Under the pieces are notes generated by a model that ran no database searches, was not told the DNA's origin, and was given only the letters and a program-made list of their open reading frames with translations. Of a DNA stretch of 64,000 bases, positions 1 through 64,000 are shown in pieces. The DNA is taken from contig NC_134032.1 in NCBI RefSeq assembly GCF_964204645.1, forward strand, positions 870,501-934,500, read 5' to 3'. Both the position numbers and the translations under genes were made by a program. This DNA is from Tubulanus polymorphus (lineage: Eukaryota; Nemertea; Palaeonemertea; Tubulaniformes; Tubulanidae). How positions within the stretch are numbered: position 1 is the stretch's first letter; every line of letters begins with the position of its first letter.

Positions 1-19
1 TCTGAAATGTTTCCTTGAG

Positions 20-80
20 CTAGTGTAGTTTATTCAACGTTTCGACTATATCCTAATAGTCATCTTCAGCAATACTGATG
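20..80 (-). repeat. Partial copy of Penelope-like hairpin repeat
   Basis: This matches the inverted-repeat arm at 60871-60920, with the motif ATTCAACGTTTCGAC followed by CTAATAGTCATCTTCAG. On the minus strand it reads CTGAAGATGACTAT...ATAGTCGAAACG. Only one arm is present, so it is a fragment. Confidence 0.6.
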
Positions 81-297
81 TTGTCCTCATTATAACCACT
101 GATGAAAAACTCCGTGTCGTAAAGATAATATAAAATCCCTGTAAACAAAAAATATTAAGGAATATTGATAGTGGGATAGTCGTAAAATGGAAAATAACAT
201 GTCCTACATTGCCAATTAGTTCTTAACGGTATTTTCGTACCAAAACTTATCCCGCATCCTAGCCCTATGCTCGCTGCTCGTAAAAATAACCCAGATT

Positions 298-385
298 GAC
301 CATAGCCCTAGTCATAGCCGGACTCGAACCTGCCACCAGCCACATACTAGCCGAGCATGCTCGCCGCTAGACCATAGACCAGTAA
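298..385 (-). repeat. tRNA-like remnant (SINE head or pseudo-tRNA)
   Basis: On the minus strand there is an A-box-like TGGTCTAGCGG and, about 45 bases on, a B-box-like GGTTCGAGTCC. The T-stem is imperfect and the acceptor stem does not pair well. I read it as a tRNA-derived repeat rather than a functional tRNA. Confidence 0.45.
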
Positions 386-3075
386 CGGTTGACGTGGTTT
401 GTAAGTTTGCCTACTTAGGGTGGCGACCATTAAGCTTTGGTAACCAGTCAGGTGTGGTGACTGGTGACTGGTCGGGCGTGGTGACTGTATTCAACAAAAG
501 AAATACAGGTTTAAGGTTTTACTCTGAAAAAACCACCGTCCTGCTACAGACCTGTTATCATCATTCGACCATTCTGTATGTCCTTGTGTCTTGCGCATTT
601 CAATTAAAGTCGATTAAAAATTGTACAGTCTAATGGCGTGAAGATGATATAAAATCCCTTCAAACAAAGAACAAAAGCCTATCTAGAAATCCGGGTGGCA
701 TCTCAGAAACTATTCGCGTGAGACTGCAGCGATAGTCTAACAGTCGTTTCCATTTCTGTATCTGTACACAATCGTTCGAGTATTTCAAAATAGCGGGTAA
801 GGATGGGTGTGGGGGTTGCTTCATTCAACGATGGCCACCAAGCGCCAGCTATTCTGGTCGTTCTTTCATGGGATTTCAGCTAAATCACGAAAAGGACGGT
901 TCAAACATGTTTTAGCCTAGATCTAGCTAGTAGATAATCGTATAGACTCGAAAACAAGTATATGTTTACGAAGACTTTATGCGATTAATTTCATTTTCAT
1001 TTGATAGAGTTTTAACACGCATCAAAATGATAAAAATGGGTATCTTGTGTCCATGGACGTATCTAGTTTATGCACCCATGCAGTCGTCAGAAATCTTCTC
1101 AATGAAACTCGTCAATTAGGACTCGCAATTAAACCTGTCGTTAAGATTAGAATTGAACGATTTTTTGAAATGAACGAGTATTGAATTAAGTTTAGCTGAT
1201 GTCGTCTGAACCTAAAAACTTGTCATTCAATATACATAGGATAACGTCCTAGCTAAAACTATTGTAGGTTATGGGGGATATATCGTTACCCTAACCTTAC
1301 CCTAATAATTTTACTGGTTAAATAGTGAAAGTTTTCTAATGAACAGTGTTATCTAAAATGTCTTTTTTTATGAACTCCCTGAAATACCTTTAAGTATTTT
1401 GTCGCTACGTCACATTTTTGCTCGCAATAAAAACAGTTATGCATATGTTTATTGACAGAGACTCTTAAACTCTCAAACCAGGAAGTTTGTGGACTTGAAA
1501 TAAATTTGTTTTGAAAGTCGTAAATTTGCCAGTAATTGTAGTCCCGGGTCTGAGGGGCGGATCTAGGAATGTTTGAACAATTCATAATTTTGATAAATTG
1601 ACATATACCGAGTTTTTTGCTAAGAAACAGACGAAAATAAAGAATAATTTATTAGGGTTGGGCCTGGAAATTGGAATGGGAACTTTGGCAATGCGAGGGC
1701 TACATGTGAAACATCGGTGGAGGTTCTGGTGGCCCAAAAACAATTTCGGAAAAAAGGGGCTTCTCGGCCGATTTAGATTCATTTTTCTTTTTTGTTTTAA
1801 AATTTCTTTTCAAAAATGATTTTCCAGACTTGTTGGATGTCACATTAGAAATTTGAGCCCCCCTTATATCCGCCCCTGCCGGTCTACTGCACCACATACT
1901 GGCCACTAACTGGGTTAGAGTTCATTAGCTACGAATTAAAAATCAAAAACTTGATGGCGATTTTATGGCGCCAGATGTTGTTGTTGCGCGGTGGTTGTAA
2001 ATCGTAAACTCTCATAAAACCCTTTATGCATCGTATGTCGACTATATGAAATTAAACTATCGGATACAGGCGGCGCAAATAATAGGCTAATTGATATCTA
2101 TATTGGTTTTGACAGCGGAATATTGCGGGCACTTAGTCAGCAGGAAATGTTAACTGATAAAGTTAATGCACGATCAATTAATTAACTCGATTCGGCACCA
2201 GATGTCGCTACGTCATAGCTTAACTATTGTTTATTCCTTCGCATACCATGAAAATGGAAGTTGAGTATGACATGTATCTTATCTTATCTATTGATCGTAA
2301 ATTACTTACTGAATTCAGTGAAAAACTTTTCAAACTTGAAATACCTTTAGGAATTTTGATTTATGGAAAAACTTAGATCGAAAATCTATCAAAACAGGGT
2401 TTAACATATATAGATCCTGCAATAGAATGCATATCGTTATTATTGAAGGGTCGTTATGGCTCCTTTATTCCTTAAAAGTTCCTTCAAAACGGCCGACAAA
2501 TGCTTGTGCTTGAGACTCCTTTAATTTGAGCGAAATGTGAGAAACTCCTTAATAACTCCTTTCAACTTTGAGAAATTGGCAATAAGATATTTGATTAGTT
2601 GTACTGTTGGAACCAGGAACTTTTTGATACCCTACTAGGTGGTTTCGGAATTAGAAACCTGGTTTAGTAGTGTCAAGGTTAGATATCTGCTTACAAAAAC
2701 CACTGGATTAAAGGTTTACCGAAATAAACATTATGAATTTACGAGTCTACAGTAATCGGAATATGAAGGTGATGCAGTCGCTTCCTTAAAGTATTAGATC
2801 TTCTACTTGGAAACTACTTGGAAACTCCTTATATCCAGGAATGACTGATTATTTGGAACCCTGAATTGAAAACTTAAATAAAAATTCATTTCTAAAAAGG
2901 GCTTTGCAATAAGAACAATCTCAAAGCTCTAAGTAATGACTTAATGACTTTTTAAGTATTTTTATTTTCTGTTTTTCTTATTGTTATTTTCTCTTCCTCC
3001 ATGGAAATGGTTTGAGCGTAGATAAATCTATTTCTAAATCATACATATTATCATTATTATTATTATACCTTTCAG

Positions 3076-5018
3076 TCGACTGGTCGCCGAGTTGGACTCC
3101 AGTGCGCAAACTGCGGCACTTCGACTACCTCCCTCTGGCGGAGAAATAACGAAGGAGAACCAGTGTGCAACGCTTGTGGTCTATATTACAAACTCCATGG
3201 GGTAGGTTATTAGTCTCACTGTGCGCATTAGGCCTTAATGAAAATGTTATCAAGCTTTCATCAAAAAAATATACTTAGCCCACTCCTTGGTTCCAACTTA
3301 TCGCTGTGACTAGCGCCACCAAGCGAGAGAACTGGAAATTGAATGACCGTGTCCATCCTCGCTAGCCAGGGTTTGATAACCGCCCGCCGAAGCTCACGCC
3401 AACGCCAACCCAGGCCGCAAACCCTTCATTGGTCTATAGATAACATTGCTCACAATTCTGTTTCTCGATTTAATGGGATAAGGCAATCAGATGCGTTGTT
3501 TTTCACTGCCAGATTCGGTATATAGACTGGTGTCGGCCCAGGAAACCGTGGGCAATTCTAATAGATCAATTAAGGGCTTTTTGCCAGGGTTTGTGTTGGC
3601 GTGAGCCTCGGCGGGCCGCAATAAAACCCTGGCAAGCGAAGATGTACTGTGTCGATATCTTCCGTTGTATAAAGATATCATACTCACTTACCAGGGGCCG
3701 AAGCCCACGTCAACGCAAACCCTGGCCACAATTCCTCCATTGGTCTATGACACCGCTCAAGATTTCTTGGGCGGACAGGAGGACAGGAAAATTGAGTTAT
3801 GTTTATGGCATACCAACGCTGTTCTGCGGATTTACAGAAATACAATTTGCTCTGCCGTTTATCAATGATACAATTTGTTCTGCAGATTAACCGTCCGTTA
3901 TCGATGAAAAAAGACGGAATACAGACGAGAAAACGGAAACCAAAGTCAGCGCCACCTGGTAAAGATTCCTCTCACAACGTATCGCCGTTAAGTCACCAGC
4001 ATCAACGCGATTCAGGCATCGGTGGGTTGAGTTCGATAGCGGGTCGTCTACAGTTATCCCGGTAGATGGCGCGCTTATCTATACGAAAACTCATATTGAG
4101 ATTTATTTCATTTTCAATGAGCTTTCAAGGGAATTTTTAGCCTCCGACAAATTAGACAAATCCTGCCTCTTTGATAAACTAAGATTGATCATTAAGGTTT
4201 AAATCCGTATAAGCGCGACTTTTATTCATGTTCCATAGAATTTGAGAAAAATGGATGGATTTTAATTGAATCTGATAAACAAATCTGGCATCGTTGGCCT
4301 ACCGCTCACTAGCGACACCTGGTGGATCCTCACTTGCCACAAGTGGAATCCTCTATTGCCACAGTAGTTGTTATCCTACAGCACACTAGCGTTCGACACC
4401 TGGTGGATCCTCACTTGCCACAAGTGGATTCCTGGATTGGCGCTATAGTTGATGTCCTACAGCACACTAGTGACACTTGGTGGATCCTCACTTGCCACAA
4501 GTGGAATCCTCTATTGCCGCAGTTGTTGATATCCTACAGCACACGAGCGTGCGACACCTGGTGGATCCTCACTTGCCGCAAGTGGAATCCTCGATTGCCG
4601 CTATAGTTGATGTCCTACTGCTCACTAGCGACACCCGGTGGATCCTCACTTGCCACAAGTGGAATCCTCTCTCGTCGCAGTAGTTGATATCCTACAGCGC
4701 ACTAGCGACACCTGGTGGATCCTCACTTGCCACAATTGACTGTGGAGATAATTTTGTTATCATCAATTTCAGATTTTTCTTTCTCTTATTCCAGATATGA
4801 AAATGGGATCCTCGCTGCCGTCCCTTGCGTCCGGTATGGATCAACAGTCCGCCTACGCCAGTTACCTCCTACCCGCAAACGCGCAGATGACGTCATCGCT
4901 GAGCTCGGCGCTCATGCACCAATCGCTAGACCTACAGCATCATCATCCGTCTCATCATATGCATCATCATCCGCATCATCATCAATCGGAGATCCCGCAG
5001 ACCGTGACGAATCTGTGA
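3076..5018 (+). CDS. GATA4/5/6-class transcription factor, 3' exons
   Basis: Sequence-specific nuclear transcription factor that binds GATA sites. Three exons are visible: 3076-3201, 3886-3958 and 4795-5018 (stop at 5016-5018). The first encodes the second zinc finger, CANC-x17-CNAC, preceded by GRRVGL and ending CGLYYKLHG before GTAGGT. The second starts [20 protein letters not shown], the basic tail of the finger. The third gives an Asp-Met-rich start, a His-rich stretch ([15 protein letters not shown]) and the C-terminus. Phases agree: phase 0 at the first junction; a leftover G joins AT at the second. RRVGL and the RKRKPK tail resemble vertebrate GATA4/5/6 more than GATA1/2/3. The 5' exons, including any first finger, are outside the window. 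A possible polyadenylation signal AATAAA lies near 5655. The class is known from family features; orthology is inference. Confidence 0.92.
3202..3885 (+). other. GATA intron with local repeats
   Basis: Intron between the finger exon and the basic-tail exon. It contains degenerate direct and inverted copies of a segment around CCAGGGTTTG and CATTGGTCTAT (about 3360-3435, 3575-3640 and 3690-3765). No coding sequence is seen. Confidence 0.7.
4310..4738 (+). repeat. ~79-bp tandem repeat in GATA intron
   Basis: Six copies of a unit of about 77-81 bp, anchored by GGTGGATCCTCACTTGCC at roughly 4320, 4401, 4479, 4559, 4638 and 4715. The array sits in the last GATA intron, just upstream of the final exon. 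Its open frames come from the repeat and are not coding. Confidence 0.9.
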
Positions 5019-5287
5019 GACAGTAATACTGTGTGGTCGTGTACGCACACGATGAGGCAGTGCGCCCTATACGTGACGCACACGACGTAGCGCACACTAC
5101 TTAGTGTGACGAGAGAGCAAATACATGGCGTTACATAACTTTCCTTCTAGTATATAAACACGTTAATGATAGGGAAGCGTGAACAAGATATCATCCAGTA
5201 TTATTGTTAAACCGAAGTTGAGTCGCAGTCAAAAAAAAAACTCTCGTTTTTTTATGCGAAGTTGAGAGTTTAGTAATGTGCATTCTC

Positions 5288-5385
5288 CTTCGCCGGGATT
5301 CGAACCTGATGGCATCGAGAGACTCTGCCGATCAGCTGCGCGGGATTCGAACCCGGTGGCATCGAGATAATCTTGCCTTCTTTAT
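5288..5385 (-). repeat. Two tandem tRNA T-arm-like segments
   Basis: On the minus strand GGTTCGAATCCCG occurs twice, about 50 bases apart, each preceded by CTCGATGCCA. The T-arm and B-box are clear but no full cloverleaf can be drawn. Likely tRNA-derived SINE debris. Confidence 0.5.
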
Positions 5386-6149
5386 AGAAAACCTGCTCTG
5401 GCAGCCAGCCTCGATCGCAACCAGAAAAATTAAAGCTTGAATATATAAATCACGCGTTGGCTAAAAATACAGCGAGCTGGTTTCGAAACAGTGAATTCGC
5501 CGATATTCAAATATATTCAGCTTTCGAGGAATAAGCGCAATCCGTTTTATCAATGACACTTTTCGCCGTCCTAAAAAAAAAAATATTTCGATTCCTTTAA
5601 TTTATATGTGTATGACTTGGTGGGCTGGGTTTAAATCGCTTGTGCACATTCCAAGAATAAATAAATGCTTATATATATATATATATATATATATATAATG
5701 ATAATATTAATTGATAGTAATAACCTATTTTGTAAATAATAATAGTCACAAGAAGAAGTTAGTGTAGTTTGATGATAGTCTAGATGCAATTGTTGAAATA
5801 TTGCATATAAATGTACATAGGTCAAACTGTTGGGATACGTTATGTTGACGGGGATCTTGTACGGGGGTTTATTCGTGCTTTGTACTTGTTTACTTTAAGA
5901 GATTGTTCACTCTAACGTTTTCGATCAGCTTTGGTCGATTCTTGTTCACGATGGCGAGATGATATCTTACCCGAATTGCGACGTTGATTTCAGTCGAAAT
6001 CGAGATCACCGATATGGTGTCGAATTCCGCAGTTTTGATGTCGTTACTAGGTTTTTAATCTCGCTTGACTTCGTTCAGATCTAGCTTTGCCGGGACTATA
6101 ATCGCGATTGGATTGTTCATTCAAACTCACCACGCGGTTTTGAGGTGAA

Positions 6150-6202
6150 AGCAGCCTGCGGGACTCGAACCCGGGACTGCCGGGTTTTAAATCGGCGCAT
6201 TA
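6150..6202 (-). repeat. tRNA 3'-half-like remnant
   Basis: The minus strand has CCCGGGTTCGAGTCCCG, a T-arm with a B-box, preceded by a short stem-loop containing TTTAAAA. There is no matching 5' half. Likely a truncated tRNA-derived element. Confidence 0.4.
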
Positions 6203-6464
6203 TAGGTAAGTATCTAAACTCGCGACTGTGGAACTGTGACGCTTATGATTAAGATTGCAATCGTTACTTTGGTAAACATCGAGAAGAAGTATATCTGAGT
6301 TTAAGTTTAGTGGTTTCCAATATTTCAAGTCACATATCGGTGAACTGCATTCAGATACTTTTACTTTCAATGTTATATTCGTTCGGGTAGACTATCAATC
6401 GACACTGCTTTTTTTCTGTTTAAACGGTAAAATCGCTTTAAAAGTGGGAACTGCTACACTGGAA

Positions 6465-6976
6465 CCTCGTTATAACGATTCATCGGATATTGCAGATATA
6501 GAACTTTGTCCCAAGCAACACAATTTGATTAATTTCATACTGGATATAACGAACTATCGTTTATAACGAACAGATTTTCTGGTCTCCTGAAGTTCGTTGT
6601 AACGAGGTTCCTCTGTATATAGAACTATCGGTTATAACGAACTGATTTTCTGTTCCCGTGAAGTTCGTTGTAACGAGGTTCCTCTGTATATAGAACTATC
6701 GGTTATAACGAACAGATCTTCTGGTCCCCTGAAGTTCGTTGTAACGAGGTTCCGCTGTATATAGAACTATCGGTTATAACGAACAGATCTTCTGGTCCCC
6801 TGAAGTTCGTTGTAACGAGGTTCCTCTGTATATAGAACTATCGGTTATAACGAACTGATTTTCTGGTCCCGTGAAGTTCGTTGTAACGAGGTTCCTCTGT
6901 ATATAGAACTATCGGTTATAACGAACAGATTTTCTGGTCTCCTGAAGTTCGTTGTAACGAGGTTCCGCTGTATATT
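6465..6976 (+). repeat. 71-bp tandem repeat
   Basis: About six copies of a 71-bp unit; TATATAGAAC recurs every 71 bp. Each unit holds two near-inverted segments, GGTTATAACGAAC and GTTCGTTGTAACGAGG, so each could form a hairpin. Non-coding. Confidence 0.9.
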
Positions 6977-7189
6977 CAAACGGTTCTTGATCTCAGAGTG
7001 AGGGTGAATTTATATGTAATAGAAATCGGTGGAATTACTGCTGGCAAAATGTATTACATGTACGGTATATTATAGATTGGTCGGCAATAGACACTGTAGA
7101 GACATCTAGCGCGCTGTATTCACTATAGGGTCCAGTTCTACAGTCATGACCAATGTCTAAAGTTGTCACAAATTATGAGATTTGGCCTT

Positions 7190-7690
7190 GTTGATTGTTT
7201 ATGGAGCCGAAGTGAGCTTGGACTGGTCTAAAGTTTAGATCGGTTATAGAACCAAAATCAGTTTAGACCGGTCTTAAGTTATTACATTGGTTATTAGAAC
7301 CAAAATTAGTTTGGACTGGTCTTGAGTTGTTAGATTGGCTATAGAATCAAAATGAGCTTAGACTGGTCTCAAGTTGTTAGATTGGTTATAGAACCAAAAT
7401 GAGCTTAACTGGTATTAAGTTGTTAGATTGGCTATAGAACCAAAATGAGCTTAGACTGGTCTCAAGTTGTTAGATCGGTTATAGAACCAAAATGAGGTTA
7501 GACTGGTCTTAAGTTTTTAGATTGGCTATAGAAACTAAATGAGCTTAGACTGGTCTTGAGTTGTTAGATTGGTTATAGAATTTAAATGAGCTTGATTATA
7601 TTATTATTATTGGTTATAGAATCAAAATGGTCTCAAGTTGACAGATTGGTTATAGAACCAAAAAGCTCAGACTGGTCTCAAATATAAGCA
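7190..7690 (+). repeat. 47-bp tandem repeat, left copy
   Basis: About ten copies of a 47-bp unit containing GGTTATAGAACCAAAATGAG and CTTAGACTGGTCTCAAG. The same family recurs in the opposite orientation at 24430-25085, on the other side of the satellite. Confidence 0.9.
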
Positions 7691-7699
7691 TTGCATGGC

Positions 7700-8360
7700 T
7701 GTGCTACTGGCCCCTGTATCACGGGTGTTAAATGGCAGTAAACTGTTACTGAACCCTTTTTAGTCGTTGTGACGCCTAGTGGCGCCTAAAGTGAGTGAGT
7801 ACTTCTCTACTGCAAAGTTGAACCAAGCTCGAGAACGAATAACTCAATGAAGTTATATATTGTAAATATACATATCAATTTATGAAAAAATATCAAAAGA
7901 AAAACATGTCAGGCTTTTATTGCTACCCTAGGGAGTTTCGATCGACGTATGTCGAATGTCGAATGTCTCATATCGTATACGACATCCGACATAAAACTTA
8001 TCTATGCAAGTCACAAGGATAGCAGATGATCGTCCCCCCTCGAGTACGGCGTTTAAATAAGATGTAAATAACGCGATATGGAGTTGTTTAATTGTGTAAA
8101 TCGAATTGGGTATCAATTAATTTATGGATTAAAATGAATAAAATATCTTTTTAAAGTTCCGTATTACTTTCTTGTCGTTTGGTAGATTGGTTTAACCAGC
8201 TATCCCAAACAGTACGCATACAAATATTAGTGGGTGGCACCAGGACACGGGCCTGTTCTGACGTCATGGTGGCTTAGGTGTTCGACCGGGAGATGTTGAT
8301 TCCGTTCGGTTCACGGTATAGTCAGAAAATTAACTTATACCTATTTCAATCTTGCTTCAG
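7700..8360. other. Non-coding spacer
   Basis: No gene recognised. The stretch contains short palindromic text around 7945-7985 (ATGTCGAATGTC...GACATCCGACAT). It lies between the 47-bp array and the start of the satellite. Confidence 0.5.
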
Positions 8361-8365
8361 AAATA

Positions 8366-8447
8366 CTGTGGTCTAGCCCAGTCAGCGCATGCGGTACATC
8401 TGTAGGCCGAGTACCGTTTTCGTGGGTGTCCCGGGTTCGAAACCATT
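8366..8447 (+). repeat. tRNA-like SINE head at satellite edge
   Basis: TAGCCCAGTCAG resembles a pol III A-box, and GGTTCGAAACC about 50 bases downstream resembles a B-box inside CCCGGGTTCGAAACC. The satellite begins within 50 bases, and its monomers repeat the same GTGTCCCGGGTTCGA context. This suggests the satellite grew from the 3' part of a tRNA-derived SINE, which is inference. Confidence 0.55.
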
Positions 8448-8740
8448 AATTATTTCTGATTATTATACTGATTATTATACTGTTTCAGAGTGGTCCAGTA
8501 CAGGGGTGTCTAGGGTTCAAACCCAGTAATTACTGACACTTATTTAGAGTGGTCCTGATGCTGAATAGAGGATGTACAGGGGTGCCCAAGGTTCAAACCC
8601 AGTAATTACTGACACTTATTCAAGGTGGTCCTGATGCTGAATAGAGGATGTACAGGGGCCTCCCGGGATCGATCCCGGTCTATTGGTACTGATCCAGAGT
8701 GTTCCTGATGCTGAATAGATGATGTATTGGCGTGTACCGG

Positions 8741-8787
8741 CCGTACGGTGCTGCCGCTATGCTCATCGTTAGCGGGTTTTTCATACC
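8741..8787. repeat. Truncated foldback unit (left arm only)
   Basis: The first foldback copy of the satellite. The left arm CCGTACGGTGCTGCCGC is present to TTTTTCATAC, then jumps directly to the sequence that normally follows the right arm (AAAATTTTGATATC). The loop and right arm were lost, as expected for deletion of a hairpin. Confidence 0.8.
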
Positions 8788-11700
8788 CGAAAAATTTTGA
8801 TATCTTAACAAAAGTAATTTCTGGCACTTATTTAGAGTGGTCCTGATGCTGAACAGAGGATGTACAGGGGTGTTCCGGGTTCGATCCCGGTCTATTAGTA
8901 TTGATTCTGAGTGGTCCTGATGCTGAATAGAGGATGTCCAGGGGTTTCCAGATTTCAAACCCAGTAATTACTGGCACTTATTCAAAGTGGTCCTGATGCT
9001 GAATGGAGGATGTACAGAGGCCTCCCGGGATCGATCCCGGTCTATTGGTACTGATTCTGAGTGGTCCTGATGCTGAATAGAGGATGTACAGGGGTGCCCA
9101 GGTTCGATCCTGGTCTATTGGTACTGATTTTGAGTGGTCCTGATGCTGGATAGAGAATGTACAGGGTCGTCCCGGGTTCGATCCCTGTCTATTGGTACTG
9201 ATTCTGAGTGGTCCTGATGCTGAATAGAGGATATACAGGGTCGTCCCGGGTTCGATCCCGGTCTATTGGTACTGATTCTGAGTGGTCCTGATGCTGGATA
9301 GAGAATGTACAGGGTCGTCCCGGGTTCGATCCCTGTCTATTGGTACTGATTCTGAGTGGTCCTGATGCTGAATAGAGGATGTCCAGGGGTTTCCAGGGTT
9401 CACACCCAGTAATTACTGGCACTTATTCAAAGTGGTCCTGATGCTGAATAGAGGATGTACAGGGGTGCCCAGGTTCGATCCTGGTCTATTGGTACTGATT
9501 CTGAGTGGTCCTGATGCTGGATAGAGGATGTACAGGGGTGCCCAGGTTCGATCCCGGTCTATTGGTACTGATTCTGAGTGTTCCTGATGCTGAATAGAGG
9601 ATGTATTAGCGTGTACCGGCCGTACGGTGCTGCCGCTATGCTCATCGTTAGCGGGTTTTTCATACACTAACGTAAGTCAACTCTGGCAATCGACGTGCTC
9701 TCCAGTAATATTCCGTAACCCTTGCTTGCCAGAGTAGACTTAAGTTAGTGTATGAAAATCCCGCTAACAATGAGCATAGCGGCAGCACCGTACGGTAAAA
9801 TTTTGATATCTTTACAAAAGTAATTTCTGCCACTTATTTAGAGTGGTCCTGGGCCTGATGCTGAATAGAGGATGTACAGGGGTGTCCCGGGTTCGATCCC
9901 GGTCTATTGGTACTGATTCTGAGTGGTCCTGATGCTGGATAGAGGATGTACAGGGGTGTCCAGGGGTGTCCAGGGTTCCAACCCAGTAATTACTCACACT
10001 TATTCAGAGTGGTACTGATGCTGAATAGAGGATGTACAGGGGTGCCCAGGTTGGATCCCTGTCTATTGGTACTGATTCTGAGTGGTCCTGATGCTGAATA
10101 AAGGATGTACAGGGGTGCCCAGGTTCGATCCTGGTCTATTGGTACTGATTCTGAGTGTTCCTGATGCTGAATAGAGGAGGTATTAGCGTGTACCGGCCGT
10201 ACGGTGCTGCCGCTATGCTCATCGTTAGCGGGTTTTTCATACACTAACGTAAGTCAACTCTGGCAATCGACGTGCTCTCCAGTAATACTCCGTAACCCTT
10301 GCTTGCCAGAGTAGACTTACGTTAGTGTAGGCAAATCCCGCTAACAATGAGCATAGCGGCAGGACCGTACGGTAAAATTTTGATATCTTAACAAAAGTAA
10401 TTTCTGGCACTTATTTAGAGTGGTCCTGATGCTGAACAGAGGATGTACAGGGGTGTTCCGGGTTCGATCCCGGTCTATTGGTACTGATTCTGAGTGGTCC
10501 TGATGCTGAATAGAGGATGTACAGGGGTGCCCAGGTTCGATCCTGGTCTATTGGTACTGATTCTGAGTGTTCCTGATGCTGAATAGAGGATGTGTTGGCG
10601 TGTACCGGCCGTACGGTGCTGCCGCTATGCTCATCGTTAGCGGGTTTTTCATACACTAACGTAAGTCAACTCTGGCAATCGACGTGCTCTCCAGTAATAC
10701 TCCGTAACCCTTGCTTGCCAGAGTAGACTTACGTTAGTGTATGAAAATCCCGCTAACGATGAGCATAGCGGCAGCACCGTCCGGTAAAATTTTGATATCT
10801 TAACAAAAGTAATTTCTGGCACTTATTTAGAGTGGTCCTGATGCTGAACAGACGATGTACAGGGGTGTTCCGGGTTCGATCCCGGTCTATTAGTATTGAT
10901 TCTGAGTGGTCCTGATGCTGAATAGAGGATGTACAGGGGTGCCCAGGTTCGATCCTGGTCTATTGGTACTGATTCTGAGTGGTCCTGATGCTGGATAGAG
11001 GATGTACAGGGGTGCCCAGGTTCGATCCCGGTCTATTGGTACTGATTCTGAGTGTTCCTGATGCTGAATAGAGGATGTATTAGCGTGTACCGGCCGTACG
11101 GTGCTGCCGCTATGCTCATCGTTAGCGGGTTTTTCATACACTAACGTAAGTCAACTCTGGCAATCGACGTGCTCTCCAGTAATACTCCGTAACCCTTGCT
11201 TGCCAGAGTAGACTTACGTTAGTGTATGAAAATCCCGCTAACAATGAGCATAGCGGCAGCACCGTACGGTAAAATTTTGATATCTTAACAAAAGTAATTT
11301 CTGGCACTTATTTAGAGTGGTCCTGGGCCTGATGCTGAATAGAGGATGTACAGGGGTGTCCCGGGTTCGATCCCGGTCTATTGGTACTGATTCTGAGTGG
11401 TCCTGATGCTGGATAGAGGATGTACAGGGGTGTCCAGGGTTCCAACCCAGTAATTACTCACACTTATTCAGAGTGGTACTGATGCTGAATAGAGGATGTA
11501 CAGGGGTGCCCAGGTTGGATCCCTGTCTATTGGTACTGATTCTGAGTGGTCCTGATGCTGAATAAAGGATGTACAGGGGTGCCCAGGCTCGATCCCGGTC
11601 TATTGGTACTGATTCTGAGTGTTCCTGATGCTGAATAGAGGATGTATTAGCGTGTACCGGCCGTACGGTGCTGCCGCTATGCTCATCGTTAGCGGGTTTT

Positions 11701-14700
11701 TCATACACTAACGTAAGTCAACTCTGGCAATCGACGTGCTCTCCAGTAATACTCCGTAACCCTTGCTTGCCAGAGTAGACTTAAGTTAGTGTATGAAAAT
11801 CCCGCTAACAATGAGCATAGCGGCAGCACCGTACGGTAAAATTTTGATATCTTTACAAAAGTAATTTCTGCCACTTATTTAGAGTGGTCCTGATGCTGAA
11901 CAGAGGATGTACAGGGGTGTTCCGGGTTCGATCATGGTCTATTGGTACTGATTCTGAGTGGTCCTGATGCTGAATAGATGATGTACAGGGGTGCCCAGGT
12001 TCGATCCTGGTCTATTGGTACTGATTCTGAGTGTTCCTGATGCTGAATAGAGGATGTGTTGGCGTGTACCGGCCGTACGGTGCTGCCGCTATGCTCATCG
12101 TTAGCGGGTTTTTCATACACTAACGTAAGTCAACTCTGGCAATCGACGTGCTCTCCAGTAATACTCCGTAACCCTTGCTTGCCAGAGTAGACTTACGTTA
12201 GTGTATGAAAATCCCGCTAACAATGAGCATAGCGGCAGCACCGTACGGTAAAATTTTGATATCTTAACAAAAGTAATTTCTGGAACTTATTTAGAGTGGT
12301 CCTGATGCTGAACAGAGGATGTACAGGGGTGTTCCGGGTTCGATCCCGGTCTATTAGAATTGATTCTGAGTGGTCCTGATGCTGGATAGAGGATGTCCAG
12401 GGGTTTCCAGATTTCAAACCCAGTAATTACTGGCACTTATTCAAAGTGGTCCTGATGCTGAATGGAGGATGTACAGGGGCCTCCCGGGATCGATCCCGGT
12501 CTATTGGTACTGATTCTGAGTGGTCCTGATGCTGGATAGAGGATGTACAGGGGTGTCCAGGGTTCCAACCCAGTAATTACTGACACTCATTCAGAGTGGT
12601 ACTGATGCTGAATAGAGGATGTACAGGGGTGCCCAGGTTGGATCCCGGTCTATTGGTACTGATTCTGAGTGGTCCTGATGCTGGATAGAGAATGTACAGG
12701 GTCGTCCCGGGTTCGATCCCTGTCTATTGGTACTGATTCTGAGTGGTCCTGATGCTGAATAGAGGATGTATTAGCGTGTACCGGCCGTACGGTGCTGCCG
12801 CTATGCTCATCGTTAGCGGGTTTTTCATACACTAACGTAAGTCAACTCTGGCAATCGACGTGCTCTCCAGTAATACTCCGTAACCCTTGCTTGCCAGAGT
12901 AGACTTACGTTAGTGTAGGCAAATCCCGCAAACAATGAGCATAGCGGCAGCACCGTACGGTAAAATTTTGATATCTTAACAAAAGTAATTTCTGGCACTT
13001 ATTTAGAGTTGTCCTGATGCTGAACAGAGGATGTACAGGGGTGTCCCGGGTTCGATCCCGGTCTATTGGTACTGATTCTGAGTGGTCCTGATGCTGAATA
13101 GAGGATGTGCAGGGGTGCCTAGGTTCGATCCTGGTCTATTGGTACTGATTCTGAGTGTTCCTGATGCTGAATAGAGGATGTATTAGCGTGTACCGGCCGT
13201 ACGGTGCTGCCGCTATGCTCATCGTTAGCGGGTTTTTCATACACTAACGTAAGTCAACTCTGGCAATCGACGTGCTCTCCAGTAATACTCCGTAACCCTT
13301 GCTTGCCAGCGTAGACTTACGTTAGTGTATGCAAATCCCGCTAACAATGAGCATAGCGGCAGCACCGTACGGTAAAATTTTGATATCTTAACAAAAGTAA
13401 TTTCTGGAACTTATTTAGAGTGGTCCTGATGCTGAACAGAGGATGTACAGGGGTGTTCCGGGTTCGATCCCGGTCTATTAGAATTGATTCTGAGTGGTCC
13501 TGATGCTGGATAGAGGATGTCCAGGGGTTTCCAGATTTCAAACCCAGTAATTACTGGCACTTATTCAAAGTGGTCCTGATGCTGAATGGAGGATGTACAG
13601 GGGCCTCCCGGGATCGATCCCGGTCTATTGGTACTGATTCTGAGTGTTCCTGATGCTGAATAGAGGATGTATTAGCGTGTACCGGCCGTACGGTGCTGCC
13701 GCTATGCTCATCGTTAGCGGGTTTTTCATACACTAACGTAAGTCAACTCTGGCAATCGACGTGCTCTCCAGTAATACTCCGTAACCCTTGGTTGCCAGAG
13801 TAGACTTACGTTAGTGTAGGCAAATCCCGCTAACAATGAGCATAGCGGCAGCACCATACGGTAAAATTTTGATATCTTAACAAAAGTAATTTCTGGCACT
13901 TATTTAGAGTGGTCCTGATGCTGAACAGAGGATGTACAGGGGTGTTCCGGGTTCGATCCCGGTCTATTAGTATTGATTCTGAGTGGTCCTGATGCTGAAT
14001 AGAGGATGTACAGGGGTGTTCCGGGTTCGATCCCGGTCTATTGGTACTCATTCAGAGTGGTACTGATGCTGAACAGAGGATGTACAGGGGTGTCCCGGGT
14101 TCGATCCCGGTCTATTAGTATTGATTCTGAGTGGTCCTGATGCTGAATAGAGGATGCACAGAGGTGTTCCGGGTTCGATCCCGGTCTATTAGAATTGATT
14201 CTGAGTGGTCCTGATGCTGAATAGATGATGTACAGGGTCGTCCCGGGTTCGATCCCTGTCTATTGGTACTCATTCAGAGTGGTACTGATGCTGAATAGAG
14301 GATGTACAGGGGTGCCTAGGTTCGATCTTGGTCTATTGGTACTGATTCTGAGTGGTCCTGATGCTGGATAGAGAATGTACAGGGTCGTCCCGGGTTCGAT
14401 CCCTGTCTATTGGTACTGATTCTGAGTGTTCCTGATGCTGAATAGAGGATGTACAGGGGTGCCCAGGTTCGATCCTGGTCTATTGGTACTGATTCTGAGT
14501 GGTCCTGATGCTGAATAGAGGATGTATTGGCGTGCACCGGCCGTACGGTGCTGCCGCTATGCTCATCGTTAGCGGGTTTTTCATACACTAACGTAAGTCA
14601 ACTCTGGCAATCGACGTGCTCTCCAGTAATACTCCGTAACCCTTGCTTGCCAGAGTAGACTTACGTTAGTGTAGGCAAATCCCGCTAACAATGAGCATAG

Positions 14701-17700
14701 CGGTAGCACCGTACGGTAAAATTTTGATATCTTAACAAAAGTAATTTCTGGCACTTATTTAGAGTTGTCCTGATGCTGAACAGAGGATGTACAGGGTTGT
14801 CCCGGGTTCGATCCCGGTCTATTGGTACTGATTCTAAGTGGTCCTGATGCTGAATAGAGGATGTACAGGTGTGTCCTGGGTTCGATCCCGGTCTATTGGT
14901 ACTGATTCTGAGTGGTCCTGATGCTGGATAGAGAATGTACAGGGGCCTCCCGGGATCGATCCCGGTCTATTGGTACTGATTCTGAGTGTTCCTGATGCTG
15001 AATAGAGGATGTATTAGCGTGTACCGGCCGTACGGTGCTGCCGCTATGCTCATCGTTAGCGGGTTTTTCATACACTAACGTAAGTCAACTCTGGCAATCG
15101 ACGTGCTCTCCAGTAATACTCCGTAACCCTTGCTTGCCAGAGTAGACTTACGTTAGTGTATGCAAATCCCGCTAACAATGAGCATAGCGGCAGGACCGTA
15201 CGGTAAAATTTTGATATCTTAACAAAAGTAATTTCTGGAACTTATTTAGAGTGGTCCTGATGCTGAACAGAGGATGTACAGGGGTGTTCCGGGTTTGATC
15301 CCGGTCTATTAGAATTGATTCTGAGTGGTCCTGATGCTGAATAGAGAATGTACAGGGTCGTCCCGGGTTCGATCCCTGTCTATTGGTTCTGATTCTGAGT
15401 GGTCCTGATGCTGGATAGAGAATGTACAGGGTCGTCCCGGGTTCGATCCCTGTCTATTGGTACTGATTCTGAGTGGTCCTGATGCTGAATAGAGGATGCA
15501 CAGGCGTTTTCAGATTTCAAACCCATTAAACACTGGCACTTATTCAAAGTGGTACTGATGCTGAATAGAGGATGTACAGGGGTGTTCCGGGTTCGATCCC
15601 GGTCTATTAGTATTGATTCTGAGTGGTCCTGATGCTGAATAGAGGATGTCCAGGCGTTTCCAGATTTCAAACCCAGTAATTACTGGCACCTATTCAAAGT
15701 GGTCCTGATGCTGAATAGAGGATGTACAGGGGCCTCCCGGGATCGATCCTGGTCTATTGGTACTGATTCTGAGTGGTCCTGATGTTGAACAGAGGATGCA
15801 CAGGGGTGCCCAGGTTGGATCCTGGTCTATTGGTACTGATTCTGAGTGGTCCTGATGCTGAACAGAGGATGCACAGGGGTGTTCCGGGTTCGATCCCGGT
15901 CTATTAGTATTGATTTTGAGTGTTCCTGATGCTGAATAGAGGATGTATTGGCGTGTACCGGCCGTACGGTGCTGCCGCTATGCTCATCGTTAGCGGGTTT
16001 TTCATACACTAACGTAAGTCAACTCTGGCAATCGACGTGCTCTCCAGTAATACTCCGTAACCCTTGCTTGCCAGAGTAGACTTACGTTAGTGTATGAAAA
16101 TCCCGCTAACAATGAGCATAGCGGCAGGACCGTACGGTAAAATTTTGATATCTTAATAAAAGTAATTTCTGGCACTTATTTAGAGTGGTCCTGATGCTGA
16201 ACAGAGGATGTACAGGGGTGTTCCGGGTTCGATCCCGGTCTATTGGTACTGATTCTGAGTGGTCCTGATGCTGAATAGAGGATGTCCAGGGGTTTCCAGA
16301 TTTCAAACCCAGTAATTACTGGCACTTATTCAAAGTGGTCCTGATGCTGAATAGAGGATGTACAGGGGCCTCCCGGGATCGATCCCGGTCTATTGGTACT
16401 GATTCTGAGTGGTTCTGATGCTGGATAGAGAATGTACAGGGTCGTCCCGGGTTCGATCCCTGTCTATTGGTACTGATTCTGAGTGGTCCTGATGCTGAAT
16501 AGAGGATGTACAGGGGTGCCCAGGTTGGATCCCTGTCTATTGGTACTGATTCTGAGTGGTCCTGATGCTGAATAGAGGATATACAGGGGTGTCCAGGGTT
16601 CGACCCCGGTCTATTGGTACTGATTCTGAGTGGTCCTGATGCTGGATAGAGGATGTACAGGGTCGTCCCGGGTTCGATCCCTGTCTATTGGTACTGATTC
16701 TGAGTGGTCCTGATGCTGAATAGAGGATGTACAGGGGTGTTCAGGGTTCGATCCCGGTCTATTGGTACTGATTCTGAGTGGTTCTGATGCTGGATAGAGG
16801 ATGTCCAGGGGTTTCCAGGGTTCAAACCCAGTAATTACTGACACTCATTCAAAGTGGTCCTGATCTGAATAGAGGATGTACAGGGGCCTCCCGGGATCGA
16901 TCCCGGTCTATTGGTACTGATTCTGAGTGGTCCTGATGCTGGATAGAGAGTGTACAGGGTCGTCCCGGGTTCGATCCCTGTCTATTGGTACTGATTCTGA
17001 GTGGTCCTGATGCTGAATATAGGATGTACAGGGGTGCCCTGGTTCGATCCTGGTCTATTGGTACTGATTCTGAGTGTTCCTGATGCTGAATAGAGGATGT
17101 ATTGGCGTGTACCGGCCGTACGGTGCTGCCGCTATGCTCATCGTTAGCGGGTTTTTCATACACTAACGTAAGTCAACTCTGGCAATCGACGTGCTCTCCG
17201 TAATACTCCGTAACCCTTGCTTGCCAGAGTAGACTTACGTTAGTGTATGAAAATCCCGCTAACAATGAGCATAGCGGCAGCACCGTCCGGTAACATTTTG
17301 ATATCTTAACAAAAGTAATTTCTGGCACTTATTTAGAGTGGTCCTGATGCTGAACAGAGGATGTACAGGGGTGTTCCGGGTTCGATCCCGGTCTATTAGT
17401 ATTGATTCTGAATGGTCCTGATGCTGAATAGAGGATGTCCAGGCGTTTCCAGATTTCAAACCCAGTAATTACTGGCACCTATTCAAAGTGGTCCTGATGC
17501 TGAATAGAGGATGTACAGGGGCCTCCCGGGATCGATCCCGGTCTATTGGTACTGATTCTGAGTGGTCCTGATGTTGAACAGAGGATGCACAGGGGTGTTC
17601 CGGGTTCGATCCCGGTCTATTAGTATTGATTCTGAGTGGTCCTGATGCTGAATAGAGGATGTACAGGGGTGCCCAGGTTCGATCCTGGTCTATTGGTACT

Positions 17701-18719
17701 GATTCTGAGTGTTCCTGATGCTGGATAGAGAATGTACAGGGTCGTCCCGGGTTCGATCCCTGTCTATTGGTACTGATTCTGAGTGGTCCTGATGCTGAAT
17801 AGAGGATGTACAGGGGTGCCCAGGTTCGATCCCGGTCTATTGGTACTGATTCTGAGTGTTCCTGATGCTGAATACAGGATGTATTGGCGTGTACCGGCCG
17901 TACGGTGCTGCCGCTATGCTCATCGTTAGCGGGTTTTTCATACACTAACGTAAGTCAACTCTGGCAATCGACGTGCTCTCCAGTAATACTCCGTAACCCT
18001 TGCTTGCCAGAGTAGACTTGCGTTAGTGTATGAAAATCCCGCTAACAATGAGCATAGCGGCAGCACCGTATGGTAAAATTTTGATATCTTAAAAGTAATT
18101 TCTGGCACTTATTTAGAGTGGTCCTGATGCTGAACAGAGGATGTACAGGGGTGTTCCGGGTTCGATCCCGGTCTATTAGTATTGATTCTGAGTGGTCCTG
18201 ATGCTGAATAGAGGATGTCCAGGGGTTTCCAGATTTCAAACCCAGTAATTACTGGCACTTATTCAAAGTGGTCCTGATGCTGAATAGAGGATGTACAGGG
18301 GCCTCCCGGGATCGATCCCGGTCTATTGGTACTGATTCTGAGTGGTCCTGATGTTGAACAGAGGATGCACAGGGGTGTTCCGGGTTCGATCCTGGTCTAT
18401 TGGTACTGATTCTGAGTGGTCCTGATGCTGAATAGAGGATGTACAGGGTCGTCCCGGGTTCGATCCCGGTCTATTGGTACTGATTCTGAGTGTTCCTGAT
18501 GCTGAATAGATGATGTATTGGCGTGTACCGGCCGTACGGTGCTGCCGCTATGCTCATCGTTAGCGGGTTTTTCATACACTAACGTAAGTCAACTCTGGCA
18601 ATCGACGTGCTCTCCAGTAATACTCCGTAACCCTTGCTTGCCAGAGTAGACTTACGTTAGTGTATGCAAATCCCGCTAACTATGAGCATAGCGGCAGCAC
18701 CGTACGGTAAAATTTTGAT

Positions 18720-21700
18720 GTCTTAACAAAAGTAATTTCTGGCACTTATTTAGAGTGGTCCTGATGCTGAACAGAGGATGTACAGGTGTGTCCTGGGTTC
18801 GATCCCGGTCTATTAGTATTGATTCTGAGTGGTCCTGATGCTGAATAGAGGATGTCCAGGGGTTTCCAGGGTTCAAACCCAGTAATTACTGGCACTTATT
18901 CAAAGTGGTCCTGATCTGAATAGAGGATGTACAGGGGCCTTCCGGGTTCGATCCCTGTCTATTGGTACTGATTCTGAGTGGTCCTGATGCTGGATAGAGA
19001 GTGTACAGGGTCGTCCCGGGTTCGATCCCTGTCTATTGGTACTGATTCTGAGTGGTCCTGATGCTGAATAGAGAGTGTACAGGGTCGTCCCGGGTTCGAT
19101 CCCTGTCTATTGGTACTGATTCTGAGTGGTCCTGATGCTGAATAGAGGATGTACAGGGGTGCCCTGGTTCGATCCTGGTCTATTGGTACTGATTCTGAGT
19201 GTTCCTGATGCTGAATAGAGGATGTATTGGCGTGTACCGGCCGTACGGTGCTGCCGCTATGCTCATCGTTAGCGGGTTTTTCATACACTAACGTAAGTCA
19301 ACTCTGGCAATCGACGTGCTCTCCAGTAAAACTCCGTAACCCTTGCTTGCCAGAGTAGACTTACGTTAGTGTATGAAAATCCCGCTAACAATGAGCATAG
19401 CGGCAGCACCGTCCGGTAAAATTTTGATATCTTAACAAAAGTAATTTCTGGCACTTATTTAGAGTGGTCCTGATGCTGAACAGAGGATGTACAGGGGTGT
19501 CCCGGGTTCGATCCCGGTCTATTAGTATTGATTCTGAATGGTCCTGATGCTGAATAGAGGATGTCCAGGGGTTTCCAGATTTCAAACCCAGTAATTACTG
19601 GCACCTATTCAAAGTGGTCCTGATGCTGAATAGAGGATGTACAGGGGTGTTCCGGGTTCGATCCCGGTCTATTAGTATTGATTCTGAGTGGTCCTGATGC
19701 TGGATAGAGGATGTACAGGGGTGTTCCGGGTTCGATCCCGGTCTATTAGTATTGATTCTGAGTGGTCCTGATGCTGAATAGAGGATGTCCAGGGGCCTCC
19801 CGGGATCGATCCCGGTCTATTGGTACTGATTCTGAGTGGTCCTGGTGCTGGATAGAGAGTGTACAGGGTCGTCCCGGGTTCGATCCCTGTCTATTGGTAC
19901 TGATTCTGAGTGGTCCTGATGCTGAATAGAGGATGTACAGGGTCGTCCCGGGTTCGATCCCTGTCTATTGGTACTGATTCTGAGTGGTCCTGATGCTGAA
20001 TAGAGGATGTACAGGGGTGCCCAGGTTCGATCCTGGTCTATTGGTACTGATTCTGAGTGGTCCTGGTGCTGAATAGAGGATGTGTTGGCGTGTACCGGCC
20101 GTACGGTGCTGCCGCTATGCTCATCGTTAGCGGGTTTTTCATACACTAACGTAAGTCAACTCTGGCAATCGACGTGCTCTCCAGTAATACTCCGTAACCC
20201 TTGCTTCCCAGAGTAGACTTACGTTAGTGTATGAAAATCCCGCTAACAATGAGCATAGCGGCAGCACCGTCCGGTAAAATTTTGATATCTTAACAAAAGT
20301 AATTTCTGGCACTTATTTAGAGTGGTCCTGATGCTGAACAGACGATGTACAGGGGTGTTCCGGGTTCGATCCCGGTCTATTAGTATTGATTCTGAGTGGT
20401 CCTGATGCTGAATAGAGGATGTCCAGGCGTTTCCAGATTTCAAACCCAGTAATTACTGGCACCTATTCAAAGTGGTCCTGATGCTGAATAGAGGATGTAC
20501 AGGGGCCTCCCGGGATCGATCCCGGTCTATTGGTACTGATTCTGAGTGGTCCTGATGTTGAATAGAGGATGTACAGGGGTGCCCAGGTTGGATCCTGGTC
20601 TATTGGTACTGATTCTGAGTGTTCCTGATGCTGAATAGAGGATGTATTGGCGTGTACCGGCCGTACGGTGCTGCCGCTATGCTCATCGTTAGCGGGTTTT
20701 TCATACACTAACGTAAGTCAACTCTGGCAATCGACGTGCTCTCCAGTAACACTCCGTAACCCTTGCTTCCCAGAGTAGACTTACGTTAGTGTATGAAAAT
20801 CCCGCTAACAATGAGCATAGCGGCAGCACCGTCCGGTAAAATTTTGATATCTTAACAAAAGTAATTTCTGGCACTTATTTAGAGTGGTCCTGATGCTGAA
20901 CAGAGGATGTACAGGTGTGTCCTGGGTTCGATCCCGGTCTATTAGTATTGATTCTGAGTGGTCCTGATGCTGAATAGAGGATGTCCAGGGGTTTCCAGGG
21001 TTCAAACCCAGTAATTACTGGCACTTATTCAAAGTGGTCCTGATCTGAATAGAGGATGTACAGGGGTGTTCCGGGTTCGATCCCTGTCTATTGGTACTGA
21101 TTCTGAGTGGTCCTGATGCTGGATAGAGAGTGTACAGGGTCGTCCCGGGTTCGATCCCTGTCTATTGGTACTGATTCTGAGTGGTCCTGATGCTGAATAG
21201 AGAGTGTACAGGGTCGTCCCGGGTTCGATCCCTGTCTATTGGTACTGATTCTGAGTGGTCCTGATGCTGAATAGAGGATGTACAGGGGTGCCCTGGTTCG
21301 ATCCTGGTCTATTGGTACTGATTCTGAGTGTTCCTGATGCTGAATAGAGGATGTATTGGCGTGTACCGGCCGTACGGTGCTGCCGCTATGCTCATCGTTA
21401 GCGGGTTTTTCATACACTAACGTAAGTCAACTCTGGCAATCGACGTGCTCTCCAGTAAAACTCCGTAACCCTTGCTTGCCAGAGTAGACTTACGTTAGTG
21501 TATGAAAATCCCGCTAACAATGAGCATAGCGGCAGCACCGTCCGGTAAAATTTTGATATCTTAACAAAAGTAATTTCTGGCACTTATTTAGAGTGGTCCT
21601 GATGCTGAACAGAGGATGTACAGGGGTGTCCCGGGTTCGATCCCGGTCTATTAGTATTGATTCTGAATGGTCCTGATGCTGAATAGAGGATGTCCAGGGG

Positions 21701-22717
21701 TTTCCAGATTTCAAACCCAGTAATTACTGGCACCTATTCAAAGTGGTCCTGATGCTGAATAGAGGATGTACAGGGGTGTTCCGGGTTCGATCCCGGTCTA
21801 TTAGTATTGATTCTGAGTGGTCCTGATGCTGGATAGAGGATGTACAGGGGTGTTCCGGGTTCGATCCCGGTCTATTAGTATTGATTCTGAGTGGTCCTGA
21901 TGCTGAATAGAGGATGTCCAGGGGCCTCCCGGGATCGATCCCGGTCTATTGGTACTGATTCTGAGTGGTCCTGGTGCTGGATAGAGAGTGTACAGGGTCG
22001 TCCCGGGTTCGATCCCTGTCTATTGGTACTGATTCTGAGTGGTCCTGATGCTGAATAGAGGATGTACAGGGTCGTCCCGGGTTCGATCCCTGTCTATTGG
22101 TACTGATTCTGAGTGGTCCTGATGCTGAATAGAGGATGTACAGGGGTGCCCAGGTTCGATCCTGGTCTATTGGTACTGATTCTGAGTGGTCCTGGTGCTG
22201 AATAGAGGATGTGTTGGCGTGTACCGGCCGTACGGTGCTGCCGCTATGCTCATCGTTAGCGGGTTTTTCATACACTAACGTAAGTCAACTCTGGCAATCG
22301 ACGTGCTCTCCAGTAATACTCCGTAACCCTTGCTTCCCAGAGTAGACTTACGTTAGTGTATGAAAATCCCGCTAACAATGAGCATAGCGGCAGCACCGTC
22401 CGGTAAAATTTTGATATCTTAACAAAAGTAATTTCTGGCACTTATTTAGAGTGGTCCTGATGCTGAACAGACGATGTACAGGGGTGTTCCGGGTTCGATC
22501 CCGGTCTATTAGTATTGATTCTGAGTGGTCCTGATGCTGAATAGAGGATGTCCAGGCGTTTCCAGATTTCAAACCCAGTAATTACTGGCACCTATTCAAA
22601 GTGGTCCTGATGCTGAATAGAGGATGTACAGGGGCCTCCCGGGATCGATCCCGGTCTATTGGTACTGATTCTGAGTGGTCCTGATGTTGAATAGAGGATG
22701 TACAGGGGTGCCCAGGG
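18720..22717. repeat. Near-identical 2.1-kb higher-order duplication
   Basis: Roughly 18720-20588 and 20849-22717 are nearly identical at a constant offset of 2129 bp, including the order of variant monomers and two foldback units each. Only small differences are seen (for example near 18940 against 21065). Beyond 20588/22717 the copies diverge. This is a recent tandem duplication inside the satellite. Confidence 0.85.
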
Positions 22718-23101
22718 TTCCAACCCAGTAATTACTCACACTTATTCAGAGTGGTACTGATGCTGAATAGAGGATGTACAGGGGTGCCCAGGTTGGATCC
22801 CTGTCTATTGGTACTGATTCTGAGTGGTCCTGATGCTGAATAGAGGATGTACAGGGGTGCCCAGGTTGGATCCCTGTCTATTGGTACTGATTCTGAGTGG
22901 TCCTGATGCTGAATAGAGGATGTACAGGGGTGCCCACGTTCGATCCTGGTCTATTGGTACTGATTCTGAGTGTTCCTGATGCTGAATAGAGGATGTATTA
23001 GCGTGTACCGGCCGTACGGTGCTGCCGCTATGCTCATCGTTAGCGGGTTTTTCATACACTAACGTAAGTCAACTCTGGCAATCGACGTGCTCGCTCTCCA
23101 G

Positions 23102-23433
23102 AGGCCTTTTTATGAACACTCGATTAGTATATTCGAGTATGCAAAACGTTTTTATGAGCATGGATTATGTCATAATCCGTCATTTTTATGAACATTGGTT
23201 ATCATAATCGATTAGCATACTCAGCATACTCGCTCGGCGAGCAAGTATGCCGATTATCTAATCCAACCGAAATGGTGTTCTCGGTAGAAGTCGCTGCTGA
23301 GTAGGCCATAAGTGAATAATTTCTACCTGGCGTTTTTATCAACCAACATACCCGGTTATGCTAATTGACACTAATCGGCTATATAATCTAAATAGCTAAT
23401 CTATTTCGATTTTGCTGGTTCATAAAAAGGCCT
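23102..23433. mobile_element. 332-bp MITE nested in a foldback unit
   Basis: Terminal inverted repeats AGGCCTTTTTATGAAC / GTTCATAAAAAGGCCT, flanked on both sides by CAG (23099-23101 and 23434-23436), a likely 3-bp target duplication. It is inserted in the loop of the foldback copy beginning at 23012. No open reading frame; non-autonomous. It is present in only this one satellite copy, so it arrived after amplification. Confidence 0.85.
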
Positions 23434-24110
23434 CAGTAATACTCCGTAACCCTTGCTTGCCAGAGTAGACTTACGTTAGTGTATGCAAATCCCGCTAACA
23501 ATGAGCATAGCGGCAGCACCGTACGGCAAATCTTTGATGTCTTAACAAAAGTAATTTCTGGCACTTATTTAGAGTGGTCCTGATGCTGAATAGAGGATGT
23601 ACAGGGGTGTTCCGGGATCGATCCCGGTCTATTGGTACTGATTCTGAGTGCCGGGGTCCTGATGCTGGATAGAGAATGTACAGGGTCGTCCCGGGTTCGA
23701 TCCCTGTCTATTGGTACTGATTCTGAGTGGTCCTGATGCTGAATAGAGGATGTACAGGGGTGCCCAGGTTCGATCCTGGTCTATTGTTACTGATTCTGAG
23801 TGTTCCTGATGCTGAATAGATGATGTATTGACGTGTATCGGCCGTACGGTGCTGCCGCTATGCTCATCGTTAGCGGGTTTTTCATACATTAACGTAAGTC
23901 AACTCTGGCAATCGACGTGCTCTCCAGTAATACTCCGTAACCCTTGCTTGCCAGAGTAGACTTACGTTAGTGTATGTAAATCCCGCTAACAATGAGCATA
24001 GCGGCAGCACCGTACGGTAAAATGTTGATATCTTAACAAAAGTAATTACTGGCACTTACTCAAGGTGGTCCTTATGCTGAATAGAGGATGTACAGGTGTG
24101 TCCCGGGCTC

Positions 24111-24425
24111 AAAACGGTGAAATGTATCTAGAAAACACCATATTTGGGATGCAAGCTACCCTTCCTTGTGTTTGTCGGGTCTTCCGCGTAAGATATTCAT
24201 GACGTCATCAAAACGACAGAAAAATAAAACGCTAACGACTGTTTAATGGTTATATTCAAATTATCTTCTGAAATTAATTCATTCCTTTTTAGTTCATACA
24301 ATCAATGAAAATATGGATCCAGTTTCATAGTGCTGAGATTTATCATAACATTTAAGATTTCACCGCGAAAAGTGGAACTGGAACCACCTGCCGGTTGCAT
24401 AGTCATTCATGGCTTAGACTTTCGA
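24111..24425. other. Non-coding flank of satellite
   Basis: No gene recognised. This is the transition from the last satellite monomer (ending near GTCCCGGGCTC) to the right 47-bp tandem array. Confidence 0.5.
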
Positions 24426-24429
24426 CCAG

Positions 24430-25085
24430 ACTAAGACCAGTTCTACAGCCAATCTGACATAAACTTAAAACAGTCTTAAGATTTAATATTAGACCTAAGA
24501 CCATAGTTCTATAGCCAATCTAACAACTTACGACCAGTCTAAACACATTTTGGTTCTATAACCAATCTAACAACTTAAGACCAGTCCAAGACCAACTTAG
24601 TTCTATAACCAATCTAACAACTTAAAACCAGTCTAAGCTCATTTTGGTTCTATAACCAATCTAACAACTTAAGACCAGTCTAAGACCAACTTAGTTCTAT
24701 AACCAATCTAACAACTTAAAACCAGTCTAAGCTCATTTTGGTTCTATAACCAATCTAACAACTTAAGACCAGTCTAAGACCAACTTAGTTCTATAACCAA
24801 TCTAACAACTTAAAACCAGTCTAAGCTCATTTTAGTTCTATAACCAATCTAACAACTTAAGACCAGTCTAAGACCAACTTAGTTCTATAACCAATCTAAC
24901 AACTTAAAACCAGTCTAAACTCATTTTGGTTCTATAACCAATCTAACAACTTGAGACCAGTCTAAGTTCATTTTGGTTTTATAACCAATCTAACAACTAA
25001 AGACCAGTCTAAGCTCATTTTGGTTCTATGGCCGATCTAAAAACTAAAGACCAGTCTTAAGATTGAAGACCACTTTTGGACTCAA
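24430..25085 (-). repeat. 47-bp tandem repeat, right inverted copy
   Basis: About thirteen copies of the same 47-bp unit as at 7190-7690, here inverted (CTCATTTTGGTTCTATAACC, AACTTAAGACCAGTCTAAG). Alternating AACTTAAGACC and AACTTAAAACC units show a two-unit higher-order period. Confidence 0.9.
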
Positions 25086-25089
25086 GTCA

Positions 25090-25530
25090 TGACTATGCAA
25101 CTGGCCCCGGGTGGGGGGCAAAAGTAGTAACAATAAACTTTTAATTGTCACTATTAATAGTCAACTATCCACTGGTAACTATAACAACCAACTTAGAGGC
25201 AACTGACTCCTGCACAGTCATAAACAAACATTAGAAACATATTACAAATATACAAATATTAGACAGATAAATACTTATTTACAATTTATTATTATTTAAA
25301 GAATATGATGTCTTGATTTTTATAAAATTCGACTTGGACAAATTATTATTTATTATTATCATCATCATTACTTTATTTCCTGCATAAATTATGACATAGA
25401 ATAATCCTGTTCATCAGTTTTTTAAGACAGAATATGATTATATGATCATTATAAAAATCTTACAATATATCGGTGGGACAACATAAAGAAGCAAAGCTTG
25501 TCGCATATGCTGACCGAAAAATAAAAATAG
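25090..25530. other. 3' flank of the receptor gene
   Basis: AT-rich non-coding sequence, downstream of the stop codon of the minus-strand receptor gene. A minus-strand AATAAA near 25365 could be a polyadenylation signal, but I cannot choose among several AT-rich candidates. Confidence 0.4.
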
Positions 25531-25533
25531 TTA

Positions 25534-25754
25534 GGCTAAAAAAAATTGCTACCTTGTTTCTCCGCTCTGCTGAGCTTAAATGTTGACCCGGCCGGCCGCC
25601 TATCTACCCTATACATTACTTTTTTTTAAAATGGTGATCAATTTTACCATAACAGACCCGGCCGCTATAGAAATGAACTGTTTATAAATTTTATCATATT
25701 TTTAAAAAATGACCCGGCCGCTGCGGAGAAACAAGGTATCATTTTTGTTTAGCC
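25534..25754. mobile_element. TTA-flanked MITE, copy A
   Basis: Starts GGCTAAAAAAAATTGCTACC and ends ATTTTTGTTTAGCC, with TTA on both sides (25531-25533 and 25755-25757). It contains repeated GACCCGGCCG motifs between AT-rich stretches. Related copies lie at 47489-47697 and 55690-55907. Non-autonomous. Confidence 0.75.
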
Positions 25755-25862
25755 TTACAGATAATAGATAGAAAAAACAAACAACACAAAAAAGAAATGA
25801 GAAAAGAAAATTCAAAACGATAGGAATTGATTGTCACGATTGGGATTTATAATTCACTGGTT

Positions 25863-28800
25863 TCAGTGTTTGTTTAGTTCTGTTAAAGGTATCGCAGGTC
25901 GACTGAAGTCTAATTCACCGTACAATCCGACGTCTTCCTCGGCGCCTAGGATCACTCGTGGAGCAGTACGCCCCCTAGAGGTGCTCGGTTGAAGCCTCGC
26001 GGTGTCCGGTCGGGACATGTTGTCTAGTCGTGCATAGATCGTCCCATCTTCACCGATATCCTGGAGACAAAAAAGATGTTTAATTATCTCGCAATTTATG
26101 CGGGTATTAACAACCGTTACCGCCCTCAGTGTGGACCCCTCACCCCCTCAGTGTGGACCCCTCACCCCCTCAGTGTGGACCCCTCACCCCCTCAGTGTGG
26201 ACTCCTCTGTCGAAACCCTGCACCCCCTCAGCCAGAAACTTGCATTCCCTTCAGATTGTTGAAGTGTTGGCTCCATGCTATAGATTGAGGGAGTGTGGGT
26301 GGCTCCACGCTATAGATTGAGGGGGTGTGGGTGGCTCCATGCGATAGATTGAGGGGATGTGGGTGGATCCATGCTATAGATCGAGGGGGTGTGGGTGGCT
26401 CCACGCTAAAGATCGAGGGGGTGTGGGTGGTTCCACGCTTTAGATCGAGGGGGTGTGGGTGGCTCCATGCTATAGATCGAGGGGGTGTGGGTGGCTCCAC
26501 GCTATAGATCGAAGGGGTGTAGGTTGTTCCATGCTATAGATCGAGGGGGTGTGGGTGGATCTAGGTCGGGATACAAACCTCAATATAAACACTTTCAGCC
26601 GTGAAATCATCATCTTCGGCATTCTCAACTAGAAAAAAAAAATACATTTCAGAAATAGAATCGGTTTAAGAAATTCAAAACGGATTCCGGCTGGACGCGA
26701 GGACCTGCGCGCGCACCTTCAATGAAACCGACACCAGCAGCAGGTGGAGTAGCTGGAGTAGATGGAGCAGCTGGAGGAACAGTTCGTCTGCCGATCCGAG
26801 CTACAAAACACAGAGAAATATCGCGTTATCACGGAGAATTCCGACGGAGTCAGTTAGGTCATTTCAAACATGTTAAAACACGAGTTACCACTAGCGCCAA
26901 CGGAACATTCATAAACGACATCCGGTTCAGAAACCACATCTGAAAAAAGAAATAGACGAATATTTAACAGTTCAGTGAAATCATCGCCACATTACAACCT
27001 GTCGTCTCTATATTTTGAGTCTCAATTTGTATTTCTAATTCATTTTACTAAGTGTAAGTCGTCATTTGGATAAGTCGTCACATTACTGAAGTCATCTCTA
27101 TTTTTTAACTCCTAATTCTTATTTCTGATTCATTTCACTCTAAGAGTTTCACTGTATTTCTCATCAACAGTAAACTTTTTTAGGTCAAGGACTCGATGAG
27201 TTTTAGGAATAGTTTGTTTCGGAATTAAGGAAGGACTAGTACCGGTACTAGTACTGAACTGTTCACTGCACTAGCCAAATCTACGGATTAGAACCTACAG
27301 TTTATAGTTAATTTACGGTTCATATGGTTGCCAGTTATTAAGAGTAAGACAAGAAAATAAGATAAAAACCCACTATCTACAAATTAAAAGAATTCAAAAA
27401 CAAGAATTAATTTATTCAATCTAAAATATATAGAATACTCGACGTTTCGATCTCACCCAAGATATCATCGTCAGGTGTCTGAGATCGAAACGTCGTGTAT
27501 TCTATATATATTTTAGATTGAATAAATAAATTCTTGTTTTTAAATTCTTTTTAATCTGTAAATAGTGGGATTTTATCTTATTATCCGTTCACCACGTTTG
27601 AGTGTGGTTATCGTTCTATTACAAGAAGTTTTGAGCACCAAATGATAGAACGATATCGGGTATTGTAATCAGGTCATCACACCTGACTGGTCACCACTCG
27701 ACTGTGATGATTGCTTAGGGCTAATTCCACACGTCTATGTCTTGCCTAGATCATAAATATTTGGTGATAATCTTCGAGTCTAAAAATTCATATTTCTAAT
27801 TCAATTTTCTAAGTGTAAGTCATCATTTGTATGAACTGTCAGCATCATTATCGGGTTCCTGACTAATATAGACAATCTCTAGATATTACAATAATTTATG
27901 CATGGAATATTCACTAGGTTCCGATGCTGATGAAACTGGATTTACAGCAATATTACGACATTGAGTGACGAGTTCTCAAACCCCGTGTAAAAGATAAACA
28001 ACAAACCAGTAGTATCCCTGTTATACATGTTTCTGCGGTGTATATACAACACGACCGTTACTACGATAATGATTGCGATCACAATTGTGAAACCGATTGC
28101 ACTGCCAACTGTTGCCCAGAAACTAGCCATCGCAGAACCAGCATTTTTAGAATCTGCAATTATATAAAACCCACCAGTATGTACACAGTTTCAAATTAAT
28201 TATTTTCGTGGCATTTTTGTTTCAAAAAAAAAAGTTTTTTGAGTAACATGATTTAATCGCGGTATTTATTTCGCAAATGAATGTAAACTTTCTAAACCTT
28301 TGGTGATCAATAAAAATAACTCACTTGATGTTGAGGTGGTTTCTGTGACTTGTGTCACTGTTGATGGTCCTACAATTATAAATATATATATGTTTGTTCA
28401 ATTTTAAAATGGTACCTAACCCAACCTGCAAGGGGCTCATGTAACCAATTGATTGTACACTTTTTAAACATCTGTAAAAATAACTCACTTGATGTTGAGG
28501 TGGTTTCTGTGACTTGTGTAACTGTTGATGGTCCTACAATGATATATTATGGATTTTGAATATGGTTCGACTCGTGGCGCCGCCGTGTTTTAACTGAAGT
28601 TCAAGTAACAGGACTTAGATTCAACTCCACACTATCAAACAAACTAACAACTTACGCAACCATTTTCGGGCTTAAGAAGTCACAACTGTGCAGGTTGTGC
28701 TACTCACCAAAACCTACAGTGTTTAACTCGATGTACTCATTGTGGTACTCACCAAACTGTACAGTGTTTAACTCGATGTACTCATCGTGGTACTCACCAA

Positions 28801-31800
28801 ACTGTACAGTGTTTTTTAACTCGATGTACTCATTGTGGTACTCACCAAACTGTACAGCGTTTAACTCGATGTACTCATTGTGGTACTCACCAAACTGCAC
28901 AGTGTTTAACTCGATTTACTCATTGTGGTACTCACCAAACTGTACAGTGTTTAACTCGATGTACTCATTGTGGTACTCACCAAACTGCACAGTGTTTAAC
29001 TCAATAAAAGCCACTTGATTCGATCTAATGTATGTGATGGCGGATGAGTAGATCATCGTTTTTGTTGTGTCAGCGACAAATTGTTGATTCGGGAAAATCT
29101 TACTGGAGATCATTGTGAACTACAATGAGAAAATCATCAGAGATAGATTTAAAAACCTGAGTGAGGTGTGAGGTGAGGGAGTGAGGAGAAGCGAGAGGGT
29201 ATGAGGAGGGTAGAGTAGAAGGGGAGATTGTGAGGGGTGAGGAGGTGAGAGAGTGAGAGGGTGTGAGGTGAGAGTGAGAGGGTGTGAGGAGGTGAGGGAG
29301 TGAGGAGTGAGAGAGTTAGTGAGGAGGTGAGGGAGTGAGAGGGTGTGAGGAGGGTAGAGTAGGAGGGGGATTGTGAGGGGTGAGGAGGTGAGAGAGTGAG
29401 AGGGTGTGAGGTGAGAGTGAGAGGGTGTGAGGAGGTGAGGGAGTGAGGAGTGAGAGAGTTAGTGAGGAGGTGAGGGAGTGAGAGGGTGTGAGGAGGGTAG
29501 AGTAGGAGGGGAGATTGTGAGGGGTGAGGAGGGGAGATTGTGAGGGGTGAGGAGGTGAGAGTGAGAGGGTATGAGGAGGGTAGAGTAGGAGGGGAGATTG
29601 TGAGGGGTGAGGAGGGGAGATTGTGAGGGGTGAGGAGGTGAGAGTGAGAGGGTATGAGGAGGGTAGAGTAGGAGGGGAGATTGTGAGGGGTGAGGAGGGG
29701 AGATTGTGAGGGGTGAGGAGGTGAGAGTGAGATGGTGTGAGGAGGGTAGAGTAGGAGGGGAGATTGTGAGGGGTGAGGAGGGGAGAGTGAGAGGGTGTGA
29801 GGAGGGTAGAGTAGGAGGGGAGATTGTGAGGGGTGAGGAGGGGAGATTGTGAGGGGTGAGGAGGTGAGAGTGAGAGGGTATGAGGAGGGTAGAGTAGGAG
29901 GGAGATTGTGAGGGGTGAGGAGGGGAGATTGTGAGGGGTGAGGAGGTGAGAGTGAGAGGGTATGAGGAGGGTAGAGTAGAAGGGGAGATTGTGAGGGGTG
30001 AGGAGGGGAGATTGTGAGGGGTGAGGAGGTGAGGGAGTGAGAGGGTGTGAGGAGGGTAGAGTAGGAGGGGAGATTGTGAGGGGTGAGGATGGCGGTGAGA
30101 GGGAGTAAGGGGAAGAGGGCAACTGGGAACCTGTATTACTTATTGTTCATCGAGAACTACAACAAGAAAATCATCAGAAACAAATTGTAAAATTTGAGAG
30201 AGGTGAGGGAGTGAGGAGGAAAGAGGGGTGAGATTTGTATTGATTATTTCAATCAATTCACCTGAAAAATGTAAATCGTTGATGATCCTCGATTCCAGAT
30301 AGCGACGCGAGTAGGTTGACCTATATTACGAGCAGGTTGACCTACATTACAGGTAGGTTGACCTAGATCACGAGTTTTGGTGGTTAGCATCTGTATCTGG
30401 TGACCTGTAGTGATGTGACCGAGTCGACTGAAACCAGATTGAACTCCATTCGATCCAAACAGATTCATATAAAGCTCCTCAGTTTCTTTATCAGTTTTAA
30501 TCTTGATTTTCCATTCAACTGAAACAATTAAAACTGTCATTAACAATCACTGTGTTTATAACTGATAGTTATATTCATCAATATTTGTGTTGAGAAATTC
30601 ATCAAATTCAGATCTAATTTTGCACCTTCTCTGGTTGTATTCGGGACCAGAGAAACTTCGTTGTAATCGTTTCTACCCAAGAGAACATTAAAACCGAAAT
30701 ACGTTTCAGTGACGTTATCAGATTTGAGTTCAACCTGAAATAATGTGCATAAACAAGTGTATAAACGACTGTGAATTCATTTTACCAGTCCGGACTACAG
30801 TTTAGGACTTATTGACAACTTACTCGTTTTAGGAACCACCAATTTTCTCCATATCCTGGTTCGCATTTTATTTTTACAGTTTTAGGTTTTCCAATATTTC
30901 TCGTGAAGATGATCACATCTTTTCGTTCTCTGTGTTCCCCGAATAGTGAACCTAGATATGTAAACTGTGATTCATTTCGGTCACCGATAATCTGAATATC
31001 AACTCTTCCACTGGTATAGTGTAACCTGGAACTACTCCGCTTGATTCCACTAAAAACAGCGATCTGCCATTTAACTAGAAATAACAGGAAAAAAATATGA
31101 CTTTTCACACTTGACCTCGATCTGTGAGGAGGGACCCTTTTACGACCTTTGAGGATAATTCAAACACCGGATAATCATCATTATCACCATTATTTCAGCG
31201 TGGAGCCTTAGTAGACTTTACACCTTGCCCGCTTGGGGCGTTAAGTTGCTCATAACTCAGGTTTTAAAAGAACAGGTTTGTTAGCCTAGGCTTACCGCCA
31301 CAGTCTAATTATAAGTTCAGTTCATAAGGTATTCTGCGTTCAATAATACGTTTTAACGAACCTGGTTTATGAATTCTTGATTGATAATTACAAGTCTTTG
31401 TGTCTGCATAGCTGTTAATACAGTTATACATGTACACAACATTGTCACCATCTATCACACCTACTAGCGCCACCTATTGAATATAAATATATGAGTTAAT
31501 ATCAAATTCACACCGGCCTCTCTCTCCCCTCCCTCTCCATATTTCTATAACCTGGATGACGCGCCAGTTTGTAGTCAGTGCAGTTTTCAGCATGAGTTTT
31601 CTCGGTGGATGTGGATTTGTGATGTTCACTGGTAACAACAGTTCGTGAGTCTTGTTTGACCCGGCCTTGAACTCGGTTCCCAGGTGGAAGTACGTGACGT
31701 CACTACCTGTCTCACCGAAACCTAACATGACAGTTTGTGTTGTACCTGTATCCCCTGTAAACACTATCACCTGCCAAACTGAACCAGAAAGAAATAACAA

Positions 31801-34800
31801 CTGATTTATGTGGTATCCATGGATCTCATCAGTTTCAGAATTTCGTTCAAATATTTCAGTTTTTACCATTTTTATCATTAAGCTATCTTTACCTTTCCCT
31901 CGTACAAACCGCCAGGACAGTTTGAACCCGACATAGTTTCTAGAGGTGTCTGATGTGAATTGTATTGTTATATTTCCAATGTATAATCGTTTACCAGGAG
32001 CTGTCCAGCCACAATACTTATCACTCCCTGATGAAGAAATAAATCTGATAAAACTTCATGAATCATAAAAATTATTCACGTTGTGAAGTGTTTAGATTTT
32101 TACCGGTTTCACTCCTTATCGTCAACTCGTCACAACAAACAACTTCACTTTTGGTCTCTATACGAAAATTCTTGTCAAATGATATTTCAACCAGCTGCAA
32201 AAATATATATATACGAACTTAGAATTAAATTATCATTCATTATCTATTTCAGGAACCGTTTATTTTGATCAATTTTAACTTAAACCCGGAATTATCGGTT
32301 AAACTAAATCCCGGGATAAGGTTAGACCTAATCTTAGCCCCATTGAGTTTCTACTAGTGCAAATATTACTCACTCCTGAGACCTGCTCGTGCAGAAATCG
32401 CGACAATATCATTTTTTTTTCTCTAGGATCAACATTTCACAAATATATATTTACCATGTTTTCAGGGGATTTAATTATCCAGTAACAGTTGTGGCCGGAA
32501 TAATAGTCGTCCGGATAATTGGGACTGGTAATGTAACCTGATGTATCATCCTGTACTCTAGGTTTCTTACTACAAGTCGAATCAACTACAAATAAATATT
32601 GAATTGAATTGTTTTATATGTGATTTACTGATTCCATGATAAACTTCTCATTATGAGCTACCTTTTAATATCCTCCAAATCAGTTTAAACCCTTTATAGT
32701 TTTCACTGTTGTCTGATCTAAACTGTATATACACATTACCGGTATAGAATAGTGTAGAGGGCGCTGTACTGCCACAATAGTACTTTCCCCTTACTGTAAT
32801 ACAATAATCATAATGATTCTAATATATCTTTATTCATCTCCACTTTTACTAAATAATTATTATATAAATACTGATAAAAGATGAAAGTTAAAAGTAAATA
32901 CACAAATATAATTCAGAGTTCAGTTTCACTGACAAGATTTAAAACCATTCTAAAGAGTGAAGACTATTTTTGGACTCATGCGAAATTAAATCATGATTTG
33001 TTTCGTAAAAAGAAAATAATGAAGAACGTAATTCGATTCTTACTCTCTATATAGTCAACGCAATACCCGTTATGTTTGGGCTGCAGGTCGAATGTTTCAA
33101 ACGATATTTTCAGTATCTGAAATAAAAATAATTTAGATTCATCGTTATTGAAATGTGTTCGCACCATTCTAACTGGTTGTAATCATTAAGGGTTAGCCCT
33201 ATTGATAATGAGTGATGTAATGTAATAGTTAAACAGTTCAGCACCCGATTGTCAGGTTCAAAGAGAAAAATATAAGTTCCGTTCCAAACTCGTACAAAAT
33301 GTGCTGACAAAAATATTCTTCCTAAAGCCCGGCGCAAACCTGTGCGATCGATCGTATGATTGCTTCATCACATGGTTTTATCGCTTCGCCGTAAAGGTAT
33401 GCGGTGGCATCCGGAGCCGATTACATCGCATCATCGCAACAAATCAAACATGTTCGATATTTTCGCATGCCATTTTTCCGTGCTATCAAAATCGTAAAGG
33501 TCTGCGGGCTACGCTGCCGATTTTCCGAACGAAGTTTTTTTTAGTAGCTTTTAGAAGTTTTTAGGGGATGATGCAATTTTCATTGTGTCATCGCATGCGA
33601 TGATATGATGATCGCAAAGGTGTGCGCACCCGGTTTAACAGTGAATATTTCTCACTCTTGAGATTCACAATTTCCTGTGTTTTATATTTACCGTGTTTAC
33701 AGGTACCGGAATCATCCATAAACAGTAATGGTTGTAACGATAACTGTCCGGAAACCCCGGACTAGTGATGTACCCTGATCTACCGGTCTGTTCTCTATAT
33801 GACCGACTACACGTTGAATCTGTGTTCTTGTCTGCTAATATAGAAAAAATATCAATGAACTTATACAGAAACTGCTGCCGCCTGATATCATGGCGCGGAA
33901 ATACTATCAAAATTAAAGCAGCAAATTAATTTTATTCAAAATTCTGTCTCATTTCACAACACATTTTATAGACATACGGCGCTGACTATTAGGGGTTAAG
34001 GTTAGGTTGAGGGCTGGTAAAAGATTCCGACTGTATTTGACTGTGCCACGGTGGTCTAGTAGTAAGTAACTGTGCCAGCGCTCGCAGGCCTCAGTTTCAA
34101 TACTGTTCTATTTTCTCTCCGCTGTATTTTCTGTACACATTTTTAAAGTCGCGCACCTCAGTGCGCATGCGCGGTGTAAATTAGCCAATCAGAGCGAGTT
34201 ATCGGCAAAATAGTGTTTACAGGAATAATTATGCTACGTCGGTGAATCATCGCTCGCCCCCAAAAACCTGACCTGGTCTGAATAAAGATGGCCGACTAGC
34301 GGCCATTATTCTTCGCTGAAATCCGCACTTTAACACATTCTAAAAATTTTTAAGGGAAATTTTAAAGATGCTTTGATCAGTTCATCTTTCTTACATTTGT
34401 ATCTCCCAAGCGCCGATCGGCTTACGAAATAGGTCGGTCGGCTGTGTGTGATCGTTTTGTTCCCAAAAAGGTCGACTGATTTTGGTTTCACCTTTTGCTC
34501 TACGATCCTAGACACTAGGTTCGCGGTGTAATTTATGCCTGAATTCAGAGACCTTCATCTATTCCTCGCTTGCAAGGGTTTGATTCCCTACCGCTAACAC
34601 AAACCCTTCAATCGACTACTATATTGCCTATGCTTTATTGAAATAAAAGAATTGCCCATGAAAACTGCTTGCTACAGGTCCGGAACAACGGGTCATATTG
34701 GCCATTTACTGAAGTAGAAAGTCACAGTTTTAACTGCTGTCAATGTGTAATGTATAAATGCGTCACGTCAAAATCTAATCTATTAATAGATTTACAATCA

Positions 34801-37800
34801 ACTTCCTATTTGATGTGATATATACGAATATGTGCTTGAAATCATTGAGAAAAATCATTTCAATCTATTTTGAATCTTGTGTTAAAATTAGCAGGACTGC
34901 AACCTATAAAAACTGCCATCAGTAACAAACTGAATTTTCTATTGAAATATGAAAGACAATTAATCAGTAATCGACAGTAAGACCCTCAGTAACATCTTTC
35001 ATATTTCTGTTCAAATTAATCAGTAATCAACAGTAAGACCCTCAGTAACATCTTTCATATTTCTGTACAAATTAATCAGTAATCAACGGTAAGACCCTCA
35101 GTAACATCTTTCATATTTCTGTTCAAATTGATCAGTAATCAACAGTAAGACCCTCAGTAACATCTTTCATATTTCTGTACAAATTAATCAGTAATCAACG
35201 GTAAGACCCTCAGTAACATCTTTCATATTTCTGTACAAATTAATCAGTAATCAACGGTAAGACCCTCAGTAACATCTTTCATATTTCTGTTCAAATTGAT
35301 CAGTAATCAACAGTAAGACCCTCAGTAACATCTTTCATATTTCTGTACAAATTAATCAGTAATCAACGGTAAGACCCTCAGTAACATCTTTCATATTTCT
35401 GTTCAAATTAATCAGTAATCAACAGTAAGACCCTCAGTAACATCTTTCATATTTCTGTACAAATTAATCAGTAATCAACGGTAAGACCCTCAGTAACATC
35501 TTTCATATTTCTGTTCAAATTGATCAGTAATCAACAGTAAGACCCTCAGTAACATCTTTCATATTTCTGTACAAATTAATCAGTAATCAACGGTAAGACC
35601 CTCAGTAACATCTTTCATATTTCTGTTCAAATTAATCAGTAATCAACAGTAAGACCCTCAGTAACATCTTTTATATATCTGTTCAAATTAATCAGTAATC
35701 GACAGCGAGACCCTCAGTAACATCTTTCATATTTCTGTTCAAATTAATCAGTAATCGACAGTAAGACCCTCAGTAACATCTTTTATATTTCTGTTCAAAT
35801 TAATCGGTAATCGACAGTAAGACCCTCAGTAACATCTTTCATATTTCTGTTCAAATTAATCAGTAATCGACAGTAAGACCCTCAGTAACATCTTTTATAT
35901 TTCTGTTCAAATTAATCAGTAATCGACAGTAAGACCCTCAGTAACATCTTTCATATTTCTGTTCAAATTAATCAGTAATCGACAGCAAGACCCTCAGTAA
36001 CATGTTTCATATTTCTGTTCAAATTAATCAGTAATCGACAGCAAGACCTGCAGTAACATCTTTCATATTTTTGTAAGCATCAAATCAAATCAGTATTTCT
36101 CTGGATAAAGAAGTAACAAATACTGAAAATCTAGAACAGTTCACAGTTCTGTATTAGTTCATCTTCGATGATTTAATCCTAGAATCATAAACTCAAGTGG
36201 AACTATGGAACTGGATGCTGATAATTATTAATCTAAATCTTTGAATAAAAGGATAGAGCCTGCACCAGTGGGGGGAGGGTTTATGAAGAGAGGATGCTAC
36301 AGTATCCTATCACAACCATGGAGGAGGGCGTGTTACAGGGATCCACACATCAGATATACTTGCAGTCTTCTATATCGTCTTCGGAGCCTCTGGCAATTTG
36401 AAAATTGATCATCAAACCCGACCCCAAATTTAATCATTAAGTGTATAAAATAAATCCTGGACCTTCGTAATCTGAATTGAAATACTCTATGATAAAGGAA
36501 CGATGACTGATATCTACCAGAATCTATTTATCACCTTGCCTTCCTTGTAAATGGTCTCTATTTTCGAAATAACTTAAAGCCCGGCGCACGCAAGTATTGG
36601 AGTCATCGAATCAACCTTTTTTGATCTCGTGACAAGTCGGGCAGCAGAGTTTTGGATAAGCCGCAACTTTTTTTTATATTGTACAGACTTGTACCAAGTA
36701 ACAGACTATTGCAGTAATCAAGTCTAGAAAACAATGAACTAATCTTTCTGTGATTGGATTATTTAAAAAATGTCTAATTTTGCCTATTTTGTAAAGACCA
36801 AAAGAAGCTGTCTTGCAGACTTGTTTAACATGGTGATCCATGGTCATATTGATGTCAAAATAATCACCCAGATTCCGTACCACTTTGCTAGGATGTATTG
36901 CACAATCTCCGATTTGTATAAACTCTAAAAACTCTGATCTACTTTTTCTTTGAGATTTTGAGGTAAAAACCATTAATCATTAGGTCATTAGACAGTAGAT
37001 CATTAGACAGTAGATCATTAGAACATTGAACAGTTCATCATAGTAGTGTTACATAACAGTAACATAACAGTTCATCAGTAGATCATTAGACAGTAGATGA
37101 TTAGACAGTTCGTCATTAAATCATTAGACAGTAGATCATTAGAACATTGAACAGTTCATCATTAGATTATTAGACAGTTGATCATGAGTGGAAAAGGATA
37201 AAACAATGATATTATAAATAAAAAATTATAAATAAAATATTATAAATTAAAAAAAATAAATAAAATAAATAAAATAATAAATAAAAATAATTAAAAAAAT
37301 AATTAAAAAAAAAGATCATTGGGCAGTTCATCATTAGATCATTAGACAGTAGATGATTAGACAGTTCATCATTAAATCATTAGACAGTAGATCATTAGAA
37401 TATTGAACAGTTCATCATTAGATCATTAGACAGTTGATCATTAGATCTTGGACAGTAGTTGGAAGCTAGAACTTTACTTCGGGTTTGAAAAACAGTATTG
37501 TTACTATCATAAGATCATTAGACATTTAAATAACTGGAACATGAAACAACAAACAACGGATTATTAGAACATTAGACATCAGATTAGACAGTTGATAATT
37601 GCATTTTAAAATATGGATCAAAACCTCTCCTTATTGTCTATAGTTCTAGATTATCTGTGACTTGCATCTGAATACATCAATTAATTAAAAATGATGTAGA
37701 TAATAAGGAGAGTGCCTCCTAGGTCGTCGGAGCGTTGAATCAAACGTGAGAATGAATCCATTGACATCGATCGCCCAGAGATATTGATATAAATATGCGC

Positions 37801-37865
37801 TTACCAAGAGAATTCCCGACGTATAAAAATACAGCGACTACAAACAAACTCTTCATCGACGCCAT
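25863..37865 (-). CDS. CUB-PLAT-like type I receptor with tyrosine-rich tail, 20 exons
   Basis: Predicted 826-residue plasma-membrane receptor; family name not known to me. Exons, in transcript order: 37805-37865, 33692-33834, 33044-33116, 32662-32793, 32455-32585, 32104-32194, 31893-32027, 31552-31778, 31362-31473, 30824-31074, 30626-30734, 30262-30518, 28981-29119, 28489-28533, 28325-28369, 28007-28153, 26889-26939, 26717-26800, 26579-26628 and 25863-26060. Every junction is GT/AG and phases add up to 2481 bases with no stop. Domains: signal peptide 1-21 (MASMKSLFVVAVFLYVGNSL); CUB1 ~28-136 (GYITSPGFPDSY, DYIEIRGKYYCG); CUB2 ~139-251 (GYITSPNYPDDY, KYCGW); three modules resembling PLAT/LH2 (~256-368, 369-488, 489-620; WQVIVFTGD, WQIAVFSG, WKIKIKTD); Ser/Thr stalk; membrane helix ~664-688; tail with YECS, YIED, YARL and YGEL. 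Ligand and signalling role unknown. CUB calls are firm, PLAT moderate. Confidence 0.85.
26061..26578. repeat. Two minisatellites in the last receptor intron
   Basis: The intron between the last two receptor exons contains about four copies of a 22-bp unit (CAGTGTGGACCCCTCACCCC, 26128-26205) and about nine or ten copies of a 33-bp unit (GATCGAGGGGGTGTGGGTGG, CTCCATGCTATA, 26270-26565). Open frames over them are repeat artefacts. Confidence 0.9.
26940..28006. other. Receptor intron between TM and first tail exon
   Basis: Intron of about 1.07 kb containing the Penelope-like hairpin element at 27356-27620. Otherwise AT-rich with no coding signal. Confidence 0.7.
27356..27620. mobile_element. Penelope-like inverted-repeat element, copy 1
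   Basis: An inverted repeat around CTCGACGTTTCGATCTCA / GAGATCGAAACGTCG, plus an asymmetric tail (CGTTCACCACGTTTGAGTG...). It is flanked by ACAAGAA on both sides (27349-27355 and 27621-27627), a likely 7-bp target duplication. A sister copy is at 52480-52703. Confidence 0.7.
28310..28543 (-). repeat. Duplicated stalk mini-exon with flanking intron
   Basis: Two 45-bp exons (28489-28533 and 28325-28369) are identical but for one base and both encode PSTVTQVTETTSTS. About 20 bases of intron on each side are duplicated too. Both have usable acceptor (TTGTAG, TTGTAG) and donor (GTGAGTTA) sites and are phase-symmetric, so either can be skipped without a frameshift. Confidence 0.85.
28700..28999 (-). 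repeat. 45-bp minisatellite carrying seven splice donors
   Basis: Seven copies on the minus strand of a unit reading CAGTTTG then GTGAGTACCACAATGAGTAC and ATCGAGTTAAACACTGTA. The first copy contains the 3' end of receptor exon 28981-29119 and its donor. Each later copy repeats both the exon end and the donor (near 28980, 28930, 28885, 28840, 28795, 28750 and 28705). One unit is 48 bp; all stay in frame and encode EYHNEYIELNTVQFG, until a TAG follows the last donor. Confidence 0.9.
29160..30118 (+). repeat. Purine-rich minisatellite in receptor intron
   Basis: About 950 bp, almost purely G/A/T on the plus strand, built of GAGGGTAGAGTAGGAGGGGA, GATTGTGAGGGGTGAGGAGG and GTGAGAGTGAGAGGGTATGA modules in a higher-order pattern. 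It lies in the intron between exons 30262-30518 and 28981-29119. The transcript (minus strand) is therefore a long pyrimidine tract. The 268-codon Pro/Ser/Leu frame on the minus strand is a by-product of the repeat. Confidence 0.9.
33117..33691. mobile_element. Possible MITE in receptor intron (33325-33640)
   Basis: Starts AAAGCCCGGCGCAAACCTGT and ends in an imperfect inverted copy (GATCGCAAAGGTGTGCGCACCC), with a CG-rich interior of repeated ATCGCA motifs. The AAAGCCCGGCG start recurs at about 36580 and 42123. No coding capacity seen. Confidence 0.4.
34962..36072 (+). repeat. 57-bp minisatellite, ~19 copies
   Basis: Unit contains AATCAGTAATCAACAGTAAG, ACCCTCAGTAACATCTTTCA and TATTTCTGTTCAAATT. 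Alternation of CTGTTCAAATTGA and CTGTACAAATTAA units marks a higher-order period in the left half; the right half is more uniform. Confidence 0.95.
36437..36590. repeat. Dispersed repeat, copy 1
   Basis: About 150 bp that match 41988-42128 closely (AAATCCTGGACCTTC, TGAATTGAAATACTCTATGA, TGCCTTCCTTGTAAATGGTC). Both copies end in AAAGCCCGGC. Nature unknown; probably part of a non-autonomous transposon. Confidence 0.7.
36597..36973 (-). pseudogene. LINE reverse-transcriptase C-terminal fragment
   Basis: The frame from 36973 downward contains VVRNLGDYFDINMTMDHHVK, VCKTASFGLYKIGKIR and ITERLVHCF, typical of the end of the RT region in Jockey/CR1-type non-LTR retrotransposons. A frameshift near 36700 is needed to continue into LDYCNSLLLGTS and LIQNSAARLVTRSKK. 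It is a decayed fragment lying in the receptor's first intron on the same strand. Confidence 0.8.
36985..37445. repeat. ATCATTAGACAGTAG interspersed short repeat
   Basis: Many copies of GATCATTAGACAGTAGAT and AACATTGAACAGTTCATC in irregular order, broken by an A/T-rich tract (about 37200-37310, AATAAATAAAA). Two longer blocks (around 37010-37180 and 37310-37440) are near duplicates. Confidence 0.8.
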
Positions 37866-37918
37866 ATTGAGACTTATCGATACTAAACAACTAACTGTGA
37901 ACCACTAACAAAAACTGT

Positions 37919-37930
37919 GTTTATATAATA
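37919..37930 (-). promoter_or_regulatory. Candidate TATA box of the receptor gene
   Basis: The minus strand reads ATTATATAAACAC about 57 bases upstream of the receptor ATG (37863-37865). At normal spacing this gives a start near 37895 and a 5' UTR of about 30 bases. Based on motif and position only. Confidence 0.4.
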
Positions 37931-38331
37931 TTCACACGGACATCGATATCATCAACTTTATAAATCAGAAAACTGCGTCGCACTGTGCGTTAAACTATCA
38001 GGACACCAACGTTTTTATATGAAAATTTCACTTCCTTCTACAAAAAACATGTCCATATAAGGAAGAATCATCGTTTAACAACTATCAGGGCGGATATTAA
38101 TAAATTAGACGAGAAGATTCACAATATTTGTGTATGATGATGATGATGAGAAATCCCACCAGGGATCATTCATTTATTACGTACGCATAAAATTTGACTT
38201 TATCAACCCCCCCTCCCCCTCTGTACGCAAAATCAGCCATTTTTTCATATACATTAAGCATTACAGTACGCAACTGCACTGACCCCTCCCCCTCCCCTAA
38301 TGCGTACGTAATAAATGAATGACCCCCAATA

Positions 38332-38625
38332 ATGAAGCTAAGATTGAAAAATTCGTTGAACTTCACATTTGAATTGGAAGTTGATGGAAAAATCCCATTT
38401 TTAGATGTGTGCATTCATAATTATTTGTCGTGTTTGAAATTCTCAGTTTATAGGAAACCCACTCATTCTGGATCCTACTTGCATTATTTTCCCTTTACCG
38501 CTTATAGCATAAAACTCGGTGTTGCTCGGCGATTATTTCTTCGCGCTTTTAGGATTTGCGACCCCCTTTTTCTCGATGATGAACTCACCCAGATCAGGAA
38601 TTCCCACGGATCACGGATTCTATGA
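38332..38625 (+). pseudogene. Penelope-like reverse-transcriptase fragment
   Basis: The reading frame contains GKIPFLDVCIHN, LKFSVYRKPTHSGSYLHYF, GVARRLFLRAFRIC and FLDDELTQI, matching the region after the RT catalytic core in Penelope-like elements (FLDV...YRKPTH...YLH). It is about 95 codons, open at both ends, and lacks the YADD core and any GIY-YIG domain. A truncated fragment on the opposite strand to the receptor gene, just upstream of it. Confidence 0.75.
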
Positions 38626-38855
38626 CACAAAAAATGGAAGGGTGGCAGGAGGGAAAAAAATTTAAAAAAAATTTTTCCAAAAGACCTTGTCAAAAAGTGG
38701 AAGGGTGAAGGGGAAAAAACAAACAAAAAATAGAAATTTTCCCATTTATTGCCTGCTATTATGGGATATCCTGGAAATATAAAAGAAAAAATATAACTTG
38801 AAAACGGGGGTGAGAAAAGGGCCCAGAGGGTTAGGTTTAGGGATCCCTTCACGGC

Positions 38856-39665
38856 TAGGGGAGGTTGGGGTAAACCTTCAGACGATTTGCGATCATCTCA
38901 GAGATTGAGATCTCGTTTTTGAATGAGAAAACTGCGTTGTATCAGTGCATAGGAGACCATCATTTTTTGGCAGATAATTTCACTTCCTTGTACGAGACGT
39001 TATTTTGTGAATGACCCGGGATCATTATCTCTCTCTCTCTTCTATTGACGCACTCTGATTAACTATTGGAAACTAGAACACATAATCGTCTCTGATTGAA
39101 ATATCAAGAGGGGTAGGTCTGAGGGGTAGGACCAGGAGAAGTCATATATACCCTAGGGGAGGTTAGGGTAAACCTTCAGACGACTTGCGATCATCTCAGA
39201 GATTGAGATCTCGTTTTTGAATGAGAAAACTGCATTGTATTATAGCATAGGAGACCATCATTTTTTGGCAGATAATTTCACTTCCTTGTACGAGACGTTA
39301 TTTTGTGAATGACCCGGGATCATTATCTCTCTCTCTCTTCTATTGACGCACTCTGATTAACTATTGGAAACTAGAACACATAATCGTCTCTGATTGAAAT
39401 ATCAAGAGGGGTAGGTCTGAGGGGTAGGACCAGGAGAAGTCATATATACCCTAGGGGAGGTTAGGGTAAACCTTCAGACGACTTGCGATCATCTCAGAGA
39501 TTGAGATCTCGTTTTTGAATGAGAAAACTGCATTGTATTATAGCATAGGAGACCATCATTTTTTGGCAGATAATTTCACTTCCTTGTACGAGACGTTATT
39601 TTGTGAATGACCCGGGATCATTATCTCTCTCTCTCTCTTCTATTGACGCACTCTGATAAACTATT
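38856..39665. repeat. 298-bp tandem repeat, ~2.7 copies
   Basis: Copies start at about 38859, 39156 and 39454 with GGGGAGGTTAGGGTAAACC and contain GATTGAGATCTCGTTTTTGA, CCTTGTACGAGACG and TGACCCGGGATCATTATCTC. A diverged part recurs at 41400-41600. No coding. Confidence 0.9.
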
Positions 39666-39670
39666 GGAAA

Positions 39671-41147
39671 CGGGATACACCCATAATACCTCCACCCATA
39701 ATACCTCCGCCTAAAATCCCACACCCAGAATCCCTCCACCCAGAATACCCTCATATGTGTCCAAAATACCTCCACCCAGAATTAAAAAAGATACTATAAT
39801 AAAGAAGTTTCCAGTTTCTAGGCGCCATTTTGTGGCGGTCCCTCGAGGTCGCCATTGTTGCGATAATTTGCGCTCATTTTTGAAACAAAAGTTTAGATTG
39901 AATATCATATAGCTCTGCAGTCCCTTGATTAACTTGATTTATACACCGCTATGAAGGAAATGACATCTAGATTTTTCCTAGTGATTCTAAAATATTTTGA
40001 CTGCAACAATTGGGAGCAGTAATGATATTAAACCAGGGACCGCATATTTTAACCGCGCGTCAAAAAAATCGCAAAGTTCATGCATTTTAAAATATCTAAG
40101 TATCTGGTAAAGCTATCTTTCTCATTTTTTCTATGTTTAAAGAACATTATTTGCAGTTTTGGCCTGCGTTGAAATTTTTCAAATATCTTTCCTGACGACT
40201 GATCTGTGACCGCTTGAGTTTGAGATTACGCGCCGCGGGAATTTTCCACTGCGCACCGCCGTGTCACTGAACATGGAAATATGCGAACGAAATCGCTAAA
40301 AGTTCATATCGTTTTCATGGATACATAACGGTTTCGTAAGATTTACCAAAAATCGGGAAGAAAGATAATTGCTGCGTAAATGGCTGTCAAAATAGAAGAG
40401 ATAAACCAGATGAACAGAGCGCACGTAAAACGTTTGCAGTTCCATCGACCACCGGTCCCTGGTTTAATATCATTACTGCTTTATTCTATTATTTTAAAAG
40501 TACCACCAATATTAACTATAATACATTTATAGGATCATATATAATGTATAACAATATATATATATATATATAAACCTATACTGAATAATAATTGAATAAC
40601 AATTAATGACAATGAAATGTTCACTTCCAATTAGTTATGGCTGGGAAATTTACAAATCGACCCAATTTGAACAAACAAGGAGATAGGGATTGTAGAATAT
40701 TAATTAGTTCACCTCATGTCTTTAATCTGATACTAGATTTCTCTGGAAACAATTCAATATTTAGATTATAGAATATTGATTAGTCCTATAATCTAAGAAA
40801 ACAATGTACTACATTTCGGTTTACACAATGAATTCAGTTTATTTCCATTTAACTGCAACAATGATCTTCGAACAATATACTGAAATCAACATTATACTTT
40901 GTTAACTGCTTTTAAACTACAGAACTTTGGTTTATTTGAATATGGCCTGTAAATTCAAACATGGATGGGGACAAATTCTAAAAATTATATTACTAATAGG
41001 TTCCTAATTTTTGTCCTTCAGGCATAAACCCATTAGATCTAGGGCCTGGAGATATTTTGGAAACATATGAGGGTATTCTGGGTGGAGGGATTCTGGGGGT
41101 GTGGGATTTTGGTTGGAGGTATTTTGGGCGAAGGTATTATGACAAGG
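39671..41147. mobile_element. TIR element with nested inverted repeats and THAP-like fragment
   Basis: Outer inverted repeats of about 90 bp: CCACACCCAGAATCCCTCC and AGAATACCCTCATATG on the left, CATATGAGGGTATTCTGGG on the right. Inside is a second pair, AGTAATGATATTAAACCAGG (about 40018) and CCTGGTTTAATATCATTACT (about 40456). Within the inner element, on the plus strand at about 40347-40450, NCCVNGCQNRRDKP and ARKTFAVPS resemble the start of a THAP-type zinc finger, as found in P/Kolobok transposases. The rest of the transposase is missing. Confidence 0.55.
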
Positions 41148-41149
41148 AT

Positions 41150-41987
41150 TCTGATTGGAAACTAGAACGCATAAAATTGAGAGAGGGTTAGATTTAACTT
41201 TGTCATATACATCGGGTTTGTCTAAAAGAGATTTACATTATAATCATCAAGATCGAAGAAAATAATTTCTCCACCTTTATCCAGTTTTGAAATTCTAACG
41301 GATATTAATTTTTGGAGTTTTTGAAGAGCGAGGCAATGGGGTAAAAATAACTCGTTTTGAGTTTGAAACAAATCAGCTGAATGTTCATAAATATGACATT
41401 ATACGTTTTTGAATGAAAAAACTGCGTTGTATTATAGCATAGGAAACCATCGTTTTTTGACAAATAATTTCACTTCCTTGTACGAGACGTTATTTTGTGA
41501 ATGACCCGGGATAATTATCTCTCTCTCCTCTATTGACGCAATCTAATAATAAACTTTTGAAAACGAGAACACATAATCGTCTCTGATTGAAATATCTAGA
41601 AGGATAGGGGCTTGAAGGTGGGCAGATAATTGAACATAGCTTCCTTATATCATAGTCGATATTGCCAAAAAATGAATGATAAATTGAGAGATTTTTATAT
41701 GTATAATAATCAATTTCGATTCCTGCTCGAGTTGCGTGGTTTCAAAATGCTTCACAGATATATTTGCATTTTCTAAAACCCTTTCGAATTAATTCGCGTT
41801 ATTACCAATTTTCCTCAGGGCGAGAATCAATCTGCGAGGTCCAAACAGTCGACTTATTTCCCACTAAATCAACACGAGTTTCCATTTAATACTTATTGGC
41901 TTTCATTAGTTCATTAATTAGACGCGGTTATTTTCTAATCATATTTCTACTATCATCCATTCTATCTTTATACTAGTTACATTAAGT
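41150..41987. other. Non-coding, with a diverged 298-bp repeat
   Basis: Holds the diverged copy of the 298-bp repeat (41400-41600) and AT-rich sequence. No gene recognised. Confidence 0.5.
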
Positions 41988-42128
41988 GTATAGAATAAAT
42001 CCTGGACCTTCCTAATCTGAATTGAAATACTCTATGATAAAGGAAGGATGGCTGGATATCTACCAGAATCTATTTATCATCTTGCCTTCCTTGTAAATGG
42101 TCACTATTTTCGAAATAACCTAAAGCCC
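41988..42128. repeat. Dispersed repeat, copy 2
   Basis: Second copy of the repeat at 36437-36590. It continues into AAAGCCCGGCCCACGCAACC and a CG-rich segment (about 42130-42260) that ends near a GGATCC. No protein recognised. Confidence 0.65.
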
Positions 42129-42339
42129 GGCCCACGCAACCGCTCGGCAACCGGCGACAGAAATCGCTCGTCGTCGAGAGGATTTACTCCGCGTCGCGCC
42201 CCAATATCAAACATGTTTGATATTCATGCGCGGATCCAGACTATCGCACATGCAGCACGTGCGGTAGTCGCAGTTTTCAAATGCCCTCGAAAATTTTTGT
42301 TTCGGGAAAAAGTAAATAAAAAGGCACACAATTTGTGAG

Positions 42340-45300
42340 CCATAAAAAAATAATTACCTTTCTGTACTAGGACTAAAGCAAAATGTGAATGGAAATAAAT
42401 TGACCGAAATCATAAAAGGCAATCTAAGGCATTTTCCTTTACCCAAAAAGGCACTATTCTAAAAGACACATCATTGTTGCTCTATAAATATAATCGAATC
42501 TAAAAAAGGCACAAGCAAATTGAATGTTAACACAAGTTAAGTGGCATGATACCAATAAATGGCACTCAAACTCAAACTCGCTCGCTAGGCATTAATACTG
42601 GCCCTTTTCAAAGTTGGTGCCCTTTTTTCACTGTGCTGTAGTCAGCGAATGGCTCTGGATCCGCGCCTGATATTGGGAAATTGCGGTCGTGTGCGCGCTG
42701 CAGCTGGAAACGCCCGTCGACAAGCGAGTCATCGACTAGCCAATGAATGAGCGAATAATTATCACGTGATACTTTGCGGTCTGAAGCGCGCATAAATGAT
42801 AAATGATGGCTGTATAATAAAACACCCGCATCTATTAGAATCATCATCTTGTCACATTTCACACTAGCTGCGCCTTCCTTGTATATTGTCACTATTTTGG
42901 GAATGATACAAGAGATCATTGTCTCTGAAGAGCTTTTCCAAAAAACCCTCGGAAATATTATCTCAATTTTGCTGCCTTGCTTTTTATTCTAATCATTCGG
43001 ATTAAACTAAAGAACGTTTTTGTTTAAACAAACTTTCAATTTTGAAATCGAAACTTCATCATTTTTTTGATAATTCTTTTTCTTTCTCTGCTAAACCATA
43101 ATTAACTTCCAACTGTTATAGCAATCAAATAAACTATAGATTTCTACACATAACCATAACTATATCAGGAGCTGCAGATGCTGAAAGATTGGCTAAGAGT
43201 TAACCAGTCGATAGTTGACATAAGTCGCGATCACACGGAGACGATTTGCCTCGGGCCAAATTGGCACGGATCAGGCTCGGGTCAAATTGGCACGGATCAG
43301 ACCCGAGTCAAATAATACAAACCAGATAATACAACAGTAATTTCATGCTAAACAGTTCCTGGAAATTTCTGGAAAGACTCAAAAGTTTTCCAGAAAATTT
43401 CACCCTTTCGATATAGGCCTACTTATCGGTTATGATCTCTGCTCGCAAACCTGGGTCGCAAAAAAAAAACTACGTTCACCCGAATTCAGATTATATTTAT
43501 AACTCAACATTACAAACCCTCATATGATATAAGAGCGCATTTAAAGAACTTCTTAAAAAAGCTACGTCCGGGATGTTTAATGCGGCGACAATCGCCTATA
43601 TTTAAAACAAGATGATGGTGTAACCACGCGTAGCCACTAAGACCCAACTCTAGTAGCCGAACTCAATCCAGCAAATTCTGAGAGTTTGTTACCGTTTTAT
43701 TTCCAAACTCAAACCCGCATCGTACCTTAGAAAAGTCGATGATATTTTTTTCTATTTTTTTGGAATTAATTCTAATTACTAATTTGCACGTAGATATTTC
43801 GTTATTACTAAACTAGAAATATTTGTTAATAGAAATTTTTAAAACTAGGATAATATAATTTCTGATGCATGTATCGCGCGTGTTGCTTGCTGAGTCACAG
43901 AATGACGTCATTTTTGACGTGAGTAGCTAACTAAAAGTCACCGATTATCCAAGGCGAATATTCGGAAAAACGCCGCGGAGAATTTGACGATTGAAACTAA
44001 TCAAGTTTTCCGACGTAAGAATATCGCAGGTTCAAACACGCGTTCAATGCAGAGTTTTCCCGCAAAACCCGAGTTTTAGAAACATCGCATTTTTGCTGGT
44101 GTAGACAGTAAACCGGGATAGGTACCGGGTCTTGAGCGTTAAACACCTACGGAGTGAATGATATAAAATCACCGGTGTTAGATATATTGCTAACTCATAC
44201 TATTCCTGTTTTCAGGTGGTAGAATAAGCAAGTTTTCGCGGTAAATTGGACAGAAACGGATCGGGCCATTAACCTGTGTTTGAGATAACCGGAGACATTT
44301 AGATGGATGGACTCGTCTTACAGCAGTTATCAGCGGGAAACACGAATAACCAGTTTTCAGAGTAGAATTCCGAGGTGTAGATTCATTCTATGATATTGAG
44401 CCCCAGAATCCAAATTTAGAATTCTGGAGAAACTTTCGATCTGCAATATTTCATCAGAACCTAACCGCACTTTCAGGGTTAACGATGATACATTTGATGG
44501 ATTTACAAATATCCGCTATTTCTGATACTTGTGTGAAATAAGCTTCAGAATAACATAGCATACGAATATTAGTGTTCCGTTTATGAGGATTGGTTTATGT
44601 TTCTAAGGATTATCTGGTCGAGGTTGTTCCAGGATTGACAGTAGTTCCAATTTCATGTAGTCATAACGTGGCTCATTTCATATCATTCTGTAGTTCAGTT
44701 TTCTCACTTTGTTTCTAGTCTCTTTCTAGTGTCTGTAAATCTTACTGTGAAGTTGTCACTTGCAGTGTATTTTTATGAGTGTTCTCAAACAGTGGATCAT
44801 TTAGTGAGTTGAATTGACTGTAGACGGCAGCACTAGCTGGTTAACGCATACATATCTCAAAACATCCTACAAACCAGTTTAATAAATTCCATCAAAATAG
44901 GATTAGATGTTTATAGATCCCTCTAATAGTTGATATATTGTAAATAGTGGATGTTTGTATCATTAACAACTTTGTTATATTTTATCGAGAAAAGTTCCTA
45001 ATTCCTAATACATTATTTTACCTATTCCGTTCACTCATAACATTATAATTTTATTGGCGTTTACTGTTAAAATTTGAATTTCTGGCGATTTGTTTACAAA
45101 TATTTTCACGAATTAAGAGAAAAATAAAAACATTTCAATGAAAAACATAACAAGGTTATTTACAATATATACAAATACATGTACTATTTACTAAAACACA
45201 CGACAGACAGAAGGATAGAGATTAGACTGGTTGCCGGTCTCTTATTACCGATTAGATTTATACAATTAAACCAGTCTTACCTGTGTTTGAGGAGATTGAG

Positions 45301-45465
45301 ATCCACTTACGTCCAGCACTATTCACAGAAGGCGAAATCAATTGACAGATTAAACGTCTGAATGAGTTGTCAATCATAAATCAAACTCCGCCTAAAATAG
45401 AAAATCATACATAACACAATAAGAAGTGTTAACACACGAGAGAGGGCCGTAATCTGGCGTGGACG
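42340..45465. other. Long stretch without a recognised gene
   Basis: I see no exon I can support. Two TGACGT motifs sit close together at 43903-43920. A short ATG frame of 20 codons begins at 44304 after an acceptor-like CCTGTTTTCAG (44206-44216); it could be a 5' exon but has no visible donor. Otherwise AT-rich intergenic DNA. Confidence 0.4.
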
Positions 45466-45674
45466 TGTAATTTTTAAAATCTTTTTTTCAACCCGCTAAG
45501 CGCCACGCAGGGCATTAAAAGCGGGTTCGACGTTTCTTTCTCCCGATGGGGTAGAGACCGGAGAAGAACCTTCGACCGATAAACTCTGTCGCCACCGGGG
45601 TTTGAACCCATAAACCCTGGATTGACGAGACCAGTGACCGGCGGCTTAAACCAACTCGGCGACTGCGTCGCTTG
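45466..45674 (-). mobile_element. tRNA-derived SINE
   Basis: On the minus strand the head reads GTCGCCGAGTTGGTTTAAGC (A-box-like) and GGTTCAAACCCCGGTGGCGA (B-box and T-stem), resembling a tRNA-Ser or tRNA-Leu type. It is followed by a body of about 100 bp (GGTTCTTCTCCGGTCTC, GGGAGAAAGAAACGTCG) and ends in GAAAAAAAGA. The full arrangement of head, body and A-rich tail supports a SINE. Confidence 0.8.
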
Positions 45675-46023
45675 TATCATTCCTCGTGTTTGTGGTCATT
45701 CGTAGAATTACCATCAAACTTCTCCTTATACGGGTAAGTCTCAGTTGTAGATCAGGCAATACCCGAGGTTAATCAATAAGAGTAGAATCCAATGACAAAT
45801 GAATTGATAGCTTAAAAGTTAATCTAAAATATTAGAAATATTTCGGGTTTCTTCGGTCTGAAAATGCATATTTCTAGACTGAAGAAGGATCTTAGGAAAC
45901 ACCTGCAATATTTCTAATATTCTAAATAAACTCTTTAGGTATCAATTCATTTATTGTGTAATTTTACGGGTAAGTCTTGTTTAATTGTATAATTCTACTC
46001 ATTTCCACGATTCACACGCAATT

Positions 46024-46278
46024 CTACGAGATTTCGAATGAAAAATTCATTTCGTCGATGAATAAAAAGTCCGTACCGACTACAGTTGTGCAGATCCTCG
46101 CCAGAGTATTCTCAGAAGTTCCGATCATCGGCTTATTATAAAACTGTGCAAACGTGTCTTCGCAGTACGACCATCTGAAAGTGTTCGCGTCGAGCTGCTT
46201 CAACAGCTGAAGCAACCGCTGCCCGAGTTGAATGACTCCCACATCTAGAAGTATCAGTTCCTGTATCCGACACAACAT
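46024..46278 (-). CDS. Unidentified possible 3' exon
   Basis: Open frame of about 84 codons ending at a stop at 46024. Its composition looks coding: it is rich in leucine and amphipathic at the start (VGVIQLGQRLLQLLKQLD), then NTFRWSYCEDTFAQFYNK. A splice acceptor candidate (CTTCTAG) lies inside, near 46247, so the coding part may start there. A small upstream candidate exon (46637-46690, EEIDLEMQSLLTCG) precedes it on the same strand. I do not recognise the protein and cannot prove the joins. Confidence 0.35.
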   Translation of the reverse strand: MLCRIQELILLDVGVIQLGQRLLQLLKQLDANTFRWSYCEDTFAQFYNKPMIGTSENTLARICTTVVGTDFLFIDEMNFSFEIS

Positions 46279-46374
46279 CTTTCATTCATGACGTATATAT
46301 TGTGTCTCTCGATACCCCGGCATCAGGCTCGATACGACCTATAAATAATTGATCACAAAAACCGGCTCGATTTT

Positions 46375-46590
46375 TAGCAGACGACAGTCAAATAGAACTC
46401 AAAATTAGCGGACGACAGTCAAATAGAACTCAAAATTAGCAGACGACAGTCTAATAGAACTCAAAATTAGCAGACGTCAGTCAAATAGAACTCAAAATTA
46501 GCAGACGACAGTCAAATAGAACTCAAAATTAGCAGACGACAGTCTAATAGAACTCAAAATTAGCAGACGACAGTCAAATAAAAATCAAAA
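46375..46590 (+). repeat. 31-bp minisatellite, ~7 copies
   Basis: Unit AGACGACAGTCAAATAGAAC plus TCAAAATTAGC, repeated about seven times with few changes. Confidence 0.95.
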
Positions 46591-46599
46591 TGAACTGAT

Positions 46600-47488
46600 T
46601 CAAATTGTCCTAGAGTCACAGATCCTGTAAGTTACCTCTCACACGCCACACGTCAGCAGGCTCTGCATCTCGAGATCAATTTCTTCCTGCAAGGTTAAAC
46701 GTGAACTCGATTATTACACACCTCGCGATACAAGACCTGAGTAGTATATATTAGACAACTCGAGAAGAACGCCCTACTTTCCCGGTTCCTTGAAACAAAT
46801 CCGTGTTTAATGAATCAGTTTAGTTCAACTGTTTAGATTTATTTTACTATCAATCAATCAATACGCTCTGTTAGGAGCTGAGTTAGAGAGCTACTGTAGT
46901 TAACCTTAGTCTGATTTGTGAACAAATTATATTTTATCGAAGCCAGTGAAAAGAACAACATTCGAATAGATCGTTTAGAACCAATCACACTGACGTCTCC
47001 GGCTTTCCTGGAACCAGGGCAGGTTCAAATCCCAGAAAAAAGGCCATTTTCAAGGGGCACACAGGAGCCTCGAAGCCCCTAAGAGGGTCGGGGAATTTTT
47101 CGAATTTTAAAAGCCTCAGTCGCTAGAAGCCGTTTCCTGCATTCTGAACCTTGGAATATGAACAAGTTACTCACCACTTACACCGCTATTGTCTGTGTCT
47201 CCGTCAGAAAACTTTTAAACTGAAGCACCCCGAGGAGGATGATCATTCTGTATCGCTTGCTGATTGTGAACAGTATTGAGATCATTTGCCGGTTGTATCA
47301 GAAGTGTAATAGGATCAGCAATATGATTTGGCTGTGGTCGATTGTCAGATGATTGTGGAATTGGATTATCGAAACATCAGACGATTGTGGAATTGGATCA
47401 TCAACATGATTTGGCTGTGGTCGGTTGTCAGATGATTCTTAACTGAAATTATAAATAAACTAGAATTGTAAAAAAATCTTTGAAGTTA
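46600..47488. other. Region upstream of the possible exon
   Basis: Contains the weak exon candidate at 46637-46690, a B-box-like GGTTCAAATCCC near 47012, and a short repeat of ATTGTCAGATGATTGTGGAA around 47340-47440. Nothing here is firm. Confidence 0.35.
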
Positions 47489-47697
47489 GGCTAAAAAGAA
47501 AATTGATACCTTGTTTCTCTGCTCTACTGAGCAGATAACTTGACCCGGCCGGCCGCCTATCTACCCTGTACATTACTTTTTTTTTGAAATTGTGATTTTA
47601 CCATCCAGCCGCTATAGAAATGAACTGTTTACATATTTTACAAAAATGACCCGACCGCTGTGGAGAAATATTAAGGTGCTATCATTTTTGTTTAGCC
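47489..47697. mobile_element. TTA-flanked MITE, copy B
   Basis: Starts GGCTAAAAAGAAAATTGATACC after TTA and ends ATTTTTGTTTAGCC; same family as 25534-25754. The right TTA is changed to TCA. Confidence 0.7.
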
Positions 47698-47699
47698 TC

Positions 47700-48558
47700 A
47701 TCTAAAAAAACCGATTCATGTAATTTCATTCGAAAGTAAGGGGAATCTTTTAATAAGAAAGGCAATTGACCGGGATGAATTACTACCTAAAGACCCTGTA
47801 TTAATGGACGACACATATCGACAATCAGAAGGTTTAGGATCTTAAAATCTAAATACTGAAGACAGCATGATTTTATTTTGTAATTTTCCGCAATGTGAAT
47901 GTCAGTAAAACGGCTGCTGCAGAAAGAGGCGTCTAATGGGATGAATTGAGGCAAAACTAGAGGCGCGTGATGGGACAGTGAGCCTCACGAGGGGAACTTT
48001 CCAGAAGTGACAACTTTGAAGGGAATATAAATCAGTGTTGAAACTAAGCTTAAAACAAAACAAATGCATTATCATTTAGTTATTATTATTAGTATTAATA
48101 TTATTGCCAGGTTTATGTTTCTAAACTGATTAATGTCATGAAGATGCTATTATGAATTTAAGAGGCCAAGTTTGATTTTCAGCTATTCTCTTTATGAAAT
48201 TGATAACAGATAAAATGGTATTTTTCATCGGAATTTAAATCAATTTGCGATCTAGCCTAAACTTTGCCCGCGAGTGCTACGAATGTAATGATCTTTACAT
48301 TTTTAGTCTATCTCCACGAGTTCAGGAGATATTGAAGTTTGTTTCTATGAAATATTGCCTTCTTAAGATCATTATTGTATTGAAACGTGAAGTCGACACT
48401 TTTCGCCGAAATTTTCAAACTTCAGATCGCGATATCTCGAAAACTACCGAAGATATTTCAAAAATGTGAAAAGCATATCGTTATTCGAGCCCACCCTGTT
48501 CTGACTAGTTTTATTTCGGTAAGATTGGAGCTATCTGAATTTTTTACAGAGGCTAGAA
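47700..48558. other. Non-coding, AT-rich
   Basis: No gene or clear repeat recognised. The short frames at 48245-48632 lack splice context and run into the foldback element. Confidence 0.4.
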
Positions 48559-49716
48559 CCACAGGGGCTCGTTACGATAGCTGGGGGTCCAAAATCAAAG
48601 ATTTGACCCAGTATCCTAGGTACCACCTATAAAAAAAGAAAAGGGAGCTAACATTTTGACATACAAGAATTGACCTTCTCATTTCAACCCCTCATAACTT
48701 CGTAACCGATCGACCGATTTACACGAAATTAGATTCGTTTCATTCCCAAGAGGTGCCTTTTTCGTTTGAGACCTTCCCCGATGAAATCGGACCGGAGACG
48801 CCCGAGAAATCACGACTCAAATCCGAAAAAACGGGTCAAAATATCCAAAGCCGGAATTACTAGGACGGCTTGAAGTGCTCAATTTCCGACGAAAAACGAT
48901 GATTTGACGCGGTTCCCGGACGTTAATCTTCACATATCATACATCGCTGGAAAGCTTATGAACTGACCTTATTGAAAGACGCGTTTATTTGATAATCCGT
49001 TCCGATACCCGCGACTGGCGAGCTGATAATCCAGATTGATGCGATAAATACGATTTCCAAGTGTATTCCGGCCGCCATTAACTGCGTGACGTCATGAGAA
49101 ATCCCAGCATGCAACGCTAGATAATTGACATATTCAGTCGACCAATCACGTATCGCGAATTTATCAGTCCTCAGAGCCCGTGACGTCACACCCTCAATGG
49201 CGGTTCAGTGACGCTTAAAGTGCGTATTTATCGGTTCGGTGCGTATTATCACCTCGCTTGTCGCCGGTTTCGGAACGGATTATCAAATAAACGCATTTTT
49301 CAATAAGGTCAGTTCATAAGCTTTCCAGCGATGTATGATATGTGAAGATTAACGTCCGGGAACCGCGTCAACTCATCGTTTTTCGTCGGGAATCGACTAC
49401 TCCGAGACGTCCTAGTAATTCCGGCTTTGGCTATTTTGACTCGTTTTTTCGGATTTGAGTCGTGATTTCTCGGGTGTCTCTTATCCGATTTTGTCGCGGA
49501 AGATCTCAAACGAAAAAGTAACCTCTTAGGAATGAAACGAAACCAATTTCGAGCGAATCGGTCGATGGGTTACGAAGTTATGAGCGATTGAAATGAGAAG
49601 GTCAATTCTTGTATGTCAAAATGTTAGCTCCCTTTTCTTTTTTTATAGGTGGTACCTAGGATACTGGGTCAAATCTTTGATTTTGGACCCCCAGCTATCG
49701 TAACGAGCCCCTGTGG
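48559..49716. mobile_element. 1.16-kb foldback element
   Basis: Arms of about 400 bp (48559-48965 and 49310-49716) are inverted copies of each other, starting CCACAGGGGCTCGTTACGAT and ending in its complement, around a centre of about 350 bp. CTAGAA flanks both ends (48553-48558 and 49717-49722), a likely 6-bp target duplication. No transposase. The arms diverge by scattered substitutions (for example near 48760 against 49520), so the element is not brand new. Confidence 0.85.
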
Positions 49717-50355
49717 CTAGAACAGAGACCAGCAATTAGTCTAGAAAATCAAAATCTATCGTTTATTTTATCATCACTAAACGATGACGCAATATTACTA
49801 GTGACACCTAGCGGATTCAACAGAAGTCAGCGGCTCTGACAGTTCTATGAATAGTCTATATGTACACGTGGCGATTTGAACACAGACTACACTGGACATT
49901 AAAATAGTGGATAAAAAGCGTCTTTCTTGCAAAATTGACGGGGAAAATGCTGATGTTTTTACATGTCGCTGTTGCATCGACTTGTTCCTTGTCTCATGCC
50001 GAAGCGAGCGGTCTTTAGTCGGCAGTTTTTATCTGAAAATCATGATTTTATGCGCAGCGACACAGAAACAAAACAAATCGGCGCCATCCATTTCCGACTG
50101 GTTGCCTGATGACCCATCCAATGAAGTTCTAGACTGGTTACCGGTCTCTATAGAATTAGACTGGTCGCCGGTCCTAACTTTCGAGCCGCGAGTGGTACTG
50201 GTTTCGATCATATCTTTTCCCGTAGATCAGTAAACGCAACTTCAATCCTTCAAATGTATTTAAATTAACTCTAATATCAGGATCTCGTGTGTTAATTAAT
50301 TCACTTTATTTAATTTCGCTCTGATCTAGGTAGAATTCATGTTAAATGTTGTGAA

Positions 50356-52364
50356 CTATGGAAGACCTCAGACGACATACAAGATATGAGATATAACATA
50401 CGAGATATGAGATGCAACATACGAGATACGACATATGACATACGAGATACGACTTATTTACAGTATGGGTGTCCGTCCGCTAGCGCCACCGCAGTGTATG
50501 TTTTTTCAATATTTACTGCATATAAATCGTTTAACATGGTGACGCGTACAGTCATCGTCAATTATATGAAAACCAACATAGTCAACATTTTATTCAAACC
50601 AGAAATAGATTTCTTTTGGATAATGGACACCTGGACCGGACACAACGATATTAGGCCATACTGTGAACACCCTGGACTAGGCGCGCCGCCGGCCGTTCCT
50701 CTCCCGCGGGCGACGAAAAGTTTTTCAAATCACAAAACTAAAAAGATATCAAACTGTTCAAGTTCATAATATTATGCTATTTCTTGTCTTCCTTTGGTCT
50801 TAAAACGGCCTGGTGTTCAGGAGCCGGGGTTCCGGTTACTCAATGCCTGCAGAAAAAATAACTACTGTTCACCGCCCGCCGTAACCGCCTGCTTTTCTGC
50901 ATCAGAAATCAAAATTCTAAAAAAAACTCCGCAGCCGGAAATCCCGGCCCCCTTGTACCCCTCATCCGCTGTTTGACACCCCTGCCTGAGTTCTTGAATC
51001 CCAAACAACCTGGGAACCCGTACATCGCCCTGGTATCCAGATTAAGAACTCCCGTGCTCTCTCTCAAGGTTTGAAATCCCCAGCTAAATTCCATCCCTAT
51101 CGAGCTACTGGGGCAGACTGGTGAGTCCACTAGACCAGCCATTGAGAGTCGAGACTGGCCAGTTTTCGCTAACCGCCAGGGCAGTATGCGGTACTGTCTT
51201 TCTGAAGCCATAGTCTGGGGTCCTCCCCTGAAAATTTGTTCAATTTAGGTACTTGTGTATTCTGAGTGCTTTTTGGCTATCTTTCTTTTCTGACATCTTT
51301 CATGAAAAGGGCCAATGGCTGAATCTGAATAACTTTCATAATCGGAGAATCCAATTTAAGATCATTCTTATCAATTGTCATGGTCAGTTTTAAAACTGTT
51401 TATTGACAAAAGTACAGGACCCACATGAATAAGTCTTCAGCAAAACACAACAGCTCTTACATTTGTAAAGATAAGAGATCCATGGAAATATCAAGTAACA
51501 TTTCTTTAGACCGGGGAATTAGCGGAACACCGGAACGTTGCTCGTATGGTGCGTTTGCACCCGTCGCAAAAAACGTCGTGATAAATGAAATCAGCTGGAC
51601 TAGGGCCAGGAGCTGAGAGTGATACAATGGAACTCCATTCTGATATTTAATGAATAATTCATTCAATAGATCTATGTTATCTTTAGTATTTTTAATTCAT
51701 GTCCATGTTTCAATTCATTCGTTGAAATCATAGTACACTAAACACAGATTCCGCGTGTGTCGGACTTTTTTTTAACTCTTTGGTCATCGGCATTCGTAAT
51801 ATACATACATCTTTCATTTTTCATCGAAAACCCTCGATCGAACGCGAAGTTTAAACCCTTGACTAGGCGCAATTCTTAGTGACCACCAATTTGAAGGGGC
51901 CATGGCTAACTCTTTTTGAGGGATTTTTGTACACTCAAAAATGGAATTTGAGGCGTTTTTGGTGGATTTAGGGGCTGTAGCCCCGTATTTGGAGCCAACT
52001 CGAATCACCGGACCATCGGTGTCTCACACTACTAAGAGTGGCCGCCCACTGATGTCACAGCGAGAAGCCGGTCCCCGGGAGTGGTTGATCGAATATTTTT
52101 AAATATTTTTCGTTTCAAATGAAACGTTTTTCGCATATTGATATTCATAGTTAATGTATACGCCACTGCCTGCGCACGTGTCGTAGTATACGCCGCAACG
52201 CCGAGTAGATGTTGAAAAATATACACTGCGGTGGCGCTAGCGGACGGACACCCGTACTGTAAATAAGTCGTATCTCGTATGTCATATGTCGTATCTCGTA
52301 TGTTGCATCTCATATCTCGTATGTTATATCTCATATCTCGTATGTCGTCTGAGGTCTTCCATAG
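50356..52364. mobile_element. 2.0-kb non-autonomous TIR transposon
   Basis: Inverted repeats of about 155 bp begin CTATGGAAGACCTCAGACGA and contain a run of ACATACGAGATATGA-like units, then GTCCGTCCGCTAGCGCCACC. TGAA flanks both ends (50352-50355 and 52365-52368); a TA duplication one step inward is also possible. No transposase domain is recognised in the interior. Confidence 0.75.
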
Positions 52365-52479
52365 TGAACAGTGATTCACCACTATGAAACTCGTTCTCAC
52401 ATCCGCCTCATATCTTGACTGTCTGGTGCTGCCCGTGCAAATAACGACAGCGGGGAAAACGCGAACTAACGTAATACTC

Positions 52480-52703
52480 AGATAATAAGATAAAATCCCA
52501 CTATTACAGATTAAAAGAATTTAAAAACCAGAATTTATTTATTCAATCAAAAATATATAAAAGACACGACGTTTCGATCTCACCCTAGAGATCATCGTCA
52601 GGTGACGGTCGTCAATTCTGGTTTTTAAATTCTTTTTAATCTGTAAATAGTGGGATTTCATCTTATTATCCGTTCACCACGTTTGAGTGTGGTTATCGTT
52701 CTA
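52480..52703. mobile_element. Penelope-like inverted-repeat element, copy 2
   Basis: Inverted repeat with GATAATAAGATAAAATCCCA / GTGGGATTTCATCTTATTATC ends and GACGTTTCGATCTCA in the middle, plus an asymmetric tail CGTTCACCACGTTTGAGTGT. Flanked by TAACGTAATACTC on both sides (52467-52479 and 52704-52716), a 13-bp target duplication. A sister copy is at 27356-27620. Confidence 0.8.
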
Positions 52704-52719
52704 TAACGTAATACTCGCT

Positions 52720-54425
52720 TGCCACAAACTTTGAACCTGTCAGCCAGATTAAGCGCCTATACGACAAACGAACTCGTGGTGTTACAGTACATACAGTACC
52801 GCCGCAAGTTTGAGGGGACCCGATACATGCAGCAAGTGCAAGAAATTAGTGGAGGGTCTTTTTCGTCTAAACCTCTCACAAACAACAGCATCACCCTAAC
52901 TCGTGACTAAGATATTTACACTATATACAAGTCTAAACGAGGTCTGTATAGGACATCAACTATGACGCAACGACTATTCGCAGGCAAAACCAAATGGGTA
53001 AAGTGACTTGAGCACTTACCGACAAGTATCTTATAGATTTAAGGACGCCCCAAGTTAGGCTATCTCATTGTCTAATACCACTTGGTGTCCCCTGACATGT
53101 TGAAAGTTGAAGGTGATGTTTTGCGACAGCTTATGCAGAAGTTTTTCATGAGTGGATCCACTAAGTAAGACCGAGTATGACGTATTTCGCCGTAACCCGA
53201 GTTTGAGCAACTGGCCCCTGTTGCCTGTAGAGGGCGATGATAACAGCGGTAAGTTCCCCCCTGTTATTTGTAGGAGAAAAAACGGGTCCGTTTGAGTTGA
53301 GAGTTTTGCGGCCCCAATCAATACCAAAACCGGCTTTGATTCCCCGTTTCTAATACATAAGCCGTCGGTGTAAATTTCAGAAATGTCTTCAGGAAATGTA
53401 TCGAGGATATCGAATGAAGTTTGGTTGACCGGAAATTTGTTCGGGTCGGATTCGCTTGTTTACCGAAGCAGATCCGCTTGATGAAAACGTTGAGGTTTTT
53501 CTGTTCACAGGCTTCTGTAAATCGATATTTTTTGTATGGGCATTGTCAAACAAATCGGAGCACGTTTTCGGGTAATAGACCTTTAGACTGTTAAAACCAG
53601 TTTTTTTGAAAGCATTTATTTAGCGACTAGTGACTCAAATTGTTCGTGAACGAGCTATCGATTTGTGCCAGTTTGCCACGTCGAACGTTATTATCAATTA
53701 TCAAATTATCAAAGGTCACCGATAATGTGCTTTCAACAGCGTGATTTGCAGTGTCTATCCTCTAGATATTACCCGTTTGATATCCGACATTTGCAGTGAA
53801 CTTTACACTTATAAATAAAAACGTTAATATTTCTTAAAATGGTACGTTTTATAACACGATATTTAAAAGATTCAACCGTGGGGCCTTCGTTGTATGTTTG
53901 CCGGAAGAGCATTTACAAGCGTGGGACACAGATATTAAAAGCACAGTCGCCAAAAGAACGGTTTGAGACAGGAGGTAATTAATTAGACGGGTGCTATCCT
54001 GACTAGAACGAAGAGCCCGTAATTAAGGCTTATAAACTGCACGCCATAACATAAGATAAACAAAAGTAAAACCATGCAAACACTTATAAGAAGAATTTTG
54101 AAATGAACACGGGCGGAAATTAGAAGCCAATGAAGCGTAACCAAAGCTGCAGTAACATGGACACATTTTTTAGTTTTTATGATGAGGCGAGCTGCGTTGT
54201 TTCGGACTAACTGCAGACGATGAATTCGGGTTGTATTTGCACCAATGAGAAGAGAATCTGCCTAGTCCTAAAAACAAATATTAGATGATGCATTTTACCA
54301 TTAGAGTACAAATGAAACTTGACAGTTCTACGAAAGGAATTAAAACGTGATCTGTTAGAGAAAGGTTTTCATTTCTAATTTTGTATCATGGAAAAATTGC
54401 GCTCAGCAAATAGTAAGACGAAGAT
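52720..54425. other. Mostly non-coding, with an RNase H relic
   Basis: Contains the RNase H-like pseudogene at about 53040-53385 (separate entry). The remainder shows no gene I can support. Confidence 0.45.
53040..53385 (-). pseudogene. RNase H-domain relic
   Basis: On the minus strand one frame gives EIYTDGLCIRNGESK and, after a frame change, GFGIDWG, NNRGELTAVIIALYRQQGP and AKYVILGL. This fits RNase HI folds (YTDG...N...AGxG...TNNRAELxAVI). Further on, NFQHVRGHQ resembles the late VxGH motif in yet another frame. Several frame breaks show it is dead. It could come from a retroelement or from a cellular RNase H1 copy. Confidence 0.6.
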
Positions 54426-54429
54426 TAAT

Positions 54430-55085
54430 ATCAGTTCTCAGTGTTATAGATTGTATTCCGGTCATCAGTCCTCAGTGTTATAGATTGTATTCCGGTCACC
54501 AGTCCTCAGTGTTATAGATTGTATTCCGGTCACCAGTCCTCAGTGTTATAGATTGTATTCCGGTCACCAGTCCTCAGTGTTATAGATTGTATTCTGGTCA
54601 CCAGTCCTCAGTGTTATAGATTGTATTCCAGCCACCAGTTCTCAGAGTTATAGATTGTATTCCAGCCACCAGTTCTCAGAGTTAATTGTATTAAGGCCGC
54701 CAGTCCACAGGGTTATAGATTGTATTCCAGCCACCAGTCCTCAGTTTTATAGATTGTATTCCGGTCACCAGTCCTCAGTGTTATAGATTGTATTCCGGTC
54801 ACCAGTCCTCAGTGTTATAGATTGTATTCCAGCCACCAGTTCTCAGAGTTAATTGTATTAAGGCCGCCAGTCCACAGGGTTATAGATTGTATTTGGGCCA
54901 CCAGTCCACAGGGTTATAGATTGTATTTGGGCCACCAGTCCACAGTGTTATAGATTGTATTCCAGCCACCAGTCCACAGGGTTATAGATTGTATTTGGGC
55001 CACCAGTCCACAGTGTTATAGATTGTATTCCAGCCACCAGTCCTCAGTGTTAATTGTATTAGGGCCGCCAGTCCACAGGGTTTGA
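54430..55085 (+). repeat. 34-bp minisatellite, ~19 copies
   Basis: Unit CAGTGTTATAGATTGTATTC plus CGGTCACCAGTCCT, with variants CCAGCCACC, GGGCCACC and a shorter TTAATTGTATTAAGGCCGCC unit that recurs at regular places, indicating higher-order blocks. Confidence 0.95.
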
Positions 55086-55099
55086 ACTATACTTCCATT

Positions 55100-56436
55100 G
55101 AATGAGTGAACAAACAAATATAGTTTTAAATATGACAGTTTAATCAATATATATATATATATATATATGATCATATATTACTCAAAAATGTGTTTTGCTT
55201 TTATTCTATGTATATCTTTTAATCTGTTTTATCGATACGAATAAAGATATTAAAATCGAGATTATCATAATATCGAAAATAGAAACATGTCTTTAAACTC
55301 TTAATAGGTTATAAACACTACGGATGTACATACAATTTCATCATAGCTTTAAGCCACGCAAAGAAATACCATTGTTTCTCATCAGTCCTTTTTGGAAAAG
55401 TGACGAGGGCGGCAGCACTAGTCGATAGTAGCTTCGTCAGATAAATGGGTTCAAATCCTCCCCAGCTCTCTTTCCTGGGCGCGTCTTGCTGCTCGTGGGC
55501 GGCGTCTAAATTCTACACATTTCACAATGTTAATAAGATAAAAATCCACTATCTGATCGGAATAAATCGTGAGTATAGCACCGTAAATCATGGAAGCACT
55601 ATTTTGATATTCTATGTACAGATATAACTCTTCAGTATAATAGGCCTACTTATATTAATAACTAGAAATAAAAATATAATATATGCTTAGGCAAAACAAT
55701 ACCTCGTTTCTCCTAATCGGCCGGGTCGCTTTTGAAAACTGCAATATTTTTTATCAGATCATTTCAATATTGTCGAGTCTGTTTTTATTGTTAACTTGAT
55801 CATGATTACAATTTAAATGAAATGTACAGGGTACATAGGTGGAAGGGCCGGGTCACTTTTTTAAGCTCAGCCGAAAATGAGAAACAAGGTATCCATTTTT
55901 GTTAGCCTAAATATCACTCACTTTTTCATTTCATATCATGTCGAATATAATGTAGTCTGATTGCTTGGTTCCTACAGTTAGGCCTAAATCAGTTGAAAAT
56001 TCCCAAGATTTTCACGGGTGATTTTTCAATTTTTCCAAAAAAGAAGTGAAAGTACCAAGCACATGATTCTTTTGTCCAAGAGGTACAACAGAATCTCAGC
56101 ACACAGTTTGTATCATTCATACTAAGTATAATGAGCTGGCGAAAGATGGTGTGTGTCAAAGGCCGAGGCCGTATTTTGGAGTTTTCAATGACTTTCAGGT
56201 ATTTTGCTCAAATTCAAGGACCTTGAAAAACGTTTTTGGTTAAGAAATTTTCACGGAATCAAGGTTTCATTCTTCATTTTCCTTAACGTTGGGAGTAGAT
56301 AGGGCAAGCCCAAAACTGTATTCCTCTTCGACAAATTCAGTTAGTATCTCAGGTAGTTCGTCATAACCCCAATTAATCCCCAAACACTACCAGGCCTGTT
56401 AATGCAATTCAATCCTGAATTTAAGTAGCATCTCGA
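55100..56436. other. Intergenic, downstream of the caspase gene
   Basis: Contains a TA microsatellite (55148-55168), a weak B-box-like GGGTTCAAATCCTCC near 55446, and MITE copy C at 55690-55907. No gene recognised. Confidence 0.45.
55690..55907. mobile_element. TTA-flanked MITE, copy C
   Basis: Starts GGCAAAACAATACC after TTA and ends ATTTTTGTTAGCCTAA; the GGCCGGGTC motifs are in the opposite orientation to copies A and B. More diverged. Confidence 0.6.
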
Positions 56437-59400
56437 TTAAGATTTACGAGCAAAATACAAATCTTTCCTCAATGTGGTAACAACACACGGCATTTGTTTT
56501 TCTCTTCGCGCCGTTCCGAATTCATCCGCAACTTTACGCTGGACTCGTGTCAACATTCTTAGGAGGTCCAACGAACGATGATGTTCCTTCAAAACTTTAC
56601 ACAGGGTTTGTATAAACCATGATCCTTCCCCTGCATTCCTCCAGGAAACGTAACCTATGGAAAATAGCGAAACAATTGTGGTTCAAAAATGAAATAGGGG
56701 GTGAGGTTATAGGCCTACATAAATCTATTTAGAAATTTCCTTATTGGAAATGATGTTATTGGTATTTTTTAAGGCTTTGACAATGCGGTAAAAAATAGAC
56801 CCGGATACCAAAGATTTTTGATATTAATACAAAATTTTCTAACCCGCGGTTTCAATAGGTTTTTACCGATCTGAAGCAGATACATAACTCTTACCTGGAA
56901 CGGTTGCGTAGGCGATCAGGACATCAGCTTCATTCGGAATTCTCAAACCTTCATTACCATCAATTTGCTCAGAATCAGTGAATAATACACCTTGCTCTCG
57001 AAGCAGTCCCCGACAAGCCTGTCAATCAGAATATTACCAAAAATCAAAGTATGGTGCTCTTGAATAGTTTAGGTTTGGGTATCGCAAGGGGACAGTGGAG
57101 AGTAAGATATGATCCCCCGAACCCGAGAGACACGATTAGTTCATATTTATTCACTTCTCCACAACTTACACAAAACAACCTTTGATAGCATTTCATGAAT
57201 ATCAAAAATACACTAAAGAAGAGATACACGATGCAAATATACTACTGTGCATCCCTACGTCGATTACAATGGTAATGTTTATTCTATGAACCGCGTTCCA
57301 TATTTTTCCATACATAAACTATTTGTCCAGGGACACCACGCTAAAGCAAAAGTCCATAAGAATGTGTAAAAAATGCTCGTTTGACAAAAAGGGCTGACAT
57401 CGGCCATCTTGATTCTGACCTGGCCAGTTTTTGGGCTGAAGATGTGTCCTGGGTAGATACATGTATAAACCAAATATCAAGACATTACCTTGAATCGTCT
57501 TCAAAACTTCCCAAAATAACTGGATTCTATTAACGGAAGAAAAATGATTGCAATGGCAAACTGAGATTTAAGTCTCAAGTGGGCTTAAAATTTTCGAAAT
57601 TGTCAATTTCTCAAAATTCAAAAAGTTTTCGCGGACTCTTGGGAAATTAGCTGAAATTCATTTTTGGAGTTATCGAGGACACAAGGAATCGTAGCGAGCC
57701 ATCGTAACTTCCTGAATACTGTTTACCTGAATAAAGAATAGTTTTGGTTTTCCAGCTAAAGCTTCACACGCATCACCTTTGAATGGTTTGACTAGTTCTT
57801 CAACATGAACAGTGTTACCATCAGTTCCAATAACTTTGTCACCCTTTTGCACAGTGTTTAAATCGGTTAATTCCAATTTCGCATTAGAATCATATCCACA
57901 AATGGGTACAATATATCCTTTGAAACTAGCGATTCATGGATACTACGAGCCACTTTATCCACCCTGTCCATTATTACTCTTCCAAGTAATACTAGTAAGG
58001 GTGGAAGCAGATGGCTTGAGGAGTAATAGTCAGGGTGGATACAGGTGGCTTGAGGAGTAATAGTCAGGGTGGATACAGGTGGATTGAGGAGTAATAGTCA
58101 GGGTGGATACAGGTGGATTGAGGAGTAATAGTCAGGGTGGAAGCAGATGGCTGGAGGAGTAATAGTCAGGGTGGATACGGGTGGATTGAGGAGTAATAGT
58201 CAGGGTGGATACTGGTGGATTGAGGAGTAATAGTCAGGGTGGATACTGGTGGATTGAGGAGTTATAGTCAGGGTGGATACAGGTGGATTGATGAGTAATA
58301 GTTAGGGTGGATACAGGTGGATTGAGGAGTAATAGTCAGGGTGGATACAAGTGGATTGAGGAGTAATCGTCAGGGTGGATACAGGTGGATTGAGGAGTAA
58401 TAGTCAGGGTGGATACAGGTGGATTGAGGAGTAATAGTCAGGGTGGATACAAGTGGATTGAGGAGTAATAGTCAGGGTGGATACAGGTGGATTGAGGAGT
58501 AATAGTCAGGATGGATACAAGTGGATTGAGGAGTAATAGTCAGGGTGGATACAGGTGGATTGAGGAGTAATAGTCAGGGTGGATACAAGTGGATTGAGGA
58601 GTAATAGTCAGGGTGGATACAAGTGGATTGAGGAGTAATTGTCAGGGTGGATACAGGTGGATTGAGGAGTAATAGTCAGGGTGGATACAGGTGGATTGAG
58701 GAGTAATAGTCAGGGTGGATACAGGTGGACTAATACACCGCAGTGCTGTGTATTAGCCAAACCCCAATTCATGTAGACAAACTGATGGGTCCAATTGGAA
58801 ACCTCTCGTTCATTCTAGGAACCATTTTCGACCGGGGTCCGACCCTACGCGCTGACCTACTAGGTACTGATCTAGCCTAATTGTGGACTCGCTGAAAGTT
58901 GAAATAGTCGAACTCTTTCTTATACTTGCCGTCACGCATTTTCGATTTCATTTCCTCCGCAGTCAAATTCTCATGGACGACAACTTCGAAGCCTAAATCA
59001 CTAAACACCTCGCTTAAAGACTCCACATCAAACTCGGTGCCAATCCGATTTTTGCTGGTGTCAAATTCCTTATTTGATATAATAAGAGCGAGGCCTCGTT
59101 GTACATGATTCATATAGTATTGATCTATTCCACCCGATTCACACACATTCCCTCTGACATCTGGAGCTGGTTCCACAGTGTCTATATTGTAGAATCTCAA
59201 TGAGTACTGATTATCACTGGGATCATCACTGTAATCCCAGTGATTGATAACTACAGCGTTACTGTTAAACACGTGATGTATGTCACCTGTCCTACTGTCT
59301 GTAGAGTTCAGTATTATACGCGGGTGATCTATAAACCCCACATCATTATATCTGATACTAATAACAGCACCTCTTTTACCAGTATCAGAGTTCAACGATA

Positions 59401-60058
59401 GCAATACTTGATTATCATTAATGACACACGGGGATCCCATACATGGATTAAATGTTAAGTCGCAATCTTTCATCCAGATCAAACCAATCCGTTCTGCTTC
59501 TGGTGTTAGATACAATAATCTGTGTGTATGCATACAGTAGAGAAACATCCGTCCCTTTGAATCGACATCTAAACAGTTGATATATTTGTAATCTCCATCC
59601 GGGAGCTGATATTTCTTCACTCGGTTTCTATCAATCAATTTGTTTACAGGGTTTTCTATTAAACGTAAAACATGAACGTCACTAAATAACTGTATATAGA
59701 TATTGTGATCACGGATCACTAAGGATACACAGCCTCCAGGCAGGAGATTGATATTTTCTTCGAGGAGTTTTCTCTGATTTTTATATTTTCTCAGGATGTA
59801 TTCACTGTTTTTCCACGCGAGTACATTCAGAAACCCGTTACCATCAGCAGCGAGTCCATGTATCCAACCATCAATCTCTATGTATCTCTGTTTATTATCA
59901 CCATTCACACTATATATATAATCAATGGAGTTATACTGCGCACATATAACACGTGACTGTTCACCCACGTGTTCACCGGGTATTGACGTCATCAGTTCGG
60001 GTCTGAAGTCTGTATCTACCTGTTTATTCAGCGTCAATGAATCGATTTTCGCTTCCAT
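56437..60058 (-). CDS. Beta-propeller-caspase fusion, 4 exons
   Basis: Predicted 557-residue protein. Exons: 58926-60058, 57727-57925, 56895-57018 and 56437-56654; phases agree and total 1674 bases. ATG at 60058-60056. Residues ~30-310 resemble an NHL/TRIM-type beta-propeller ([39 protein letters not shown]). A caspase domain follows from ~321: [51 protein letters not shown] with Cys446; then the small-subunit part [15 protein letters not shown] and a [15 protein letters not shown] end. The S1-pocket residues known from caspase-3 (Arg in NRIGTEFD, Gln of QACRG, Arg of SWRN) are all present. The usual SHG with the catalytic His is not seen; the aligned place reads [10 protein letters not shown] (Cys387). 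Exon 1's donor (CAA|GTATAAG) is the least certain point: the frame reads on as [12 protein letters not shown] before a stop. Caspase identity is firm; the propeller call is moderate. Confidence 0.88.
57930..58735 (+). repeat. 35-bp minisatellite in first caspase intron
   Basis: About 21 copies of GGAGTAATAGTCAGGGTGGA plus TACAGGTGGATTGA. It fills most of the intron between the propeller/caspase exon and the second exon, and starts within about 60 bases of that exon's acceptor. Confidence 0.95.
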
Positions 60059-60782
60059 GTTACGAGTTTAACCCCAACACAAGTTTAAAACAAACCAACA
60101 AATAACTGATGACTGATTGATGTGATCTCCTCTCCTCACCGACGACCGAGGTGAAATCTCCTCCGTTATAAAATGATCTTCTTCGGATTCACGATTAAAC
60201 TGCTAACAAATAGTTCACTCAGTTGTATTCACTGCGATTAACTGATTCCTAAAATTGGCGATAAAATACCGTCAGTGTCACCGCTGCACAAGGGCGAGTA
60301 CTGGATCGTAGAGCGGCTGCCGTTGAATGTGTTTGATCGGGTTTGACGAGCCGGTTTTAATTCGACACAGACTCAAGATGGCGTTTCACAAGAGAGGGCG
60401 CCACCAAACGACAGCTTCACAAACGTTCCACATCAGGAGCGCTCCGTCCAGGTTCGAGGTGGTACCGCTAGTAGGATGGCTTAGCGTTTGTTTTTGAATT
60501 GTTACCGGGTGGACGAATTCACGAAAATTGGCCCAGATGTTGATACAAACCTAACTATCAATTTTAGAAGCCGGGAGCCGGCGGGCTCTCCATCGGGATC
60601 CAATTTTTACGTTTCCTTGGCAATAGTTAGTTACCTAATCGTTGGTGGTAAGCTTTTTATAATCGGATGGGCTTATACCAACCAATATCCGATCGTGAAA
60701 CTAAACCACAGACAGGTTACTGACTACCATGGCAACTGAATGGAAATCCTATTATATTTCAGATGTATATAAGGAATAGGAA
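60059..60782. other. 5' flank of the caspase gene
   Basis: Probable promoter and 5' UTR of the minus-strand gene; no TATA box stands out. A plus-strand frame at 60488-60739 with a hydrophobic stretch has no ATG and no splice support, so it is not called. Confidence 0.4.
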
Positions 60783-61436
60783 CACGATAGGTAAAACACA
60801 ATATCCGTGTTGACGCGATGAGGAGAGAATCCCACAATGATAATAAAAAGTCCGAAAATGAAACTTCGAGATAGTAGTTTATTCAACGTTTCGACTATAT
60901 CCTAATAGTCATCTTCAGGAATAATGAGATACTACAGAAATTATGAGTAAACCTTAACAATGGTTTTTCACCCCATAATAAACTTATATCAAAATTCCTC
61001 TGTAAACTGGTTAAACTCAACACTTGATTTCCCCTTTGATTATTTGTTATTTGTTCTCTCATCAATTTCGTCTCTGACTTAACTTGTATTCACCTTTGTT
61101 TTAAGTGCCCCCTAGTTTGTCTTTCTTTTTACTACTGACTTTAAGTTTCATTTATATTTATACTCACTATTGTTGTTTATAATCACCCCTTAGTTTGCTT
61201 CCCTTTAATCTATTTTAGCGTGTAACTGTTTCTACGTTAATTTTCCTTTAGTTTGTATCATCTCTGATTACTTGAATTAGTCTCTTTGTCCCTGGATTGT
61301 ATATATATCTCATAATTTCTGTAGTATCTCATTATTCCTGAAGATGACTATTAGGATATAGTCGAAACGTTGAATAAACTACTATCTCGAAGTTTCATTT
61401 TCGGACTTTTTATTATCATTGTGGGATTCTCTCCTC
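60783..61436. mobile_element. Penelope-like inverted-repeat element, copy 3 (other subfamily)
   Basis: Arms of about 130 bp: 60819-60950 (TGAGGAGAGAATCCCACAAT, CGAGATAGTAGTTTATTC, CGTTTCGACTATATCCTAAT) and its complement at about 61305-61436. One side carries an extra tail of about 36 bp (60783-60818). Flanked by AAGGAATAGGAA on both sides (60771-60782 and 61437-61448), a 12-bp target duplication. Inverted terminal repeats with a one-sided extension and a long target duplication fit the pseudo-LTR arrangement of Penelope-like elements. No reverse transcriptase inside. Confidence 0.8.
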
Positions 61437-61448
61437 AAGGAATAGGAA

Positions 61449-63100
61449 ATTATAGAAAATTATTGAAATTTAGTCACATATTTATTCCAAAATAGATTTA
61501 GATCATTCCATACCTTCCTTGTACATGTTTTAAAAATGTATCCGTTATTTGAAACGATTAATGGAACTTGTGGTTAAGGATGCATCACAGAAAATGAAAC
61601 ACTTCCATCAATATAGCCTAACATATAGCCTTATGATGGTTATGGTTTTTAAATAACATGTCCCATTCGTTAAATTGTTTAGTCAGTATAACAAATGCGC
61701 AGAGAGAATCTGAGTGTCAGTGTTATATCGCTATCGGACACACGCCCATGCTTTTCGCAAATCTCTCAATGTTCAGTGAAATGGCGGTGCGCAGTGGGAG
61801 ACCCCTTTGGCTCAAACTCAAGCGGTTAGAGATCAGTCGTCAAGAAAGATATTCAAAAAATGTCAACGCAGGCCCTTAAAGCAAATAACATTCTTTAACC
61901 TCAGTAAAAATGGGAAATCTAGCTTTAATAACCACTTAGATATTTTAAAATCAATAAAAAACCGTAATTTTTTGACGCGCAGTTAAAATATGCAGTCCTT
62001 GGCTTCACATCGTTACTGCTCTTAATTCTTGCGATCAAAAAAATCCAAGAATCACCGGCAAATATCTGCATTTCATTTCCTTTAAAATGGTCTATGAATT
62101 AAGTTAATCAAGCAAGGGACTGCAGAGCGATTTGATATTCAATCTAAACTTATATTTTAAAAATGAGCGCAAATTATCGCAACAATGGGGACCTCGAGAG
62201 ACCGCCACAAAATGGTGCCTAGAAACTGGAAACGTCTTTATTAGGTCAGTAAACTTCTTTATTAGGTCAGTAGGTCAGTCGCGAATTAGGCGACATTGTC
62301 CATATCTTCGTCACGCCCAAAGTAACATATACGAGTAGTTTGAATTGGTCAGTAGTAGTCAGTGATGGTCAGAGATGGCCAGTTTATGAATTTGCAATAA
62401 TGAATCCTTAGTAGTCTAAAAACAAACGATGACTTGAACAATTTCCGATATTCGAAGTCAAACGTTCAGACTCGGGGATCATATCTCAATTTGGTCAGTT
62501 TCTGACCGTCCCGGTGTCACCATTGTGGTCTACAGCTGAAATGAAATATTTGTAGATAACCGACGAAGAGGCCCAAAAGCACAAGTCCCTGACTGGAAAA
62601 GGTAGTCTCTCGATGAACGAAACCAAATCGGACAGGAAAATTAATTTGGAAAAGCCACTGGTTTTTCTACGAAGCCCACGCGATGGCGTATTGGTATATC
62701 GTGTATGAAATCTTTTTAAAACACCATAATACATGAAGTGATAAGCATCATACCGCATCCCCCCCCCCGCAAAGAGGGGTTATATAGTTCAGCAAACCGC
62801 AGTTTACATTGGCCTATCTAGACTAACCTCCATCGTTCGGGCAGTCGGGCAAACCGGAAAACTCACCATAGAGTAGTTGATTGGAGCATACCGAATTGAG
62901 TGAAGATGTGGACATTCCTGACACAGATTAAAGTGCTTGATTCAATTCAATGAAAACTTTACATCTGAATCGAGTCTCGCACACCGGCGATTATGAATAA
63001 TTAATTGGGAAGTTAATTGATTGCTGCAGATTTCTAGCGAATATAACCATTACATAATCGTTATTCCCTAATGAACAAAGCCTCGGTAAAAAAAAACTCC
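61449..63100. other. Intergenic, with an old transposon copy
   Basis: The interval 61765-62250 matches the interior of the 39671-41147 element in inverted orientation (AACTCAAGCGGTTAGAGATC, AGATATTCAAAAAATGTCAA, CGCAAATTATCGCAACAATG). A run of C at 62760-62768 follows. No gene recognised. Confidence 0.55.
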
Positions 63101-63125
63101 GTTATTGTCAGGTCTAATATCTGCA

Positions 63126-63786
63126 ATGAGGTCCTTTAATGGCTGCCTAGTAGGTTTTATATTCACCGCTCTGATCTGCTGTATACGTTACCCATGCCGG
63201 GCACTGCCGCAACAGCAGCGGCGGCAGATGTCGCTTAACCGGTCTACGGCGGGCACTGGTGCGAGATTGTCCGTTTCGGCGACCGTTACAAATTTGAAAT
63301 CACGGTTACGATGTTCGGAAGCGTGCACCTTGCGAGCGGATTGCCGTGCGATGAGCTTCACGCGTCGCGGTGCGAAATCATCCGTTTGTCAACTTTTTCG
63401 TAACAAAATTCGTTGATTTTGACGACTGCTTGTTTTGGTTCATCGAGATTTTGGAAGTAACTATACCATCAGGGGCTGAACATTATTTTTTTCATTTCTC
63501 ATATTTTAGGGGTTATATTCTAGAACATTTAGAATTTCTATTCCTATTTTCATTGATTTAGTCTACACGCACATAGGGGGGCGCTTTAATCGATGGTAAG
63601 TGGAAATGGAAAACTTCGAACGTTTCGATAGACTACGATTACTGGACCGACGGCGAACCGAATGACGACCCGAATTCGGGTCCGATCTGTTTATCCCTGT
63701 TGAACGGCGAACTGACTTGGATCGACGTGAAATGTAACAACCCTGCTGAAACATGGCCGTTCGTGTGCGAAAAAGTGCACGGTTAA
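63126..63786 (+). CDS. Secreted PAN/Apple plus partial C-type lectin gene
   Basis: Exon 1 starts at ATG 63126 and runs to about 63395-63410. It has a signal peptide (MRSFNGCLVGFIFTALICCI) and a PAN/Apple-like segment (TNLKSRLRCSEACTLRADCR, SSVCQLF). The last exon, 63577-63786, follows acceptor CACATAG and encodes the C-terminal half of a C-type lectin domain: GKWKWK, YWTDGEPNDD with the EPN sugar-specificity motif, LTWIDVKC (Ca-site WND-like), and PFVCEK, then stop. The first half of the lectin fold (usual CPxxW and WxxA...C elements) is not found in the ~180 bases between them, and the exon 1 donor phase does not obviously match. Either exons are missing, the lectin is truncated, or two genes adjoin. 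Likely extracellular carbohydrate binding, by family. Confidence 0.7.
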
Positions 63787-63794
63787 AACGCCGC

Positions 63795-63800
63795 AATAAA
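63795..63800 (+). terminator. Polyadenylation signal AATAAA
   Basis: AATAAA eight bases after the lectin stop codon (63784-63786). Position and sequence fit a cleavage/polyadenylation signal, which would leave a very short 3' UTR. Confidence 0.55.
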
Positions 63801-64000
63801 CAAAGTTGTTTCCAATTTATCGCGATAACATTCATATTTCTCACGACATCGTAGAATTTATAATTCACGAATTTGAAATCGAATGTAGATATAGTCAAAT
63901 CGCTCGGCAAATTCGTTTCGCGATTTGTCGCCGCTGTCGTAATTGCCTCAAATTTTGTGAATATTTTTTCTTGCTTCGCAAAACTAAGCGCGGAGTACGC

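What the first reader, a model, noticed from the sequence alone, without database searches (positions are those of the whole stretch)
28700..28999. Minisatellite that multiplies a splice donor in frame, a potential length-tuning device
Seen: the 45-bp repeat spans the exon/intron border of a receptor exon, so CAGTTTG|GTGAGTACC occurs in six copies plus one variant. Every unit is open and in frame (one is 48 bp, still a multiple of 3), so choice of any donor adds 0-6 copies of a 15-residue Tyr-rich unit (EYHNEYIELNTVQFG) next to the membrane stalk, always in the same phase for the next exon. The frame closes with TAG just after the last donor. Inference: a repeat-borne set of alternative 5' splice sites gives variable ectodomain length, with copy number likely to vary between individuals.
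Basis: partly seen in the sequence, partly recalled or inferred. Interest (0 to 1): 0.82.

Follow-up and report, generated by a model that had tools for sequence, protein, structure and literature searches.

The report
Repeat that copies a splice donor
A short DNA repeat has copied the end of one exon of an animal receptor gene several times, splice signal included, but one copy carries a stop codon, so it looks more like a harmless duplication behind the first splice signal than a device for tuning protein length.

Summary
The array is real: 28695-29002, minus strand, 45 bp x 6.8, with six exact copies of CAGTTTG|GTGAGTACC plus one variant. It lies on the 3' border of an exon of a CUB/PLAT-like receptor gene whose 19 modelled exons read open.

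A key claim fails: the unit between donors 2 and 3 has an in-frame TAA at 28918-28916. Only donor 1 (+0 residues) and donor 2 (+15) can give a full receptor here; donors 3-7 truncate it.

Paralogues on the same contig: six other array-bearing copies have 6, 4, 3, 2, 2 and 2 donor positions; an older paralogue has one donor and no array. One copy has lost its second donor (GT to CT), one has TGA before its last donor, one has stops before donor 1. Donor 1 is in frame in all five copies without a stop in the exons found. Distinct unit changes (9 nonsynonymous, 4 synonymous, 2 stop) show no depletion of stops.

Best reading: a labile minisatellite across a 5' splice site, donor 1 doing the work, the rest mostly neutral. 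A 0-4-unit ladder stays possible in copy L009. No splicing was observed.

The parts
28695..29002 (-). 45-bp minisatellite (6.8 copies, one unit of 48 bp): 25 nt of exon tail plus 20 nt of intron head per unit
   Evidence: TRF; units listed
28981..29119 (-). exon P3b (139 nt, starts at a codon border, ends in phase 1) ending at donor 1; read as the C-terminal half of the third PLAT-like unit (inference)
   Evidence: open gene model; similar exon in 7 other places of the genome; single-donor homologue in L014
28975..28980 (-). donor 1 GTGAGT: in frame in all five array-bearing copies without a stop in the exons found
28930..28935 (-). donor 2 GTGAGT: would add one 15-residue unit (EYHNEYIELNTVQFG), still in frame
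28916..28918 (-). in-frame TAA in the unit between donors 2 and 3; closes the frame for donors 3-7
28702..28890 (-). donors 3-7 (GT at 28890, 28845, 28797, 28752, 28707), same 9-mer TTG|GTGAGT, all downstream of the TAA
28489..28533 (-). stalk exon 1 (45 nt, PSTVTQVTETTSTS), next modelled exon after the array
28325..28369 (-). stalk exon 2, tandem copy of stalk exon 1
28007..28153 (-). transmembrane exon (hydrophobic stretch read by eye)
30262..30518 (-). exon P3a, read as the N-terminal half of the third PLAT-like unit; holds a 21-bp coding repeat x3.2
25863..33831 (-). modelled part of the host gene, 19 exons: two CUB domains, PLAT-like units, stalk, TM, tyrosine-bearing tail; the 5' end was not sought

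Best explanation
A 45-bp segment straddling the exon P3b/intron border was tandemly duplicated in a receptor gene that has several copies along one chromosome, and the array has since grown and shrunk copy by copy. Nearly every unit keeps the donor 9-mer TTG|GTGAGT. Donor 1, which sits at the exon end that the array-free older paralogue also has, makes the full-length receptor; the downstream copies lie in the intron and drift. Some use of other donors is likely, since the sites are alike. In this gene donor 2 would add one 15-residue unit, and donors 3-7 would bring in the TAA and give a transcript without stalk and membrane anchor (a decay substrate or a soluble fragment). Shown: the array, the alike donors, the frame, the stop, the copy-number differences, the single-donor paralogue. 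Inferred: that donor 1 is the main site, and that the array is mostly neutral.
For: The spliced 19-exon model using donor 1 is open to one terminal stop. The array-free paralogue L014 ends the homologous exon at the donor-1 position (GTGTTTG|GTGAAG). Five array-bearing copies have no stop in the exons found (window, L009, L010, L011, L012): donor 1 is present and in frame in 5 of 5, donor 2 in 4 of 5 (L012 has GT to CT); two of the five have a third donor at all, in frame in L009 and behind the TAA in the window. Of 15 distinct changes from the unit consensus over 19 units in seven copies, 2 make stops; equal mutation predicts 10 of 135, about 1.1. All seven window donors have the same score. 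Array length differs between related copies: window 7 donors, L007 4, sharing their last three units letter for letter.
Against: No transcript data. Identical tandem donors compete, and use of the intron-proximal one is common (recalled); here that would favour donor 7 and hence the stop, so the window gene could already be impaired despite its open model. Against pure drift: only 1 of the 15 distinct changes lies in the first 20 positions of the unit, which hold the donor; this was noticed after the fact, and two donor-side differences in last copies (GT to CT in L012, TAC to TAG after the last donor) were not in that count. TTG|GTGAGT scores only at the 20th percentile of 95 donors of this family, though at the 77th by a recalled general table. 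L010-L012 are near-identical and not independent.
Confidence: 0.7

Rival explanations
1. Length-tuning device: alternative choice among the repeated donors gives receptor ectodomains with different numbers of the 15-residue unit, and this variation is useful.
For: Alike donors, all spacings divisible by 3, and the same phase into the next exon. L009 is open to donor 5 (0-4 units), L010 and L011 to donor 2, L008 to donor 3 though that gene has a stop elsewhere. Exon P3b evolves fast: dN 0.11-0.13 and dS about 0.10 between the window copy and the five other array copies of equal length, against 4-5.4% in the intron behind the array. Repeat-borne splice sites that give copy ladders exist in human UBC (PMC10809524; abstract, section 7 and Discussion read).
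Against: TAA in the window array before donors 3-7; TGA before the last donor of L009; second donor lost in L012; no depletion of stops among unit changes.
Confidence: 0.13
2. Membrane/soluble switch or poison extension: use of donors 3-7 brings in the TAA and yields a receptor without stalk and anchor, or triggers decay, so the array sets the output of the receptor.
For: The stop lies after the PLAT-like units and before stalk and TM; L009 has a like layout with a different stop (TGA before donor 6); equal donor scores make some use likely.
Against: The two stops are different changes at different positions, and the arrays of L008, L010, L011 and L012 have none; that fits drift.
Confidence: 0.1
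3. Decay of a dying gene or an assembly fault: the copy is a pseudogene in the making, or the TAA or copy number is an assembly error.
For: L007 has stops in P3b and CUB2c, L008 a stop at the end of P2a, and L013 shows no P2a-P3b. Only one assembly is available.
Against: All 19 modelled exons of the window gene are open with GT and AG flanks at the joined borders; array units differ from copy to copy in an orderly way.
Confidence: 0.07

Closest known systems
Human polyubiquitin UBC and VCX3A: tandem repeats with dual-specific AGGT splice sites (PMC10809524; abstract, section 7 and Discussion read)
   Same: A splice site inside each repeat unit, unit length divisible by 3, copy number labile, so splicing can in principle change the number of encoded units.
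   Different: There a site can serve as 5' or 3' splice site and whole units are spliced out, with a ladder shown by RT-PCR for UBC. Here the site is a donor only (TG|GTGAGT, no AGGT at the donor), the array runs into the intron, and one unit has a stop.
Competing tandem 5' splice sites such as DOK7 intron 4 (PMC5585400; passages read, part of the abstract among them)
   Same: Adjacent donors upstream of one acceptor; choice depends on site strength and SRSF1 (the paper also names hnRNP A1); one choice truncates the protein.
   Different: Two sites 11 nt apart that differ in strength and frame; here seven sites with one 9-mer, 45-48 nt apart in one frame.
CUB-domain proteins (cubilin, neuropilins by sequence match)
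   Same: The CUB part matches cubilin (E 1.6e-32) and neuropilins.
   Different: PLAT-like units, duplicated stalk exons and a tyrosine-bearing tail; the 33 PDB sequences listed match the CUB part only.

Membership tests
Repeat-borne splice-site array of the UBC/VCX3A kind | a splice site in every repeat unit | tested here: met
   seven GTGAGT donors in the window array, one per unit; in L012 the second is CT
Repeat-borne splice-site array of the UBC/VCX3A kind | unit length a multiple of 3 | tested here: met
   spacings 45 or 48 in all seven copies
Repeat-borne splice-site array of the UBC/VCX3A kind | dual-specific AGGT site at the unit border | tested here: not met
   donor context is TTTG|GTGAGT; no AGGT in the unit consensus; AGGT appears only off the donor in the last window unit and last L007 unit
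Repeat-borne splice-site array of the UBC/VCX3A kind | all units coding and open | tested here: not met
   TAA in the window array, TGA in L009
Repeat-borne splice-site array of the UBC/VCX3A kind | ladder of spliced transcripts | not testable with these tools
   no transcript data
CUB/PLAT transmembrane receptor | CUB domains | tested here: met
   PF00431 E 1.9e-31, two stretches; cubilin and neuropilins by phmmer
CUB/PLAT transmembrane receptor | PLAT domain | tested here: inconclusive
   PF01477 22.9 bits against a cut-off of 23
CUB/PLAT transmembrane receptor | transmembrane segment and tyrosine-bearing tail | not tested
   read by eye in the translation; no predictor run
Coding VNTR | whole array translated as part of the mature mRNA | tested here: not met
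   in-frame TAA before the third donor; the full gene model needs donor 1 or 2

The most novel reading that the evidence does not exclude
In a fast-evolving animal receptor family, a minisatellite across a 5' splice site serves as an evolvable length dial: copies such as L009 (donors 1-5 open) splice a 0-4-unit ladder of a 15- or 16-residue juxtamembrane extension, while copies such as the window gene use the same donors to switch between anchored and truncated receptor.
Probability: 0.12. Interest if true: 0.72.

Novelty: new variant of a known kind. Interest (0 to 1): 0.36.

Why it matters
If several donors are used, this would be a natural series (1, 2, 3, 4, 6 and 7 donor sites in related genes of one genome) for measuring how the spliceosome chooses among alike tandem donors, a question mostly studied with artificial constructs (recalled). 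If only donor 1 is used, it shows how a repeat can run over a splice site without harm, because the first copy keeps the exon intact. Either way the stop in the window array limits the length-tuning claim.

Tried and rejected
RNA structure that hides donors: the 460-nt exon-plus-array RNA folds no better than shuffles (z 0.82, 79 of 100 shuffles at least as stable); dropped. Dual-specific (AGGT) splicing inside the array: no AGGT at the donors. L013 as the ancestral single-donor state: rejected, since P2a-P3b are not found there and only the last donor and its flank remain. Organism from mitochondrial COX1: no match in G000; organism not identified. Literature: searches on repeats and splice sites and 35 on CUB/PLAT receptors; two returned nothing, of the others I saw listings with starts of abstracts (25 of 45 papers, 20 of 22, 3, 2), and opened two papers. 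None of the listed titles or abstract starts describes a donor-only repeat ladder; the library is open-access only, so this is weak. tRNA genes in the 74-bp array: ARAGORN found none. Structure prediction was not used, because the spliced domain is not contiguous in the DNA.

Full report
What is there. The string CAGTTTGGTGAGTACC occurs six times exactly on the minus strand against 0.45 expected in shuffles, none of 100 shuffles reaching six. A seventh donor, TTTTG|GTGAGTAGC, follows with its GT at 28707. Spacings are 45, 45, 45, 48, 45, 45. All seven share the 9-mer TTG|GTGAGT and so the same score.

The host gene. I modelled 19 exons on the minus strand from 33831 to 25863. With donor 1 they join into one frame of 825 codons, open to a single terminal stop (length); the 5' end was not sought. 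Pfam gives CUB (E 1.9e-31, two stretches) and a borderline PLAT (22.9 bits, cut-off 23). By sequence the CUB part matches cubilin and neuropilins. The array sits at the end of exon P3b (29119-28981), which I read as the C-terminal half of the third PLAT-like unit; after it come two copies of a 45-nt stalk exon and a TM exon. Repeats cover 20% of this 11-kb segment, and in TRF P3b is the only window exon with a border inside an array.

The claim that fails. In the frame fixed by this model, the unit between donors 2 and 3 reads GEYHNE*IELNTVQF, with TAA at 28918-28916. Donor 1 adds nothing and donor 2 adds 15 residues. Donors 3-7 include the stop and lose stalk, membrane anchor and tail.

Paralogues. 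The window lies at C8:870501-934500 of a 267.8-Mb genome in 77 contigs. A search with the exon finds eight places, the window among them, all on contig C8 (8 of 8 candidates scored; such counts are lower bounds). The region search adds L013, where P2a to P3b are not found. Donor positions per array: window 7, L009 6, L007 4, L008 3, L010 2, L011 2, L012 2. The older paralogue L014 (exon 71% identical) has one donor, GTGTTTG|GTGAAG, and no array. The exon therefore ended at the donor-1 position before the array arose, as far as one outgroup can show.

Which donors can work. Of seven array-bearing copies I set aside two as broken: L007 (stops in CUB2c and P3b, one of them just before donor 1; P2a not found) and L008 (stop at the end of P2a, stalk donor ATGAGT). 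The five left are window, L009, L010, L011 and L012. For the last four not every exon was found or lay in the fetched stretch: CUB1b was not found in L009, and L010-L012 show no P2b and only part of P3a. In these five, donor 1 is in frame and intact in 5 of 5 and donor 2 in 4 of 5, because L012 has CT for GT. Only two of the five have a third donor: in L009 donors 3-5 are in frame (TGA stands before its donor 6), in the window they lie behind the TAA. L010, L011 and L012 are near-identical (1-2 differences in 230 intron sites), so they are not independent.

Selection. Over 19 units in seven copies there are 15 distinct changes from the consensus: 9 nonsynonymous, 4 synonymous, 2 stop. The opportunities are 102, 23 and 10 of 135. 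Stops are not depleted (2 against about 1.1 expected), though numbers are small and the set-aside copies L007 and L008 are in the count. One result points the other way: only 1 of the 15 changes falls in the first 20 positions, which carry the donor; it was noticed after the fact and leaves out the two donor-side differences seen in last copies.

Lability. The last three units of the window array equal the three units of L007 letter for letter, yet one has seven donors and the other four. The intron behind the array differs at 11 of 230 sites between these two, but L007 is closer there to L009 (5 of 225) and L008 (6 of 225), so the copies have probably exchanged sequence and their order of descent is not clear. 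Copy number has changed between gene copies in either case; variation between individuals was not tested.

How it most likely works. The first donor keeps the ancestral exon end and makes the receptor; the copies behind it ride in the intron. Because the sites are alike, some use of later donors is to be expected. Published work on DOK7 shows that choice between adjacent donors depends on strength and SRSF1 (PMC5585400, passages). From recall, identical sites often favour the intron-proximal one; if that holds here, much of the window gene's transcript would carry the TAA. That is the main uncertainty, and only cDNA can settle it.

Comparison. The nearest published kind that I found is the tandem repeat with a splice site in every unit, human UBC and VCX3A (PMC10809524; abstract, section 7 and Discussion). 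This case shares the unit length divisible by 3 and the site per unit, but not the dual-specific AGGT site nor open frames in all units. It would work like a donor-only variant if several donors are used; it is not a member as defined there. Six literature searches on repeats and splice sites (listings seen, two of them empty) showed no donor-only case, in an open-access library only.

Verdict. Real, well placed and unusual to look at, but the central inference is cut down by a stop in the array and by the paralogues. Interest 0.36.

Noticed in passing
window 28325-28369 and 28489-28533; L022:7042-7736: The 45-nt stalk exon is itself tandemly multiplied in units of about 162 bp: 2 copies in the window, L010, L011 and L012, 1 in L007, L008 and L009, 5 in L013 (two of those five with the donor changed to ATGAGT). 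This is a second, exon-level length variation right next to the membrane.
   Followed up: partly
window 29173-30105 (acceptor copy near 30157): The intron before exon P3b holds a C/T-rich minisatellite, and the acceptor region of P3b is duplicated on its far side (ttcttgttgtag|TTCTCGATGA against ttctcattgtag|TTCACAATGA), so both ends of this exon lie at repeats. The upstream copy would run into TAA after six codons.
   Followed up: partly
window exon 28981-29119 and paralogues: Exon P3b differs more between copies (dN 0.11-0.13, dS about 0.10, window against five array copies) than the intron behind the array (4-5.4%); dN/dS is 1.1-1.3. Possible diversifying selection, but counts are small, dS is raised too, and gene conversion is not excluded.
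   Followed up: partly
L014:3935-4085: The older paralogue carries about ten 15-bp repeats (GACCTCTACAACGGC, DLYNG in one frame) in the region of its cytoplasmic tail; frame in the gene not checked.
   Followed up: no
window 8498-23827: A long run of 74-bp satellite whose unit holds GGTTCGATCCC, like a tRNA B box (motif recalled); ARAGORN finds no tRNA gene in the window.
   Followed up: partly
window 30308-30375 and 26745-26776: Two coding repeats in the same gene: 21 bp x3.2 (GQP-rich) in exon P3a and 9 bp x3.6 (AP-rich) in a tail exon; both recur in some paralogues.
   Followed up: no
L016:8007-8153 and L020:7760-7900: The L009 and L008 copies have a diverged TM segment (about 70% identity over 95 of 147 positions) where L010-L013 have a TM exon about 90% identical to the window's; possible exon exchange between copies.
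   Followed up: no
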